The position numbers and the translations under genes are program-made. The notes beneath the pieces are model-generated. The model saw nothing but the letters and a program-made list of their open reading frames with translations, did not search any database and was not told the DNA's origin. This document shows positions 1-58,442 of a DNA stretch of 58,442 nucleotides, piece by piece; position 1 is the stretch's first letter; each line of letters opens with the position of its first letter. The DNA comes from Alphaproteobacteria bacterium (GTDB taxonomy: Bacteria > Pseudomonadota > Alphaproteobacteria > ATCC43930 > CGMCC-115725). The stretch covers positions 1-58,442 of the forward strand of contig JASHNY010000168.1 in the NCBI GenBank assembly GCA_030041385.1, written 5' to 3'.

Positions 1-247
1 TCTCGTAGGAAAGCGCCTCGAGCAGATCGTGAAGGCCCTTCAGTTCGTGACCAAAGCTGACATCGCGAACCAGTGCGATGACCGCCGGGCGGTCGAGCGC
101 CGCCAGCCCCTGAAATGTCGCTTCTTTACCAACAACAGCTTGCCGCGTGCCGCCGCCCTTGCGGCGCGCCGCCAAGTAGGTAAGCAGCTCCTGCCGAAGG
201 GCGCTTGGCATCGCGGCAAGATCGGATGCGGTCAGGATCACTTGCAT
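1..247 (-). CDS. Hypothetical protein, C-terminus cut by window edge
   Basis: Reads leftward from an ATG at 247 and stays open to the window edge, giving at least 82 codons. The start is supported by a GGAGAG Shine-Dalgarno about 9 bases upstream. The product begins MQVILTASDLAAMPSALRQE and looks soluble and mixed helical; it has no signal peptide or membrane segment, and I recognise no family. It lies downstream of the BON gene on the same strand but is separated from it by the MITE-like element and its terminator-like hairpin. The function is unknown; the call rests on an open frame with a good ribosome site. Confidence 0.6.
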   Translation of the reverse strand, partial: MQVILTASDLAAMPSALRQELLTYLAARRKGGGTRQAVVGKEATFQGLAALDRPAVIALVRDVSFGHELKGLHDLLEALSYE

Positions 248-273
248 CGGCCGTCTCTCCGCGGGTTGGTCGC

Positions 274-440
274 TAGTGTGCCGAATCCGAGATTCGCCAT
301 ATCTTGGGGTGAGGTTGAGCGCGAATTTCGGATTCGAAAGCACCCGGAGCTATGTTGAAAAAAGCTGGTGTGGCCGTGGATTTGAAGTTCGCAAGCGCGG
401 CCGCCACCAAACCCGTGCGAACGTCAAATCCGCCACACTA
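274..440. mobile_element. MITE-like element (about 163 bp) with TA target duplication
   Basis: The element spans 276-438 and is flanked by TA on both sides (274-275, 439-440). It starts GTGTGCCGAATCC and ends CGGATTTGAC-type sequence on the other strand, closing with CCACAC. The terminal inverted repeats match at about 16 of 23 positions. Inside are two hairpins: CGAATCCGAGATTCG at 282-296 pairs with 322-336 (14 of 15), and 368-393 pairs with 416-438. There is no room for a transposase. TA duplication with GTGTG ends suggests mobilisation by an IS630/Tc1-type transposase, which is an inference. No second copy is in the window. Confidence 0.5.
358..438 (-). terminator. Rho-independent terminator-like hairpin after the BON gene
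   Basis: On the minus strand a long imperfect stem (416-438 pairing with 368-393, loop of about 22 bases) is followed four bases later by six T residues (A run at 358-363 on the plus strand). It sits 7 bases beyond the stop of the BON gene. The stem coincides with the right half of the MITE-like element, so the terminator may have arrived with it. Confidence 0.6.
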
Positions 441-444
441 GGTG

Positions 445-1164
445 TCACTCGATTTCTATGCGATTGACGACGTCCTCGACGCCGAAGACGTACCAGGCAT
501 CCTGTTCGGCCATGTCGCGCCCCGACGGCGTCGGCACGGCGCCGTCGAGCGTCACGACAGCGTTGACCGTGGTCACCCGAACCTGATCCGGGTTTACGAA
601 CGGGTCTTTCTCGAGCACCAGCCGCACGGCATCGGTGATCTCGGCATCATTGTCCTCCTCCGGCGGGGCGACACCGAGCCCGTTGATCACATCGCGGCTG
701 CCCGGAACCCACCAGGCAAGCGCCCCGGCAAGCCGTTTCCGGCCGAGGCCGGAAACCTCGCCGTCAAGGGTGACAACGCCGTTCTCTACACGAATGTCGA
801 TAGCGCCGGTGGCCGAGAGCGCATCGCGCACCAGCTCGAACTCGCCCTTGCTCCACAGGCGAAGACGGCAATCGGCAAGGGCCGGCTCGTCGATCAACGC
901 GTCACGGACGAGGTCGCCGATCATGCCGTCAGCCATCGCCTGGGCCGGATGGACGTGAAGACGATCAATGATCGGCCGGGGTGCGACCGCTGCGGCGGCA
1001 GCGCGCAACAGCCGGCGCTTGATCGAAACCGTATCGACCTCGCCATCAACCAAGAAAGCACCGTCGGAGATCGCCAAGACGATCGAGGCTTCGTCAAAGC
1101 CGATCGCGGTATCCGCGCGCAGCTTTTCCCGCACACGTCGCAGCAGGTCTGTCTCTACGGTCAT
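445..1164 (-). CDS. BON-domain protein (three BON repeats)
   Basis: The 239-residue protein is made almost wholly of BON-like units at about residues 3-68, 75-160 and 168-238. Each has the helix, then 'v.v.dG.v.L.G.v' strand pattern (VVTLDGEV and VVTLDGAV in units two and three). BON domains bind membranes or envelope components and occur in stress-induced proteins. There is no signal peptide, so the protein is probably cytoplasmic. ATG 1164 is chosen over the 39-codon upstream extension because GAGG lies about 8 bases before it and a TTGA-N6-TCAA box lies 65 bp further up, which the longer frame would overlap. A box-controlled stress role is inferred. Confidence 0.8.
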   Translation of the reverse strand: MTVETDLLRRVREKLRADTAIGFDEASIVLAISDGAFLVDGEVDTVSIKRRLLRAAAAAVAPRPIIDRLHVHPAQAMADGMIGDLVRDALIDEPALADCRLRLWSKGEFELVRDALSATGAIDIRVENGVVTLDGEVSGLGRKRLAGALAWWVPGSRDVINGLGVAPPEEDNDAEITDAVRLVLEKDPFVNPDQVRVTTVNAVVTLDGAVPTPSGRDMAEQDAWYVFGVEDVVNRIEIE

Positions 1165-1228
1165 AGGCCCTCGGGTTCTTCCCAAGCCGAGCAACGACCA
1201 AGCTTGGGCATCCCGGTTCGGTCGCGCC

Positions 1229-1242
1229 TTGATGTAGCTCAA
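1229..1242. promoter_or_regulatory. FNR/FixK-type box
   Basis: TTGATGTAGCTCAA is a TTGA-N6-TCAA dyad centred 71 bp upstream of the BON start codon. It is one of about twelve such dyads between 1.2 and 30.9 kb. Confidence 0.6.
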
Positions 1243-1286
1243 TGCGCCCGATCGGCGCGGACCCCACCCGACGGCGGCCACCGCAG

Positions 1287-1300
1287 TTGACCTGAATCAA
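1287..1300. promoter_or_regulatory. FNR/FixK-type box between BON and DUF3775 genes
   Basis: TTGACCTGAATCAA (complement TTGATTCAGGTCAA) is one base from the window consensus TTGATCCAGGTCAA. It lies in the divergent space between the BON gene (minus) and the first DUF3775 gene (plus, start 1502) and could serve either. Confidence 0.65.
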
Positions 1301-1413
1301 GGGCAGACGGTGGCAAAAGCACTACGGAGGTAGTTGGTATCCGGGCCGCGGTGGCAAGGATTGCGCTCCGCTCCGTGATCCCGGCTCGATTGCCGTTTGG
1401 GCTCGGCGCTCGG

Positions 1414-1906
1414 CCCGCCGCACGGCAAGGCGTGACGACGCTGGGCGGCGGGTCACGGCCAGCCGGCTTCGTCCGTCCAGCCAAAATTTCTGGAGACGTT
1501 CATGCTTACGATACCCCTCGAAAAGCTGGCCTATATCATCATCAAAGCGCGCGAATACGATGCTGAGGTACCGCCGGTGGACGAAGAGCCGGGCTCCAAC
1601 CCATCCGATGATGCCGATCGCGATGTGCTTGAGGAAGGTTCCGAAAACCCGACCTACCAGGAGCTGGTCGACGCAATCAACGGATTGAGCGATTTGGAGC
1701 GCATTGAGCTTCTGGCGCTCACATGGCTCGGCCGCGGCGACTATGCGAAGGAGGAATGGCGGGAGGCCTTGCGGGAAGCCCGCCGCGTCCATGACGCGAA
1801 GGAAACCGATTACCTCGTCGGTACACCGCTTCTTGGCGACTATATTGAGGAAGGATTATCGCAGCTCGGCTATTCTATTAATGATTACGAAATCGGCCGG
1901 CTGTAA
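1414..1906 (+). repeat. Inverted duplication, copy A (mate 8197-8694)
   Basis: This block holds the first DUF3775 gene and about 88 bp upstream, and it reappears in opposite orientation at 8197-8694. The upstream match includes a run CCAAAATTTCTGGAGAC just before the start codon and the GCGTGACGACG that ends the membrane-protein gene in copy B. Copy A thus carries a relic of that gene's 3' end (about 1414-1438) without the gene. Protein identity between copies is 117 of 134 residues. Confidence 0.85.
1502..1906 (+). CDS. DUF3775 family protein, copy 1
   Basis: A 134-residue soluble protein beginning MLTIPLEKLAYIIIKAREYD and ending DYEIGRL, the pattern of the uncharacterised DUF3775 family of alphaproteobacteria. 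A central acidic stretch (residues about 23-48) is followed by a helical part with LLALTWLGRGDY and a conserved YIEEGLSQLGYS tail. A TCTGGAGAC ribosome site precedes the ATG. The second copy at 8197-8601 differs at 17 residues. A box at 1287-1300 lies about 200 bp upstream. The molecular function is unknown; retention of two copies among stress genes suggests a dosage or condition-specific role, which is inference. Confidence 0.85.
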   Translation: MLTIPLEKLAYIIIKAREYDAEVPPVDEEPGSNPSDDADRDVLEEGSENPTYQELVDAINGLSDLERIELLALTWLGRGDYAKEEWREALREARRVHDAKETDYLVGTPLLGDYIEEGLSQLGYSINDYEIGRL

Positions 1907-1946
1907 CCAGCAGCGCCGCGCATTTTTCTGCTGTGGTGAAAGGTAA

Positions 1947-1978
1947 GGCCGGCAAGTCGTATCTACAGCTTGCCGGCC
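1947..1978. terminator. Hairpin between convergent genes, possible bidirectional terminator
   Basis: A perfect 10-bp stem, GGCCGGCAAG at 1947-1956 with CTTGCCGGCC at 1969-1978, and a 12-base loop. It lies between the converging DUF3775 and DUF2267-CBS genes. There is no clean T run on either side, so termination is inferred from position and stem strength. Confidence 0.5.
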
Positions 1979-1996
1979 CCTGTCTTTGGACTGAAT

Positions 1997-2851
1997 TCAT
2001 CGGGCAGGATGTTTCGCCACCGCCTCGACCAGCTTGCCGGTCAGCTGGTGCGACGCGTGCGCGCCAATATCGCCGAGTGACAACATCCCGACCATCCGTT
2101 TGTGACGGTTCAACACCGGCAGGCGGCGAATTTGCTTCCGTTCCATCAGATGCGCGGCCTCGGCGACATCCTGATCGTCAAAGCAGAATGTAATACCCTT
2201 CGACATCGCATCGGCCACCTTCGCCTTCGCATCGTAACCTTGCGCCACGGCGCGGCAGGCGATGTCGCGGTCGGTCACCATGCCGACCAGGCGGTCATTC
2301 TGGCCGACCGGGAGGCAGCCGATGTCGAGATCTCGCATCTTCTGGGCCGCGTCCTGCAAGGACATATCCGGATCAACCCAGGTTACGTCTTTGGACATGA
2401 TTTCGCGGACAGGGCGCTTCTCCGCCGGCGCCATCCAGAGATCACGGATATCCTGCGGCAAGCTTTGTGAGATCTTTTCCATCTCGCCGGAACTTAACTG
2501 TTTGCCGAGTACGCCGAACACGATCCGGGTAACGCGCCGAGTATCGCGCAACTCGGTGTGATCCTTGAGTTCGGCGGCAACGAGATCAAAGAACTCCTGT
2601 TGATGACGCGCGCGGCTTGGCTTTTGCTGGATATCCCAGCCTTCGTAGTACATGCCGCGGATCATCATCGGCAGCTGGGCTCCGAGCGCGACCGCATTCT
2701 CGCGCGGCAGCCGGTCGCGCAGGGCATGCAGCGTTGCCCGCAGTGCCGCAAACGCGGATTTTTCATTCGGAAAGCCGAGCCCCTCAGTGATGTCCTTGAG
2801 CCATTCGTGTGTCTTCTGGACGGTGCTGTCGAGTACGGGAAGTGAGCTCAT
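1997..2851 (-). CDS. DUF2267 and CBS-pair fusion protein
   Basis: A 284-residue soluble protein. The N-terminal half (about 10-135) is a helical DUF2267 domain (HEWLKDITEGLGF; LHALRDRLP). The C-terminal half (about 145-275) is a CBS pair: first CBS around REIMSKDVTWVDPD to LVGMVTDRDIACR, second around VADAMSKGITFCF to MVGMLSLGDIG. CBS pairs usually bind adenine nucleotides. An AGGAGG lies exactly 6 bases before ATG 2851 but abuts the alternative ATG at 2857, so 2851 is preferred. An exact TTGATCCAGGTCAA box is centred 60 bp upstream. An energy-sensing role in hypoxia, like mycobacterial Hrp1, is inference; the partner is unknown. Confidence 0.85.
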   Translation of the reverse strand: MSSLPVLDSTVQKTHEWLKDITEGLGFPNEKSAFAALRATLHALRDRLPRENAVALGAQLPMMIRGMYYEGWDIQQKPSRARHQQEFFDLVAAELKDHTELRDTRRVTRIVFGVLGKQLSSGEMEKISQSLPQDIRDLWMAPAEKRPVREIMSKDVTWVDPDMSLQDAAQKMRDLDIGCLPVGQNDRLVGMVTDRDIACRAVAQGYDAKAKVADAMSKGITFCFDDQDVAEAAHLMERKQIRRLPVLNRHKRMVGMLSLGDIGAHASHQLTGKLVEAVAKHPAR

Positions 2852-2904
2852 GGTCATCCTCCTTCATCCGTCTCGAATGAAGGCGCCGGCCGATGCTCAG
2901 GTCC

Positions 2905-2918
2905 TTGATCCAGGTCAA
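2905..2918. promoter_or_regulatory. FNR/FixK-type box (exact consensus)
   Basis: TTGATCCAGGTCAA, centred 60 bp upstream of the DUF2267-CBS start codon. One of five exact copies in the window counting both orientations. Confidence 0.75.
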
Positions 2919-3016
2919 CCAGCGTCGCCGATTTGCCCCCGCGTCGCGTTCGAGTTGTTGCGGCGCACGCTGCCGTAACGTTGCTGGATCGGCCTGTGGC
3001 GGGGGATCGTCGATCC

Positions 3017-3241
3017 CTAGAACTCGGTCGGCTCGATCGGGAACTCGGTCGGCTGCTCGGGAAGCGGTTCAGGCTGGTAAGGTGCCTCCTGCGGCCGCTG
3101 CTCTGGTGGCACTTCCGGCGAATAGGGTCGTTCCTGCGGCCGCTCCGGTCGCGGCTCCGGCGACACCGGCACTTCTTCGGGTGTGGGCGGATCCTGTGTC
3201 TGCTCGTTCGAGAGCTTTTCAGAGCCGAGAACCGACTGCAT
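3017..3241 (-). CDS. Small proline/glutamate-rich protein
   Basis: A 74-residue protein starting MQSVLGSEKLSNEQTQDPP. From residue 18 on it is almost entirely P, E, Q and R in loose repeats (RPQERPYSPEVPPEQRPQEA, then PEQPTEFPIEPTEF), so it is predicted to be disordered. An AGGAG lies about 8 bases before the ATG. It has no signal peptide or membrane segment. A near-consensus box (3375-3388) lies about 140 bp upstream. No family is recognised; disordered proline-rich proteins can be linkers or protectants, but nothing here shows which. Low-complexity composition makes a chance frame possible, though the ribosome site and box argue for a gene. Confidence 0.55.
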   Translation of the reverse strand: MQSVLGSEKLSNEQTQDPPTPEEVPVSPEPRPERPQERPYSPEVPPEQRPQEAPYQPEPLPEQPTEFPIEPTEF

Positions 3242-3374
3242 AGCGCGCTCCTGTTGGCCGCTGCACGACCGGACCGGCTAGGCTTTTGGGCCCGGCGCGT
3301 TGTCCGTGCCAGATCCGGTTGCGCGAGCACACCGATCAACCGCCGGACGCTTGCACGCCGCGCCGGCGTCCGCT

Positions 3375-3388
3375 CTGATCCAGGTCAA
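3375..3388. promoter_or_regulatory. FNR/FixK-type box (one mismatch)
   Basis: CTGATCCAGGTCAA differs from the consensus only at the first base. It lies between the glucoamylase stop and the proline-rich gene, so it can only act on the latter (minus strand). Confidence 0.5.
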
Positions 3389-3412
3389 TCGACGCGCCGT
3401 CAGCAGCCCGGT

Positions 3413-5848
3413 CTAGTCACCGATAACGCGGACTGCGTAATCGCTGCCGTGCCATCCGTTGGTGTCGCACCAGGTGAAGTCGATCCGTGTGCCCGGCGGC
3501 AACAGCGAAGTGTCGAGTTCTGCGGCATGAAAGCCCAGCTCCGTGTCACCCGTCGGAACGTCGTTCACCTCATGCCAGCCGCCATGGCCCCAATGGATGA
3601 TCGCCGGCTCGGTCAGTGCAATAACCAACCGAACGCCGGCTGCCATTGTGGCGACCGGCGCATGCCGCCACCAGAAAGCATGATGTGCCGGCAGTTTCCG
3701 GCCTCCGTAGCGCTCCCACACCGCGCGCGGCCGGTCAAACGGGCGGCCGCGCTGCCGCGATTCCAAGAGCTTGATGAACTCCGCATGAGCCCACGCCAGC
3801 GGCATCGCCGAACCGGTCGCGCTGCCCGGGTACAGCCAGCGCCGGGGGATTGGTTCGGCATCCCAAACCTGCTCGGGGATCATGCCTCCGGGGCTGGCCA
3901 TCGCCGCCATCGCCTCCAGATAGGAAAGCGGATCATTGCCGGCGCAGAGTTCGTAATGGCCCCGTTCGCCGGTCAACAACGGCCACCCTCGGCCGATGCC
4001 GGTGCCGTCATACGCAGCACCGTCTGCGCGTTCGCCATAGCCGTCGCCGTTGTAGCGGTGCCATACGGGACCGCGGGGGGTATCGGTTTTAAGCACGGCG
4101 TCGACAACCTTCACCGAGGCACGGATCAGCGGGTCATCGGCTCGGCGCAGGCCAAACCGCACGAGCTGGAGAAATTCGGTGCTGACCTGCTGCTCTGCCG
4201 CGATCTTGCTTGGATCGCCGCGGCGGTTGTAGAGCGGAATTGATCCGGGGCCGGCGTCGGGATCGGTCAGGATTTGGCGCGGCGCGACCCGAGTGTAGTG
4301 GCCTGAGACTCCGAGGCGTTCCGCCAGCGGTCCGCCTGCGACCGTCGACCAGGCCTCGATCTGCGCGTTCCAGAAATCGGCCAGGGCCAGCGCCCAGCCG
4401 CGCGCCGGCGGGGTCAGGAATTCGGCGCCCGTCACCAGCGCGGCGATCGATACGGCGAGGGTGAACGGATTGATCCCTCCGTCCTCCTCCCAACGGTCCT
4501 GATCGCTCGCAGGACCAGTGCGGGCAATATAGCCAAGCGCTCGGCGCACCATGTCGACGACCGCGATACTGCCGAGCTGGCCGCGTTCGTGCAGGGCGCT
4601 CGCGAGCAGCACCGGAAATGCGCTCTCGTCAAGCTGTACACCTTGCCAAAACGGAGTGCCGCCGAGCCATTGGTTCTGGTACCAATGGCCATCTTCGTTC
4701 TGCGTGGCGATCAGGTAGCGCAGCGTGTCGCTGGCTTCGACCTCGGCGCCAAGTGCGAGCAGCGCGCCGGCGCACTCGACCAGGTCGCGGGGCCACACGA
4801 GATGATAGCCGCCGCGCTCGTCGCCATGATCGCCCCACGGCACGCTGAGACTGGCGACCATCGCGCCGGGATAGGTCTTGTCGAGATGCGCCCGCAATAC
4901 GATCGCCGAAACCGCGAACTGCTCACGGATCGATGCGGGAACATCGAGCGGCACCGAGCTGCGCTCGCTGCAGCGGGCCTGCCAGCCGGCCCAATCGGCG
5001 ATCTGGTGCTGCAGGATGTCCTCGAATGGCTGCATCAGGCTGGACACCGCCAACGTCGCCGCGGCTTCACGGCCGCTGCCGAACCCGAGCCCGAGCACTG
5101 CCTGGCGGGGCAACTCGCCGATCAGCGCCACGTTGCCGGGGCCGGCGGTGGCAAATTGCCAGGTCATGGCGCCGTTGCGATTGAAATCCTGCCAGCCGTC
5201 GCTGCCGCCGACATAGCCGGCACTGGCGCGGCGAAACGCGTCTCGCGCGCCGACGTCGACCGCGGCAAGTGCCAGACCAAACGGGCCCTGCTCGGCCCAC
5301 AGCACGCGGCGGCCACGATAGCGGTCAACGGCGGCAATGTTGCCGCGGCCGGTCGCGCCGAGATGCGGCGCCAGCAGCGCATACAGGGAAAGCTCGCTTC
5401 CCCCTTCCAGCCTGCATTCGATCAACAGGACATCGCGGCGCGGATCAGGGGTGACCCGCAATCGCAGCGTGTAGCGCGCGTGCTCGTGCACGATGTGCAC
5501 CGCCGGCACGCCGGGTGCCAGGGTTTGCACGTTGTGGCGGGCCTGGCGCTTGACCTCCGACCAGAAACCACCCGGCCCTGCAACGATGAAGCCGAGATCG
5601 CGGATCTGGGGCAGATCGACCCGCGGGTAATAGACCTCGTTGATGATGCCAAAGCCGATCGTAAACCACAGCCGCGCCGGGCCCAGCGCACAGCCGACCA
5701 TGTCCTTGGCGCTGCTCGTCCAGGTCGGCGGTATACCGGGCGCACCAGGGGCATAACCCGACGGGTCAGGTGACGACACGCTGCGCCCCGATGGCTGCGC
5801 GTCGCGCGGCACGCCGGGCACCTCGTCGTCGTCACGCGGCTCGGCCAC
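3413..5848 (-). CDS. GH15 glucoamylase (glucan 1,4-alpha-glucosidase)
   Basis: An 811-residue glycoside hydrolase family 15 protein that should release glucose from non-reducing ends of alpha-glucans (EC 3.2.1.3). An N-terminal beta-sandwich (about 40-290; KDMVGCALGPARLWFTIGFG) is followed by an (alpha/alpha)6 barrel. Barrel hallmarks in order are HLVWPRDLVECAGALLAL, LDESAFPVLLA, RWEEDGGINPFTLA (catalytic acid Glu) and GERGHYELCAGNDP (catalytic base Glu), then EQVWD. No signal peptide is seen, so it probably acts on internal glycogen. GTG 5848 is the upstream-most start and lies 15 bp after the Hsp70 remnant, with which it seems to share the promoter at 6008-6021. It is a plausible way to mobilise glycogen under low oxygen. 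Confidence 0.88.
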   Translation of the reverse strand: MAEPRDDDEVPGVPRDAQPSGRSVSSPDPSGYAPGAPGIPPTWTSSAKDMVGCALGPARLWFTIGFGIINEVYYPRVDLPQIRDLGFIVAGPGGFWSEVKRQARHNVQTLAPGVPAVHIVHEHARYTLRLRVTPDPRRDVLLIECRLEGGSELSLYALLAPHLGATGRGNIAAVDRYRGRRVLWAEQGPFGLALAAVDVGARDAFRRASAGYVGGSDGWQDFNRNGAMTWQFATAGPGNVALIGELPRQAVLGLGFGSGREAAATLAVSSLMQPFEDILQHQIADWAGWQARCSERSSVPLDVPASIREQFAVSAIVLRAHLDKTYPGAMVASLSVPWGDHGDERGGYHLVWPRDLVECAGALLALGAEVEASDTLRYLIATQNEDGHWYQNQWLGGTPFWQGVQLDESAFPVLLASALHERGQLGSIAVVDMVRRALGYIARTGPASDQDRWEEDGGINPFTLAVSIAALVTGAEFLTPPARGWALALADFWNAQIEAWSTVAGGPLAERLGVSGHYTRVAPRQILTDPDAGPGSIPLYNRRGDPSKIAAEQQVSTEFLQLVRFGLRRADDPLIRASVKVVDAVLKTDTPRGPVWHRYNGDGYGERADGAAYDGTGIGRGWPLLTGERGHYELCAGNDPLSYLEAMAAMASPGGMIPEQVWDAEPIPRRWLYPGSATGSAMPLAWAHAEFIKLLESRQRGRPFDRPRAVWERYGGRKLPAHHAFWWRHAPVATMAAGVRLVIALTEPAIIHWGHGGWHEVNDVPTGDTELGFHAAELDTSLLPPGTRIDFTWCDTNGWHGSDYAVRVIGD

Positions 5849-5863
5849 AGTTCCGAACTCGCC

Positions 5864-5974
5864 TTATCGGTTGCCGCCCGCGGCCTCACGGTACTCGGCG
5901 TCGACCACGCGGCCGCCGCGCACGACGGCGGCAGCGGAATGCGACGTGCCAAGATCGATCCCGATGATGGGCAT
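5864..5974 (-). pseudogene. Truncated Hsp70/DnaK N-terminal remnant (36 codons)
   Basis: The ATG at 5974 opens MPIIGIDLGTSHSAAAVVRG, which contains IDLGTSHS, an exact match to the Hsp70 signature [IV]-D-L-G-T-[ST]-x-[SC] of the ATPase phosphate loop. The frame stops after 36 codons (AGGNR then stop), so the chaperone is missing. The remnant sits between an FNR-type box (6008-6021) and the glucoamylase GTG 15 bp further on, and opposite hsp20. The likely history is an hsp70-like gene cut short by deletion, with its promoter now driving the glucoamylase. It may persist as a translated leader peptide. Confidence 0.65.
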
Positions 5975-6007
5975 GCGCACACCATATCGGCCGGGCCCGA
6001 CACGGCC

Positions 6008-6021
6008 TTGATCCAGGTCAA
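6008..6021. promoter_or_regulatory. FNR/FixK-type box (exact) serving hsp20 and possibly the glucoamylase
   Basis: TTGATCCAGGTCAA is centred 70 bp before the hsp20 ATG and 40 bp before the Hsp70 remnant on the other strand. Toward hsp20 a weak -10-like TACATG is centred at 6044.5, 30 bp from the box centre. This is the spacing expected when an FNR-family activator is centred at -41.5. Confidence 0.75.
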
Positions 6022-6084
6022 TGTAGGGAGATTCCGACGGGTACATGAACTGGCCGGTTTCGATTCCGGAAGGAGGACCTGCCG

Positions 6085-6627
6085 ATGGCCGAAGCGACCA
6101 GCAACGTACCCGTGGAGATTGAAGAAAAGGCTCCATCGCGCGAGACCGCGCTGCAGGCGTGGCGCCCGTTCGAGAGCCTGCGCCGCGAAATCGATCGGCT
6201 CTTCGAGGATTTCGACCGGGGAGTCTGGCGATCGCCTTTCCCCCGCTCGCTGTTCGACATCGAGCCGTTGTGGAGACGCGCGTCTCGCTGGGCCGCCGAG
6301 CCCGCCGTGAACATCGTGGAGAAAGAGACAGCCTATGAAATCACGGCTGAGCTTCCCGGTATGGACGAGAAGAACATCGAAGTGAAGATCACCGACGGCA
6401 ACTTGACGATCAAGGGTGAGAAGGAGGAAGAGAAAGAGGAGCGGAAGGGCTATTACCTGCACGAACGCCGTTTCGGCTCTTTCGAGCGCCGCTTCGCCGT
6501 GCCGGAGGGTGTGGACGCCGACAAAATCGAGGCGGGCTTCAAGAAGGGCGTGCTGACGGTAACGCTGCCCAAGAAGCCCGAGGCGATCAAGCCCGAGAAG
6601 AAGATCGAGGTGAAGGCTGCATCCTGA
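6085..6627 (+). CDS. Hsp20 / alpha-crystallin small heat-shock protein
   Basis: A 180-residue ATP-independent holdase chaperone. The N-terminal arm (1-72, WRPFESLRREIDRLFEDF) is followed by the alpha-crystallin domain (about 73-165: PAVNIVEKETAYEITAELPG; NLTIKGEK; RRFGSFERRFAVPEGVD; KGVLTVTLPK) and a short Lys/Glu-rich tail. An AAGGAGG lies 9 bases before the ATG. An exact FNR-type box is upstream, making it a low-oxygen-induced sHSP comparable in logic to mycobacterial HspX/Acr. A strong hairpin at 6673-6694 follows. No heat-shock element is evident, though the rpoH gene nearby suggests possible RpoH control as well. Confidence 0.95.
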   Translation: MAEATSNVPVEIEEKAPSRETALQAWRPFESLRREIDRLFEDFDRGVWRSPFPRSLFDIEPLWRRASRWAAEPAVNIVEKETAYEITAELPGMDEKNIEVKITDGNLTIKGEKEEEKEERKGYYLHERRFGSFERRFAVPEGVDADKIEAGFKKGVLTVTLPKKPEAIKPEKKIEVKAAS

Positions 6628-6672
6628 TCCTTGCGGAATAAGAGCGGTGCTTTCGCGTACCGGTCAGGCCAC

Positions 6673-6694
6673 CCGGGCTGCGCACGCAGCCCGG
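6673..6694. other. Strong hairpin between hsp20 and the CBS-BON gene
   Basis: A perfect 9-bp GC-rich stem, CCGGGCTGC then GCAC loop then GCAGCCCGG. It has no T run, so it may be a REP-like element, mRNA-stabilising hairpin or weak terminator within the 160-bp spacer. Confidence 0.45.
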
Positions 6695-6789
6695 ATGCGC
6701 GCGATATGGGAATAAGCCCGCCGCAAGCCTGCGAAGCCTCTTCCGTTCGCGACACCCCAGCGTTCTGCAGATGAAGGGAGGCAAAGATC

Positions 6790-7476
6790 ATGAAGGCCAG
6801 TGACATCATGGTATCGCCGGTCATCACGGTGAGGCCCAATGCATCGGTCAAGGACATCGCCAAGCTGTTTCTGAGGCGCGGGATCAGTGCTGTTCCCGTT
6901 GTCGACGATGCAGGCAAGCTGGTCGGGATCGTGAGCGAGGGTGATTTGATCCATCGGTCTGAGATCGGAACGGAACGACGGCGGTCCTGGTGGCTGTTGC
7001 TTGTGGCCGAAGATCAGGCTCTTGCGGCCGACTACATCAAAACGCACGGCATCAAAATCTCCGACGTGATGACCCAGGCTGTCATTACCGCGACGCCGGA
7101 TACGCCGCTGCACGAAATTGCGATGACCATGGAGAAGAATGCGATCAAGCGCGTGCCCATTGTAAGGGACGGACAACTTGTCGGAATTGTCACCCGGGCC
7201 AATCTTGTACAGGCCTTCGCCAGCAGCGGAACCAGGCTCGAGATCCCGCTGCCGGATACCACCATTCGCGACAAGCTGATGGAAAAACTGAAGATGCAAA
7301 GCTGGGCTCACACCGGCCTTCTGAATGTGACCGTGAACGACGGCATCGTCGACTTGTGGGGCTTCAGCGGCTCCGAAACCGAACGCAAAGCAGTCCGCGT
7401 AGCCGCGGAGACGACACCCGGAGTACGGGCAGTCAACGACCACATTCTCGTAAGGCATATGGAGTCCGCAGCATAA
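6790..7476 (+). CDS. CBS-pair protein with C-terminal BON domain
   Basis: A 228-residue protein with CBS 1 at about 1-60 (MKASDIMVSPVITVRPNASV; LVGIVSEGDLIHR), CBS 2 at about 88-145 (ISDVMTQAVITATPDTPL; LVGIVTRANLVQAF) and a BON domain at about 155-225 (LLNVTVNDGIVDLWGFSGS; ERKAVRVAAETTPGV). The CBS pair is expected to sense adenylates, and BON may tether it to the envelope. A GGGAGG lies 9 bases before the ATG. It follows hsp20 after 162 bp with no box of its own, so it may be read through from hsp20 or have its own promoter. It shares both domain types with its neighbours: separate BON (445-1164) and DUF2267-CBS (1997-2851) proteins. Confidence 0.88.
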   Translation: MKASDIMVSPVITVRPNASVKDIAKLFLRRGISAVPVVDDAGKLVGIVSEGDLIHRSEIGTERRRSWWLLLVAEDQALAADYIKTHGIKISDVMTQAVITATPDTPLHEIAMTMEKNAIKRVPIVRDGQLVGIVTRANLVQAFASSGTRLEIPLPDTTIRDKLMEKLKMQSWAHTGLLNVTVNDGIVDLWGFSGSETERKAVRVAAETTPGVRAVNDHILVRHMESAA

Positions 7477-7531
7477 GACGCGTTCGTCCATGCGGTTACG
7501 TTGCAGCGGCCGCGGATTGCAGGCCCGTCCG

Positions 7532-8155
7532 ATGGTCAGTGCGACCCCGTCGCCTCGAACGCAGCTGAAGCACAGCCCGCTCTATTCGGAAGAATTGGGC
7601 ATCGACTTGGCGAGCGGCACCGAGGATCAGCTTTTTCGCTGGTTTCTCGCCAGCCTGCTGTACGGAGGTCATATCGCCGAAACAATCGCACGGCGCACCT
7701 ACCAGGCCTTCTGCGACCACGAATTGACGACGCCGGGCAGCATTCTCGCGGCCGGATGGGACTTCCTGGTCAACCCGGTCATGCGCGAGGGCGGATACGT
7801 TCGCTACGACTTCAGCAAGTCGGACCAGATTCTGCGCGATTGCCAACAGCTCGTCGACGAGTATGACGGCAGCCTGTGGCGGGTGCACGAAATCGCCCAC
7901 GACGCCGCCGATCTGGAAACACGCCTGCGCGCCTTCCACGGGATCGGGCCGGTTACGGCGAATATTTTCCTGCGCGAGTTGCGGCCGTTCTGGCCGAAGG
8001 CAGACCCGCCGCCGCTGGCGGTGGTGATGGCGGCGGCGCAGGGCCTGGGCCTCGATCTGTCGCGAATCCGACGCAAGAGCCTGACCTTTGTCCGCATCGA
8101 AGCCGGCCTGATCCGATTGCGCCGCCAGTACCGGCGCCAAAGCGCGCCGCCGTAG
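7532..8155 (+). CDS. HhH-GPD-like DNA glycosylase-fold protein
   Basis: A 207-residue protein with a helix-hairpin-helix element LRAFHGIGPVTANIFLREL at about residues 135-153. An Asp follows 21 residues after the first glycine of GIG, where endonuclease III-type enzymes keep the catalytic Asp. The Lys of bifunctional glycosylase-lyases (GVGRKTA in Nth) is replaced by Val, and there is no four-cysteine iron-sulfur loop; only two Cys remain. A monofunctional base-excision enzyme or non-catalytic DNA binder is inferred. The start is uncertain: ATG 7532 has a weak GCAGG upstream; an in-frame ATG at 7490 has none. It is 55 bp after the CBS-BON gene on the same strand. Confidence 0.65.
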   Translation: MVSATPSPRTQLKHSPLYSEELGIDLASGTEDQLFRWFLASLLYGGHIAETIARRTYQAFCDHELTTPGSILAAGWDFLVNPVMREGGYVRYDFSKSDQILRDCQQLVDEYDGSLWRVHEIAHDAADLETRLRAFHGIGPVTANIFLRELRPFWPKADPPPLAVVMAAAQGLGLDLSRIRRKSLTFVRIEAGLIRLRRQYRRQSAPP

Positions 8156-8196
8156 GCGCAGGCCCGACGCTGAATCCGGTTCCTCGCGGAACGTGG

Positions 8197-8601
8197 CTAG
8201 AGCCGGCCGATCTCGTAATCTTCGATCGAATAGCCGAGCTGCGACAATCCTTCCTCGATGTAATCCGCGAGCAATGGCGTACCGATCAGGTAATCGGTTT
8301 CCTTTTCGTCGTGCACCTGGCGGGCTTCCCGGAGTGCGTCGCGCCACTCCTCCTTGCTGTAATCGCCGCGGCCAAGCCAAGTGAGCGCCAGGAGCTCGAT
8401 GCGCTCCAGTTCGCTGAGACCGTCAATGGCGTCTGCCAGCTCCTGATATGTCACGTTTTCCGGGCTTTCCTGCAGCACATCGCGATCGGCATCATCGGAC
8501 GGATTGGAGCCGGACTCCTCGTCGACCGGCGGCACTTCCGCGTCGTATTCGCGCGCCTTGACGATGATGTAGGCCAGCTTTTCGAGCGGGATGGCGAGCA
8601 T
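8197..8601 (-). CDS. DUF3775 family protein, copy 2
   Basis: A 134-residue near-twin (87% identical) of the protein at 1502-1906, opening MLAIPLEKLAYIIVKAREYD. Differences cluster in the acidic linker (DVLQESPENVTYQEL here against DVLEEGSENPTYQEL), and both ends are unchanged, which suggests both copies are under selection. It lies 66 bp downstream of the membrane-protein gene on the same strand, probably in one transcript from the box at 9196-9209. The function is unknown. Confidence 0.85.
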   Translation of the reverse strand: MLAIPLEKLAYIIVKAREYDAEVPPVDEESGSNPSDDADRDVLQESPENVTYQELADAIDGLSELERIELLALTWLGRGDYSKEEWRDALREARQVHDEKETDYLIGTPLLADYIEEGLSQLGYSIEDYEIGRL

Positions 8602-8694
8602 GGAAGTCTCCAGAAATTTTGGATGGACGGGCGAAGCCGGCCGGCCGCGGCCAGCCGCCCCGCGTCGTCACGCTTTGCGGTGCGGCGGGTTGAG
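8197..8694 (-). repeat. Inverted duplication, copy B (mate 1414-1906)
   Basis: This copy includes the DUF3775 gene, its leader, and the last few codons of the upstream membrane-protein gene. Because that gene is whole here and only its tail is found in copy A, copy B is more likely the ancestral arrangement. The two copies flank the hsp20/CBS/glucoamylase block and could invert it by recombination. Confidence 0.85.
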
Positions 8695-9105
8695 CAGCCA
8701 ATAGCTGAGCGCAAACAGGGCGGCGGCGAGGATCAAGGCAATGATCCCGACCCGCGCCGCCAATGCCGAGACAAAGTGAGCGACCGAGCCGAATGCCCGG
8801 TCGAGGTCTTCTGCGTAGTGGGATTGGCTCATCCACAGGTCGTTTTGGACGCGAGCGCCGACGGCAACGGCGGTGCTCAACAAGCCGTTGATGAAGCAGC
8901 CGACGCCCCAGGCCGAGCGCGGCGGGCTCCCGCGCCGCATCAGCCACGCCGCGAGAAGAGCGGCGCCAAGCGCGGTCGCCGCCAGTATCGCGATCGCCGA
9001 AGCAAGGTCCCCCGGCATCAGCAGCAGCAGCAAAAGGACGAACGCGGCGCCGCCTGTCACGCTTGCGGCCCAGACGCGGCTTCGTGCGGTTCCCGACTGT
9101 GACAA
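8668..9105 (-). CDS. Small integral membrane protein
   Basis: A protein of about 145 residues with hydrophobic segments near residues 10-29 (GGAAFVLLLLLLM), 32-54 (LASAIAILAATALGAALLAA), a weaker one at 66-86, and 118-137 (VGIIALILAAALFALSYWLL). A charged stretch lies between the last two (QSHYAEDLDRAF). The frame is open back to 9351, but the N-terminal part overlaps the FNR-type box. TTG 9105 has AAGAGG 7 bases before it and GTG 9111 is the alternative. No family is recognised. It precedes DUF3775 copy 2 and probably forms an operon with it. Confidence 0.65.
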   Translation of the reverse strand: MSQSGTARSRVWAASVTGGAAFVLLLLLLMPGDLASAIAILAATALGAALLAAWLMRRGSPPRSAWGVGCFINGLLSTAVAVGARVQNDLWMSQSHYAEDLDRAFGSVAHFVSALAARVGIIALILAAALFALSYWLLNPPHRKA

Positions 9106-9195
9106 CGGCACGCCTCTTAATGGCAGTGGAATGGCCCTCCGGTGATCGGGCCGTCTTCCGTTCGGGAATTGATGCCTTGCAGAAGGCGGGCTGCC

Positions 9196-9209
9196 TTGAT
9201 CCACGTCAA
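9196..9209. promoter_or_regulatory. FNR/FixK-type box (one mismatch)
   Basis: TTGATCCACGTCAA, about 95 bp upstream of the membrane-protein start (minus). A weaker relative, TCGAGCCAGGTCAA, lies at 9263-9276. Either could also influence rpoH on the plus strand. Confidence 0.6.
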
Positions 9210-9328
9210 TCCGAGCGTGGTTTGGCTCGGCCGGCCGGCAAGGCGCCTCGTCAGCCAGCGGATCGAGCCAGGTCAAGACGGCCTCGCCGCGGCGTGCCGA
9301 AAATACCGGCGTAGAGCGGTCAGGGACC

Positions 9329-9357
9329 TTGAAAGTTCCTATTACGTTCACTATATC
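9329..9357 (+). promoter_or_regulatory. Predicted housekeeping promoter of rpoH
   Basis: TTGAAA at 9329-9334 and CTATAT at 9351-9356 are separated by 16 bp. TTGAC/CTATAT is the form reported for rhizobial sigma-70 promoters. It lies 112 bp before the rpoH ATG in a locally AT-richer stretch. Confidence 0.45.
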
Positions 9358-9468
9358 TGCGGCAACGCCCAGCGCTCAAATCCCAGCCCGCCGTTGCTCT
9401 CTCCGTTTCCGGAGCCTTGAGACGCGCGGCGCTTGCGAACGCGCGGTGCATTACTGAAGCAAGATGAG

Positions 9469-10353
9469 ATGACAGTGACGATCGAAAACAGATGGGACTC
9501 CCTTGCCCTTTTTATTGCCGAGGCAAAACGGTTTCCGATGCTCACGGCGGAACGCGAGCAGGCGCTTGCCCGGGCATGGCGGAATCATGCCGACAACGCC
9601 GCGCTGCGCGACCTCGTCGGGAGCCATTTGCGCTTGGTGATCAAGATCGCGCGGGGCTTCGCCGGCTACAGCTTGCCGATTGCTGACTTGGTGGCAGAAG
9701 GCAATGTCGGGCTGATGCAGGCCGCGGAGAAGTTTGATCCCGACCGCGGCTTCCGCTTCGCGACCTACGCGATGTGGTGGATCCGCGCGGCAATCCAGGA
9801 ATACGTCCTGCACTCCAATGCGATCGTCAAGATGGGCACAACAGGTGCGCAGAAGAAATTGTTTTTCAATCTGCGCCAGATGAAGGCTCGATTGGGCGAG
9901 AACGATTTCGGCGAACTGTCGGCGGACGCGGTTCAAACGATCGCGACGGAGCTTGATGTCCCCGCCAATGACGTTGTTGAGATGAACCGGCGGATGAGCG
10001 GTGCTGATCTTTCGCTGAACGTGACAATATCAGAAGACGGCGAAACCGAGTGGCTTGATCGCCTTGCTGATGACGGCCCCACCCCGGACGAGCTGCTTGC
10101 AGAAGCCGATGAACGGTCACAGCGCCATAAGCTGCTGGGAGACGCTCTGGTGCGTCTCGACGCCCGAGAGCGTGAGATCGTGCGCGAACGGCATCTGCGC
10201 GATGAGCCGCTGACCCTCGAAGAATTGAGCAAGCGCTTTCATGTCTCGCGCGAGCGAATTCGGCAGCTCGAAGTGCGCGCCGTCGAAAAGCTTAAAAAGT
10301 CGATGCTTGGGGGCATCGCGCCGCCCAATGAGACGACGGCGCTTGCCGCCTAG
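9469..10353 (+). CDS. rpoH: RNA polymerase sigma-32 factor RpoH
   Basis: A 294-residue heat-shock sigma factor. Region 2 contains DLVAEGNVGLMQAAEKFDP and FRFATYAMWWIRAAIQEYVL (2.3/2.4). It is followed by the diagnostic RpoH box QKKLFFNLR, absent from RpoD. Region 4.2 is the helix-turn-helix LTLEELSKRFHVSRERIRQL. ATG 9469 is preferred over a TTG 36 bases earlier because the protein then starts MTVTIENRWDSLALFI, like its relatives. It directs transcription of chaperone and protease genes. Alphaproteobacteria often carry several RpoH paralogues, and its place among stress genes suggests a specialised copy, which is inference. Confidence 0.93.
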   Translation: MTVTIENRWDSLALFIAEAKRFPMLTAEREQALARAWRNHADNAALRDLVGSHLRLVIKIARGFAGYSLPIADLVAEGNVGLMQAAEKFDPDRGFRFATYAMWWIRAAIQEYVLHSNAIVKMGTTGAQKKLFFNLRQMKARLGENDFGELSADAVQTIATELDVPANDVVEMNRRMSGADLSLNVTISEDGETEWLDRLADDGPTPDELLAEADERSQRHKLLGDALVRLDAREREIVRERHLRDEPLTLEELSKRFHVSRERIRQLEVRAVEKLKKSMLGGIAPPNETTALAA

Positions 10354-10469
10354 CTGAACGGATCCGCGCAACGCCGCTTCACAGCCAGAACGGCGAGTGT
10401 GACCCGGGCAGTGGGAGGCGACGTGCTGAAAAGATCGGATGGTGTGCATTCGGTCGCCGCGGCAGCGTA

Positions 10470-10483
10470 TTGATCCAGGTCAA
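10470..10483. promoter_or_regulatory. FNR/FixK-type box (exact) with matched -10
   Basis: TTGATCCAGGTCAA is followed by GATATT (10504-10509), whose centre lies 30 bp from the box centre. This is ideal for an activator at -41.5, and it predicts transcription of hpf and asdA from about 10518. Confidence 0.75.
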
Positions 10484-10597
10484 GGGCACCGCGCTTCTTA
10501 CGCGATATTCCCTTTCCGCAGCGATGACGCCAGACCGCCGATGCAAACCGCCGGAAGCGAGAGCGCGCGCTGATGCCGGGCCCCGAGGAGAAATGCC

Positions 10598-11188
10598 ATG
10601 CAAGTACCGTTGCACATCACGTTTCGCCACATGGACCCGTCACCTCCGCTGGAGGCGCAGATTCGTCGGCGCGCGGCCGAGCTGGAGCAGTTCTTCGACC
10701 GGATAACCGCCTGCCGCGTCACCCTGGAGTCACGGCACCGGCATGGCCGGCAGGGCAACCTGTTTGAGGTTCGCATCGATCTGGTGGTACCGGGCCGGGA
10801 GATCGTGGTCGGCCGCGACAGCGGTTTCAACCATGCGCATGAGGATGCACACGTGGCTGTGCGCGACGCTTTCGACGCGCTGCGTCGGCGACTTGAAGAC
10901 CATGTCCGCGACAGCCGGGGTCACGTGAAGCTGCACGCGGTGCCCGATCACGGGCGCATCGCGCGGCTGCTGCCGGACCGCGATGGCGGATTTATCGTCA
11001 GTTCCGACGGCCATGAGATCTATTTTCACCGCAACAGCGTTGTCGGCGGCACCTACGATGCGCTCGAGGTCGGTGCCGAGGTGCGGTTTGTCGCTCGCGA
11101 AGGCGAAAGTGACCAAGGGCCGCAGGCAAGTACGGTAACGCCGCTCGGCAAGCACCATTTGCCGCCAGACGAGACGACCCGGAGATAG
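10598..11188 (+). CDS. Ribosome hibernation factor (HPF/RaiA) fused to a cold-shock-like domain
   Basis: A 196-residue protein. Residues 1-105 are HPF/RaiA-like (MQVPLHITFRHMDPSPPLEA, helix ELEQFFDRI, AVRDAFDALRRRLEDH). This fold sits in the 30S decoding region and silences ribosomes. Residues about 115-180 resemble a CspA-type OB fold (GRIARLLPD, GGFIVSSDG, EIYFHRNSVV, GAEVRFVAREG, GPQAS). GAGGAG lies 7 bases before ATG 10598. A matched FNR-box promoter (10470-10509) is upstream and asdA follows after 26 bp. A role in ribosome storage during oxygen or energy limitation follows from the family; the part played by the nucleic-acid-binding tail is unknown. Confidence 0.88.
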   Translation: MQVPLHITFRHMDPSPPLEAQIRRRAAELEQFFDRITACRVTLESRHRHGRQGNLFEVRIDLVVPGREIVVGRDSGFNHAHEDAHVAVRDAFDALRRRLEDHVRDSRGHVKLHAVPDHGRIARLLPDRDGGFIVSSDGHEIYFHRNSVVGGTYDALEVGAEVRFVAREGESDQGPQASTVTPLGKHHLPPDETTRR

Positions 11189-11214
11189 CGTTCAGTCGAG
11201 GGATCAAACCGAAC

Positions 11215-12852
11215 ATGTCGACGGTCAGCTCCGTCCGGCAGGTGTCCGTGGACCGCAGCGAGCTCGATAAACTTGGCCGGCTGAGCCCTTTCGAGCTGAA
11301 AAACCGCCTGATCGAGCTCGCTGCGAGCCACGGCGAGCGCATGATGCTCAACGCCGGGCGCGGCAATCCAAACTTTTTTGCGACGGTTCCCCGTCACGCT
11401 TTTGTCGAACTCAGCCGCTTTGCGTTGCAAGAAGCCGAGCGATGCGATGACGCATTGCCAGCCGGGGTCGCGCCGATACCGCCGGCCGACGGCATCGCGG
11501 TGCGCTTCAGAACATTTTTGCAGGCGAGACCCACAGAACCCGCCATCTCGTTCCTCGCGGCCGGGCTAGCCTATGCCTGTAGGGCCTTTGGATTTGATGC
11601 CGACGAGTTTGTGCACGAGCTGTCGCTGGGTGTGCTCGGCTGTAACTATCCTGAACCTGTGCGAATCCTCAGACACGCCGGAACGATCGTCGCACGCTAC
11701 CTGCGTCAAGAAATGGGTGGGCCGACACCGGAGCTCGCTATCGATTTATGTGCCGTGGAAGGCGCCACGGCCGGGATTACCTATCTGTTCAATTCGCTGC
11801 GGGCGAACGGGGTGTTAGCGCCCGGCGATATGGTTGCTGTCGCGACCCCGATCTTCAGTCCGTATCTGGAAATTCCGCTGCTGAACGACTACCGCCTGAC
11901 ACCAATGACCATCGCTGCCGATCCTGAAGCCGGTTGGCAATACCCCGAGAGCGAACTGGTCAAACTGACTGATCCGAAGGTCAGAGCATTGCTGCTGGTC
12001 AATCCGGGAAACCCGACATCGGTGAAGATTGACCGCGCGGTGCTCTCCCGAATGGCGGAAATCATCCATACCCGGCGCCCGGATCTGATTGTTCTGTCCG
12101 ACGACGTGTATGCGACCCTCGCCGACGATTTCACGTCGCTGTTCGCGCTATGCCCGCGCAACACGGTCTTGATCTATTCATTCTCTAAGTACTTCGGCGC
12201 GACCGGTTGGCGCCTGGGCGCGGTCGCCATGGCGCACGACAATGTTATCGATGCGATGATCCGCTCGCGATCGCCGGACCGCCAACATGAGGTGGAAACG
12301 CGTTATGCATCGCTGGTTCCTGAACCGTCGCGTTTGAAGTTCATCGACCGGCTGATCGCCGATAGCCGGGCGGTAGCGCTCAATCACACCGCCGGCTTAT
12401 CGACGCCGCAGCAAGTACAGATGGCCCTGTTTGCCCTCTTCGGGCTGTTGGACGGCGAGCAGCACTATAAAAATGGCGTCAAGCGGCTGATTCGTGGCCG
12501 CTACCGCGCGCTGTATTCGGCCCTCGGGGTCGACGTGGCGGCAGACCCCAACAGCGTCTGCTATTATGCGCTGCTCGATCTTGAACGCCTCGGCAGCGAG
12601 CGCTATGGCCGGGGCTTTGTCGATTGGCTTCTTGCCCACAAGAACCCGCTCGAAATCCTCCTCCGCCTGGCTGATGAGGCCGGCGTCGTGCTATTGCCGG
12701 GCAAAGGCTTTGGCATGTCGCATCCATCGGCACGGGTATCGCTCGCCAACTTGGATGAAGGCGACTATGCGCGCATCGGCGGTATCCTCCGCACGATGAT
12801 CGAGGAATATGCGGTCGAGTATCGACGACAGGGGGCGCGCGATTGCCCCTAA
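11215..12852 (+). CDS. asdA: Aspartate 4-decarboxylase (aminotransferase fold)
   Basis: A 545-residue PLP enzyme of the bifunctional aspartate aminotransferase / L-aspartate beta-decarboxylase family (EC 4.1.1.12): L-Asp to L-Ala plus CO2. Markers are MLNAGRGNPNFFATVPR near the N-terminus, LLLVNPGNPTSVK, and SFSKYFGATGWRLG with the PLP Lys at 325. The length matches the 530-550 of AsdA and is well above ordinary aminotransferases (about 400). It follows hpf by 26 bp and so should share the FNR-box promoter. Beta-decarboxylation consumes a proton and yields alanine, a common product of oxygen-limited cells; that physiological link is inference. It converges on the acp gene with 27 bp between. 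Confidence 0.85.
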   Translation: MSTVSSVRQVSVDRSELDKLGRLSPFELKNRLIELAASHGERMMLNAGRGNPNFFATVPRHAFVELSRFALQEAERCDDALPAGVAPIPPADGIAVRFRTFLQARPTEPAISFLAAGLAYACRAFGFDADEFVHELSLGVLGCNYPEPVRILRHAGTIVARYLRQEMGGPTPELAIDLCAVEGATAGITYLFNSLRANGVLAPGDMVAVATPIFSPYLEIPLLNDYRLTPMTIAADPEAGWQYPESELVKLTDPKVRALLLVNPGNPTSVKIDRAVLSRMAEIIHTRRPDLIVLSDDVYATLADDFTSLFALCPRNTVLIYSFSKYFGATGWRLGAVAMAHDNVIDAMIRSRSPDRQHEVETRYASLVPEPSRLKFIDRLIADSRAVALNHTAGLSTPQQVQMALFALFGLLDGEQHYKNGVKRLIRGRYRALYSALGVDVAADPNSVCYYALLDLERLGSERYGRGFVDWLLAHKNPLEILLRLADEAGVVLLPGKGFGMSHPSARVSLANLDEGDYARIGGILRTMIEEYAVEYRRQGARDCP

Positions 12853-12879
12853 TCGACATCGCCATTTCCGCTTCGGGGA

Positions 12880-13125
12880 CTATCGTTGCTGGCCAGTGAA
12901 ATAAGCGCTGACGCCATTCAGCGTTCGGAACTTCGGATAGTCACTTTCGGGGATGTCGATGCCGCTGCGCTCATGCAGCGCGATGACGAAGTTCATGAAA
13001 TCCATCGAATCGAGGTCGAGCGCTTCGCGCAAGTCTTCGTCACCCCTTAGCGCAGCAAAATCGGCTTCCGGCGCGAGCGAAGTCAGGATCTCGATGATGG
13101 TCTGCTTATCGATCGGTTCGCTCAT
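12880..13125 (-). CDS. Acyl carrier protein-like protein
   Basis: An 81-residue ACP fold with the phosphopantetheine attachment motif LDLDSMDFMNFV (Ser 40). The usual helix II and III pattern follows (IALHERSGIDIPESDYPKF). Its start overlaps the end of the E2 gene by 4 bp, making it the last gene of acsA-pdhA-pdhB-pdhC-acp. An ACP encoded in a pyruvate dehydrogenase operon is unusual. It could be loaded by the AMP ligase at 19988-22792, or could carry a different acyl group; both are inference. Confidence 0.85.
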   Translation of the reverse strand: MSEPIDKQTIIEILTSLAPEADFAALRGDEDLREALDLDSMDFMNFVIALHERSGIDIPESDYPKFRTLNGVSAYFTGQQR

Positions 13126-14305
13126 AACTGCTCGGGCTCCTGCAACAACCGCTCGATCGCGTTCAACAGCAGCCCGCCGATGTGACCATCGCTCGCGCGA
13201 TGATCGGCAGCGAGGCTGACAGTCACGAGCGGACGGGGCTCAACACGGCTGTCGATGACCCATGGCCGAGTGACAATGGCCCCGAAGCCGATCAATGCCA
13301 CCTGGGGTGGATAGATGATTCCCATTACCGTCTCGGCGCCCCGCTCGCCAAGACTGGTGACCGTGGCGGTTGGAGAGGCGAGTTCCGAACTGCGCAGCCC
13401 GCCGGTTCGCGCGCGCTGGACGAGATCGCGCATGGCGGCCATCAATTCCGGTAACGGACGTTTGTCGGCATCCAGTATCGCGGGGGCAACCAAACCGCCG
13501 CCGCGCAGCGAAATCGCCCAGCCCATGTGAATCCCATCGCCTGGGCGAAACGCGCCGTCAACGTAGGTGCCATTGAGCTGAGGCACCTCGCGCAACCCCA
13601 GCGCCGCCGCTTTTAACAGCAAGACGGCGGGAAGCAGCCGGTTCGGCACGGGCTGCGCCGCATTAAAGGCTTCCAGCCAGGCGAGCGCCGGGCCGAGCTC
13701 GATTGTGTGGGCGAGATAGTAATGCGGAATCTCGCGCTTCGATCGGCCCATCGCGGCGGCGATCGCCTTGCGCATCTCGGAAACGTCAAATCCCTTGCGC
13801 CGCGGCGGGGCCATCGCGGGCGGCGGCGCGGCGGAAGGCGCAGCGGCGGCCTCGACATCCGCGACAGTGACTGCACCGTCGATACCTGTGCCCGGCAGCT
13901 TTGCCGCGTCGATCCCGAGCTCGGCAGCCCGCCGGCGCGCCGCCGGCGAAATCCTCACCCCTTGAGCGGCACGAACCGGCATCGCCGGCGGGAACCCAAC
14001 CGGTTGCGGCACTGCGATCGGAGGAGGAGGCGGTGCGGGCACGAACGGCGGTAGCGGCTGCGCAGGTGCTTCACCTGTCCCGTCGATACGGGCAATCAGG
14101 CTGCCGACGGGAACCTTGGTCCCGACCGGGATCACCAGTTCCGAGACGATCCCCTCGCTGAAAATCTCGACTTCGATCGCGCCCTTTTGGGTTTCGACAA
14201 CGGCGACGACATCGCCGCGCTTTACGCGATCGCCCGGTTTGATCAGCCACTCGACCAGCGTGCCCGCTTCCATGTCGGCGCCGAGCGCCGGCATCAGGAA
14301 GTCGC

Positions 14306-14309
<4 letters not shown>
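13122..14309 (-). CDS. pdhC: 2-oxo acid dehydrogenase E2 (dihydrolipoamide acyltransferase)
   Basis: A 395-residue protein. The lipoyl domain is at 1-78, with the lipoyl Lys 42 in [11 protein letters not shown] Pro/Ala-rich linker follows, then a peripheral-subunit-binding domain near 118-155 ([20 protein letters not shown]) and a catalytic core to the end, with DHRASDG carrying the active-site His. It forms the acyltransferase core of a pyruvate (or acetoin) dehydrogenase, passing the acyl group from lipoyl to CoA. It overlaps pdhB upstream and acp downstream by 4 bp each. No E3 gene is adjacent, so it would borrow an E3 from elsewhere. Substrate choice between pyruvate and acetoin cannot be fixed from sequence alone. 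Confidence 0.85.
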
Positions 14310-15291
<982 letters not shown>

Positions 15292-15295
<4 letters not shown>

Positions 15296-16278
15296 GCCGG
15301 CACCGCTTCCATTGTCACAAACCGCTCCAGCTCTTCCACCGGTTCGAGCGTGCCCGCCTCGGCAAAATCGACCGCCCGGTCGATTTCCGCATCCGCCTCG
15401 GTCTCGATCCGGTGAACCTCCACCGCGTCAATCAGCCCGTTCTGCACGAGCCAGCTCTGAAAGCGGGCGATGGGCCCCTTCCGACGCCAGGTCTCGACCT
15501 CATCCCTTGTGCGATAAAGCTGCGCATCGAACATCGAATGGGCGCGGAAGCGATAGGTGCGGCATTCGAGGAACTGCGGTCCGCCGCCCGCGCGGATCTG
15601 CTCGACCGCGCTGCGCGCCGCATTTTCCACCGCAACGACATCCATGCCATCGACACCCGTGCCGGTCATCCGGTAGCCGGCAGCCTTGCGCGCAAGCCCC
15701 GGCTCGGCCTCCGCGCGCTCCAATGCCATGCCCATCGCGTAGAGATTGTTCTCGCAAACGAACAGCACCGGCAGATGCCACAGCGAGGCGAGGTTCATGC
15801 TCTCGTGGAATTCGCCTTCATCGACCGCCCCATCGCCAAAGAAGCAGGCGGTGACGGCGTTGCGGCCCTGCATCTTGTCGCCGAGGGCAACACCCACTGC
15901 CAACGGCAGGCCGCCGCCGACAATGGCGTTGCCGCCATAGAACCGGGTCTTGCGGTCGAAGATGTGCATCGAGCCGCCGCGGCCACGGCAGCACCCCTCC
16001 TGTTTGCCGAGCATTTCGGCCATCAGCACGTCCATGCCGATGCCCCGGGCGATGGCCTGACCATGTTCGCGGTAGGTGGCGACCACGGCATCGTCCGCCG
16101 CCAGAGCCTCCATCACGCCGACCGATACCGCTTCTTCCCCATCGTAAAGGTGCAGGAAGCCGAGGATCTTCTGCGCCTGGTACAGCTCGACGCATTTCGA
16201 TTCGAAATGCCGGATGCGGATCATCTGGCGCAGCAGATGGCGCACATGGTCATGGCCAAGGTGCACCCGGGCCGTCAT
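15292..16278 (-). CDS. pdhA: Pyruvate/acetoin dehydrogenase E1 alpha subunit
   Basis: A 328-residue ThDP-binding E1 alpha. It contains [51 protein letters not shown], and the ThDP/Mg motif [17 protein letters not shown] ending in CENN. It pairs with the E1 beta encoded directly downstream. The ATG overlaps the acsA stop (ATGA). Expression from the acsA promoter with its FNR-type box implies a condition-specific 2-oxo acid dehydrogenase rather than the housekeeping complex. An AcoA (acetoin) identity is the main alternative. Confidence 0.87.
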
Positions 16279-18062
16279 CGCTCGTCGCTCTCCAGGCTGG
16301 AGATGTCGCCCTCAGGCAGGCCCAGTTCGCGCGCCTTGAGGAGCCGCCGCATGATCTTGCCGCTGCGCGTCTTCGGCAGATTGGCGCGGAAATCGATTTC
16401 CTTTGGCGCCACCGCGGCACCGAGATGCCGGCGTGCGTGACCCAGCAACTCCCGCCGCAGCCCTTCGGATTCCGCATATCCGGGCTTCAAGGCCACGAAG
16501 GCCTTCACGATCTCGCCGGCCATGGGATCGGGCTTGCCGATGACACCCGCTTCCGCCACCGCCGGGTGCTCCATCAGCGTACTTTCGACCTCGAACGGTC
16601 CGATCAGGTGACCCGACGACTTGATGACGTCATCGGCGCGGCCGACGAACCAGAAATAGCCATCCGCGTCGCGCTTGGCCAAATCCCCGGTCAAATACCA
16701 GGGGCCGACGAAGCATTTGCGGAAACGCTCTTCCTCGTGCAGATAACCGCGCATCATCGAAGGCCAGCCGGCCTTCAAGGCGAGTTCGCCCTGCACCATC
16801 GGCTCGTCGATCACGCGCACGCCGCCATCGGATGTTCGCTCGACGATCGCCGCGTCGATGCCCGGCAGCGGCAGCCCCATCGAGCCGGGCTTGACGGGCA
16901 GAGCCAGAAAATTGGCGATCATGATACCGCCGGTTTCGGTCTGCCACCAATTGTCGTGAAATGGCTGACCGAAGGCTTCGACGCCCCAGACGACCGCCTC
17001 AGGATTCAGCGGTTCGCCGACGCTTGCCATGAAACGCAGCGCGCCGAGGTCGTAACCGCGGACAGCCTCCGCGCCGAGCTTCATCATCATGCGAATGGCC
17101 GTCGGCGCGGTGTACCAGACCGTGACGCGCTCGGCGGCGAGCACGCCGTACCAGGTCTGGGCGTCGAACTCTTCCTCGACGACGAGGGTTGTGACGCCAT
17201 GCGTCAGCGGGGCGATGATGCCGTAGCTCGTGCCGGTGACCCATCCGGGGTCGGCGGTACACCAGAAGATGTCGTCGTCGTGCAGATCGAGCGCGTAAAG
17301 TCCGGTGACATGGTGCGTGACAACCGCTTCATGGACATGAATGGCGCCCTTGGGCCGCCCGGTGGTGCCGCTCGTGAAATGCAGCAGGGCCATGTCTTCC
17401 GGCCCGGTGGACGGAATGACAAACTCCTCGCTCGCCGCCATCATCAACGCCGACCACCGCACCGTACCGGCAATGGGCGGGCCGTCATCGATCAGGATCA
17501 CCTGTCCGAGATTTGGCAGCCTCGGACGCAAGGCTTCGACCTTGCGGCGGTAGAGCACCTCGGTCGTGACCAAGACCTTCCCGGCGCCGATGTCGAGCCG
17601 GGTGGCGATCGGCTCTGGGCCGAAAGCGGAGAACAACGGCGAGGCGACGCACTTCGCCTTCAGCGCGCCCAAGACGGCAATGTACAATTCGGGGACGCGG
17701 CCGAGCAGGACGAACACCGCCTCGCCAGCAGCGACACCCAGCCCGCTGAGCGCGTTCGCGAAGCGATTGGTGGCTCGCTGCAGATCGCGATAGGTCAGCT
17801 CCCGCCGCGCTCCGGCCTTGCCCAGCCAGCGCAGCGCGACCCGGTCGGCGCGTCGGCCCCGCGCATGACGGTCGATCGCCTCGTGCGCGATGTTCAGCCC
17901 CTGCCCGCCCGGCAGCCCATCGAGCATGGTTCGAGCCGACGACCAATCGAAATTGGCCCGCACGGCGGCGTAATCGGTCAGATTAGGCTGCCGCGAGAAC
18001 AGGGCACGGTCCTTCTCGATCACAGCCTGTCTAATGGGTCGACTGACGGTTGCGCTTTCCAT
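16275..18062 (-). CDS. acsA: Acetyl-CoA synthetase-like acyl-CoA ligase
   Basis: A 595-residue ANL-family ligase that activates acetate (or a short acyl acid) with ATP and CoA. It carries the P-loop [19 protein letters not shown], the adenylate motif [47 protein letters not shown], and [14 protein letters not shown] with the catalytic Lys that Pat-type acetylases modify. It heads a five-gene operon in which each junction is a 4-bp overlap. The FNR-type box at 18097-18110 is centred 41.5 bp from the ATG and no ribosome site precedes the ATG, which suggests a leaderless message. Confidence 0.87.
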
Positions 18063-18096
18063 GCCGCCGATTTTGGTAATGCGCGGGCACGCGGCC

Positions 18097-18110
18097 TTGA
18101 CTTAGCTCAA
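18097..18110. promoter_or_regulatory. FNR/FixK-type box of the acs-pdh operon
   Basis: TTGACTTAGCTCAA, a TTGA-N6-TCAA dyad centred 41.5 bp from the acsA ATG (minus). A -10-like CAAAAT (18070-18075 on the complement) fits an activator at -41.5, with transcription starting at or near the ATG. Confidence 0.65.
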
Positions 18111-18153
18111 TTTTGCGCACGACCGCGGATGGCTGGCGGCGTTTTATCCGCGG

Positions 18154-19872
18154 TTAGCGCCGCAGCGAGGCGCGAAACCCCGCGAGATCACGCGTGTTGA
18201 GGATGTTGTCCGATTCCAGCCAGCCGCGCCGCGCCTGATCGACCGCGTAACGCATGAACCCGAGTTCCGCGACGCTGTGCGCATCGGTCGAGAGCACCAG
18301 CTTCACCCCCATCTCCTTTGCCAGCCTGCAATGCCACTCGTTGAGATCGAGCCGATCCGGTTGGCCGTTCACTTCGAGGGCGCAGCCCCGCTCGCGGGCG
18401 CCCGCCAGCACCCGCTCGATATCGAGGTCGTAGGCGCCGCGTTGTTCGATCAGCCGGCCGGTCGGGTGCGCAAGCACGGCTACATGGGGGTTGTCCATCG
18501 CCTTGAGCAGCCGCGATGTCTGCTTGTCGCGCGGCAGGTCGAATGCCGAATGGATCGCGCCAACCGCGAAATCGAGACCCGCAAGAGCCTCGTTCGGCAG
18601 GTCCAGCGAACCATCTTCGAGAATGTCGACCTCGACCGAGCGCAGTACCGTAAAGTCGGATAGGGTTTCATTGAGCCGGGCGATTTTATCGCTCTGCCGC
18701 GCCAGGCGTTTCGCGTCCAAACCGTGCGCGACGGTCACACGCTTGCTGTGGTCGCTGATCGCCATATACGCATAGCCGCGCGTCCGGGCCGCCTTCACCA
18801 TGTCCGACAGCGAAGCGCGGCCATCGCTCTCGCTCGTGTGCACATGCAGGTCGCCGCGAATATCGGCGGGCGTCACCAGGTGCGGCAACCTGCCCTGCCG
18901 AGCGGCTTCGATTTCACCGTGGTCTTCGCGCAGCTCCGGTTCGATATAGGGCAGCGCGAAAACCCGGTACACCTCCTCTTCGGTACGACCCGCAACCCGG
19001 CGCGTGCCGTCGAACAACCCGTATTCATTCAATTTGAGGCCGCGCGCGGCGGCGATGCCGCGCAATGCGATGTTGTGCGCCTTCGAGCCGGTGAAATACA
19101 TCAGTGCCGCGCCGTAATTGGCCGCCGAGACGACCCGCAGGTCCACCTGCATGCCGTTGCGCAGCACGACCGACGAGCGGGTCGGCCCGCGCGCCAGGAT
19201 CTGCGCGACATCCTCATAGGCGACAAAGCGCTCGATCACCTCCGGACCGCGGGTTGCGGCAACGACGATGTCGAGATCGCCGACCGTCTCCTTGCGGCGC
19301 CGGTAGCTGCCCGCGATCGCGCCCTCTTTGACGCCTTCTGCCCCGCGGATATAGCGGAGCAGCGGCTCGGCCACATCTTCCGCGACCGGCCGTTTGATGC
19401 GCGCTGCCGCGCCAGCCCGCTTCTCGGCCTCCTGCAAAATCCGCTGCTCGGTCTTCTCGCCAAAGCCGGGCAGCCCCCGAATTTTTCCCGATTTCGCGGC
19501 GGTGGCGAGGTCGGACAGGCTGCGAATGCCGAGATGGTCGTAGATGATCCGGACCCGCTTTGGACCGAGCCCCGGCACGTCGAGCAGCGCCAAGAGACCG
19601 GGGGGCGTCTTTTTCTCCATCTCGTCGAGCACGGCGATGTGGCCGGTCTCGGCGAGCGTCTCGATCTTCCCGGCAAGGTCCTTGCCAATCCCCGGCAGCT
19701 CGGCAAGGTCTTCGCCGGCCGTGGTCATCGCCAACACGTTGCGGGGCAATTCGCCGACGACGCGCGCCGCGGTCCGGTACGCACGGATGCGGAACGGATT
19801 GCCGCCTTCCAGCTCGATCAGATCGGCAAGCTTTTCGAGGCTGCGGGCGATATCGGAGTTTAAAACGGGCAC
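18154..19872 (-). CDS. polX: DNA polymerase/3'-5' exonuclease PolX
   Basis: A 572-residue family X repair polymerase. An N-terminal HhH 8-kDa-like domain (SLEKLADLIELEGGNPFRIR; ELPGIGKDLAGKIETL; DVPGLGPKRVRIIYDHLG) is followed by the palm nucleotidyltransferase (GSYRRRKETVGDLDIVVA, metal Asp pair; third Asp in MQVDLRVV). A C-terminal PHP phosphoesterase (DLHVHTSESDGRASL, AISDHS, STDAHS) supplies exonuclease or end-processing activity. GTG 19872 gives the usual family length; the open frame continues 102 codons upstream but would cross the FNR-type box and the divergent gene. It shares that box region with the ACP-ligase-acyltransferase gene. Confidence 0.88.
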   Translation of the reverse strand: MPVLNSDIARSLEKLADLIELEGGNPFRIRAYRTAARVVGELPRNVLAMTTAGEDLAELPGIGKDLAGKIETLAETGHIAVLDEMEKKTPPGLLALLDVPGLGPKRVRIIYDHLGIRSLSDLATAAKSGKIRGLPGFGEKTEQRILQEAEKRAGAAARIKRPVAEDVAEPLLRYIRGAEGVKEGAIAGSYRRRKETVGDLDIVVAATRGPEVIERFVAYEDVAQILARGPTRSSVVLRNGMQVDLRVVSAANYGAALMYFTGSKAHNIALRGIAAARGLKLNEYGLFDGTRRVAGRTEEEVYRVFALPYIEPELREDHGEIEAARQGRLPHLVTPADIRGDLHVHTSESDGRASLSDMVKAARTRGYAYMAISDHSKRVTVAHGLDAKRLARQSDKIARLNETLSDFTVLRSVEVDILEDGSLDLPNEALAGLDFAVGAIHSAFDLPRDKQTSRLLKAMDNPHVAVLAHPTGRLIEQRGAYDLDIERVLAGARERGCALEVNGQPDRLDLNEWHCRLAKEMGVKLVLSTDAHSVAELGFMRYAVDQARRGWLESDNILNTRDLAGFRASLRR

Positions 19873-19932
19873 GCCGGTTCCAACGTTTTTTTGGACATGG
19901 CGCCACGATCGGGTATCGCCGATGGCGCCGCC

Positions 19933-19946
19933 TTGACCCAGATCAT
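19933..19946. promoter_or_regulatory. FNR/FixK-type box in the polX divergent promoter
   Basis: TTGACCCAGATCAT, one base short of a perfect TTGA-N6-TCAA dyad, lies between polX (minus, 67 bp away) and the ACP-AMP ligase-PlsC gene (plus, 48 bp away). Confidence 0.55.
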
Positions 19947-19987
19947 TCGCAGCGCTGCGAGCGGTCGTCATCCTGCGACAGAACTGG

Positions 19988-22792
19988 ATGGACAGGACCA
20001 TGGACACGCCCGCGGTCGAGCTTGCTGCGGAGGAGGCGAAGGCGAGATTGCTCCGCCTCGTCGAAGACGTGGCCCGCGACCTCGACCCGTCTCGTTCGCC
20101 CGTCATATCGCTCGAAAGCCGCCTCGATCGCGATCTCGGGATCGATAGCATCGGCCGCGCAGAGCTGATCATCCGCATCGAAAACGCCTTCGACGTCAGC
20201 TTGCCGTCGCGGGTGCTGGCCGAAGCCGAGACGCCGCAGGACCTGCTGAGCGCGATCCTGCGCGGAGAGAAGCTGGCCGCGCCGCGCTCAATCCGCGCGG
20301 TACCTCAACCGAAGATTCCAGCCGCCGTCGCGGCTCCGGCGGAGGCCGCAACATTATGCGCCGTGCTGGATTGGCACGCCGACCGGCATCCCGATCGGCT
20401 GCACCTCATCCTCGAGGAAGGCGATGCAGGAGACATCCAGTTCACGTATCGCGCCCTCGCCGAACGCGCGCGCAATGCGGCTGCAGGGCTGCGAGAGCTG
20501 GGGATCGCTCCCGAGGATCGCGTGGCGATCATGCTGCCGACCAGCATGGATTTCTTTATCGCTTTCTTCGGCGCTCTCTATGCCGGCGCGATTCCGGTGC
20601 CGATCTATCCGCCGGCACGCGCCAGCCAGATCGAGGAACACTTGCGGCGCCAGGCAGGCATTCTGAACAATGCCGGCGCCAAGCAATTGGTGACATCTCG
20701 CGAGATGCGTGAAGCGGCAACGCTGCTCCGCTCGCTGGTCGACCACCTCGAAGGCGTAACCAGCGTTGCCGGCCTGCCGGCAGCTGCGGGCGGCCTGCCC
20801 CGCGTCGAAAATCCCGGTGCGACGGCACTCATCCAGTACACCTCCGGCAGCACCGGCGCGCCCAAGGGCGTCGTGCTGAGTCACGCCAATATCCTGGCCA
20901 ACATCCGCGCATTGGGGACGGCGATCGGCGCATCGTCGTCTGATACGTTTGTTTCGTGGCTGCCCGTCTACCACGATCTCGGCCTGATCGGCGCCTGGCT
21001 CGGCTGCCTTTACTATGGTGCCCAGCTCGTCATCATGCCGCCGCATCGCTTCCTGTTGCGGCCAGAGCGCTGGTTGTGGGCGATCCACCGCCACCGCGGA
21101 ACGTTGTCCGCGGCGCCCAATTTTGCGTTCGATCAGTGTGTCCGGCACATTGAGGACGCGGCGATCGATGGGCTGGACCTATCCTCGTTGCGGCTGGTAG
21201 CCAACGGCTCCGAGCCCGTCAGTGCTGTCACAATTCGCCGGTTCACCGGGCGTTTTGCGCGGTACGGGTTTCGTGCCGAGGCGATGGCGCCGGCCTATGG
21301 TCTGGCAGAGAACACAGTCGGTCTGACGCTGCCTCCCACAGGTCGCGGGCCGCTGGTCGATCGGATTGCGCGTCGCCGTCTCGTCGAGCAGGGCATTGCT
21401 CAGAGCGCGCGGGATCAAGAGCCGATGGCGGAGATTGTCTCATGCGGCTGTCCGCTGCCCGGGCATGAGGTCCGCGTGGTCGACGATACCGGCCACGAAC
21501 TTCCTGAGCGCGGCGAAGGGCGCATTCAGTTTCGCGGGCCTTCGGCAACAAGCGGATATTTCCGCGAACCGGCGAAGACCACCGAGCTGTTCGACGGCGA
21601 ATGGCTCGAGACCGGCGATCTCGGCTACATCGCCGGCGGGGAGCTTTATGTTACCGGCCGAACCAAAGACATCATCATCCGCGGCGGCCGGCATCTCCAT
21701 CCGAGCGAAGTCGAAGCAGCGGTTGCCAACGTTCCGGGGGTGGAGGAACGCGGCGTCGCGGCCTTTGGCACTCACGATCCCCAGACCGGGACCGAGCGGT
21801 TGGTGGTGGTGGTCGAGACCGCTCTGCCGCAAGACGACCAGCCGCGGTTACGAGACCTGATCGCAACCGCAACAATCGGGGTTCTCGACGCGCCGCCCGA
21901 AGAGATCGCTTTCGTGCCGCCGCACGCGCTGCCGAAGACAGCAAGCGGCAAATTGCGACGCAGCACCGCCCGTGCGCTCTACGAGACTGGACAGCTGGCC
22001 CAGCGTCGATCGTTGCGCCGGCAGATGATCGGCCTCGGTTTTGCCGCCACCACGCCGGTGCTGCGTCGGGCCGTCCGGGTAGCGGGTGCGCTCCTCTATG
22101 CGGGATATTGGTGGCTCGTCGTCGGGCTGGTGTTCGCGATCACCTGGCTGCTGGTGATGATTTTACCGCGCTCCGGCTGGCGCTGGGGAGCCGTGAGAAG
22201 CGCGGCGAGGCTGACGTTTCGGCTCACCGCAACGCCCTTCGAGGTCGAAAGCCGCGGCAAACTGCCGGCCAACGCGGTGATCGTCAGCAATCACGCAAGT
22301 TACATCGATGGCCTTGCGCTAGCCGCGGCGCTGCCCGGCGAACCCGCCTTCGTAGCCAAGCGCGAGCTCGTCCGCAAACCGCTCGCACGCTGGCCCCTCG
22401 AACGGCTGGGAACCCTGTTTGTCGAACGGGTCGACATCGAGCAGGAGATCGAAGACGTTCGGCATCTCGCGGAAGCCGCGCGGACCGCAAAACATATCGT
22501 GATCTTTCCGGAAGGCGGGTTCACTCGCGCGCCGGGGCTGATGCCGTTCAAGCTCGGTGCGTTTTCGGTTGCCGCGTCAGCCGGCCTCCAGGTTGTTCCG
22601 GTCGCCGTTCGGGGAACGCGTTCGATCCTGCGCGGCGATGAGTGGTTGCCCCGGCGCGGCAGCGTCCGGATAACCATCGGTGAAGCCATCGCACCGAAAG
22701 GGACATCGCTTGCCGAAGCAACCCGCCTGCGCGATGCCGCTCGTGCCGCCATCCTGGCCTGTTGTGGCGAGGCCGATCTTCAAATCAGATAA
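19988..22792 (+). CDS. ACP - fatty acyl-AMP ligase - PlsC acyltransferase fusion
   Basis: A 934-residue three-part enzyme. Residues about 15-92 are an acyl carrier domain (LGIDSIGRAELI, pantetheine Ser 54). Residues about 115-680 are an AMP-forming ligase of the fatty acyl-AMP ligase type (YTSGSTGAPKGVVLSH; SWLPVYHDLGLIGAWLG; YGLAENTVG; VTGRTKDIIIRGGRHLHPSE; TASGKLRRS). A membrane segment (about 698-728) precedes a PlsC domain with NHASYID (768-774) and FPEGG (840-844). It could activate a fatty acid, load it on its own ACP and transfer it to a lysophospholipid or glycerol-phosphate, like Aas but with a tethered carrier. ATG 20000 is an alternative start. Confidence 0.87.
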   Translation: MDRTMDTPAVELAAEEAKARLLRLVEDVARDLDPSRSPVISLESRLDRDLGIDSIGRAELIIRIENAFDVSLPSRVLAEAETPQDLLSAILRGEKLAAPRSIRAVPQPKIPAAVAAPAEAATLCAVLDWHADRHPDRLHLILEEGDAGDIQFTYRALAERARNAAAGLRELGIAPEDRVAIMLPTSMDFFIAFFGALYAGAIPVPIYPPARASQIEEHLRRQAGILNNAGAKQLVTSREMREAATLLRSLVDHLEGVTSVAGLPAAAGGLPRVENPGATALIQYTSGSTGAPKGVVLSHANILANIRALGTAIGASSSDTFVSWLPVYHDLGLIGAWLGCLYYGAQLVIMPPHRFLLRPERWLWAIHRHRGTLSAAPNFAFDQCVRHIEDAAIDGLDLSSLRLVANGSEPVSAVTIRRFTGRFARYGFRAEAMAPAYGLAENTVGLTLPPTGRGPLVDRIARRRLVEQGIAQSARDQEPMAEIVSCGCPLPGHEVRVVDDTGHELPERGEGRIQFRGPSATSGYFREPAKTTELFDGEWLETGDLGYIAGGELYVTGRTKDIIIRGGRHLHPSEVEAAVANVPGVEERGVAAFGTHDPQTGTERLVVVVETALPQDDQPRLRDLIATATIGVLDAPPEEIAFVPPHALPKTASGKLRRSTARALYETGQLAQRRSLRRQMIGLGFAATTPVLRRAVRVAGALLYAGYWWLVVGLVFAITWLLVMILPRSGWRWGAVRSAARLTFRLTATPFEVESRGKLPANAVIVSNHASYIDGLALAAALPGEPAFVAKRELVRKPLARWPLERLGTLFVERVDIEQEIEDVRHLAEAARTAKHIVIFPEGGFTRAPGLMPFKLGAFSVAASAGLQVVPVAVRGTRSILRGDEWLPRRGSVRITIGEAIAPKGTSLAEATRLRDAARAAILACCGEADLQIR

Positions 22793-22846
22793 AGAGAACG
22801 CCGAACGGTCGGAGTGACCTGCATCAGCATGGCGTTTTCGAGACGC

Positions 22847-24277
22847 TCAGCCTTTGATGCAGATCACCGGTTCGAGGGCCGCGACTTTGCGCGACAGGCC
22901 GGCGAGATGAGCCGCCTCGACCACGGCGGCGCTGTCCTTGTAGGCGCCGGGCGCCTCCTCGGCCACGCCGCGCATCGAGGGACTCTTGATGATGATGCCG
23001 CGCTTGCGCAATTCGTCGACGATCTGCCGGCCGTGCCATTGCCGCAGCGCCTGGTGCCGGCTCAGCTGGCGCCCGGCGCCGTGGCAGGATGAAGCGAAGG
23101 CATGCTCGGGACGCTCGGCCGCGCCGACCATGATCGCCGACATTGTCCCCATGCTGCCGCCGATAAAGACAGGCTGACCGGTGGCGGCGAAGGCCGGGGG
23201 TAACCCGGGGCGGCCGGCGCCAAAGGCGCGCGTCGCACCCTTGCGGTGCACGAAGAGGCGGCGCCGCTTGCCCGCGACTTCGTGCTCCTCCTCCTTGCAG
23301 GTGTTGTGCGACACGTCGAACAACACCGGCAACGTGATCTCGGGAAAAAAATGCGCAAAGACGCGGCGGGTCAGATAGGTGATGATCTGGCGGTTGGCGA
23401 GCGCGCAATTGATGCCGGCGCGCATCGCGCCGAGGTATCGCTGCCCCAGTTCCGATCGGATCGGCGCGCAGGCCAGTTCCAAATCCGGCAAGGTGATTCC
23501 ATGCGCCGGCGCCGCCAGCGCCATTTCGCGCAGAAAGTCGGTGCCGATCTGGTGGCCGAGCCCGCGCGAGCCGCAATGAATGCTCACGACGATATCGCCC
23601 GGCGCCAACCCGAAGCTTGTGGCCACGGCATTGTCGGAGATCGCGGTGACCTGCTGCACCTCGAGATAATGGTTACCCGAGCCCAACGTGCCCATTTCAT
23701 CGCGCTGGCGATGCCTCGCCCGCTGCGAGACGGCGTCGGTCGATGCGCCGGAGATCCGGCCGCCTTCTTCGATATGGTCCAGATCTTCCGCGCGACCATA
23801 TCCTTGCTCGACGGCCCACCCGGCGCCGCCGACGAGCATGCGATCCATCTCGATCTCGTCGAGGACAATCCTGCCCGTGCTGCCCAAGCCGGCCGGGATC
23901 GTACGAGAGAGGCTGTGGGCGAGCTCTTCCTTGCACGGTTCGAGGTCGGCGCGCTTCAGGCCGGTAAGCAATGTGCGCACCCCGCAGGAAATGTCGAAAC
24001 CGACACCACCAGCCGAGATAATGCCGCCCTCGTCCGGATCGAAGGCCGCAACCCCGCCGATCGGAAAGCCATAACCCCAATGAGCGTCCGGCATGGCGTA
24101 GGCCGCATCGACGATGCCGGGGAGACAGGCAACATTCGCGATCTGCTCCAGGACCTTGTCGTCCATCTCGGCGATCAGCTTTTCGCTGGCGTAGAGCACC
24201 GCGGGGACGCGCATCGCGTCGTGCGGTTCAAGGCGCCACTCGGTTGGGGAGATGCGCTGCAGGCGGGAGAGGTCCAT
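22847..24277 (-). CDS. rtcB: RtcB RNA ligase
   Basis: A 476-residue GTP-dependent ligase that joins 2',3'-cyclic phosphate or 3'-phosphate RNA ends to 5'-OH ends. Metal and guanylylation residues are all present and nearly co-numbered with the archaeal enzyme: Asp 95 and Cys 98 in GFDISCGVR, Asn 202 and His 203 in GSGNHYLE, His 234 in SIHCGSRG, His 324 in DVSHNTCK, and the GMP-accepting His 399 in SSCHGAGR. It should therefore be active. It lies 15 bp after its activator archease in the same operon. It repairs tRNA and rRNA cut by stress nucleases; the substrate here is unknown. Confidence 0.93.
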   Translation of the reverse strand: MDLSRLQRISPTEWRLEPHDAMRVPAVLYASEKLIAEMDDKVLEQIANVACLPGIVDAAYAMPDAHWGYGFPIGGVAAFDPDEGGIISAGGVGFDISCGVRTLLTGLKRADLEPCKEELAHSLSRTIPAGLGSTGRIVLDEIEMDRMLVGGAGWAVEQGYGRAEDLDHIEEGGRISGASTDAVSQRARHRQRDEMGTLGSGNHYLEVQQVTAISDNAVATSFGLAPGDIVVSIHCGSRGLGHQIGTDFLREMALAAPAHGITLPDLELACAPIRSELGQRYLGAMRAGINCALANRQIITYLTRRVFAHFFPEITLPVLFDVSHNTCKEEEHEVAGKRRRLFVHRKGATRAFGAGRPGLPPAFAATGQPVFIGGSMGTMSAIMVGAAERPEHAFASSCHGAGRQLSRHQALRQWHGRQIVDELRKRGIIIKSPSMRGVAEEAPGAYKDSAAVVEAAHLAGLSRKVAALEPVICIKG

Positions 24278-24292
24278 TGCGTACCCCCTCGC

Positions 24293-24733
24293 TCACACAT
24301 CGACGACGCATTGGGCGAGCCAGGCGCCTTTGTCGTTGAGTTCGACCTTGAGCGCGGTCAGCGTGGCACCCTTTGGTTCGACCGCGGGCGCGTGGCGCGC
24401 GCGATCGATGGGTTCCCCCCAAGCTCGCCCACGCAAGCGATGTTCGTCGATAGCCACGGCGAAACGACCGAAGACCAGTCGCCGCACGGCCATCTCGTAG
24501 ATCAGCGCGTTCAGCCAGTCGAGCAGGAGAAACTCGTCGTTCGGCGCCTCACACGTGATTGCAGTCTGTGTCTGCGCCGCGATCCGAGCGGGATCGGTGA
24601 CCGCCATCGTCAGCGCCAGCGCGGCCTGCTCGAAGGCGGCGGCGCATGTCGGGCCGACACCGCGAACGCCGATGTCCGCGCCATGCGCGAACAGCTCGGC
24701 GCGGGGCTCGATCGAGGCGGGCGCCATTCCCAC
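24293..24733 (-). CDS. Archease (RtcB activator)
   Basis: A 146-residue archease-family protein. It has the N-terminal ELFAHGADIGVRGVG (family HTADIG motif with metal-binding Asp), LLLDWLNALIYEM, and the C-terminal ATLTALKVELNDKG ending CVVDV. Archease speeds RtcB guanylylation and multiple turnover, and here it directly precedes rtcB, 15 bp away. Its start is 7 bp after the restored stop of the infA-like gene. His is kept, but the Thr of HTADIG is Gly here; this is a common-position variation, not an obvious loss. Confidence 0.85.
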   Translation of the reverse strand: MGMAPASIEPRAELFAHGADIGVRGVGPTCAAAFEQAALALTMAVTDPARIAAQTQTAITCEAPNDEFLLLDWLNALIYEMAVRRLVFGRFAVAIDEHRLRGRAWGEPIDRARHAPAVEPKGATLTALKVELNDKGAWLAQCVVDV

Positions 24734-24740
24734 GCCTAAC

Positions 24741-24987
24741 TCAAGGTCTGACCGCAGGTGCGGACTTTTCGCGGTATGTGATCCGTCCTTTCCTGAGATC
24801 GTATGGTGTCATTTCGACGGTTACCCGGTCGCCCGCCAAGACACGGATACGCGCCTGTTTCATGCGTCCCGGAAACGTAGGCGAGAACCCGATGCCCGTT
24901 GTCGAGTTCGACGTTGAAGCGATTGTCGGGGAGGACGTCGCGGACGGTGCCCTCAAAGCGGATCAAGCCCTCCTTGTCCATCGCCAC
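24741..24987 (-). pseudogene. infA: IF-1-like gene with a one-base frameshift
   Basis: From ATG 24987 the frame reads [20 protein letters not shown] through HRVLAYVSG, clearly the first half of translation initiation factor IF-1. It then leaves frame. The next frame continues [31 protein letters not shown] to a stop at 24741. Removing one C from CCC at 24868-24870 restores an 81-residue IF-1 with all conserved parts. It is therefore a recent mutation or a sequence error. IF-1 is essential, so if the frameshift is real, another infA must exist. It heads infA-archease-rtcB and may follow the GYD gene (53 bp) in the same transcript. Confidence 0.8.
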
Positions 24988-25040
24988 TCACTCAGCAACA
25001 GAGGTCGCCCGAAATCCGATCGGCTTGCTGTGGACGAGCG

Positions 25041-25370
25041 TTAAGTGCGGCTATCGCCGCCGGCTTCCGTCGCACACAGATCGCGAATAAGATTCTTGAA
25101 GTGAGACCAGTCGGTCGCAGCCCAAATCTCGGTATGCGCGTGGCCATAGCTGCGGACGATTGCCGATACCTTTGCTGCCGTGTCGCAATCCGGCGCGCGA
25201 AATATGTCGACGTAATCGTATGGGCCAAGAACGGCGTAATTGCCGATCCACTCGACCTCGGGACAATCGGTTTTGATGTGGCCGGCGGCTTGTTGTTCGA
25301 GCTGTTCCAGCGATTGCGGCGATTGCAATGAGCCCGGCGCCAATCGCGTCAGCATGATGAAGCTTTGCAT
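25041..25370 (-). CDS. GYD domain protein
   Basis: A 109-residue protein beginning MQSFIMLTRLAPGSLQSPQS. It contains VEWIGNYAVLGPYDYVDIFR, the GYD-type core with GPYDYV in place of the GxYD motif, and DTAAKVSAIVRSYGHAHTEI. The family has a ferredoxin-like fold and unknown function. ATG 25370 has GGAGAG 5 bases upstream; a longer frame would start inside the FNR-type box at 25432-25445. It is the first gene of a leftward run GYD, infA-like, archease, rtcB with gaps of at most 53 bp. Confidence 0.8.
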   Translation of the reverse strand: MQSFIMLTRLAPGSLQSPQSLEQLEQQAAGHIKTDCPEVEWIGNYAVLGPYDYVDIFRAPDCDTAAKVSAIVRSYGHAHTEIWAATDWSHFKNLIRDLCATEAGGDSRT

Positions 25371-25431
25371 CGTTTCTCTCCGTGACGGAGGAAGCATCGT
25401 TGCCAGGATGCGGTCGCCCCGGGATGCTGCC

Positions 25432-25445
25432 TTGACCTGGATCAA
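25432..25445. promoter_or_regulatory. FNR/FixK-type box (exact, reverse orientation)
   Basis: TTGACCTGGATCAA is the exact complement of TTGATCCAGGTCAA. It is centred 68 bp from the GYD start (minus) and 105 bp from the metallophosphoesterase start (plus). Confidence 0.75.
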
Positions 25446-25543
25446 ATAATGACCTCGTCACTCGCGCAGGCCTTATCGCGATCATCCGGGCGGGCGGAAT
25501 CGGCCGGGCCGCCGAGCGTCGCGGAAGCCAATTCGCAATCGAA

Positions 25544-26488
25544 ATGAACCAGGACGTTGTCACTTATCTGGAGGATCGCTTGGGCCGCCTGCACGCGAGG
25601 CAGCGGTTGGGCATCGAACGCGACCATGAAGCCCGCATATTCGGCGGCGGCCTCAACTTCTTCCATATTGAGAACTGGTATTCGGCGCATTCGCTGATCC
25701 GCGCCGCATTGAGGCTCAGCGGACTTTACAGGCGCGGAAAACGGAACGCCGAACGCGTCGAGGTTCGAACCAACCTCGTGCGCTCAGCCAAGCTCCCTGA
25801 AGCGTTTGATGGCTTCACGATCCTTCATATCAGCGACATGCATGTCGAGATGAATGGTGGCGCGATGCACAACGTCGTGAAGCTGCTCCCTGAGTTGGCG
25901 TACGACATCTGTGTGCTGACGGGCGACTTCCGGGCAAAGACGTTCGGCCCCTTCGAGGCTGCGCTCGCCGGGATGGCACAGGTGCGCTCCCGCATAGCCG
26001 CACCGGTCTACGGCGTCTTGGGCAATCACGACACGATCCTGATGGTTCCCGGGCTGGAGGCCATGGGGATCAGAATGCTGCTCAATGAAAACCAGCCGAT
26101 CGTGCGACGCGGCCAGCGCATTCATCTCGCGGGCATCGACGACGCGCATTACTACCGGGTCGACAATATCCAAAAGGCGGCGTCCGAGATCCCCGAAGCC
26201 GCATTCTCGATACTGCTGTCTCACACGCCGGAAATTTATCGACAGGCCGCTCACGCCGGCTTTGACTTGCTGTTGAGCGGGCACACTCACGGCGGACAAA
26301 TCTGTCTGCCGGGATCGATCCCGATTACGCTCGACTCGGTTTTGCCACGCCGATTGGGATCGGGATCGTGGGAATACCACGACATGGCGGGATATACCTC
26401 GACCGGTGCAGGCTCGTGCATTGTCGCCGTCAGGCTCAACTGCCCGCCGACGATCACGCTGCATCGCCTGGAGACAAGCCGGAGCTAG
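25544..26488 (+). CDS. Metallophosphoesterase (YkuE-like)
   Basis: A 314-residue calcineurin-type phosphoesterase. The metal ligands are in order: ILHISDMHVE (family DxH), VLTGDFRA (GD), VYGVLGNHD (GNHD), ILLSHTPE (H) and LLSGHTHGGQICLPG (GHTHGGQ). The last motif is typical of the YkuE/LpxH-like group acting on lipid or nucleotide phosphates. No signal peptide is seen. The start is taken at ATG 25544 and is not well fixed. It is divergent from the GYD gene and may share its box. Its end overlaps the CarS-like gene end by 4 bp. The natural substrate is unknown. Confidence 0.85.
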   Translation: MNQDVVTYLEDRLGRLHARQRLGIERDHEARIFGGGLNFFHIENWYSAHSLIRAALRLSGLYRRGKRNAERVEVRTNLVRSAKLPEAFDGFTILHISDMHVEMNGGAMHNVVKLLPELAYDICVLTGDFRAKTFGPFEAALAGMAQVRSRIAAPVYGVLGNHDTILMVPGLEAMGIRMLLNENQPIVRRGQRIHLAGIDDAHYYRVDNIQKAASEIPEAAFSILLSHTPEIYRQAAHAGFDLLLSGHTHGGQICLPGSIPITLDSVLPRRLGSGSWEYHDMAGYTSTGAGSCIVAVRLNCPPTITLHRLETSRS

Positions 26489-26997
26489 TAGGGGCGATCG
26501 CGGATGCGAAGCCGATAAAGCATCCGGGACAGATAGATCTCGCCGAGAAAGAAGGCGGTGACGCCGACGAGTATGTCGGACAGCGTCAGCGGCAACCAGC
26601 CCAGGCAGGCGAGCAGGGGAAGCAGTGATTCCGGGATCTGGTCGAGACCCGTCGCCCGGCTGCCTGGCCGAAGGTTGAGACGCCGTTTCACAAAACTGGA
26701 GAACAGGTCGCCGGCCATCGCCGAACTCGCGATGGCGGCACCGACGGTTGCTTCGAGGCCAAGCAGCGGCGCAGTGACCGTGGTTGCCGCTATGGAGACG
26801 AGCGCGCCCCGAACGGTTTTTGAGGCGCCGAAGACCGGGCGTCCGTCGAGGAACACCGATCCGCCATCGATCGGTCGGCTGAACCTGCTGCCGCAGACCT
26901 TCTTGGCGATGAGCGGCCCGCCATTGGCAATGCTGAGCAGGACCAGAAGCTTCGCGATCAGCGCCAGATGAACCAAGGAAATTTCCCTTGTCGTCAT
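26485..26997 (-). CDS. CarS-like (CDP-archaeol synthase family) membrane protein
   Basis: A 170-residue integral membrane protein with four or five hydrophobic segments. It carries the family pattern NGGPLIAKKVCG, RPIDGGSVFLDGRPVFGASK, KTVRGALVS, GDLFSSFVKRRL and GLDQIPESLLPLL. In archaea this family transfers CMP from CTP to an ether-lipid phosphate (CarS); bacterial members are present but mostly uncharacterised. A role in activating a phospholipid or isoprenoid phosphate is inferred. It lies 60 bp downstream of the dehydrogenase gene on the same strand, through an AT-rich gap. Confidence 0.75.
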   Translation of the reverse strand: MTTREISLVHLALIAKLLVLLSIANGGPLIAKKVCGSRFSRPIDGGSVFLDGRPVFGASKTVRGALVSIAATTVTAPLLGLEATVGAAIASSAMAGDLFSSFVKRRLNLRPGSRATGLDQIPESLLPLLACLGWLPLTLSDILVGVTAFFLGEIYLSRMLYRLRIRDRPY

Positions 26998-27057
26998 CCC
27001 GGTAGAGGCGTGAAGACCGTAAAAATATTCTTTGTTCTTTTGATGGCCTGCGAAATC

Positions 27058-28164
27058 TTAGGTCCAGCGCCGCGTTTGTGCAGCCCGCCGCACTCTTTCC
27101 CGCGCGAGAGAGAGCGCAGCGGTGCGCGGCACTACGTTTGCGGACTTCACCGTGTCCAGCACCGCTCGCGTGTTAGCCCTGATTCTTTCGTCGATCGCGG
27201 CAAAGGCCGCGGCTTCCGTGCCGCCGCGATATTCGGTAGCGGCGCAGATCACGCCGCCGGCGTTGGCAATGAAGTCCGGCAGCACCAGCACGCCGCGGCT
27301 TGCCAGAACCTCCTCCGCCTCGATCGTGCATGGAATGTTAGCGCCTTCCGCGACGATCCTTGCCTGTACGCGCGCCACATTGCCGCGATGGACAACGTCG
27401 GGGCGCGCGGCAGGGATCAGGATGTCGCACGGCGCGGCGATGACTGCCTCGCCGTCGAGTTGGCGGCCGCGCGAATAGTCGCGCAGGGAGCCGCCTCGTT
27501 CCTTCAGCGCAATCAGCGCGGCAATGTCGAGGCCGTTGTCGTCGGCGATGGTGCCTTTGCTGTCGCTTGCGGCAACGAGAACCGCGCCCTTTCCGGCGAG
27601 CAGGCGTGCGGCGTGCTTGCCCACCGAACCAAAGCCTTGGACCGCGACGCGCGCCCCCTTCAACGCAAGGCCGATGCTCTCGGCCGCAACCTCGACCGCG
27701 GCGACGACGCCAAACCCGGTCGCACCGATCTCATCGAGCGGGATGCCGCCGATCTCGCGCGGCAATCCGACCGCGCGCCCGGTCTCGTCCCTGATCCAGC
27801 CCATCGCCAGCTCATCGGTGCCCATATCCGGACCGGGAATATATTCCGCCAGATCGGCGATCGCCGCGGCGAACCCCCGGATCAGCCGCTCCTTATCCGC
27901 CGGCAGGATTTTCGGGTCGGCAAAGATGACCGACTTCCCGCCGCCGTACGGCAGGCCGGCCGCGGCGTTCTTCAGCGTCATCGCCCGCGCGAGCCGAAAC
28001 GCTTCCTCGGCGCTGACATCCGGCGCCATGCGAACCCCGCCGACGGCCGGCCCACAGGCGATGTTGTCGACCGCGACAATGGCCTTCAGCCCCAGCGACG
28101 GGCGCCAGATATGGACCAGCTTCAGCGGCCCGAATTCGTCGGCAAAGCGAAAGACATCTTCCAT
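27058..28164 (-). CDS. Glu/Leu/Phe/Val dehydrogenase family enzyme
   Basis: A 368-residue NAD(P)-dependent amino acid dehydrogenase. It shows NIACGPAVGGVRMAPDVS, the catalytic-lysine loop AAAGLPYGGGKSVIF, IPGPDMGTDELAMGWI, the Rossmann glycines VAVQGFGSVGKHAARLL, and EGANIPCTIEAEEVL with NAGGVICA. Length and GGGK motif fit leucine dehydrogenase better than the 440-residue glutamate enzymes. It oxidatively deaminates an amino acid or assimilates ammonium, and could balance alanine and NADH made by neighbouring enzymes, which is inference. A box at 28272-28285 and a palindrome at 28209-28224 lie upstream. Confidence 0.82.
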   Translation of the reverse strand: MEDVFRFADEFGPLKLVHIWRPSLGLKAIVAVDNIACGPAVGGVRMAPDVSAEEAFRLARAMTLKNAAAGLPYGGGKSVIFADPKILPADKERLIRGFAAAIADLAEYIPGPDMGTDELAMGWIRDETGRAVGLPREIGGIPLDEIGATGFGVVAAVEVAAESIGLALKGARVAVQGFGSVGKHAARLLAGKGAVLVAASDSKGTIADDNGLDIAALIALKERGGSLRDYSRGRQLDGEAVIAAPCDILIPAARPDVVHRGNVARVQARIVAEGANIPCTIEAEEVLASRGVLVLPDFIANAGGVICAATEYRGGTEAAAFAAIDERIRANTRAVLDTVKSANVVPRTAALSLARERVRRAAQTRRWT

Positions 28165-28208
28165 CGTTTCCTCGCTGTCGGCCGGGTTACCAGGCCCTGC
28201 GGCATGCA

Positions 28209-28224
28209 GGTTTCATCTGAAACC
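28209..28224. promoter_or_regulatory. Operator-like palindrome upstream of the dehydrogenase
   Basis: GGTTTCATCTGAAACC has perfect 7-bp arms with a 2-bp spacer. It lies 45 bp before the dehydrogenase start and 48 bp downstream of the FNR-type box. It could be a repressor site or a short hairpin. Confidence 0.35.
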
Positions 28225-28271
28225 CCTCACGCAACTTGCGGCTATCGTCAGGGATGGAAGCACATGGCGCC

Positions 28272-28285
28272 TTGATCCAGATCAG
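28272..28285. promoter_or_regulatory. FNR/FixK-type box (variant)
   Basis: TTGATCCAGATCAG matches the consensus except for two positions (A for G in the core, final G). It is centred 114 bp before the dehydrogenase start codon. Confidence 0.5.
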
Positions 28286-28410
28286 CGAGAACCGGGCACC
28301 AAATCCGGACCGGCACCCTAGCCGCGCGACCCGGTTCCTCGTTCGGGGCCAGCCGGAATCGAGGAGCAGCAGCCGTGTCGCAAGCCCTGGCGGGCAAGCT
28401 GGCGATTGGG

Positions 28411-30777
<2,367 letters not shown>

Positions 30778-30809
30778 GACCCTAAGTTCCTTGAACAAAC
30801 GTTCCTCGC

Positions 30810-30833
30810 GGGAATGATTACTTGATCGTTCCC
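30810..30833. promoter_or_regulatory. Operator-like inverted repeat upstream of the copper ATPase
   Basis: GGGAATGAT, TACTTG spacer, ATCGTTCCC: 8 of 9 arm positions pair. It lies 33 bp upstream of the ATPase start codon, where a metal-responsive regulator could bind. No regulator gene is adjacent. Confidence 0.4.
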
Positions 30834-30886
30834 GCTGGGGTAAAGGTTGACGCCTTGATAATCACCCCCAATACCTGGCGCAGGAT

Positions 30887-30900
30887 TTGACCTGGATCAA
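30887..30900. promoter_or_regulatory. FNR/FixK-type box (exact), last in the window
   Basis: TTGACCTGGATCAA reads TTGATCCAGGTCAA in the direction of the copper ATPase gene and is centred 116 bp from its start. No similar dyad was found from here to the right end. Confidence 0.7.
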
Positions 30901-31198
30901 GGAGCAGCGCCGCCAGTGGCTGAGGGATTGCCCTTCGCCAACAGGGCCGAAATGTCGATGCCGCCGGTACCCGACGCCGGATCGGCCGAACTGTTCCGGT
31001 TCCGGGAATGGGAGCTTTCTGCCCCGATCGACAATAGCTTATTGGTGACATCGATGGCGACCCGAACGTTGCTGAGGCCGGGAGTGCCCGCTCGCCACGG
31101 TGGATCCGCCATACACGATCGAGCCGGGTCATGGCCGCACTCGCCTTGACGGCGATGGGCCGGTTGCCGAAAGGTGCTGCCCGCGATTGAGAAAGGAG
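30901..31198. other. Intergenic stretch, no gene supported
   Basis: About 300 bp between divergent genes. Short frames occur on both strands (the minus one runs 30897-31112, ending within the box), but none has a ribosome site or recognisable product. It probably holds the amidohydrolase promoter. Confidence 0.5.
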
Positions 31199-31204
31199 AT
31201 GCCG

Positions 31205-32347
31205 GTGCCGCCCCTGATCCTCTCGTCCGATTCTCACGTGTTCGAACCGCCCGATCTGTGGCAGACCCGCATCGATCGCGCGTTCCGGGACCGGGCGCCG
31301 CGGATCGAGCGGATCGACGGCGGCGACTACATCGTCGTCGAGGCGGATCAGGTCCTCTCCGGGATCGGCCTCATTTCGAATGCCGGCGCGCGGTTCGCAG
31401 CGCCCGAGACGATCTCCGCCCAGGGCCGCTTCGAAGACGTGCACCGCGGCGCCTACGACCCCGGCCAGCATCTCACGGACATGGCGCTCGACGGGGTGGC
31501 GGGCGAGGTTCTCTACCCCTCGCAAGGGCTGTTCTACTTCAAGCTGGCGGATACCGGGCTGATGTCGGCGATCTTCCGCGCCTACAACGACTGGCTTGCC
31601 GAGTTCTGCCGCACCGATCCGGCCCGATTGAAGGGCATCGCGATGATCAACCTCGACGATGTCGAGGACGGGATCAGGGAATTGGAACGCGCCGCCCGCC
31701 TCGGCCTCTGTGGTGCGATGATCACCGAGTACCCGCTCGAAGACCGCCGCTACGACCAGGCCGCATACGAGAAGTTCTGGGCCGCCGCCGCCTCGCTCGA
31801 CATGCCGCTGTCGCTGCACACGGCGACGCGGCGGCGAGGCAAAATCCGCGGCGCCGGCGACAAGACATTGCGTGACGCCAGCAGCCGCGCGACGAAGGCG
31901 TTCTATCCGGCGCTGTCGCTGTGCGATCTGATCTTCTCCGGCGTGTTCGAGCGCCATCCCGGCCTGACGCTCGCCATCGTCGAGTTCGAGTTGGCCTGGG
32001 CGCCGCACCTGCTCTCGACGATGGACTACACCTACCGCGAGCGCCACGGCGAGGCGATCTACCGGTTCAAGAACGGCATGGTGCCGAGCGACTTTTTCCG
32101 CCGCAACGTCGTCCTGAGCTTTCAGGAGGACGCCATCGGCATTCGCCTGCGCGACGTGATCGGCGTCGACAACATGATGTGGGGCTCGGACTATCCGCAC
32201 AGCGAGTCGACGTTTCCCGAGTCGCGAAGGATTCTGGCGGAAATCCTGGCCGGCGTGCCGGACGACGAACAGGTGAAGATCGCCAGCGGCAACACCGCAC
32301 GCGTGTACGGCTTTGACGTGGCGAGGCTGAGCGCGAGCGCGGCATAA
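31205..32347 (+). CDS. Amidohydrolase family 2 (metal-dependent hydrolase)
   Basis: A protein of about 380 residues of the PF04909-type TIM-barrel amidohydrolases and decarboxylases. Near the start SSDSHVFEPPDLW gives the DxH metal ligand. Later SLHTATRR, VEFELAWAPHLLSTMDY and MMWGSDYPHSESTFPES (catalytic Asp region) follow in the expected order. AGGAG abuts ATG 31199 but is 6 bases before an in-frame GTG at 31205, so GTG is preferred. The SDR gene follows 13 bp after its stop, an apparent two-gene operon. The substrate is unknown; relatives act on aromatic or lactone compounds. No FNR-type box is nearby on this strand. Confidence 0.82.
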   Translation: MPPLILSSDSHVFEPPDLWQTRIDRAFRDRAPRIERIDGGDYIVVEADQVLSGIGLISNAGARFAAPETISAQGRFEDVHRGAYDPGQHLTDMALDGVAGEVLYPSQGLFYFKLADTGLMSAIFRAYNDWLAEFCRTDPARLKGIAMINLDDVEDGIRELERAARLGLCGAMITEYPLEDRRYDQAAYEKFWAAAASLDMPLSLHTATRRRGKIRGAGDKTLRDASSRATKAFYPALSLCDLIFSGVFERHPGLTLAIVEFELAWAPHLLSTMDYTYRERHGEAIYRFKNGMVPSDFFRRNVVLSFQEDAIGIRLRDVIGVDNMMWGSDYPHSESTFPESRRILAEILAGVPDDEQVKIASGNTARVYGFDVARLSASAA

Positions 32348-32360
32348 TTTGGAGGGCGGC

Positions 32361-33116
32361 ATGGGGCGGGTCGCAGGCAAGGTCGCGCTGGTTGCGGGAG
32401 CCGGAGGCGGCATCGGCGGCGCCGGCGCCGAGGCGCTGGCACGCGAGGGCGCTTCGGTGTTCTGCACCGACCGCGACGGCGCGGCGGCCGAGGCGGTTGC
32501 GACGCGCATTCGTGCGGCCGGCGGGCGGGCGGCCTCCTCGGCCCTCGACGTGCGCGACCGTGCGGCGGTCGATACGGCCGTTGCCGCCGTCGTGCACGAA
32601 TTCGGCCGGCTCGATATCGTGCTGGAATCGGCCGGGATCGCCCATCGGCTCGACTTTCTGGAGGTCGATGCCGAAACCTGGGACCGCATCATCGCGGTCA
32701 ACCTGACCGGCATGTTTCATGTCGGGCAGGCGGCGGCGCGGCAAATGGTGAAGCAGGGCGGCGGGGGCAGCATCATCAACGTCACCTCGCAGCTCGCCGA
32801 GGTGGCGCGGCCCGAGCGTGCCGCCTATGTCGCCTCGAAGGGCGGCGCGCGCTCATTGACGCAGGCGATGGCGGTCGATCTGGCGGCGCGTGGCATCCGC
32901 GTCAACGCGATCGCGCCCGGCCCGACGCTGACCGGGCTGACGCGCGCCAGCTATGCCGACCCCGATGCGCGGCGCGCGACCGAGGCGGTGATCCCGCTCG
33001 GCCGGCTCGGCCAGCCCGACGACCTCGCCGGCGCCGTGCTGTTTCTCGCCTCCGACGAGTCGCGCTGGGTGACCGGCAGCACGGTAACGGTCGACGGCGG
33101 CTATCTGGCGATCTGA
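32361..33116 (+). CDS. Short-chain dehydrogenase/reductase
   Basis: A 251-residue classical SDR. The Rossmann motif is GAGGGIGGAG at about 13-22; DVRD follows. The usual NNAG is VLESAG, so Asn is replaced by Ser/Glu, an odd change near the cofactor. The catalytic Ser is in NVTSQLAEV and Tyr/Lys in AAYVASKGGARS. The end WVTGSTVTVDGGY is typical. GGAGG is 4 bases before ATG 32361. It probably works with the preceding amidohydrolase in one catabolic step pair, such as oxidising an alcohol. Substrate unknown. Confidence 0.87.
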   Translation: MGRVAGKVALVAGAGGGIGGAGAEALAREGASVFCTDRDGAAAEAVATRIRAAGGRAASSALDVRDRAAVDTAVAAVVHEFGRLDIVLESAGIAHRLDFLEVDAETWDRIIAVNLTGMFHVGQAAARQMVKQGGGGSIINVTSQLAEVARPERAAYVASKGGARSLTQAMAVDLAARGIRVNAIAPGPTLTGLTRASYADPDARRATEAVIPLGRLGQPDDLAGAVLFLASDESRWVTGSTVTVDGGYLAI

Positions 33117-33192
33117 GCAGCCGCGAATTGACCGGCAGGGCTTTGCGCGACTGAAGCGAGGCGACCCGGTCCCGGCCGCGCCGCACGCCAGG

Positions 33193-35493
33193 TCACCGGA
33201 CGGGCGGATCGAACGCCTTGATCGGTGGCAACGGGCCGTCGAACCGCTCGATCTCGACGAGGGCAAGCTGGCCCGTGCAGCCCTGCGCCAGCCGTGATGT
33301 GCCGGTGTCGCGGGTCAACACGTTCGGGTTGCCGTGCACGCAGAACGGTATTTCTGCGGCCGGATCGGCGGGATCGTACCAGGCGCCGGTCGAAAGCTGA
33401 ACGACGCCGGGGCGCAGCGCATCGCTCAACACCGCACCGGCGAGGCAGGCGCCGCGGTCGTTGTAGAGCCGCACGATGTCGCCGTCGGCAATGCCGCGTA
33501 CGGCGGCGTCTTGCGGGTGGATGCGCACCGGCTCGCGCCCCCGGATCTTCGATCCACGGCTGGTGGCGCCGAAATCGAGCTGGCTGTGCAGCCGGGTTGC
33601 CGGCTGGTTGGCGATCAATTGCAACGGGAAACGGGAAGCGGCCGGGGACCCGGCGCCCTCCGCGGGCGGCAGCCAGGCCGGGTGTCCGGGGCAATCGGCA
33701 TAGCCGAAGCCGGCAATCGTCGCCGACGCGATCTCGATCCGGCCGCTCGGCGTCGGCAACGGCGCGGTCTCCGGGTTGCGGCGGAAATCGCGGACGATGC
33801 CGCCGTCCCAGGGCTGGGTCGGCAGCAGCAATTCGCCGTCTTCCCAGAACTGCGCGAAATCGGGCGCATTGACGCCGCGCTCCGCGAGCGCGCGCCGCGT
33901 CGGCTCGTAGAGATGTTCGAGCCACTGCCGGGCGCTGCGGCCCTCGGTGAAGGCCGCGGCGAGGCCGAGCCGTTCGGCGAGCCCGGTGAAGATGTGGTAA
34001 TCGTCGCGCGCCTCGCGGTAGGGCGCGACCGCGCGGTGCATCGCCACCATCAACGGATCGCCGGCGGCGGCGCCGATATCCTCGCGTTCGAGCGTGATCG
34101 TCGCCGGGAGGACGATATCGGCGTGGCGCGCCGTCGCCGTCCATGCTGAATCGTGCACGATCACCGTGTCCGGGCGGGCAAAGCCGCGGCGGAGGCGGCC
34201 GATATCCTGATGGTGATGAAACGGGTTGCCGCCCGCCCAGTAGAGCAGCCGGATATCGGGATAGGCGAGGCGCCGGCCGTCGTAATCGAATTCCTCACCC
34301 GGGTGCAGCAGCAGGTCGCCAATGCGCGCGACCGGGATGAAATCGGCGACGCTGTTATGGCCGACCGGCATGGTCGGCAGCGGTACCGCCAGCGGCGGCT
34401 TGCCGGTATTCGAGGTCGAACCCAGCGCATAGGCGAAGCCGCCGCCCTCGAGCCCGATCTGCCCGAGCATCGCGGCGAGCACCACGCCCATCCACACCGG
34501 CTGCTCGCCGTGCTCGGCGCGCTGCAGCGACTGCGAGCAGGTGATCAGCGTGCGCCGCCCGGCGCAGCGCCGCGCGAGCCCGGCGATCTCGTCGGCCGGA
34601 ACGCCGCAGATCGCCGCAGCCCAGGCGGCGTCCTTCGGCTGGCCGTCGCCGCGGCCGGACAGATAATCCGCGAACGTCTCCCAGCCGACGCAGAACCGGT
34701 CGAGAAAGGCGCGATCGTGCAACCCTTCGCGAACCAGCGTATGCGCCAGGCCGAGCATCAGCGCCATATCGGTGCCGGGACGAATCGGATGCCATACCGC
34801 CTCGACCACTTCGGGCAGATCGTCGCGCAACGGGCCGATCAGATGGAATTCAACGCCGCGCCCGCGCGCCGCGGCAAGGCTGCCGCGGGCAATGTGCCGG
34901 CTCGTGCCGCCGCCGCCAACGTCATTGTTCTTCAATGCCATGCCGCCGAAAGCGAGCACCAGCGCGCTCTCGTTTACCAGGTCCGACCAGCTGACATTGT
35001 TGCCGGCGACGGCGGATTGCGGGCCGATCACATGCGGCAGGATCACCGAGGCCGCACCCGAACTGTAGCTGTTGATGGAGCGGACATACCCGCCGGCGAG
35101 GTTCAGGAAGCGATGAATCTGGTGTTGCGCGTCATGAAATCGCCCGGCGCTGGCCCAGCCGTAAGACCCGCCGAACACGGCCCGCGGCCCGTGGGCCGCG
35201 TAGACCCGGCGCAACTCGGCCGCCGCATGATCGAGCGCGTCGGCCCACGCCACCGCCACGAACTCGTCGGCGCCGCGCCGGCGGTCCGGCCCGGGCCCGC
35301 CGTCGAGCCAGCCGCGGCGGATCATCGGCCGGGCGATCCGCGCCGGATGCGACACCGAGGCCGGAATGTTGGCGAGCAGCGACGATGGATCGGGATCGCG
35401 CGGGTGCGGCACGATCTCGATGTCCCGCTCCCGCACAGAAACCGAAAACGCCCCCCAATGCGAACTGTGCGGTAGGGTTTGCCTCCGGGTCAT
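33193..35493 (-). CDS. BisC/TorZ-like molybdopterin oxidoreductase
   Basis: A 766-residue DMSO-reductase family catalytic subunit. The N-terminal HSSHWGAFSVSVRERDIEIV lacks the cysteines of an iron-sulfur cluster and there is no Tat signal, both as in cytoplasmic biotin sulfoxide reductase (BisC). FGGSYGWASAGRFHDAQHQI and NSYSSGAASV (the Mo-ligand Ser is near 144) follow the BisC/TorA pattern. Later come AGGNPFHHHQDI and the cap domain INA-type LIANQPATRLHSQLD. It should reduce an S- or N-oxide, for example biotin or methionine sulfoxide. It is divergent from the hydroxyacid dehydrogenase with only 54 bp between starts. Confidence 0.85.
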   Translation of the reverse strand: MTRRQTLPHSSHWGAFSVSVRERDIEIVPHPRDPDPSSLLANIPASVSHPARIARPMIRRGWLDGGPGPDRRRGADEFVAVAWADALDHAAAELRRVYAAHGPRAVFGGSYGWASAGRFHDAQHQIHRFLNLAGGYVRSINSYSSGAASVILPHVIGPQSAVAGNNVSWSDLVNESALVLAFGGMALKNNDVGGGGTSRHIARGSLAAARGRGVEFHLIGPLRDDLPEVVEAVWHPIRPGTDMALMLGLAHTLVREGLHDRAFLDRFCVGWETFADYLSGRGDGQPKDAAWAAAICGVPADEIAGLARRCAGRRTLITCSQSLQRAEHGEQPVWMGVVLAAMLGQIGLEGGGFAYALGSTSNTGKPPLAVPLPTMPVGHNSVADFIPVARIGDLLLHPGEEFDYDGRRLAYPDIRLLYWAGGNPFHHHQDIGRLRRGFARPDTVIVHDSAWTATARHADIVLPATITLEREDIGAAAGDPLMVAMHRAVAPYREARDDYHIFTGLAERLGLAAAFTEGRSARQWLEHLYEPTRRALAERGVNAPDFAQFWEDGELLLPTQPWDGGIVRDFRRNPETAPLPTPSGRIEIASATIAGFGYADCPGHPAWLPPAEGAGSPAASRFPLQLIANQPATRLHSQLDFGATSRGSKIRGREPVRIHPQDAAVRGIADGDIVRLYNDRGACLAGAVLSDALRPGVVQLSTGAWYDPADPAAEIPFCVHGNPNVLTRDTGTSRLAQGCTGQLALVEIERFDGPLPPIKAFDPPVR

Positions 35494-35547
35494 AGGGCGC
35501 TCTTAGAGGCGGGCGGGCGCAGGGTCAAGCCGCGGTTGGAGGATTGC

Positions 35548-36606
35548 ATGCGGGAAGTCAACATTCTGAGCATCCAGCGGATGAGCGCGGCCGAACGGGC
35601 GCAGGTCGAGGCGGTCGATCCGGGGGTGCGGCTGGTCGATGCCGGGGGCTGGTTCGACGGCGAAATCCGCGCCACCTGGACGGATTACGCCGCCAACCGC
35701 TTTCTGCCGCCGCACTCGACCGGCACCGGAACGCGCGGCGAGCGCGACCGTTTGCTTGCCGCGGCGGAAATCATCATCGGTGGCTGGCCGTTCCCGCGCG
35801 ACCTGCGCTCGCGCGCGCCGCGGCTGAAATGGTTTCATCAGCGGCAGGCCGGCGCCAGCAACCTGATCGGCAGCGATTTGTGGGCCAGCGATGTCGTGGT
35901 TACAACCTCGCGCGGCGTCTCCAATCCGCTGCCGATCGCCGAATATGCGGTCGCCGGCATCCTGTATTTCGCGATGGGCCTCAACCGCGCTCCGCTCGAC
36001 CGCGCGGCCGGCGCCTTCGACCACCGGGCCTATCGACCGCTTCTTGTTGCAGGCAAGACCGCGTGCGTGGTCGGCGCCGGCGGCATCGGGCGGGAGGTCG
36101 GCCGGCTGTGTGCCGCGCTCGGCATGCGGGTCCTCGGCACCCGCCGCAATCCGCGGCCGGACCATCCCCTGCCGCCAGGCTTTGCCGAGATCGGCGGCGC
36201 CGAGGCGATCGACCGCTTTCTGCCGCAAAGCGATTTCGTCGCGGTTTGCTGCCAGTGGACGCCGGAGACGACCCGACTCTTCAACCACGAGCGCTTCGCC
36301 GCGATGAAACCGGGCAGCGTGCTCGTCAACGTCGCCCGCGGCGAGATCATCGACGAGGACGCCCTGTTCGACGCGCTCGAACGCAACCATCTGCGCGGCG
36401 CCGCGCTCGATGTCTATGTCGGCGAGTTCGAGCGCACGCCGCCGGCGCGGCTTTGGCGCCACCCGAACGTGCTGATCACGCCGCACATCTCGGGCGGCAG
36501 CGACGAGAGCCGCCACGGCGGCATCAGGATCTTCTGCGAAAACCTTCGCGCCTATCTCGACGGCGAGGAGCTGCACAGCGTCATCGACTGGGAACGCGGA
36601 TATTGA
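35548..36606 (+). CDS. D-isomer-specific 2-hydroxyacid dehydrogenase
   Basis: A 352-residue NAD-linked dehydrogenase. The Rossmann motif ACVVGAGGIGREVGRL sits in the central domain. The catalytic Arg lies in VNVARGEIIDEDAL, the acidic residue in ALDVYVGEFE and the His in NVLITPHISGGSDE. ATG 35548 has GGAGG 7 bases upstream and gives the typical length, so the 23-codon extension is rejected. It reduces a 2-oxo acid or oxidises a D-2-hydroxyacid; glyoxylate/hydroxypyruvate or phosphonate-type substrates are possible. It converges on the PP2C gene with 19 bp between. Confidence 0.87.
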   Translation: MREVNILSIQRMSAAERAQVEAVDPGVRLVDAGGWFDGEIRATWTDYAANRFLPPHSTGTGTRGERDRLLAAAEIIIGGWPFPRDLRSRAPRLKWFHQRQAGASNLIGSDLWASDVVVTTSRGVSNPLPIAEYAVAGILYFAMGLNRAPLDRAAGAFDHRAYRPLLVAGKTACVVGAGGIGREVGRLCAALGMRVLGTRRNPRPDHPLPPGFAEIGGAEAIDRFLPQSDFVAVCCQWTPETTRLFNHERFAAMKPGSVLVNVARGEIIDEDALFDALERNHLRGAALDVYVGEFERTPPARLWRHPNVLITPHISGGSDESRHGGIRIFCENLRAYLDGEELHSVIDWERGY

Positions 36607-36625
36607 GCGCGGCGTCAAGCACCGC

Positions 36626-37441
36626 TCATGGCGGGTCGGGGGAGGCAGGCGGCGCGGCGCTGATGGTGAAGATGCAGATCGAGATGTTGTCGGTGCCGCC
36701 GGCCGCAAGTGCGGCCTCGCACAGCGCCTCGCAGGCATCGCGCGGCGACAGGCGCGCAACCGTGGCGGCGATGGTGGCGTCGTCGACGAGATTGGTCAGC
36801 CCGTCGGAGCTCAGCAGAAACGCATCGCCCGCGCACACCGGCAGCCCTTCCTGCCAGACCGTCAGTTGGAGCGGGCCCTCCATTCCCAGCACCCGCAGGA
36901 TCGTGTTGCGCGCCGGGCTGTGCCGGGCTTCCTCCTCGCTCAAGAGCCCTCGACGGACCATCTCGGCAACCAGCGAATCGTCCTCGCTCAGCTGGTGCAA
37001 TTCGCCGTCTCGCAGCAGATAGGCGCGGCTGTCTCCGACATGGGCCAGAAACGCCGCGCCGTCGCGCAAGGCGAGAACCGTGCAGGTGGTGCCCATCCCG
37101 GCACAGGCGGGGTCGTCGCGGCCGCACTCGACGATCGCCGCGTTCGCCGCGATGAGGCAGCCCCTCAGCACTTCCGGCGGCGAGCCCGGAAGCTCGGTGC
37201 ACAGGCGCAGCACCGTATCGGCGGCGATCCGGCTCGCCACTTCGCCTGCGGCATGCCCGCCCATGCCGTCGGCGACAAGGGCGAGCAGGTCCCACTTTCC
37301 GTCTGCGCCATCCGGCACGATGCAGGCGACCGCGTCCTCGTTCTGCTCGCGCACATAGCCGGGATGGCTCAGCGTCCAGAAATCCGCGGCGAGCCGCAAT
37401 TTCTGCCGGGAGGCGTCGTTCGGCTCGGTGGTCGCCGTCAT
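36626..37441 (-). CDS. PP2C-family Ser/Thr phosphatase (Stp-like)
   Basis: A 271-residue PPM phosphatase. Motifs in order: HPGYVREQNEDA, LLALVADGMGGHAAGEVAS (metal Asp-Gly), CAGMGTTCTVLAL, LAHVGDSRAYLLRDG, QLSEDDSLVAEMVRRG, FLLSSDGLTNLVDD and GGTDNISI. It removes phosphate from Ser/Thr of proteins, so the kinase encoded at 40028-41404 is an obvious partner. ATG 37441 is used; GGAGG lies 14 bases upstream and 3 bases before an in-frame TTG at 37453. It is divergent from the FHA-GAF-cyclase gene across 206 bp. Confidence 0.88.
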   Translation of the reverse strand: MTATTEPNDASRQKLRLAADFWTLSHPGYVREQNEDAVACIVPDGADGKWDLLALVADGMGGHAAGEVASRIAADTVLRLCTELPGSPPEVLRGCLIAANAAIVECGRDDPACAGMGTTCTVLALRDGAAFLAHVGDSRAYLLRDGELHQLSEDDSLVAEMVRRGLLSEEEARHSPARNTILRVLGMEGPLQLTVWQEGLPVCAGDAFLLSSDGLTNLVDDATIAATVARLSPRDACEALCEAALAAGGTDNISICIFTISAAPPASPDPP

Positions 37442-37647
37442 GGCGGGCAGCAATCGCCTCCGGATTTAAAAAGGGCATCCGACCCGACGGGGCCGAAACC
37501 CCTATACAAGCGCAGCCGGCCGCGCTCAACGCTTGCCGCGCCGGTGCCGGGGCAAATCCGGCGGCGCCCGGGCGGACGCCGATACCGGCAACCGCATCCC
37601 CATGATAGGATGAGGCTCCTGCTCCGGCACACGCCGAGGATCGCCCG

Positions 37648-39243
37648 GTGCGCATCCGCTACACTCTCGGCGACGTCGAGAAGATATTCGATCAGCCGTG
37701 CAATGAGGTGGTGCTCGGCCGCCCGCGCGACGGGGTGCGCGTCGATCTCGACCTCAGCCCCGACCTCGGCGTCTCGCGCCCGCATGCCAAGGTCTCGCTG
37801 CGCGACGGCGACTATGTGCTCGAAGACCTCGGCAGCGCCAACGGCACATTGCTCGACGGCGAGCCGATACCGCTCGGCACCGCGATGCCGCTGCGGCCGG
37901 GGCAGGCGTTTCAGGTCGGCGGCACGACCCTCGCCATCGAAGCAGACCGCGACGATGCGACAATCGCCGTCTTTCGACGCGAGCAGCGCGCGGGCGGCGA
38001 TGCGGAGCTCGACATCGGCGAGGTGATCGACGCGACTTCCGGCGCTTTCGATGCCGACCATCCGATCGATCCGGGCCGCGCCCAGCACATGGCGCTGCTC
38101 TACGAGTTGCCGCTGCGCTTTGCCGAGCAGACCGACTTCGACGCATTGCTGCAGGTGACGATCGAGCAGCTCGTGGCGGTGATTCCGGCGGCGAGCCGCG
38201 GGGCATTGCTGCTCAAGGACCCGGCAAGCGGGCAATTGCTGCTGACGGCGCATGTGCCGGCGGGCGACCCCTCGGTCAGCATGACGCTGGCACGGCGAGC
38301 GATGGCGCGGCGCCAGGGCTTTATCTGGCGGCGCCCGAAAGACCCGAGCGCGAGCCAGATCGCCAACCGCATGGAAGCCGGCATGTATGTGCCGCTGGTC
38401 AGCCGGGGCGAGGCGGTCGGCGTCGCCTGCGTCGACAACAGCGACCACGGTACGCCGTTTGCGGTGGAGGATTTGCGGGTGATGCTGGCCGCCGCGCATC
38501 ATGCCGCGCTCGCCGTCGGGCAGAAGCGGATGCAGGACGATCTGCAGCGCAATGCCGCCTTGCTCGGCCGGCTGCTGACCAATTTCTCGCCGAAAACACG
38601 CGAGCACCTGCTCGCACGCGCCCGGCGCGGGCGCTTGCGCCTCGGCGGCGAGCGTTCCGAAGTCGTGGTGCTGATGTCCGACATCCGCCGCTTCACGCTG
38701 CTGACCGCACGGATGGATGCGGACGAGATCGTCGATTTGTTGAACGATTACCTCTCGGCGCTGGTCGACGCGATCTTCAGGTACGACGGAACCGTCGACA
38801 AATATGTCGGCGACGGCATTCTCGCGGTGTTCGGCAGCCCGGAACCGGACCCGGCGCGCCACGAAAAGGCGGTCAGGGCCGCGCTGGCGATGCAGGCGGC
38901 GGCGCGCGAAGTGAGCGCGGCCCGCAGCCGCCGCGGCCTCGTTACCTGCGAGATCGGCATCGGCCTGCATAGCGGCGAGGTATTGCACGGCTTCATCGGG
39001 TCGAATGAGCGGATGGAATTGACCGTGATCGGCGACGCGGTCAACTGGACGACGCGCTATTGCAAGGCCGCGAAAGCCGGCGAAATCCTGATCAGCCCGG
39101 CATTGCACCAGCATACCTGGAGTCTCGTCGATACCGAGCTCATCACGATCCCGACCGAGCACGAGGGACCGCTGCCGGCCTATCGCCTGCGCGGCCTCAA
39201 GAACCCGGGGGCGCCCGAGCCGGCACCCGCCGACCGGCCGTAG
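37648..39243 (+). CDS. FHA-GAF-class III adenylate/guanylate cyclase
   Basis: A 531-residue soluble signalling protein beginning at GTG 37648. FHA domain about 20-90 (VVLGRPRDG, GVSRPHAKVSLRDG, LEDLGSANGTLLDG), binding phosphothreonine. GAF domain about 150-290 (ALLYELPLRFAEQTDFDALL; MYVPLVSRGEAVGVACVD). A helical linker leads to the class III cyclase about 330-500: VVLMSDIRRFTLLTARM and YVGDGILAVFG carry the two metal Asp residues; NERMELTVIGDAVNWTTR follows. It would turn a phospho-signal, probably from the neighbouring kinase and phosphatase, into cAMP or cGMP. That coupling is inferred from the FHA domain and neighbours. Confidence 0.88.
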   Translation: MRIRYTLGDVEKIFDQPCNEVVLGRPRDGVRVDLDLSPDLGVSRPHAKVSLRDGDYVLEDLGSANGTLLDGEPIPLGTAMPLRPGQAFQVGGTTLAIEADRDDATIAVFRREQRAGGDAELDIGEVIDATSGAFDADHPIDPGRAQHMALLYELPLRFAEQTDFDALLQVTIEQLVAVIPAASRGALLLKDPASGQLLLTAHVPAGDPSVSMTLARRAMARRQGFIWRRPKDPSASQIANRMEAGMYVPLVSRGEAVGVACVDNSDHGTPFAVEDLRVMLAAAHHAALAVGQKRMQDDLQRNAALLGRLLTNFSPKTREHLLARARRGRLRLGGERSEVVVLMSDIRRFTLLTARMDADEIVDLLNDYLSALVDAIFRYDGTVDKYVGDGILAVFGSPEPDPARHEKAVRAALAMQAAAREVSAARSRRGLVTCEIGIGLHSGEVLHGFIGSNERMELTVIGDAVNWTTRYCKAAKAGEILISPALHQHTWSLVDTELITIPTEHEGPLPAYRLRGLKNPGAPEPAPADRP

Positions 39244-39275
39244 CCGCACGCCATCCGGAAGCCGGGTCGCGCCGA

Positions 39276-39983
39276 TCAGCTTTTCCCGGACGCCTGCTCG
39301 ATCTTGAGGCGGCATTCGAAATAGGCCAGCACCCTCGCCTGCCGCTGCACCTCGAGCAGCGCCGCACCGCCGATATGCTCGGCAAGAGCCCGCGCCTCGT
39401 CGAGGCGCTTTTGCAATTCGGTCACCGCGCGCGTCGTCGAGCCGTCGAAGCCCTCGTCGAGAAAGGCTTGCGGCGTGTATTGCTTGGTGCCGATGCGGAA
39501 ATCGGCAGGACTGACCGGACAGGCGGCGAAACGGTCGGGCGGCGGCACGCGGGGTTGGGCCACAACATTGGCCGGCGGCGATGGCGCACCGGGCGCCGGC
39601 GGAGTGGGCGCCAGCGCGGCCGCGGGCGGCGACGGCGGGACGGCTTTCTTGAACATGACCTGCGCCGCCGCCTGGCGCAGGCGATCGACGAGGTCCGCCG
39701 AAATCTCCCCGTTATTGGCGATGTCGGCAACCGGCAGACCGGCGCGGGCCTCGAAGACGTGGACGGCGCGGTTGGTCAATTGCCGCGCATTGCCGTCGAT
39801 CGGGCCGGGATCGATGCCGAGCGTCAGCAGCATGAACTGGATCTCGCGCACCAGCGCCGGAGTTGCCGCCAGCGTCTTGCCGGGTCCACCCGCCGCCGGC
39901 TGTGCCGCCGCCATCGGCGTCGGTGCCGCAACGGCGGCAGCGGCCAGCAGCAGGCTCGCGCAGAGGATCGCGCGGATTTGCAT
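39276..39983 (-). CDS. Secreted peptidoglycan-binding-like protein
   Basis: A 235-residue protein. A signal peptide (MQIRAILCASLLLAAAAVAA, cleavage near 28) is followed by a putative peptidoglycan-binding fold at about 45-115 (FMLLTLGIDPGPIDGNARQL, HVFEARAGLPV, ISADLVDRL). A Pro/Ala-rich linker leads to a charged helical C-terminus (AVTELQKRLDEARALAEHIG). ATG 39983 gives a clean signal sequence; the 14-codon extension would not. It follows the kinase gene by 44 bp on the same strand, last of sensor-kinase-PG protein. It may link envelope status to the kinase pathway; inference. Confidence 0.75.
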   Translation of the reverse strand: MQIRAILCASLLLAAAAVAAPTPMAAAQPAAGGPGKTLAATPALVREIQFMLLTLGIDPGPIDGNARQLTNRAVHVFEARAGLPVADIANNGEISADLVDRLRQAAAQVMFKKAVPPSPPAAALAPTPPAPGAPSPPANVVAQPRVPPPDRFAACPVSPADFRIGTKQYTPQAFLDEGFDGSTTRAVTELQKRLDEARALAEHIGGAALLEVQRQARVLAYFECRLKIEQASGKS

Positions 39984-40027
39984 CGCCCTTCGTCTCGCCC
40001 GCCCTCCCGGCCGGTTCCCGCGCACCC

Positions 40028-41404
40028 TCAGGCCGAGGGGCGCGATTTCAGGAACGCGGCGCGGTCCCTGTCATCCGGAATGTAGGTCGCAAGATCGCGG
40101 TATAAATCGATCAGGGAAGCCGATTTCGACAGTTGCTGACGGACGAGCACGCGCGCGATCGGGCCGATGAACTGTGTCAGGCTGGCCTCGATCCGGCTCA
40201 GCACGTCGGGCGCGATCGTCGTTGCCAGCCCTTCCGACGACAGCGCCTGCCGCGCCGGTCCCGGGGCCGTCGCGCCGGTCGATATCGCGACGTCGCGAAT
40301 GCGCTGGCGCCCGCGCGCGATAAACCTCGCCCGTTCGGTTTCGCTGTCGATATAGGCCGCCAGCCGCAGGTGAAGCTGTTCCAGGCCGCTGCTCGATTTG
40401 GCGACACGCAATACGGCGATCCGCGCCAGCGGCCCGATGATGCTCGCAAGGTCGCGCTCGATTTCGGCCAGAACGTTGGCGGTCGGCGACGGCTCGTCGG
40501 CGGGAAGGGCAGGCGCAGCGGCAGGCGGTGTTGCAGACATGCCTTCATCACCCCGTACAAAGGCCGGAGATGGCCCAACGTCCGCGAGCCGCACCTCCCG
40601 CAGCGCGCGGGCAAATTCGGCCGCGGTGGAAAACCGCTGCCCGGGGTCGAAGGCGAGAGCGCGGGCGACGATCTCCTTCAGGGTCGGCGGCGCAGCCGGA
40701 AGATGGATCAGGATGTCCTCGGGACCGCGCGTCTGCATGTGCGAGATCATGTCGGTGACGCTTTTGCCGCGGAACGGCTTGACCCCGGTCAGAACCTCGA
40801 ACAGGACCACCCCGGTGGCGAACAGATCGGCGCGCTGGTCTATCGGCGCGCCCCACAACTGCTCGGGCGCCATGTAGGCCGGGGTGCCGAGCACGTCGCC
40901 GACCACCGTCATCTCCGACGCGTCGATGCGGGCGATGCCGAAATCGGTCACCTTCACGTGCCCGTTTTCGAGCACCATGACGTTCGACGGCTTGACGTCG
41001 CGGTGGATGATGCCGTGCGCGTGGGCAAAGCCCAGCGCATCGAGCATTTGCAGGACGATCGGGACGCCCCGGGCGGGTTCGAGCCGCCCGGACCCTTTTA
41101 AAAGATGGTCGAGGCTCTGCCCCTCGATGAACTCCATCGTCAGATACGGGGTCCCGCCCTCCTCGCCGAAGTCGAGAATGGTTACGATGTTGGGGTGAAA
41201 GCGGCGGCCGGCGGTTTGCGCCTCGCGCCGGAAGCGCTGCAGCCAGGCGTCGAAATCGCCGTCGCGGATCAAATCCCGGCGCAGGATCTTGATCGCGACG
41301 GGGCGGTCGATGACCGGATCGTGGGCCCGGTAGACATCGCCCATCGCCCCCGACGCCACCCAGCTCTCGATCTTGTACCGGCCAATGGTGGAGATTTTCT
41401 CCAT
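40028..41404 (-). CDS. Ser/Thr protein kinase with duplicated C-terminal module
   Basis: A 458-residue Hanks-type kinase. The kinase domain is about 10-270, with Gly loop SGAMGDVYRAHD, Lys 39 in VAIKIL, HRDVKPSN (Asp 136), DFG (Asp 154), GTPAYMAPEQ and RADLFATGVV, all active. An Ala/Pro linker (275-310) leads to two copies of a 55-residue module (311-365 and 401-455; 21 of 55 identical without gaps), each with xIGPxAR and LAxYI. There is no membrane helix or PASTA domain, so the kinase is soluble. It lies 25 bp after the haem sensor gene. The modules might bind the sensor or the FHA cyclase, which is untested inference. Confidence 0.9.
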   Translation of the reverse strand: MEKISTIGRYKIESWVASGAMGDVYRAHDPVIDRPVAIKILRRDLIRDGDFDAWLQRFRREAQTAGRRFHPNIVTILDFGEEGGTPYLTMEFIEGQSLDHLLKGSGRLEPARGVPIVLQMLDALGFAHAHGIIHRDVKPSNVMVLENGHVKVTDFGIARIDASEMTVVGDVLGTPAYMAPEQLWGAPIDQRADLFATGVVLFEVLTGVKPFRGKSVTDMISHMQTRGPEDILIHLPAAPPTLKEIVARALAFDPGQRFSTAAEFARALREVRLADVGPSPAFVRGDEGMSATPPAAAPALPADEPSPTANVLAEIERDLASIIGPLARIAVLRVAKSSSGLEQLHLRLAAYIDSETERARFIARGRQRIRDVAISTGATAPGPARQALSSEGLATTIAPDVLSRIEASLTQFIGPIARVLVRQQLSKSASLIDLYRDLATYIPDDRDRAAFLKSRPSA

Positions 41405-41429
41405 GATCCCGCCTGTCGATCGACCGTCT

Positions 41430-42308
41430 TCAGGGCTGTTCTTCGAGCATTTTCAGGGCGCTCTGCAGGCTGCGCCGCATCCGCGTGAACGCCGCTGAAA
41501 GTCGGCCGATTTCGTCGTTGCTGTCGCGCACGAATTCCGGGCCGTCGAGCTTGCCCATGCTGACCTCGGTTGCCATCTCCGACATGCCGACCACCGGCTT
41601 GATGACGAGCGTCCGCAGCAGCAGATCGACGATCACCAAAATCACGATGAAGGTCACGGTCAGCGCGCCCATCACCAGCATCAGCGTGTGGTATGCGCGG
41701 TCGAGCGGGACGGCGAGCGGGATCGTCACCACCTGGGCGCCGACAATGTCGCCGAGCTTCCAGCCGAACCCGTTCTGCGAGCCGTACAACGCCACCATCG
41801 TCGGCGGCGCTGCCTCCGGCGCGCTGTGACAGGTCAGGCAAACCTTCGCGCCGACCTTGATCGGCCGCGCCAGCAGCAAGAAATTGCCGAGCACTGTCTG
41901 GCGAACCGCGACCGCCTCGTGCCTTTCCGGGTTCGCGCGGAAATCGTTGATGATGTCCGCTTCCCAGTCGGCGGCGCGATCGTTGACGTTGGTGGGATTA
42001 AGGGTCGGCTCCCGGTACGAATACTCGGGCAATTTCTTTTGTACCAAACGGAAGTTGGTTTGCGCAGCGAATGACGGAATGGAATACGGCAGGAACTGCA
42101 CCTTCATCTGCTGCTGCAACAACGGGCTGATCGAATCCGCCGTGTAGGAGCGGATCGCCGATGCACTTTCAATCATGATGCGCGCTTCGCGCAGGCTGTT
42201 TTCGATCGCCGCATCGGTCAATACTTTGTAGGCGCCGATGGCGGCTACCCCGAGGCCGACAATAAATGCGCCGGACAACGCGAGATTGATTTTGCCTCGG
42301 ATGCGCAT
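41430..42308 (-). CDS. Membrane haem-c sensor with HAMP domain (DUF3365/Tll0287-like)
   Basis: A 292-residue protein. Membrane helix about 8-28, then a periplasmic Tll0287-like (DUF3365) sensor domain about 30-205 with a haem-c attachment motif CLTCH (157-161), a second helix about 209-231 and a cytoplasmic HAMP about 232-285 (VIKPVVGMSEMATEVSMG, DEIGRLSAAFTRMRRSL). It ends right after HAMP, with no kinase or methyl-accepting domain, so output must go to another protein. The Ser/Thr kinase encoded 25 bp downstream is the prime candidate. A covalent haem suggests sensing of redox state, oxygen or NO. GGGGTGG lies before the ATG. Confidence 0.85.
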   Translation of the reverse strand: MRIRGKINLALSGAFIVGLGVAAIGAYKVLTDAAIENSLREARIMIESASAIRSYTADSISPLLQQQMKVQFLPYSIPSFAAQTNFRLVQKKLPEYSYREPTLNPTNVNDRAADWEADIINDFRANPERHEAVAVRQTVLGNFLLLARPIKVGAKVCLTCHSAPEAAPPTMVALYGSQNGFGWKLGDIVGAQVVTIPLAVPLDRAYHTLMLVMGALTVTFIVILVIVDLLLRTLVIKPVVGMSEMATEVSMGKLDGPEFVRDSNDEIGRLSAAFTRMRRSLQSALKMLEEQP

Positions 42309-42597
42309 GTGACCACCCCTGCAAAATTCTTTTATCGGTCGCCGGACTGTCGAGCAGAGCGGTAGTTAAAAAAAGTTAGAGCGCGCGGGCAAAATAGCAA
42401 GCGGTCAGGCAGAGGCTTCGGCTTGAAATGTTCGGCCATTCCGGGATGCCCATCGGCAACCTGTACCCGAATTTTCAAAACGAGACACGACCAACGGTTA
42501 CGATCCCGCCGTGCATTCCCCGGGCCTTTCGGCGCCCGAGCCAAGCGCCGTCCCCAACCGCAGCCGACGCCCGCCGAGGTAGCGCCAGCTTATCCCC
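42309..42597. other. Intergenic stretch, no gene supported
   Basis: About 290 bp between the haem sensor start and the pirin-operon terminator. It is AT-richer near 42320-42400 (a TTAAAAAAAGTTAG stretch at about 42366), where the sensor promoter is expected. No credible coding frame or dyad operator is seen. Confidence 0.5.
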
Positions 42598-42625
42598 AAA
42601 AAGGCGGCCGTAACCGAGGACGGCC
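42598..42625 (-). terminator. Rho-independent terminator of the pirin operon
   Basis: On the minus strand GGCCGT (42625-42620) pairs with ACGGCC (42611-42606) across an 8-base loop, followed shortly by five T residues (A run at 42598-42602). It overlaps the pirin stop codon. Confidence 0.65.
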
Positions 42626-43515
42626 TACTCCGGAAGCGGTATCCGCTCCGTCTCGCCGGGGACCGGGGCAAAACGGCCGGCGCGCCAGTCTTCCTTGGCC
42701 TGCTCGATCCGTTCGGCGGAACTGGAGACAAAGTTCCACCATAGGTGCCGCGGACCGTCGAGCCGCTCGCCGCCGAACATCAACAGGCGGCTCGGGCGAT
42801 CAGGCGCAAATACGATCGTCTCGCCGGGACGAAAAACCGCCAGCTGCCCGCTCTCGAACCGCGCATCGCCGATGCCGACCCGTCCCTCGGCAATATAGAC
42901 GGCGCGCTCTTCGTGCTCCGGCCCCAGCGCCAGCCGGGCGCCGGCGTCGAGTTGGACATCGGCGTAAAACATCTCCGAAAACACCGCAACCGGCGCGCGC
43001 GCACCGTAAAGCGTGCCGACAATCAGCCGTATTCGTTTGCCGGGCTCCTCGATCACCGGCAGCGTCTCGGCCGCGTGATGCGCAAAGGCCGGCGCGGTCT
43101 CCTCGCGCGATTTCGGCAGGGCGACCCAGGTCTGGATGCCATGAAGGTTCGACAGCGCTTGCTGGCGCGCCTCGGGCGGGGTGCGTTCCGAATGCACGAT
43201 GCCGATGCCCGCCGTCATCCAGTTGACCGCGCCGGGGCGGATTGCCTGCACCGTGCCGAGGCTGTCGCGGTGCAGGATTTCGCCGTCGAACAGGTAGGTC
43301 ACGGTGGCCAGGCCGATATGCGGGTGCGGCCTCACGTCCAGCCCCTGGCCGCCGCGAAAGACGGCCGGCCCCATCTGGTCGAAAAAGACGAACGGGCCGA
43401 TGGTGCGCCGTTCGGCCGAAGGGAGCGCCCGGCGCACCGAGAAACCGTCGCCCAGGTCGCGCGTCCGCGGCACGATCACCGCCTCGACACTATCCGTCAG
43501 ACCATCGCCGCTCAT
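42625..43515 (-). CDS. Pirin family protein
   Basis: A 296-residue bicupin. Metal-binding [20 protein letters not shown] with GIVHSERTP forms the pirin signature in the first cupin. A C-terminal cupin domain ([17 protein letters not shown]) is followed by [20 protein letters not shown], typical of the family. Bacterial pirins include quercetin 2,3-dioxygenases and a regulator of pyruvate dehydrogenase in Serratia. It lies 27 bp after the second pirin, last of a three-gene operon with the flavoprotein, and ends in a terminator. An oxidative or flavonoid-stress role is inferred. Confidence 0.88.
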
Positions 43516-43542
43516 CTCGTTTCTGCTCCGCGAAGGCCAAGC

Positions 43543-44241
43543 CTAGCGCACATCGACAAGCACGATCTCGGCATCCTCGACCGCCGAAACGCGCAATTCC
43601 CGCTCGTTGTCGATCGCGGCGCCGTCGCGCGCGGACAGTTCGACGCCGTTGACCTCGATCCGGCCGGTCGCCGGCACGAGATAAGCGCGGCGACCCTCGG
43701 CGAGATGGTATTCCGCCGTCTCGCCGGCTTTCAGCGTCGCCCCGAGCACCCGGCCGTCGGCGCGGATCGGCAATGCCTCGCCATCGCCGCCGGGGCCGCT
43801 CGCAAGGGTAACGAAACGGCCCGAGCGGTCCTGCTTCGGAAACGGCTTGGTGTCCCACGCGGCGTTGCCACCGCGCACCGACGGCACGATCCAGATCTGG
43901 AAGATCTTGGTGGTCTCCGGCTCCAGGTTGTACTCCGCATGGCGGATGCCGCTGCCGGCGCTCATGACCTGGACGTCGCCGGCGCCGGTGCGGCCCTTGT
44001 TGCCGAGGCTGTCCTGATGGGTGATCGCACCCTGGCGCACATAGGTGATGATTTCCATGTCGGCGTGCGGGTGCGGCGGAAACCCGCTCTCCGGTGCGAT
44101 CTCGTCGTCGTTCCACACCCGCAGCGCGCCCCAGGACATGCGCTCGGGATCGAAATAATCGGCAAACGAAAAATGGTGCCGGGTCTTCAGCCAGCCGTGG
44201 TCGCCGCCGCCCAGCCCCGAAAATGGCCTGCGCTCAATCAT
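43543..44241 (-). CDS. Pirin family protein, YhhW-like (quercetinase type)
   Basis: A 232-residue pirin of the YhhW subgroup. It begins RRPFSGLGGGDHGWLKTRHH, has HPHADMEIITYVRQGAITHQ and GSGIRHAEYN (metal His and Glu residues), and FQIWIVPS. E. coli YhhW cleaves quercetin. Its start overlaps the flavoprotein gene end by 4 bp. Having two different pirins side by side, only distantly alike in sequence, points to a joint detoxification function rather than a recent duplication. Confidence 0.87.
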   Translation of the reverse strand: MIERRPFSGLGGGDHGWLKTRHHFSFADYFDPERMSWGALRVWNDDEIAPESGFPPHPHADMEIITYVRQGAITHQDSLGNKGRTGAGDVQVMSAGSGIRHAEYNLEPETTKIFQIWIVPSVRGGNAAWDTKPFPKQDRSGRFVTLASGPGGDGEALPIRADGRVLGATLKAGETAEYHLAEGRRAYLVPATGRIEVNGVELSARDGAAIDNERELRVSAVEDAEIVLVDVR

Positions 44242-45635
44242 GTGTCGCCTCTCTGCGGGTCAACCGGCTGCAATTCGCCGAGCAGGGTGGGGATCAACTC
44301 GGATACGGTCGGATGTATCGGCATCGCCCGACGCAGCGCCGTGTATGGGAGGCCGGCGTTCATGATGTCGAGGATGCCGTGGATCGCCTCGTCCCCGCCG
44401 GTGCCGAGGATCGCCGCGCCGAGGATCCGTTCGCTCTCCGCATCGACCACCGCCTTCATGAACCCCTTGGTCTCGTCCTTTTCGATGGCGCGGCCGACGC
44501 GGCTCATCGGGCGCACGCCGACAAGCAGCTTTCGCCCGGCGGCGCGCGCCTCGGTCTCGGTCATGCCGACGCGGCCCAAGGGCGGATCGATATAGAGGGC
44601 ATAGGCCGGGACGCGCGCGCTGACCCGCCGCTGCCCGCCATCCAGCAGGTTGGCCGCGACGATCTCGAAATCGTTGTAGGCGGTGTGGGTAAAGGCGCCG
44701 CGGCCGTTGCACTCGCCAAGCGCCCAGATGCCCGCCGCCGTCGTCCCGAGGCCGTCATCCACCCGGATGTATCCGCGGGGGTCGGTGACGACACCGGCCG
44801 TGTCGAGGCCGAGGTCGTCGGTATTCGGCCGACGGCCGACAGCGAGCAGGAGGTGCGAGCCGACGATCTCCGGCGCCCCGGAGGCGCACGCGACGCCGAC
44901 CGCAACCCCCTCGGCATGGGGCGCTACGCGGATGCATTGCGCCCCGGTGCGCAGCGCGATGCCCTCGCCTTCGAGTATCTCGGCGATCGCGTGCGAAATG
45001 TCTTCGTCTTCGCGGCCGATCAGGCGGCTTGCCTGCTCGACGACGGTCACCGCGGCGCCGAACCGCCGGTACATCTGCGCGAATTCGAGCCCGATATAGC
45101 TGCCCCCGATGATGACGAGATGCCGGGGAACCCGGTCCAACATCAGTATCGAGGTGTTGGTCAGATAGGAAACCCGGTCGATGCCCGGCAGGTCGGGCAC
45201 CACCGCCCTGCCCCCGACATTGATGAAGACGCGCGGCGCGCTCAGCATCTCGTCGCCGACCCGGATCGTGTCCGGCCCCTCGAACCGGGCATGCCCCTGC
45301 AATACCGTGCAGCCCTGCATGCCGCGCAACCAGGTCTCGACCCCGCTGCGGGCATTGGCGGCCACCCTGTCGGCCCGGGCCTTTACCCGGGCCATGTCGA
45401 TGCGCGGCGGCGCATCGAGCACGACGCCGTAATCGCCGGCGCGGTGGGCGAGATGCGCGGCGTAGGCGCTGGCGACAAGGGTCTTGGTCGGCATGCAGCC
45501 GGTGTTGACGCAGGTCCCGCCGAACAATTTCCGCTCGACGATCGCGACCGTCATCCCGGCGGCGGTAAGCCGCCCGGCCAGTGGCGGCCCGGCCTGGCCG
45601 GCACCGATGACGATCGCGTCGAACCGTCCGGTCAT
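44238..45635 (-). CDS. MerA/RclA-like flavin disulfide oxidoreductase
   Basis: A 465-residue class I pyridine nucleotide-disulfide oxidoreductase. FAD-binding FDAIVIGAGQAGPPLAGRL, redox-active GGTCVNTGCMPTK (Cys 42 and Cys 47), NAD motif LVIIGGSYIGLEFAQMYRRF, and dimer domain with IHPTVSELIPTLLGEL (catalytic His-Glu pair). There is no N-terminal HMA domain or C-terminal Cys pair, so it is not a true mercuric reductase. The motif TCVNTGCMP is of the MerA/RclA type rather than lipoamide dehydrogenase (GTCLNVGC), so it is unlikely to be the missing E3 of the PDH operon. First of an operon with two pirins. Confidence 0.87.
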   Translation of the reverse strand: MTGRFDAIVIGAGQAGPPLAGRLTAAGMTVAIVERKLFGGTCVNTGCMPTKTLVASAYAAHLAHRAGDYGVVLDAPPRIDMARVKARADRVAANARSGVETWLRGMQGCTVLQGHARFEGPDTIRVGDEMLSAPRVFINVGGRAVVPDLPGIDRVSYLTNTSILMLDRVPRHLVIIGGSYIGLEFAQMYRRFGAAVTVVEQASRLIGREDEDISHAIAEILEGEGIALRTGAQCIRVAPHAEGVAVGVACASGAPEIVGSHLLLAVGRRPNTDDLGLDTAGVVTDPRGYIRVDDGLGTTAAGIWALGECNGRGAFTHTAYNDFEIVAANLLDGGQRRVSARVPAYALYIDPPLGRVGMTETEARAAGRKLLVGVRPMSRVGRAIEKDETKGFMKAVVDAESERILGAAILGTGGDEAIHGILDIMNAGLPYTALRRAMPIHPTVSELIPTLLGELQPVDPQRGDT

Positions 45636-45790
45636 CGGACGGCGCCGACGTGACCGAAGTCGCCGATGCCAGTCGCGGATTTATCGCTCATGCCGGGCCT
45701 CCCGCGCTCGGACTGGCGGCGCCGGTTAAGATTTAATGCCGACCCGGCCCGGCTTCATCCCCCCGGACGGCGTCTGGGATCGCTCGGCTT

Positions 45791-47989
45791 TCACGCAACC
45801 GTCGGCCGGCGGTCGTCCAACCCGAGGATGATCGTCGCCAGCGGCGGCAGGTCGAGGTCGAGCGTCGCCGGGAAATCGCGCCAAGGTTTCGCAGTCGCGA
45901 CCGCCCCTGCCGACGGATAGTTCGAGCCGCCATACTCGGCGCCGTCGCTGTTGAAGAGGATGCACCAGGATCCCGCTTCGGGCACGCCGAGGCGGAAATT
46001 CGGCCGGGGCACCGGGGTGAAATTGCCGATGGCGAGCACCGGGCGGGCGTCGCCGGCCAGCCTCAGATAGGCGAAGACGCTGTCGGCCCGGTCATCGGCG
46101 ACGACCCAGCGGAAACCGGAACCGTCGCAATCGCGCGCGTGCAACGCCGGCTCGGCGACATAAAGCCGGTTGAGGTCGCGCACCAGCCGCTGGATGCCGC
46201 GATGCGGCGGCCGGTCGAGCAGGTCCCAATCCGGCTGCCAGTCGTGGTTCCACTCGCGCTCCTGTCCGAACTCGCCGCCCATGAACAGCAATTTCTTGCC
46301 GGGCTGGGTCCACATGAACCCGAAATACGCGCGCAAATTCGCGAGGCGCTGCCATTCGTCGCCCGGCATGCGGCCCAACAGCGAGCGCTTGCCGTAGACC
46401 ACCTCGTCATGCGACAGCGGCAGGATGAAGCGCTCCGAAAAGGCGTAAAGCAGCCCGAACGTCATCTCATCGTGGTGATAGGTGCGGTAGATCGGGTCGC
46501 GCGACATGTAATCGAGCGTGTCGTGCATCCAGCCCATGTTCCACTTGTAGTGAAAGCCGAGCCCGCCGCCGTCCGGCGCCCCGGTAACATTGGGCCAGGC
46601 GGTCGATTCCTCGGCCACCAGGATCGCGCCGGGACAGCGCTCGTCGATGGTGCGGCGCAACTCGCGCAGAAACGCGACCGCCTCGAGGTTTTCCCGGCCG
46701 CCGTAGATGTTGGGGATCCACTCCCCTTCCCTGCGGCTGTAATCGCGGTAGAGCATCGACGCCACCGCATCCACCCTGATCCCGTCGGCATGGAAGCGCT
46801 CGAGCCAATGGAGCGCGCTGGCGATCAGAAACCCGCGCACCTCGTTGCGGCCGAGATTGTAGATGAAGGTGTGCCATTCCCCGTGAAACCCCTCGCGGGG
46901 GTCGGCATGCTCATAAAGCGCGGTGCCGTCGAAACGGGCCATTCCGTGCGCATCGGTCGGGAAATGCGCCGGTACCCAGTCGAGCAATACGCCGATCCCG
47001 GCCTCGTGACAGCGGTCGATCAGCAGCGCGAACTCCTCCGGCGTGCCCAGCAGCGCCGTCGGGGCGAACAGGCTGAGCGGCTGATAGCCCCACGACCCGG
47101 CAAACGGATGCGCCATGACGGGCAGGAATTCGACATGCGTGAAGCCCATGCCGGCGGCGTAATCGACCAGCCGCTCGGCCAGTTCGGGCCAGCCCAGCGG
47201 GCGCCCGTCCGGATGGCGCATCCACGACCCCGCATGCACCTCATAGATCGAGATCGGCGCGTCGGGCATCTGCCGCGTCGCGCGCGATGCGCACCAGGCG
47301 GCATCGGACCAGCGGAACGGCGCCGGATCGGCGACGACCGAGGCCGTCGCCGGCGGCGGCTCGGCCCGCCAGGCGACCGGATCGGCCTTCAGCGGCAACG
47401 GCGCGCCGTCGGGGCCGAGCAGTTCGTATTTGTAGAGGGCACCGACCGCCACGCGCGGCACGAAGATTTCCCATATCCCCGCCTGGTGGCGCAGCCGCAT
47501 CTGATGGCGCCGCCCGTCCCAGGTGTTGAAGTCGCCAACCACCGAGACCCGGCGTGCGTTCGGCGCCCATACGGCGAAGCGGACACCCGGCACACCGTCG
47601 ACCAGCATCGCATGGGCGCCGAGGCAATCCGCCAACTCGCGGTGCCGCCCCTCGGACAGAAGATGGATATCGAGATCGCCGAGCAAGGGCCCGAACGAAT
47701 AGGGGTCTTCGGTCTCCTGGATCGGGCCGCCCCAGTCGATGCGCAGCAGATATCGGCCGGGCGCAGCGATCGGTCCGGTGAACAGGCCGGTATTCCGCCA
47801 CGGCCGCAGCACCGAGACGAGGCCGGGATCGTCGCGGGCCACGGCGCTGACCGCAAAGGCGCCGGGCACGAGAACGCGCAAGACGGCTCCGGCGTCGGTG
47901 ACGTGCCGCCCCAGCACCGCGAACGGGTCGAGACTGCGTCCCTCGATGACGGCCTGGAGCGCCGGCGCGATCCGCAGATCGTCATCCAT
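45791..47989 (-). CDS. glgB: 1,4-alpha-glucan branching enzyme
   Basis: A 732-residue GH13 branching enzyme (EC 2.4.1.18). Two N-terminal CBM48-like domains (to about 215) precede the barrel: [48 protein letters not shown] with nucleophile Asp 407, [13 protein letters not shown] with acid Glu 460, [19 protein letters not shown], then a C-terminal beta domain. ATG 47989 overlaps the treS-mak stop by 8 bp, so it is translationally coupled. It makes the alpha-1,6 branches on GlgE-made chains. The GlgE-TreS-GlgB order marks the maltose-1-phosphate pathway rather than the ADP-glucose GlgA pathway. Confidence 0.95.
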
Positions 47990-50900
47990 CCTGCGATTCC
48001 CGGGCCCGCGCCGTGACCCGGTCGGCAAGCGTCGTCAGGCCGCGCAATGGCACCCCGATCCAGGACGGCCGGTTCGCCGCCTCGTAGCACACCTCGTACG
48101 CGGCCTTTTCCAATAGGAACAGGTCGAGCAGGGTCTGCTCGCTCTGCTCCGGCACCCAGCGCCGCGGACTCTCGGCATGGGCAGCGCGGTAGGCCGTCAG
48201 CACCGCCTGCGAGGCGGTGCCGACAAAGCTGTCCAGCACGGTGGCATGCTCGGGGGTCGGCGCCGTCGTCCGCTCGGCATGGCCGGAGGCGACCGCCGCC
48301 GCATAGTCGAAGGACCGCAACACGCCGGCGAGGTCGCGCAATGGGCTGGTCTTGGCCCGCCGTTCCGCCAGCGAACGCGCCGGCTCACCCTCGAAATCGA
48401 TGATGAAGGCATCGCCGGAGACGACCAGTACCTGGCCGAGATGGAAATCGCCGTGCACGCGGGTTTTCAGCGCATCCGGCGCCACGGCGGCGAGTACCTC
48501 GATCGCGCTGTTGAGCCCGGTGCGATGCCGAACCAACTCGGCGACGGTTTCGCGGCTGGCCTCATCCGGCCACTCCGTCACCGTGCCAAGAACCGTGAAA
48601 GCGGCGTCGAGCTGCCGCCGCATCGCCACAGACCATGCGCGGGCATCCGCTTCGGTCGCTTGCTCCGGGGCGAAATCGGGGTTGTTTGTCGGGCTGGCAA
48701 GCACCGCGTGCAATTCGCCGAGCCGGCGGCCGATCGCGGTGGCAAAGATGCTGTAGGCGCCGAGACTGTGCACCGTATCCTCGACCGCCACGTCGGCGTC
48801 GATGACCGCGACCGAACTCAGCATCCGCGACAGGAAATTCAGCGTCCAGGCCCAGCCGTCGCCCTGGTTCTGGACGAAGCCCTGCACCAGCACCATCGTG
48901 TGCGGCGTGCCTTCCTTGTCGAAGCGCGCAACTTCACCCAATAGCGGGGCGGTGTTGCCGAAGCCCCGCTCGGTCAGGTAGCGGGTCATCTCGGCTTCGG
49001 GGTGGATGCCCGGAAACACCCGCCGCACCATCTTCATCATCGCGAAATTGCCGATGATCAGCGAAGTGTTGGACTGTTCCGCCGACAGGCGGCGGATTTC
49101 CGGTGCGCGCGGGATCTTCAGCTTTGCCAATCGCGCCGTCGGCAGAAAGCGGATTTCGCCGGTTGCCAGCGGAACCACGGTGCGCATCGCCAGCCCCCGC
49201 AGGATTCCCAGCGGCAACTCGTCGATCGCGAAGGCGTCGGTCAGGAAGCCGACGCGCCGGCCGCGCCGGACCCGCGCCAGCGCGAGCTGCTGCGGCAGGG
49301 CGTCGGTGATGCCGTCTTCCCAGGCGATCGCCAACGGCAGCAGGTAGTTCTGGGTTCCGGTCGCGACCGTGACCTCGACCTCGGCAAGCAGCAATTCCGT
49401 CTGCCCGTTGGCCACCGGTTCGCCGAACGACAGCCGCACCCGCTCGATCTTCTGGTCCTTGGAGGCGAACCAGCGGCGCCGGGCCAGATAGGCGGGCAGC
49501 GACTCGGTTTCCAGGATCTGCCGCTCAGGCGGGTTGAGCACCTCGGCGACCCCGTGGCGCAAGACCAGCGTCGCCAATTCAGCCATCGGCTCGGGGGCGG
49601 GCACGTGCCATTGCGGCAGGCTCGCATCGGTAGTCAGGATGAACCAGTAAAAACCGAATTGCGGCATCGTCAACAGGTAGGGCAATTGCCCAACCGGCGG
49701 AAACGACGAGCCGCCGGTCAATTCCACCGGAACGCGGCCGGCATAGAAGGCCAGGTCGAGCTCGACCGCCTGGCTGATGCGCGACAGATTGTAGACGCAC
49801 AGGATCGTCTCGTCCTCGTATTCGCGCAGAAAGGCGAGAATCTTGCGGTTGCCGGGATAGAGGAAGCGCAACGAGCCGCGGCCGAACGCCTGGTGGCGCT
49901 TGCGCACGGTCAGCATGCGCCGCATCCAGTTCAGCAGCGAATAGCGGTCGCCCGATTGTGCCTCGACATTGATGGCCTCGTAGCCGAATACCGGGTCCAT
50001 GATCGCCGGCAATACGAGGTTCGCCGGGGCGGCGCGGGAAAACCCGCCATTGCGGTCGGGCGACCACTGCATCGGCGTCCGCACCCCGTCGCGGTCGCCG
50101 AGGTGAAAATTGTCGCCCATGCCGATTTCATCGCCGTAATAGATCACCGGCGTTCCCGGCATCGACAGCAACAGCATGTTCATCAATTCGATGCGGCTGC
50201 GGTCGTGCTCCAATAGCGGTGCGAGCCGCCGGCGGATGCCGAGATTGATGCGGGCGAGGCGGTCGGCGGCATAGGTCTGCCACAAATAGTCGCGTTCCTT
50301 GTCGGTCACCATTTCGAGCGTCAGCTCGTCATGGTTGCGCAGAAAGATGGCCCACTGGCACTTTGCCGGGATCTCCGGGGTCTGCCGCATGATATCGCTG
50401 ATCGGAAAGCGGTCTTCCTGGGCGATCGCCATGTACATGCGCGGCATCAGCGGGAAATGGAACGCCATGTGGCACTCATCGCCCCGGCCGAAATACTCCT
50501 GGGCGTCCTCGGGCCACTGGTTGGCCTCGGCGAGCAGCATTCGCCCCGGCGCATACTCGTCGAGCGCGGCGCGCAGCTTCTTCAGGATCGCATGGGTCTC
50601 GGGCAGGTTCTCGTTGCTGGTGCCTTCGCGCTCGACCAGATACGGCACCGCGTCGAGCCGCAGCCCGTCGACGCCGAGGTCGAGCCAGAACCGCATGACG
50701 CCCAGCACCGAGCGCAATACCTGCGGGTTGTCGAAATTCAGATCGGGCTGGTGCGCGTAAAAGCGGTGCCAGTAATAGGCGCCGGCCACCGGGTCCCATG
50801 TCCAGTTCGAGGTTTCGGCATCGACAAAGATGACCCGGGTGCCGGCATAAGCGTCGTCGCTCGGCGACCAGACATAATAATTGCGCCAGGCCGAGCCGGG

Positions 50901-51290
50901 CTTGGCCTGCCGCGCCCGCTGGAACCAGGCGTGCTGGTCGGAGGTGTGGTTGATCACCAATTCGGTGATGACGCGCAGGTCCCGTGCATGGGCCGCCGCG
51001 ATGAAGCGGCGCGCATCCGCCATCGTGCCGTAATCGGGGTGCACACCGCGGTAATCGGAAATGTCGTAACCGTCGTCGCGCCGCGGTGACGGATAGAACG
51101 GCAGCAGCCAGACTGCGTTGACGCCCAGGCTGGCGATGTAGTCGAGCTTTTGAATGAGGCCGGGGAAATCCCCTACCCCATCATTGTTCGAATCGAAAAA
51201 CGATTTGACGTGCAACTGGTAGATGACGGCGTCCTTGTACCAGAGCGGGTCGGCCATCGTCGCGAGCTTGTGCCGTCTCCTGCCCATCAC
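47982..51290 (-). CDS. treS: Trehalose synthase - maltokinase fusion
   Basis: A 1102-residue bifunctional protein. Residues about 14-570 are GH13 trehalose synthase interconverting trehalose and maltose: [34 protein letters not shown] with nucleophile Asp 213, [13 protein letters not shown] with Glu 255, and [13 protein letters not shown]. Residues about 580-1100 are maltokinase (Pep2/Mak): [24 protein letters not shown] with catalytic Asp, and [16 protein letters not shown]. The fusion channels trehalose to maltose-1-phosphate, GlgE's substrate. The ATG overlaps the glgE stop (ATGA); an in-frame ATG at 51257 (MADPLWYKD) is the alternative. Confidence 0.95.
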
Positions 51291-54200
51291 GCGCCTCCCG
51301 CGAGCGAGCGCAGCCGCCAGATCGCAAACGGCAGCACGGCCGGATCGAGGCGAATGTGCTGCATCTTCCCCTGCCAGACGAAAGAGTGGCCGTCCATCAG
51401 GTCCTCGACCCCGACGGCAGCGTCATCCGGCAGGCCCCAGCTCCACAGCGGCACCTCGATGTCGCATTCCTGCGGGTAATGGGGGTCGAGATTGACCGCG
51501 ACCAAAACGAAATTCTGCAGGTCGGGTGTAGATTTGGCATAATACAGCACCTGGTCGTTGAACGCGTTGTGGAAGCTCACTCCGAGATGCGTGTGCAATG
51601 CTGGATTCTCCCGCCGGATCAGGTTCAGCCGGGTGATTTCGGCGGTGATGTTGCCGGGCGCGTTCCAGTCGCGCATGCGGATCTGGTACTTCTCCGAATC
51701 GAGGTACTCCTCGCGCCCCGGCAGCGCCCGCGCCTCGCACAATTCGAAGCCGCTATACATGCCGAACAGCCCAGACAGCGTCGCGGCCAGTGCGGCGCGA
51801 ACCAGAAATCCGGCGCGCCCCGAGGTTTGCAGATAGCCCGGGTTGATGTCGGGCGTGTTGACGAAAAAATGCGGGCGAAAGAACTCGCGCGGCGCCGTCG
51901 TCGTCAATTCCGTCAGGTACTCCGTCAGTTCCGCCTTGGTGTTGCGCCAGGTGAAATAGGTGTACGACTGGGAAAAGCCGACCTTGGCGAGGCGATACAT
52001 CATCTTTGGCCGGGTGAACGCCTCGCCGAGGAAAATCGCGTCGGGAAATGCGCGGCGCACTTCGCCGATGACCCACTCCCAGAACGGCAGCGGCTTGGTG
52101 TGCGGATTGTCGACGCGGAACAGGCGCACCCCCTCCTTTGCCCAGAACAGCAGGATGTCGCGCAACGCGAGCCACAGCGACGGCACCGCGCCCTTGGCGT
52201 AAAAATCGACGTTGACGATATCCTCGTATTTTTTGGGCGGATTTTCGGCATAGCGCATCGAGCCGTCCGGCCGCCATACGAACCAGTCTGGGTGGTCGTG
52301 CAGCCAGGGGTGGTCGGGCGCGCACTGGATGGCGAAATCCAGCGCCAGTTCCATGCCGCTTGCCGAGACGGCGGCAAGCAGCCGTCTGAAATCGGCGAGC
52401 GTGCCCAGTTGCGGATGGACGGCGTCGTGACCGCCCTCGGCGCTGCCGATCGCGTACGGGCTGCCCGGGTCGTCCGGCTCCGCTTCGGCGGCATTGTTGC
52501 GGCCCTTGCGGTTGACCCGCCCGATCGGATGGATCGGCGTCAGGTAAAGCACGTCGAACCCCATGGCGCGGATGACCGGCAGCCGCGCGATGACGTCGTC
52601 GAAATCGCCGTGGCGCGCAGCGTCGCCGCTTTGCGACCGCGGGAACAGCTCGTACCAGCTGGCAAACCCGGCCGCCCGCCGCTCGGCCTCGACGGCGAAC
52701 TCGACCGGGTGGCGCACCGTTTGCGGCCGCACCCGCGCCGCCCCGATCAGCGCCGCGGTGGCGGGCGCGAGCAGCAGACGGCGGCTGGTTTCGGGGTCGG
52801 GCGTAGCCAGGGCGGCGACCAGCTCGGCAAGCGCAGGCGCGGCATCCGTCCCGGCCTGCGCCGCGATCTCCCCGACCAGCAGCCGGCCCTCCTCCAGTTC
52901 CAGCTCGATCGCCAGGCCGGCGGCGTGTTTCTTTTCGAGCTCGTCGGCAAAGGAGCCGAAGCGGTCCTTCCAGGCGAGCACGGTAAACCGGTGCCGACCG
53001 ATCCGCGACAATGGAAAGCTGCCCGTCCACCGATCGTTGGCCCGCAGCTCCATCGGCGCCTCGCGCCACTCGGGGTCATCGTCGGCGCGCCACAGCAGCG
53101 CGGCGCCGAGCAGGTCATGGCCGTCGCAAATCAGATCGGCGGACACCTCGACCACATCGCCGACCAGGCGCTTGACCGGGAACCGCCCTTCGTCGACCGC
53201 CGGGGACACGGCCTCGATCGCAATCCGAGCCCCGGCGGCGGCGGCAATCGCATCGACCGCGGGCGCCGGCGCCACTGGCACGGTCGGCCGCAACTTGAGC
53301 ACCCGGACCTCGCCGGGGGCGAGGGCGGCCACGCCGTCCGGCCCGAGCGGCGCGCCGTCGCACTCGCCTTCGAGCACCGCGCCGCCGGGGCCGGCCGCCA
53401 GCAAGAGCGGGCTCGCCGCGATCTGGGAGCGAATGTCGAGGCGCGCATTGACCAGAATAAAGCGTGACGGCTGCGTCCGCGCGTCTTCATCGCTGGCCAG
53501 CAGCAGCGCCGCGGCCGGTGCCAGCGGCGGCGAAACCATCCGGGCGGGATGCGCCGTGCGCGGCCATGACGGGTCGGCACGGCGGGCATTGGCGGCGGCA
53601 ATCTCGGCGCGGAGATCGAACGGCGCGGCACCGGCGATCTGGGCATAATCCTCGGGCCGGTCGCGCGCCGGGTCGAGTGCGCGCGCCGCGCCGAATTCGA
53701 ACCCCATCGGCATCAGCCAGCCGGCACCGTATGCCGCGGCAAATTCGAGCGCGCGGCGCGCCGCGAGCCGGGCTTGGCCGTGATCCGTGAACTCGACCGC
53801 GAGGCGACGCTCGAACGGCGCCTCGGGCACGGCGACCAGCGGCGCCAGTGCGGCAAGGCGTTCCGCGGCTGCCGGCAGCCGGCTCGAACGGTAGTCCCAA
53901 CTGCGCAGATCGCAGGCTGCCAGGTCGAAGCCGCACGGCGGCGGCGCGGGTATCGCTCCCGGCTCGGCGTCATACGCGAGGAAGCGGATGCCGGCGTGTC
54001 GGGCGCGAACGCCGGCGATTACAGCCCGCCACAGCGACGCCGGCACCCGTTGCGGGCGAAGACAGCGAAACCCGGTTATGCCGGCCTCGATCCAGCCGCC
54101 GAGCCGCGCCGTCCACCACTCGGCCGCGCCGGATAGCTCGCCGCTGCGCAATATCGCGGCGCCGCGCTGCTCGGGCGGGCGGCGCGGATCGGGCGGCTCG

Positions 54201-54589
54201 TCATCGCCCTCTGTGCCGTACCACCGCGCCAGCGCCGAGCCGCTCGGCAGATCCGCGGCGACCTGATCGAGAACCAGGTCCAGCATCGGCGCGAGCGCGC
54301 GCGCCTTGGCCTCGCTGGCATAGCGCGCCAGCAGAGTCTGGGCGTCGCCGCCGCCGATGCGCGGGTCGATCCGGTCGTGGTCTGCGGTCAGAAACAGGTT
54401 GCGCGACCTTGCCGCAGCAAAAGGCGGCGGAATGACCACCGCGTCGAACCCCATCGCCGCACAACGGTCGAGATGCGCCGCCCATCCGCCGATGGTGCCG
54501 GCCAATAGAGTATGCAGGTAATAGATGCGCAATCCGGCCGTCTCGGCGATGATTTTCGGCGAGAAGGAATTCGTGGCGCGGCGATCCAC
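51287..54589 (-). CDS. glgE: GlgE maltosyltransferase with long N-terminal extension
   Basis: 1100 residues against about 670 for standalone GlgE (alpha-1,4-glucan:maltose-1-phosphate maltosyltransferase, EC 2.4.99.16). Residues about 450-620 are the usual N-terminal domain ([20 protein letters not shown]). About 640-1090 are the GH13_3 core: [34 protein letters not shown], nucleophile Asp 827 in [17 protein letters not shown], acid Glu 856 in [12 protein letters not shown], and [15 protein letters not shown]. Residues 1-430 look like a decayed GH13 barrel ([39 protein letters not shown]). Start GTG 54589 lacks a strong ribosome site. It heads glgE-treS-glgB. Confidence 0.92.
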
Positions 54590-55043
54590 CGCGCCGGCAC
54601 AGTCGAAGCGGTCGTTCGGCCGCGACGTGGACTGGTCTGTTTTCGCTGTAATAGACAGAATTCTTCCGTGATATCGTGTTGTTGACGCTCAACGGCTCGC
54701 CGCAGCGTTGGTTCCCGTAAGTGTTGACGGAGTCTTGCGTAAATGGCGCTCCGGTCGGGATATTCACTGCGGCTTCTCGGCCCGGCGACCCCAGTTTGTG
54801 CCAAAGCCGCATTTTTGGATACCCTTCGCTGCGCAACATCCTTAAATTGCCGCCGAGCTCGGCTCGCCGATTTGCGGGATTCTTTATGCCATTGCGGCGG
54901 AATTGACCCTCGGGTTGGGGGCGCGGCTGCGGCAAAGGGTGCCGAAACCATTTGGGAATCGCAGTGTTCCCCGACACAGGAACGCGCCCGGAACGGTGGC
55001 GCGCCTGCCTCTATCTGTCAGCAATCACCAACTCGGACGTGTC
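54590..55043. other. Divergent intergenic region between glgE and the GT4 gene
   Basis: 454 bp, AT-richer than its surroundings around 54640-54740 and 54800-54900. It should hold the promoters of the leftward glgE operon and the rightward GT4-debranching pair. A TTGACG occurs at about 54724 but no convincing -10 pairs with it, and there is no TTGA-N6-TCAA box. Short frames here look like chance. Confidence 0.5.
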
Positions 55044-56093
55044 ATGAGGATCGCGCAAGTTTCGCCTTTGATGGAAGCGGTGCCGCCCAAGCTTTATGGC
55101 GGGACCGAACGAATCGTAGCTTTCCTGGCCGATGAACTGGCCGCGATGGGCCACGACGTAACGCTGTTCGCCAGCGGCGACAGCGTGACCAAGGCCAGGC
55201 TCGAGCCGGTCTGGCCATGCGCATTGCGCCTCGACAGCTCGGTGCGCGATTACCTGGCGCCCCACATCGTCATGATGGAATTGCTGGCGCGGCGCGCCGA
55301 GGAATTCGACATCGTGCATCTTCACGTCGATTACCTCGGCTTTCCCATCCTGAAACGGGTCGACGTGCCGTTCCTTGCGACGCTGCACGGGCGCCTCGAC
55401 CTGCCGGAGCTCGGCCGTCTTTACGAGATTTTCGACGACGTGCCGGTAGTGTCGATTTCCGAATCGCAGCGCGAGCCGCTGCCGCAGGCGCATTACGTCG
55501 CCACCGTGCATCACGGCGTGCCGGAGCGGATGCTGCTGCCCCGGTTCGGCGCCGGTGGGTACCTCGCCTTTCTCGGCCGGATTTCGCCGGAAAAGGCACC
55601 CGACGCCGCGATCCGCATCGCCGCCGCGGCCGGGATGCCGCTCAAGATCGCCGCCAAGGTGGACAATGTCGATCGGCAGTATTTCGCCGAGCGCATCGAG
55701 CCGATGCTGGGGGCTGCCCATGTCGAATTCATCGGCGAGATCGGCGACACCGAAAAAAGCGCATTTCTCGGCAACGCCGCGGGGCTGCTGTTCCCGATCG
55801 CCTGGCGCGAGCCGTTCGGGCTGGCGATGATCGAGGCAATGGCCTGCGGCACGCCGGTCATCGCCTTTCGCAGGGGTTCCGTGCCCGAGGTCATCGACGA
55901 CGGCATCACCGGCTTCGTCGTCGATGACGAGGAGGGCGCCATCGCGGCCACCAAACGTTTGCGCGGCCTCGACCGCGCCCGCATCCGGCGCGTCTTCGAA
56001 GAACGCTTTACGGCGCGCCGGATGGCCGAGGATTACATCGACATCTATCGCGGGGTGATCGCGCGCCATCGCCCGCTGCAGCAGGCGGTCTGA
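55044..56093 (+). CDS. GT4 family glycosyltransferase
   Basis: A 349-residue GT-B retaining glycosyltransferase. It begins MRIAQVSPLMEAVPPKLYGG with the Gly-rich N-terminal loop GGTERIVAFLADELAAMGHD. The donor-site domain has YLAFLGRISPEKAPDAAIRI and EPFGLAMIEAMACGTPVIAF (the E-x7-E motif). The start is set at ATG 55044; upstream codons do not look coding. Next to the debranching enzyme 6 bp downstream and opposite glgE, it may act on an alpha-glucan or a trehalose-type oligosaccharide. The actual acceptor is unknown. Confidence 0.87.
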   Translation: MRIAQVSPLMEAVPPKLYGGTERIVAFLADELAAMGHDVTLFASGDSVTKARLEPVWPCALRLDSSVRDYLAPHIVMMELLARRAEEFDIVHLHVDYLGFPILKRVDVPFLATLHGRLDLPELGRLYEIFDDVPVVSISESQREPLPQAHYVATVHHGVPERMLLPRFGAGGYLAFLGRISPEKAPDAAIRIAAAAGMPLKIAAKVDNVDRQYFAERIEPMLGAAHVEFIGEIGDTEKSAFLGNAAGLLFPIAWREPFGLAMIEAMACGTPVIAFRRGSVPEVIDDGITGFVVDDEEGAIAATKRLRGLDRARIRRVFEERFTARRMAEDYIDIYRGVIARHRPLQQAV

Positions 56094-56099
56094 CCAGGA

Positions 56100-58283
56100 A
56101 TGAGGCAGGCTGGCCCGACCGGAGAACCCGGCCAACACTCGCGCTTCGCGATACCGGCAGCAGTCGCGGCCCCGAATCGACGCATGCTCAAAAACGGCAA
56201 CAGCTTCGCCGTCCTTGATGCATACGGCAACGCTCAGGCGGAGGGGCCGGCCGCCGAGGGCCTGTTCTTCGAGGACACGCGCTACCTGTCGCGGTTGGTG
56301 ATGACGATCGATGGAAAGCAGCCGGAGCTGCTGTCGTCGACCGTCACCGAAGGCAACACGATGCTGGCCGCCGACCTCGCGAACCCCGATCTGGTCGCGG
56401 ACGGCCGCCCGCGCGTTCCGGCGGCGACGATCCATATCCGGAACAGCATCGTTCTCGGCGAGGATGCGCTGTTCGCGGTGGCGGAGCTGACCAATTTCGG
56501 CACATCGCCGGCGCAACTGGCGCTGGAGGTCGAGATCGAGGCGGATTTCGCCGACATTTTCGAGGTCCGCGGCACGGTTCGCGCGCGCCGCGGCACGATG
56601 CTGCCGGTGGAGCGCGAGGCCGCGGGCCCGGTTCTTTCCTATCGCGGGCTCGACGGGGTGACCCGGCGTACCCGCGTTGCGTTCGACCCGGCCCCCCAGA
56701 TGACCCCGCCGGCCCGCGCGGTGTGGACGATCAGCCTGGCGCCGGGCGCCCGCGAGGCGGTCCAGTTTGCGGTCCATTGCAATCACGACGGACGCCCGCC
56801 GAGCCGGTCGTCGCGTGCGCAAATCCTGGCAGCCGAACAGAAGTTCCGCAGCGAACGGCGGGCGCGGGTGGCCGAAATCCGCACCAGCAACCCCGCCTTC
56901 GACGAGTGGCTGCAATGCTCGCGCGCCGATCTCGAAATGCTGATTACCGAGACCCCGCAGGGGCTTTACCCTTATGCCGGCGTGCCGTGGTTTTCGGCCG
57001 CGTTCGGTCGCGACGGCCTGATAACGGCGTTCGAATGCCTGTGGCTCGACCCCGACCTCGCCGCGGGAACCCTGCGCTTTCTCGCCGCCAACCAGGCGAC
57101 TGCGGCCAACGCGAAGATCGACGCCGAGCCGGGCAAAATCCTCCACGAAACCCGCCGCGGCGAGATGGCCGCGCTGGGCGAGGTGCCGTTCGGCCGCTAT
57201 TACGGCAGCATCGATTCGACGCCGCTGTTCGTGATGCTCGCCGCCGCGTATCACGCCCGTACCGGCGATCTCGAGCTGATTCGCGCGCTGTGGTCGAATA
57301 TCGAGGCGGCGGTCGCGTGGATGAGCGGTTACGGCGACACCGACGGGGATGGGCTGATCGAGTATCGCCGCAAGGCCGAAAACGGGCTCGACAACCAGGG
57401 TTGGAAGGACAGCCACGACGCGATCTTTTACGAAGACGGCCGGCTCGCCGAGCCGCCGATTGCCCTGGTCGAGGTGCAGGCCTATGCCTATGCCGCCTAT
57501 GCCGGCGCCGCCTCGCTGGCCGAGGCGTTGGGGCTCGACCGCCGCGCGGCCGAACTGGCGGCGGCGGCGCGGCACGTGCAGCAACGCTTCGAGGCGGCAT
57601 TCTGGCTCGACGAGCTCGGCACCTATGCAATGGCGCTCGACGGCGCCAAACGGCCGTGCCGGGTTCGCTCGTCGAATGCCGGGCATGCGCTGTTCGCCGG
57701 GATCGCGCAGCCCGACCGCGCGGCCCGCGTCTGCGGCACGCTGATGGCGGAAGGCTCGTTCAGCGGCTGGGGCGTGCGCACCATCGCCCAGGTCGAGCGG
57801 CGCTTCAACCCGATGTCGTATCACAACGGCTCCGTATGGCCGCACGACAACGCATTGATCGCGCTGGGATTCGCGCGCTACGGCCACAAGGAGCCATTGC
57901 TGAGTATGCTGCGCGGATGGTTCGATGCCGCCTCGTTTTTCGAATTCAAGCGCCTGCCGGAATTGTTCTGCGGCTTTGCCCGGCAACCCGATCTCGGCCC
58001 CACCCCCTACCCGCTCGCCTGCGCCCCGCAGGCATGGTCGGCGGGATCGGCCTTTGCCTTGCTGGGTGCCGCGCTCGGCGTTTCGTTCGCCCCGCGGCAG
58101 CGCCAGATCTGCTTCACCCGGCCGGTCCTGCCCTCGTGGCTCGACGAGGTGCGGCTGGCGAATTTGCGCCTAGGCGAGGCTTCGGTCGACCTCACCCTGC
58201 GGCGCGGCCGGGGCGATCCGGCCGACGTAGCGATCGATGTCGCGCGCCGCGACGGACCAGTCGATATCGTGCTGGCCCACTGA
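56100..58283 (+). CDS. Glycogen debranching enzyme (amylo-alpha-1,6-glucosidase type)
   Basis: A 727-residue protein. The N-terminal GDE_N-like beta domain (about 25-260: LKNGNSFAVLDAYGNAQAEG, GLFFEDTRYLSRLVMTIDG) precedes an (alpha/alpha)6 barrel (GVPWFSAAFGRDGLITAFEC; DGLIEYRRK; GLDNQGWKDSHDAI with likely catalytic Asp; YHNGSVWPHDNALIALGF). It cuts alpha-1,6 branches from limit dextrins or related glucans. Its ATG is 6 bp after the GT4 stop and seems translationally coupled. It carries no signal peptide, so it is probably cytoplasmic. Together with GlgB it sets branching of the stored polymer. Confidence 0.88.
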   Translation: MRQAGPTGEPGQHSRFAIPAAVAAPNRRMLKNGNSFAVLDAYGNAQAEGPAAEGLFFEDTRYLSRLVMTIDGKQPELLSSTVTEGNTMLAADLANPDLVADGRPRVPAATIHIRNSIVLGEDALFAVAELTNFGTSPAQLALEVEIEADFADIFEVRGTVRARRGTMLPVEREAAGPVLSYRGLDGVTRRTRVAFDPAPQMTPPARAVWTISLAPGAREAVQFAVHCNHDGRPPSRSSRAQILAAEQKFRSERRARVAEIRTSNPAFDEWLQCSRADLEMLITETPQGLYPYAGVPWFSAAFGRDGLITAFECLWLDPDLAAGTLRFLAANQATAANAKIDAEPGKILHETRRGEMAALGEVPFGRYYGSIDSTPLFVMLAAAYHARTGDLELIRALWSNIEAAVAWMSGYGDTDGDGLIEYRRKAENGLDNQGWKDSHDAIFYEDGRLAEPPIALVEVQAYAYAAYAGAASLAEALGLDRRAAELAAAARHVQQRFEAAFWLDELGTYAMALDGAKRPCRVRSSNAGHALFAGIAQPDRAARVCGTLMAEGSFSGWGVRTIAQVERRFNPMSYHNGSVWPHDNALIALGFARYGHKEPLLSMLRGWFDAASFFEFKRLPELFCGFARQPDLGPTPYPLACAPQAWSAGSAFALLGAALGVSFAPRQRQICFTRPVLPSWLDEVRLANLRLGEASVDLTLRRGRGDPADVAIDVARRDGPVDIVLAH

Positions 58284-58296
58284 GGGCCGCAGCGCC

Positions 58297-58442
58297 GTGA
58301 CCGCGCCGCGCCGTTGCGTCGTGGCGCTGGCGGCGGCGCTGCTGGCAGCCGCCGCCATCTCGCCCGGCGCCGCGGGGCAGACCGCGGAACCTGGCGGGAC
58401 CTCGCCCGGCCTGGTGCCGAGCCAGCCGCCGTCGCCGGCCAA
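58297..58442 (+). CDS. Secreted protein, N-terminal part only
   Basis: A frame from GTG 58297 open to the window edge, 48 codons seen. GAGGG lies 10 bases upstream, 13 bp after the debranching stop. The product starts VTAPRRCVVALAAALLAAAA, a signal peptide with likely cleavage after PGAAG, followed by a Pro/Ser/Gly-rich segment. Too little is present to name a family. It may belong to the GT4-debranching transcript. Confidence 0.5.
   Translation, partial: MTAPRRCVVALAAALLAAAAISPGAAGQTAEPGGTSPGLVPSQPPSPA

Follow-up and report, generated by a model that had tools for sequence, protein, structure and literature searches.

What would a single bacterial polypeptide that carries an acyl carrier, an acyl-AMP ligase and a PlsC-type acyltransferase accomplish for the cell, and is its work tied to life without oxygen? 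The question is raised by one gene in the window, which is the whole stretch of DNA analysed here (58,442 nucleotides from an Alphaproteobacteria bacterium). The original prediction described this gene as a fusion, divergent from polX across an FNR-type box, that may recycle or store fatty acids when beta-oxidation stops without oxygen. The reading that we prefer, and to which we give about an even chance of being right, is that the fusion is a self-contained Aas-like acyl salvage enzyme that charges its own acyl carrier protein (ACP) with free fatty acid, re-acylates lysolipids and is expressed at low oxygen. The gene and its elements are as follows.

19988..22792, + strand: ACP-FAAL-PlsC fusion gene (934 aa and a stop; ORF intact, no internal stop)
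20054..20254, + strand: acyl carrier domain, residues 23-89 (Pfam PP-binding)
20147..20149, + strand: codon of Ser54, the predicted phosphopantetheine site (invariant in 28/28 aligned proteins)
20366..21952, + strand: predicted fatty acyl-AMP ligase (FAAL) domain, residues 127-655 (Pfam; Lys655 invariant in 28/28)
21311..21445, + strand: segment with the FAAL-specific insertion (five CoA ligases are shorter here by about 27 residues)
22109..22165, + strand: hydrophobic segment of membrane type, residues 708-726 (part of the helix predicted at 676-725)
22241..22609, + strand: PlsC-type acyltransferase domain, residues 752-874 (Pfam, sequence search and structure match)
22289..22309, + strand: NHASYID, the HX4D catalytic motif with H769 and D774 (alignment)
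22511..22528, + strand: EGGFTR, a motif III that lacks the arginine of EGTR (alignment)

Systematic domain analysis of the encoded protein gave four Pfam domains above their curated cut-offs, namely PP-binding (residues 23-89, E 2.5e-9), AMP-binding (127-525, E 8.7e-80), AMP-binding_C (574-655, E 2.9e-7) and Acyltransferase (752-874, E 8.6e-27). The coordinates, the domain order and the carrier serine of the original prediction are thus correct, the ORF spanning exactly 19988-22792 on the forward strand, and with the catalytic residues intact the three predicted activities would indeed reside in one chain. The membrane segment that had been placed ahead of the acyltransferase is likewise seen, as residues 708-726 are the most hydrophobic segment of the protein and lie directly N-terminal to that domain. 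The full-length model (mean pLDDT 82) predicts the helix at 676-725, and the mutual placement of the domains in it is uncertain because its pTM is 0.66.

Relatives were found at every taxonomic level searched: in 5/39 genomes at family level, 4/43 at order level, at least 19/385 at class level and at least 6/398 at phylum level, the own genome included and the latter two counts scoring two candidates per genome. The G023 match from the family-level search spans the ligase only (118-671). Ten records of plasmids or megaplasmids carry the fusion as well, three each from Cupriavidus and Paraburkholderia, two from Sinorhizobium and one each from Methylobacterium and Photobacterium; in these it is mostly annotated as 'AMP-binding protein'. 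A scan of viral contigs returned 10 pattern matches with zero relatives of the fusion among them, and a scan of genome contigs confirmed four loci, all of them partial matches at 21-36%. The own genome holds a second FAAL-like match without a PlsC part (G000:C64:3809-5530, L002), 39% identical over residues 113-671.

Besides the window, 33 loci were studied, comprising seven of the ten plasmid records and 26 genome stretches, and 27 of them contain the ORF in full length (930 aa or more), with alpha-, beta- and gammaproteobacteria among the hosts. These 27 proteins and the window protein constitute the alignment of 28. The six loci excluded from it reach contig ends (L049, L065, L072), are devoid of the PlsC part (L066, G403:C1), are split in two (L067, G325:C15) or, in the S. 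fredii plasmid (L021), match from residue 346 onwards with no matching ACP or ligase start. It can be seen from the alignment that 107 of the 934 positions are invariant, including D53, S54, K655, H769, D774 and E842. Against the nearest relative (L047, 72% identical) dN is 0.21 and dS 1.17, giving a dN/dS of about 0.18 overall and of about 0.22, 0.14 and 0.16 for the ACP, FAAL and PlsC domains, respectively; purifying selection acts on all three. Since the full-length chain recurs in 27 loci, with dN of 0.21 against dS of 1.17, the fusion is not a chance joining.

The carrier serine, Ser54, lies in the motif LGIDSIGRAEL, of which D53 and S54 are invariant in 28/28, while the P-loop of the ligase (YTSGSTGxPKG) is nearly invariant and its catalytic K655 is unchanged in all 28 proteins. 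By sequence comparison the ligase groups with the FAALs, apart from the CoA ligases. Its top PDB matches are FAALs (3pbk, 3kxw, FadD32, FadD23 and FadD28, at least 174 bits), with the first 4-coumarate CoA ligase below them at 138 bits; ligase domains of polyketide/peptide synthases are also among the best matches, and some of the matched chains were labelled 'acyl-CoA synthase' by their depositors. The passages of PMC8460268 that deal with EcFAAL ascribe its exclusion of CoA to W224, M231, F279, a short FAAL-specific helix, a proline-lined entry and the insertion. Transferred to fusion numbering through the 3pbk alignment, the three residues correspond to W324, position 331 and F379, of which W324 and F379 are present in 28/28, and Met occupies 331 in 26/28, with Leu in the window protein and in L047. 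The spacing from the A5 motif to GxPLPG is 57-58 residues in five fusion members versus 31 in five control CoA ligases. Owing to these hallmarks, loading of ACP rather than of CoA is predicted, and a FAAL-ACP fusion as such is already known (PMC11837247, in the part bearing on it).

The transferase is predicted to adopt the PlsC fold. A sequence search with residues 690-934 gave 5kym (T. maritima PlsC, 5e-17) as its sole match, and a model of residues 676-934 based on 22 sequences (pLDDT 87) matched the same structure in Foldseek (E 2e-12) and in VIA (Z 23.9, 225 residues, 2.6 A). The VIA runner-up of the model was human GPAT1 (Z 14.5), and PatA scored about 10, in a list that displays the PlsC superfamily and in which the absence of other families carries no meaning. 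The HX4D residues H769 and D774 and the motif III glutamate E842, which are signatures of the PlsC (LPLAT) superfamily, are invariant in 28/28. Motif III is otherwise altered: EGTR is found in 0/28 of the fusion proteins, the pattern being of EGTxxR type with the arginine position replaced (20 proteins have F there, six L, one V and one A), and the arginine two positions beyond that site is retained in 26/28. In the separate PlsC-like protein of the own genome the motif is QGTR, with the arginine retained, and in two LplT-Aas proteins of relatives it is EGRLT, with Leu at the arginine position. The EGTR arginine of T. maritima PlsC is R159, which we take to bind phosphate; the lysine equivalent to K105 of that enzyme, presumably a functional residue as well, is present in 27/28. 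By this signature the fusion proteins depart from PlsC proper, the LPA acyltransferases (EGTR in 0/28).

Judged by alignment, motif III likens the transferase to Aas in this respect. Because the EGTR arginine is absent, as it is in Aas, a lysophospholipid acceptor is proposed; this single motif, the main ground for the proposal, tentatively points to an acceptor of lysophospholipid type rather than to glycerol-3-phosphate or LPA. For the same reason, recycling is preferred over storage as the better fitting half of the originally predicted 'recycle or store'.

Two other acceptors have to be weighed against this one. The domain could belong to an accessory LPA acyltransferase that draws on acyl-ACP produced in cis and builds salvaged or unusual fatty acids into phosphatidic acid, and it is true that the nearest solved fold by both sequence and structure, 5kym, is an LPA acyltransferase and that the K105-equivalent lysine persists in all but one of the 28 proteins. 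However, the arginine of EGTR is replaced in every one of them and a QGTR PlsC-like protein is already encoded separately in the own genome, which makes us regard this alternative as unlikely. A small likelihood also attaches to a non-phospholipid acceptor, be it an aminolipid, a glycolipid or another hydroxylated lipid, as in enzymes of the OlsA/SalA or PatA type. Such enzymes belong to the LPLAT superfamily according to the relevant passages of PMC11631085, PatA is among the fold matches of the model and motif III is distinctive, whereas 5kym is by far the best of those modelled matches and the scan of neighbouring genes revealed no recognisable aminolipid gene. A lysophospholipid acceptor for a salvage enzyme remains our preferred reading.

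The question of oxygen has to be approached through the surroundings of the gene, in which the following features are of importance.

19933..19946, + strand: FNR/FixK-type box TTGACCCAGATCAT, one mismatch, between polX and the fusion gene
18154..about 19872, - strand: polX, the divergent neighbour (probable start at GTG 19872)
13122..18062, - strand: acsA and the genes of pyruvate dehydrogenase (PDH) E1 alpha, E1 beta and E2 (Pfam/NCBIfam)
22847..24733, - strand: rtcB and archease, the two genes of an RNA ligase pair, within the box-rich island

The divergent arrangement of polX and the fusion gene is as had been described. A longer mechanical polX ORF would overlap the fusion gene; its first 100 codons were rejected, there being no domain before residue 107. 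The expected FNR-type box does lie between the two genes, 42-55 bp ahead of the fusion ATG, but it departs from TTGAYN4RTCAA by one mismatch, and no box was found upstream of the fusion in L047, so that this claim stands in part. A single box of this kind says little when taken by itself; the window as a whole contains 20 boxes within one mismatch (2.26 expected) and seven perfect ones (0.08 expected), the latter at 1287, 2905, 6008, 9196, 10470, 25432 and 30887, all within 1287-30900. On account of these seven, the left half of the window has the look of a single island under FNR/FixK control, as far as sequence can tell. A one-mismatch box at 18097 is 35 bp ahead of acsA. Seven Crp/Fnr-family matches over cut-off are encoded in the own genome, by a family count that was used instead of regex scans, which missed most of these proteins; a promoter scan gave 0 sites versus 0.4 expected.

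Among the full-length relatives, a box with at most one mismatch occurs in the 350 bp upstream in 7/27 (0.5 expected), compared to 3/164 for tiles inside genes, and was not found in that region in the other 20. Perfect boxes near the fusion start are seen in four of the 27 (L017, L020, L052 and L060). On a larger scale, 40 perfect boxes were counted over the 562,521 bases of the fusion loci (7.1 per 100 kb) and 4 over 527,425 bases of controls from the same set of genomes and records (0.76 per 100 kb), a density about nine times higher around the fusion gene; the controls were chosen non-randomly, for the most part on contigs or records that appear in the universal stress protein search.

Several neighbours in the window recur beside the fusion elsewhere: acsA with PDH genes in L051, L060 and L019 and PDH alone in L023, rtcB with archease in L069, polX in L047, L071 and L021, GYD in L021, L022 and L023, and a metallophosphatase with CarS in L017. 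Relatives of window neighbours, one or more per locus, are present in 11/33 fusion loci versus 0/27 control stretches at the same thresholds, the clustering of neighbours being based on a simple ORF caller. Universal stress proteins were seen no more than 10 kb from the fusion in at least 7 of the 29 genomes and records (W03-W07, G719 and G224, read by hand); in the own genome, two of its three universal stress proteins are among the matches listed, and both are off the window contig. A FadD-type CoA ligase gene is directly upstream of the fusion in two Cupriavidus and one Paraburkholderia, a point in favour of the salvage reading. A beta-ketothiolase gene is directly upstream in L048, a MlaC-like gene follows in L052, and some fusion loci sit among housekeeping-type genes.

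The island of the window also encodes BON and CBS-DUF2267 proteins, a glucodextranase-type GH15, an RpoH-like sigma factor, an HPF-cold-shock fusion, aspartate 4-decarboxylase, PDH-acsA, GYD and a copper-type P-ATPase. At 10598-11188 (+), an S30AE domain (ribosome hibernation-type) and a cold-shock domain are combined in a single 196 aa protein, relatives of which occur near the fusion in L051 and L069. In L060, an MFS transporter gene (11372-12745, Atg22-like/MFS_1) starts 2 bases past the fusion gene; as a candidate LplT it was rejected, NCBIfam assigning it to other transporters. No LplT-family flippase was seen adjoining the fusion, the L060 gene being the one adjacent MFS gene that was checked; this counts against the salvage reading.

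These observations bear on an alternative that is compatible with any acceptor, namely that the fusion serves general lipid metabolism with no oxygen tie and that its FNR-rich settings are incidental. It is favoured by the 22 of 33 loci that have no window neighbour in common, by the 20 upstream regions of 27 without a box and by the loci amid housekeeping-type genes; against it stand the shared neighbours that one third of the fusion loci and none of the controls possess, the roughly ninefold box density and the perfect boxes near the start in four relatives, and on balance we find it doubtful. The hypoxia idea of the original prediction is accordingly upheld in part, by the box-rich surroundings of the window and of many relatives' loci, and weakened by the imperfect box of the gene itself and the relatives that have none. 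Since two thirds of the loci share no neighbours, the low-oxygen link is not valid family-wide.

In the preferred reading of an Aas-like salvage enzyme, the FAAL domain would use ATP to convert a free fatty acid to acyl-AMP, the acyl group would pass to the phosphopantetheine arm on Ser54 of the same chain, as we presume, or of a partner chain, and the membrane-bound PlsC-type domain would then transfer it onto what is probably a lysophospholipid, the reactions presumably following in this order. Expression may be brought about at low oxygen by an FNR/FixK-type regulator, within an anoxia-survival gene island, and the role of the enzyme could be to hold fatty acids in membrane lipid while their oxidation is impossible. 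As the carrier is captive, the acid would be kept from CoA and so from beta-oxidation. We further suggest, with more reserve, that the fusion offers fatty acids a route back to the membrane in addition to Aas and the acyl-phosphate route, that by using its own covalently attached ACP it leaves the CoA and free ACP pools untouched, and that it spreads among proteobacteria as the lipid-repair component of FNR/FixK anoxia-survival islands. If all this is true, a set of proteobacteria possesses a CoA-independent fatty acid salvage enzyme bearing a captive carrier, FAALs gain a function beyond natural-product pathways, and lipid repair joins the roles of anoxia-survival gene islands.

The architecture itself is already in print. 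One sentence in eLife 2021 (PMC8460268) mentions that lysophospholipid acyltransferases occur fused to a few FAAL-like domains of bacteria, apparently the same class as the window protein, and gives no function; the passages of that paper on such fusions name no members and offer neither a motif analysis nor the gene context. No published function for a FAAL-acyltransferase fusion was found in the portions of the literature searched, whose scope left most subscription journals outside. With regard to gene context, the lxa low-oxygen locus of Burkholderia, which is treated in parts of PMC6127331, PMC3759415, PMC9104464 and PMC9733578, resembles the S. fredii island (L021) in its universal stress proteins, Hsp20, BON, FtsH, nicotinate phosphoribosyltransferase and CRP/FNR regulators. 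The fusion was rejected as a published lxa gene, Table 2 of PMC4981469 containing no acyl-AMP ligase/acyltransferase product, a point against the preferred reading.

With EcFAAL (3pbk), LpFAAL (3kxw) and FadD32, its best sequence matches, the fusion has the CoA-blocking residues and the insertion in common; known FAALs load polyketide/peptide synthases, whereas in the fusion a lipid acyltransferase comes next and PKS/NRPS genes were not recognised among the neighbouring genes that were scanned. With PlsC (5kym) it shares the predicted fold, the HX4D motif and motif II, and it differs in that PlsC is a standalone protein with the motif III arginine present, while the acyl donor of the fusion would be made in cis. 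Membership of the LplT-Aas family was rejected, since the NCBIfam scores are far under the cut-offs (PRK08633, 192.8 of 1221 bits; PRK06814, 153.3 of 1349), and a search of the own genome at E 1e-150 returned no LplT-Aas, which we count in favour of the preferred reading.

Aas nevertheless offers the closest parallel to the route proposed here. The relevant passages of PMC11416262 describe E. coli Aas as a transferase (1-203) followed by a synthetase (204-719) that acylates lysophospholipids, free fatty acid, ATP and ACP yielding acyl-ACP, which a PlsC-superfamily domain uses on the lysophospholipid. Aas and LplT-Aas share with the fusion, whose activity is predicted from sequence, the presence of ligase and transferase in one chain and a motif III without the EGTR arginine. 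They differ from it in the order of the domains, which is the reverse (transferase first in E. coli Aas), and in the use of free ACP where the fusion has a built-in carrier; the fusion in turn is distinguished from Aas by its FAAL-family ligase with the insertion and by the membrane segment ahead of its transferase.
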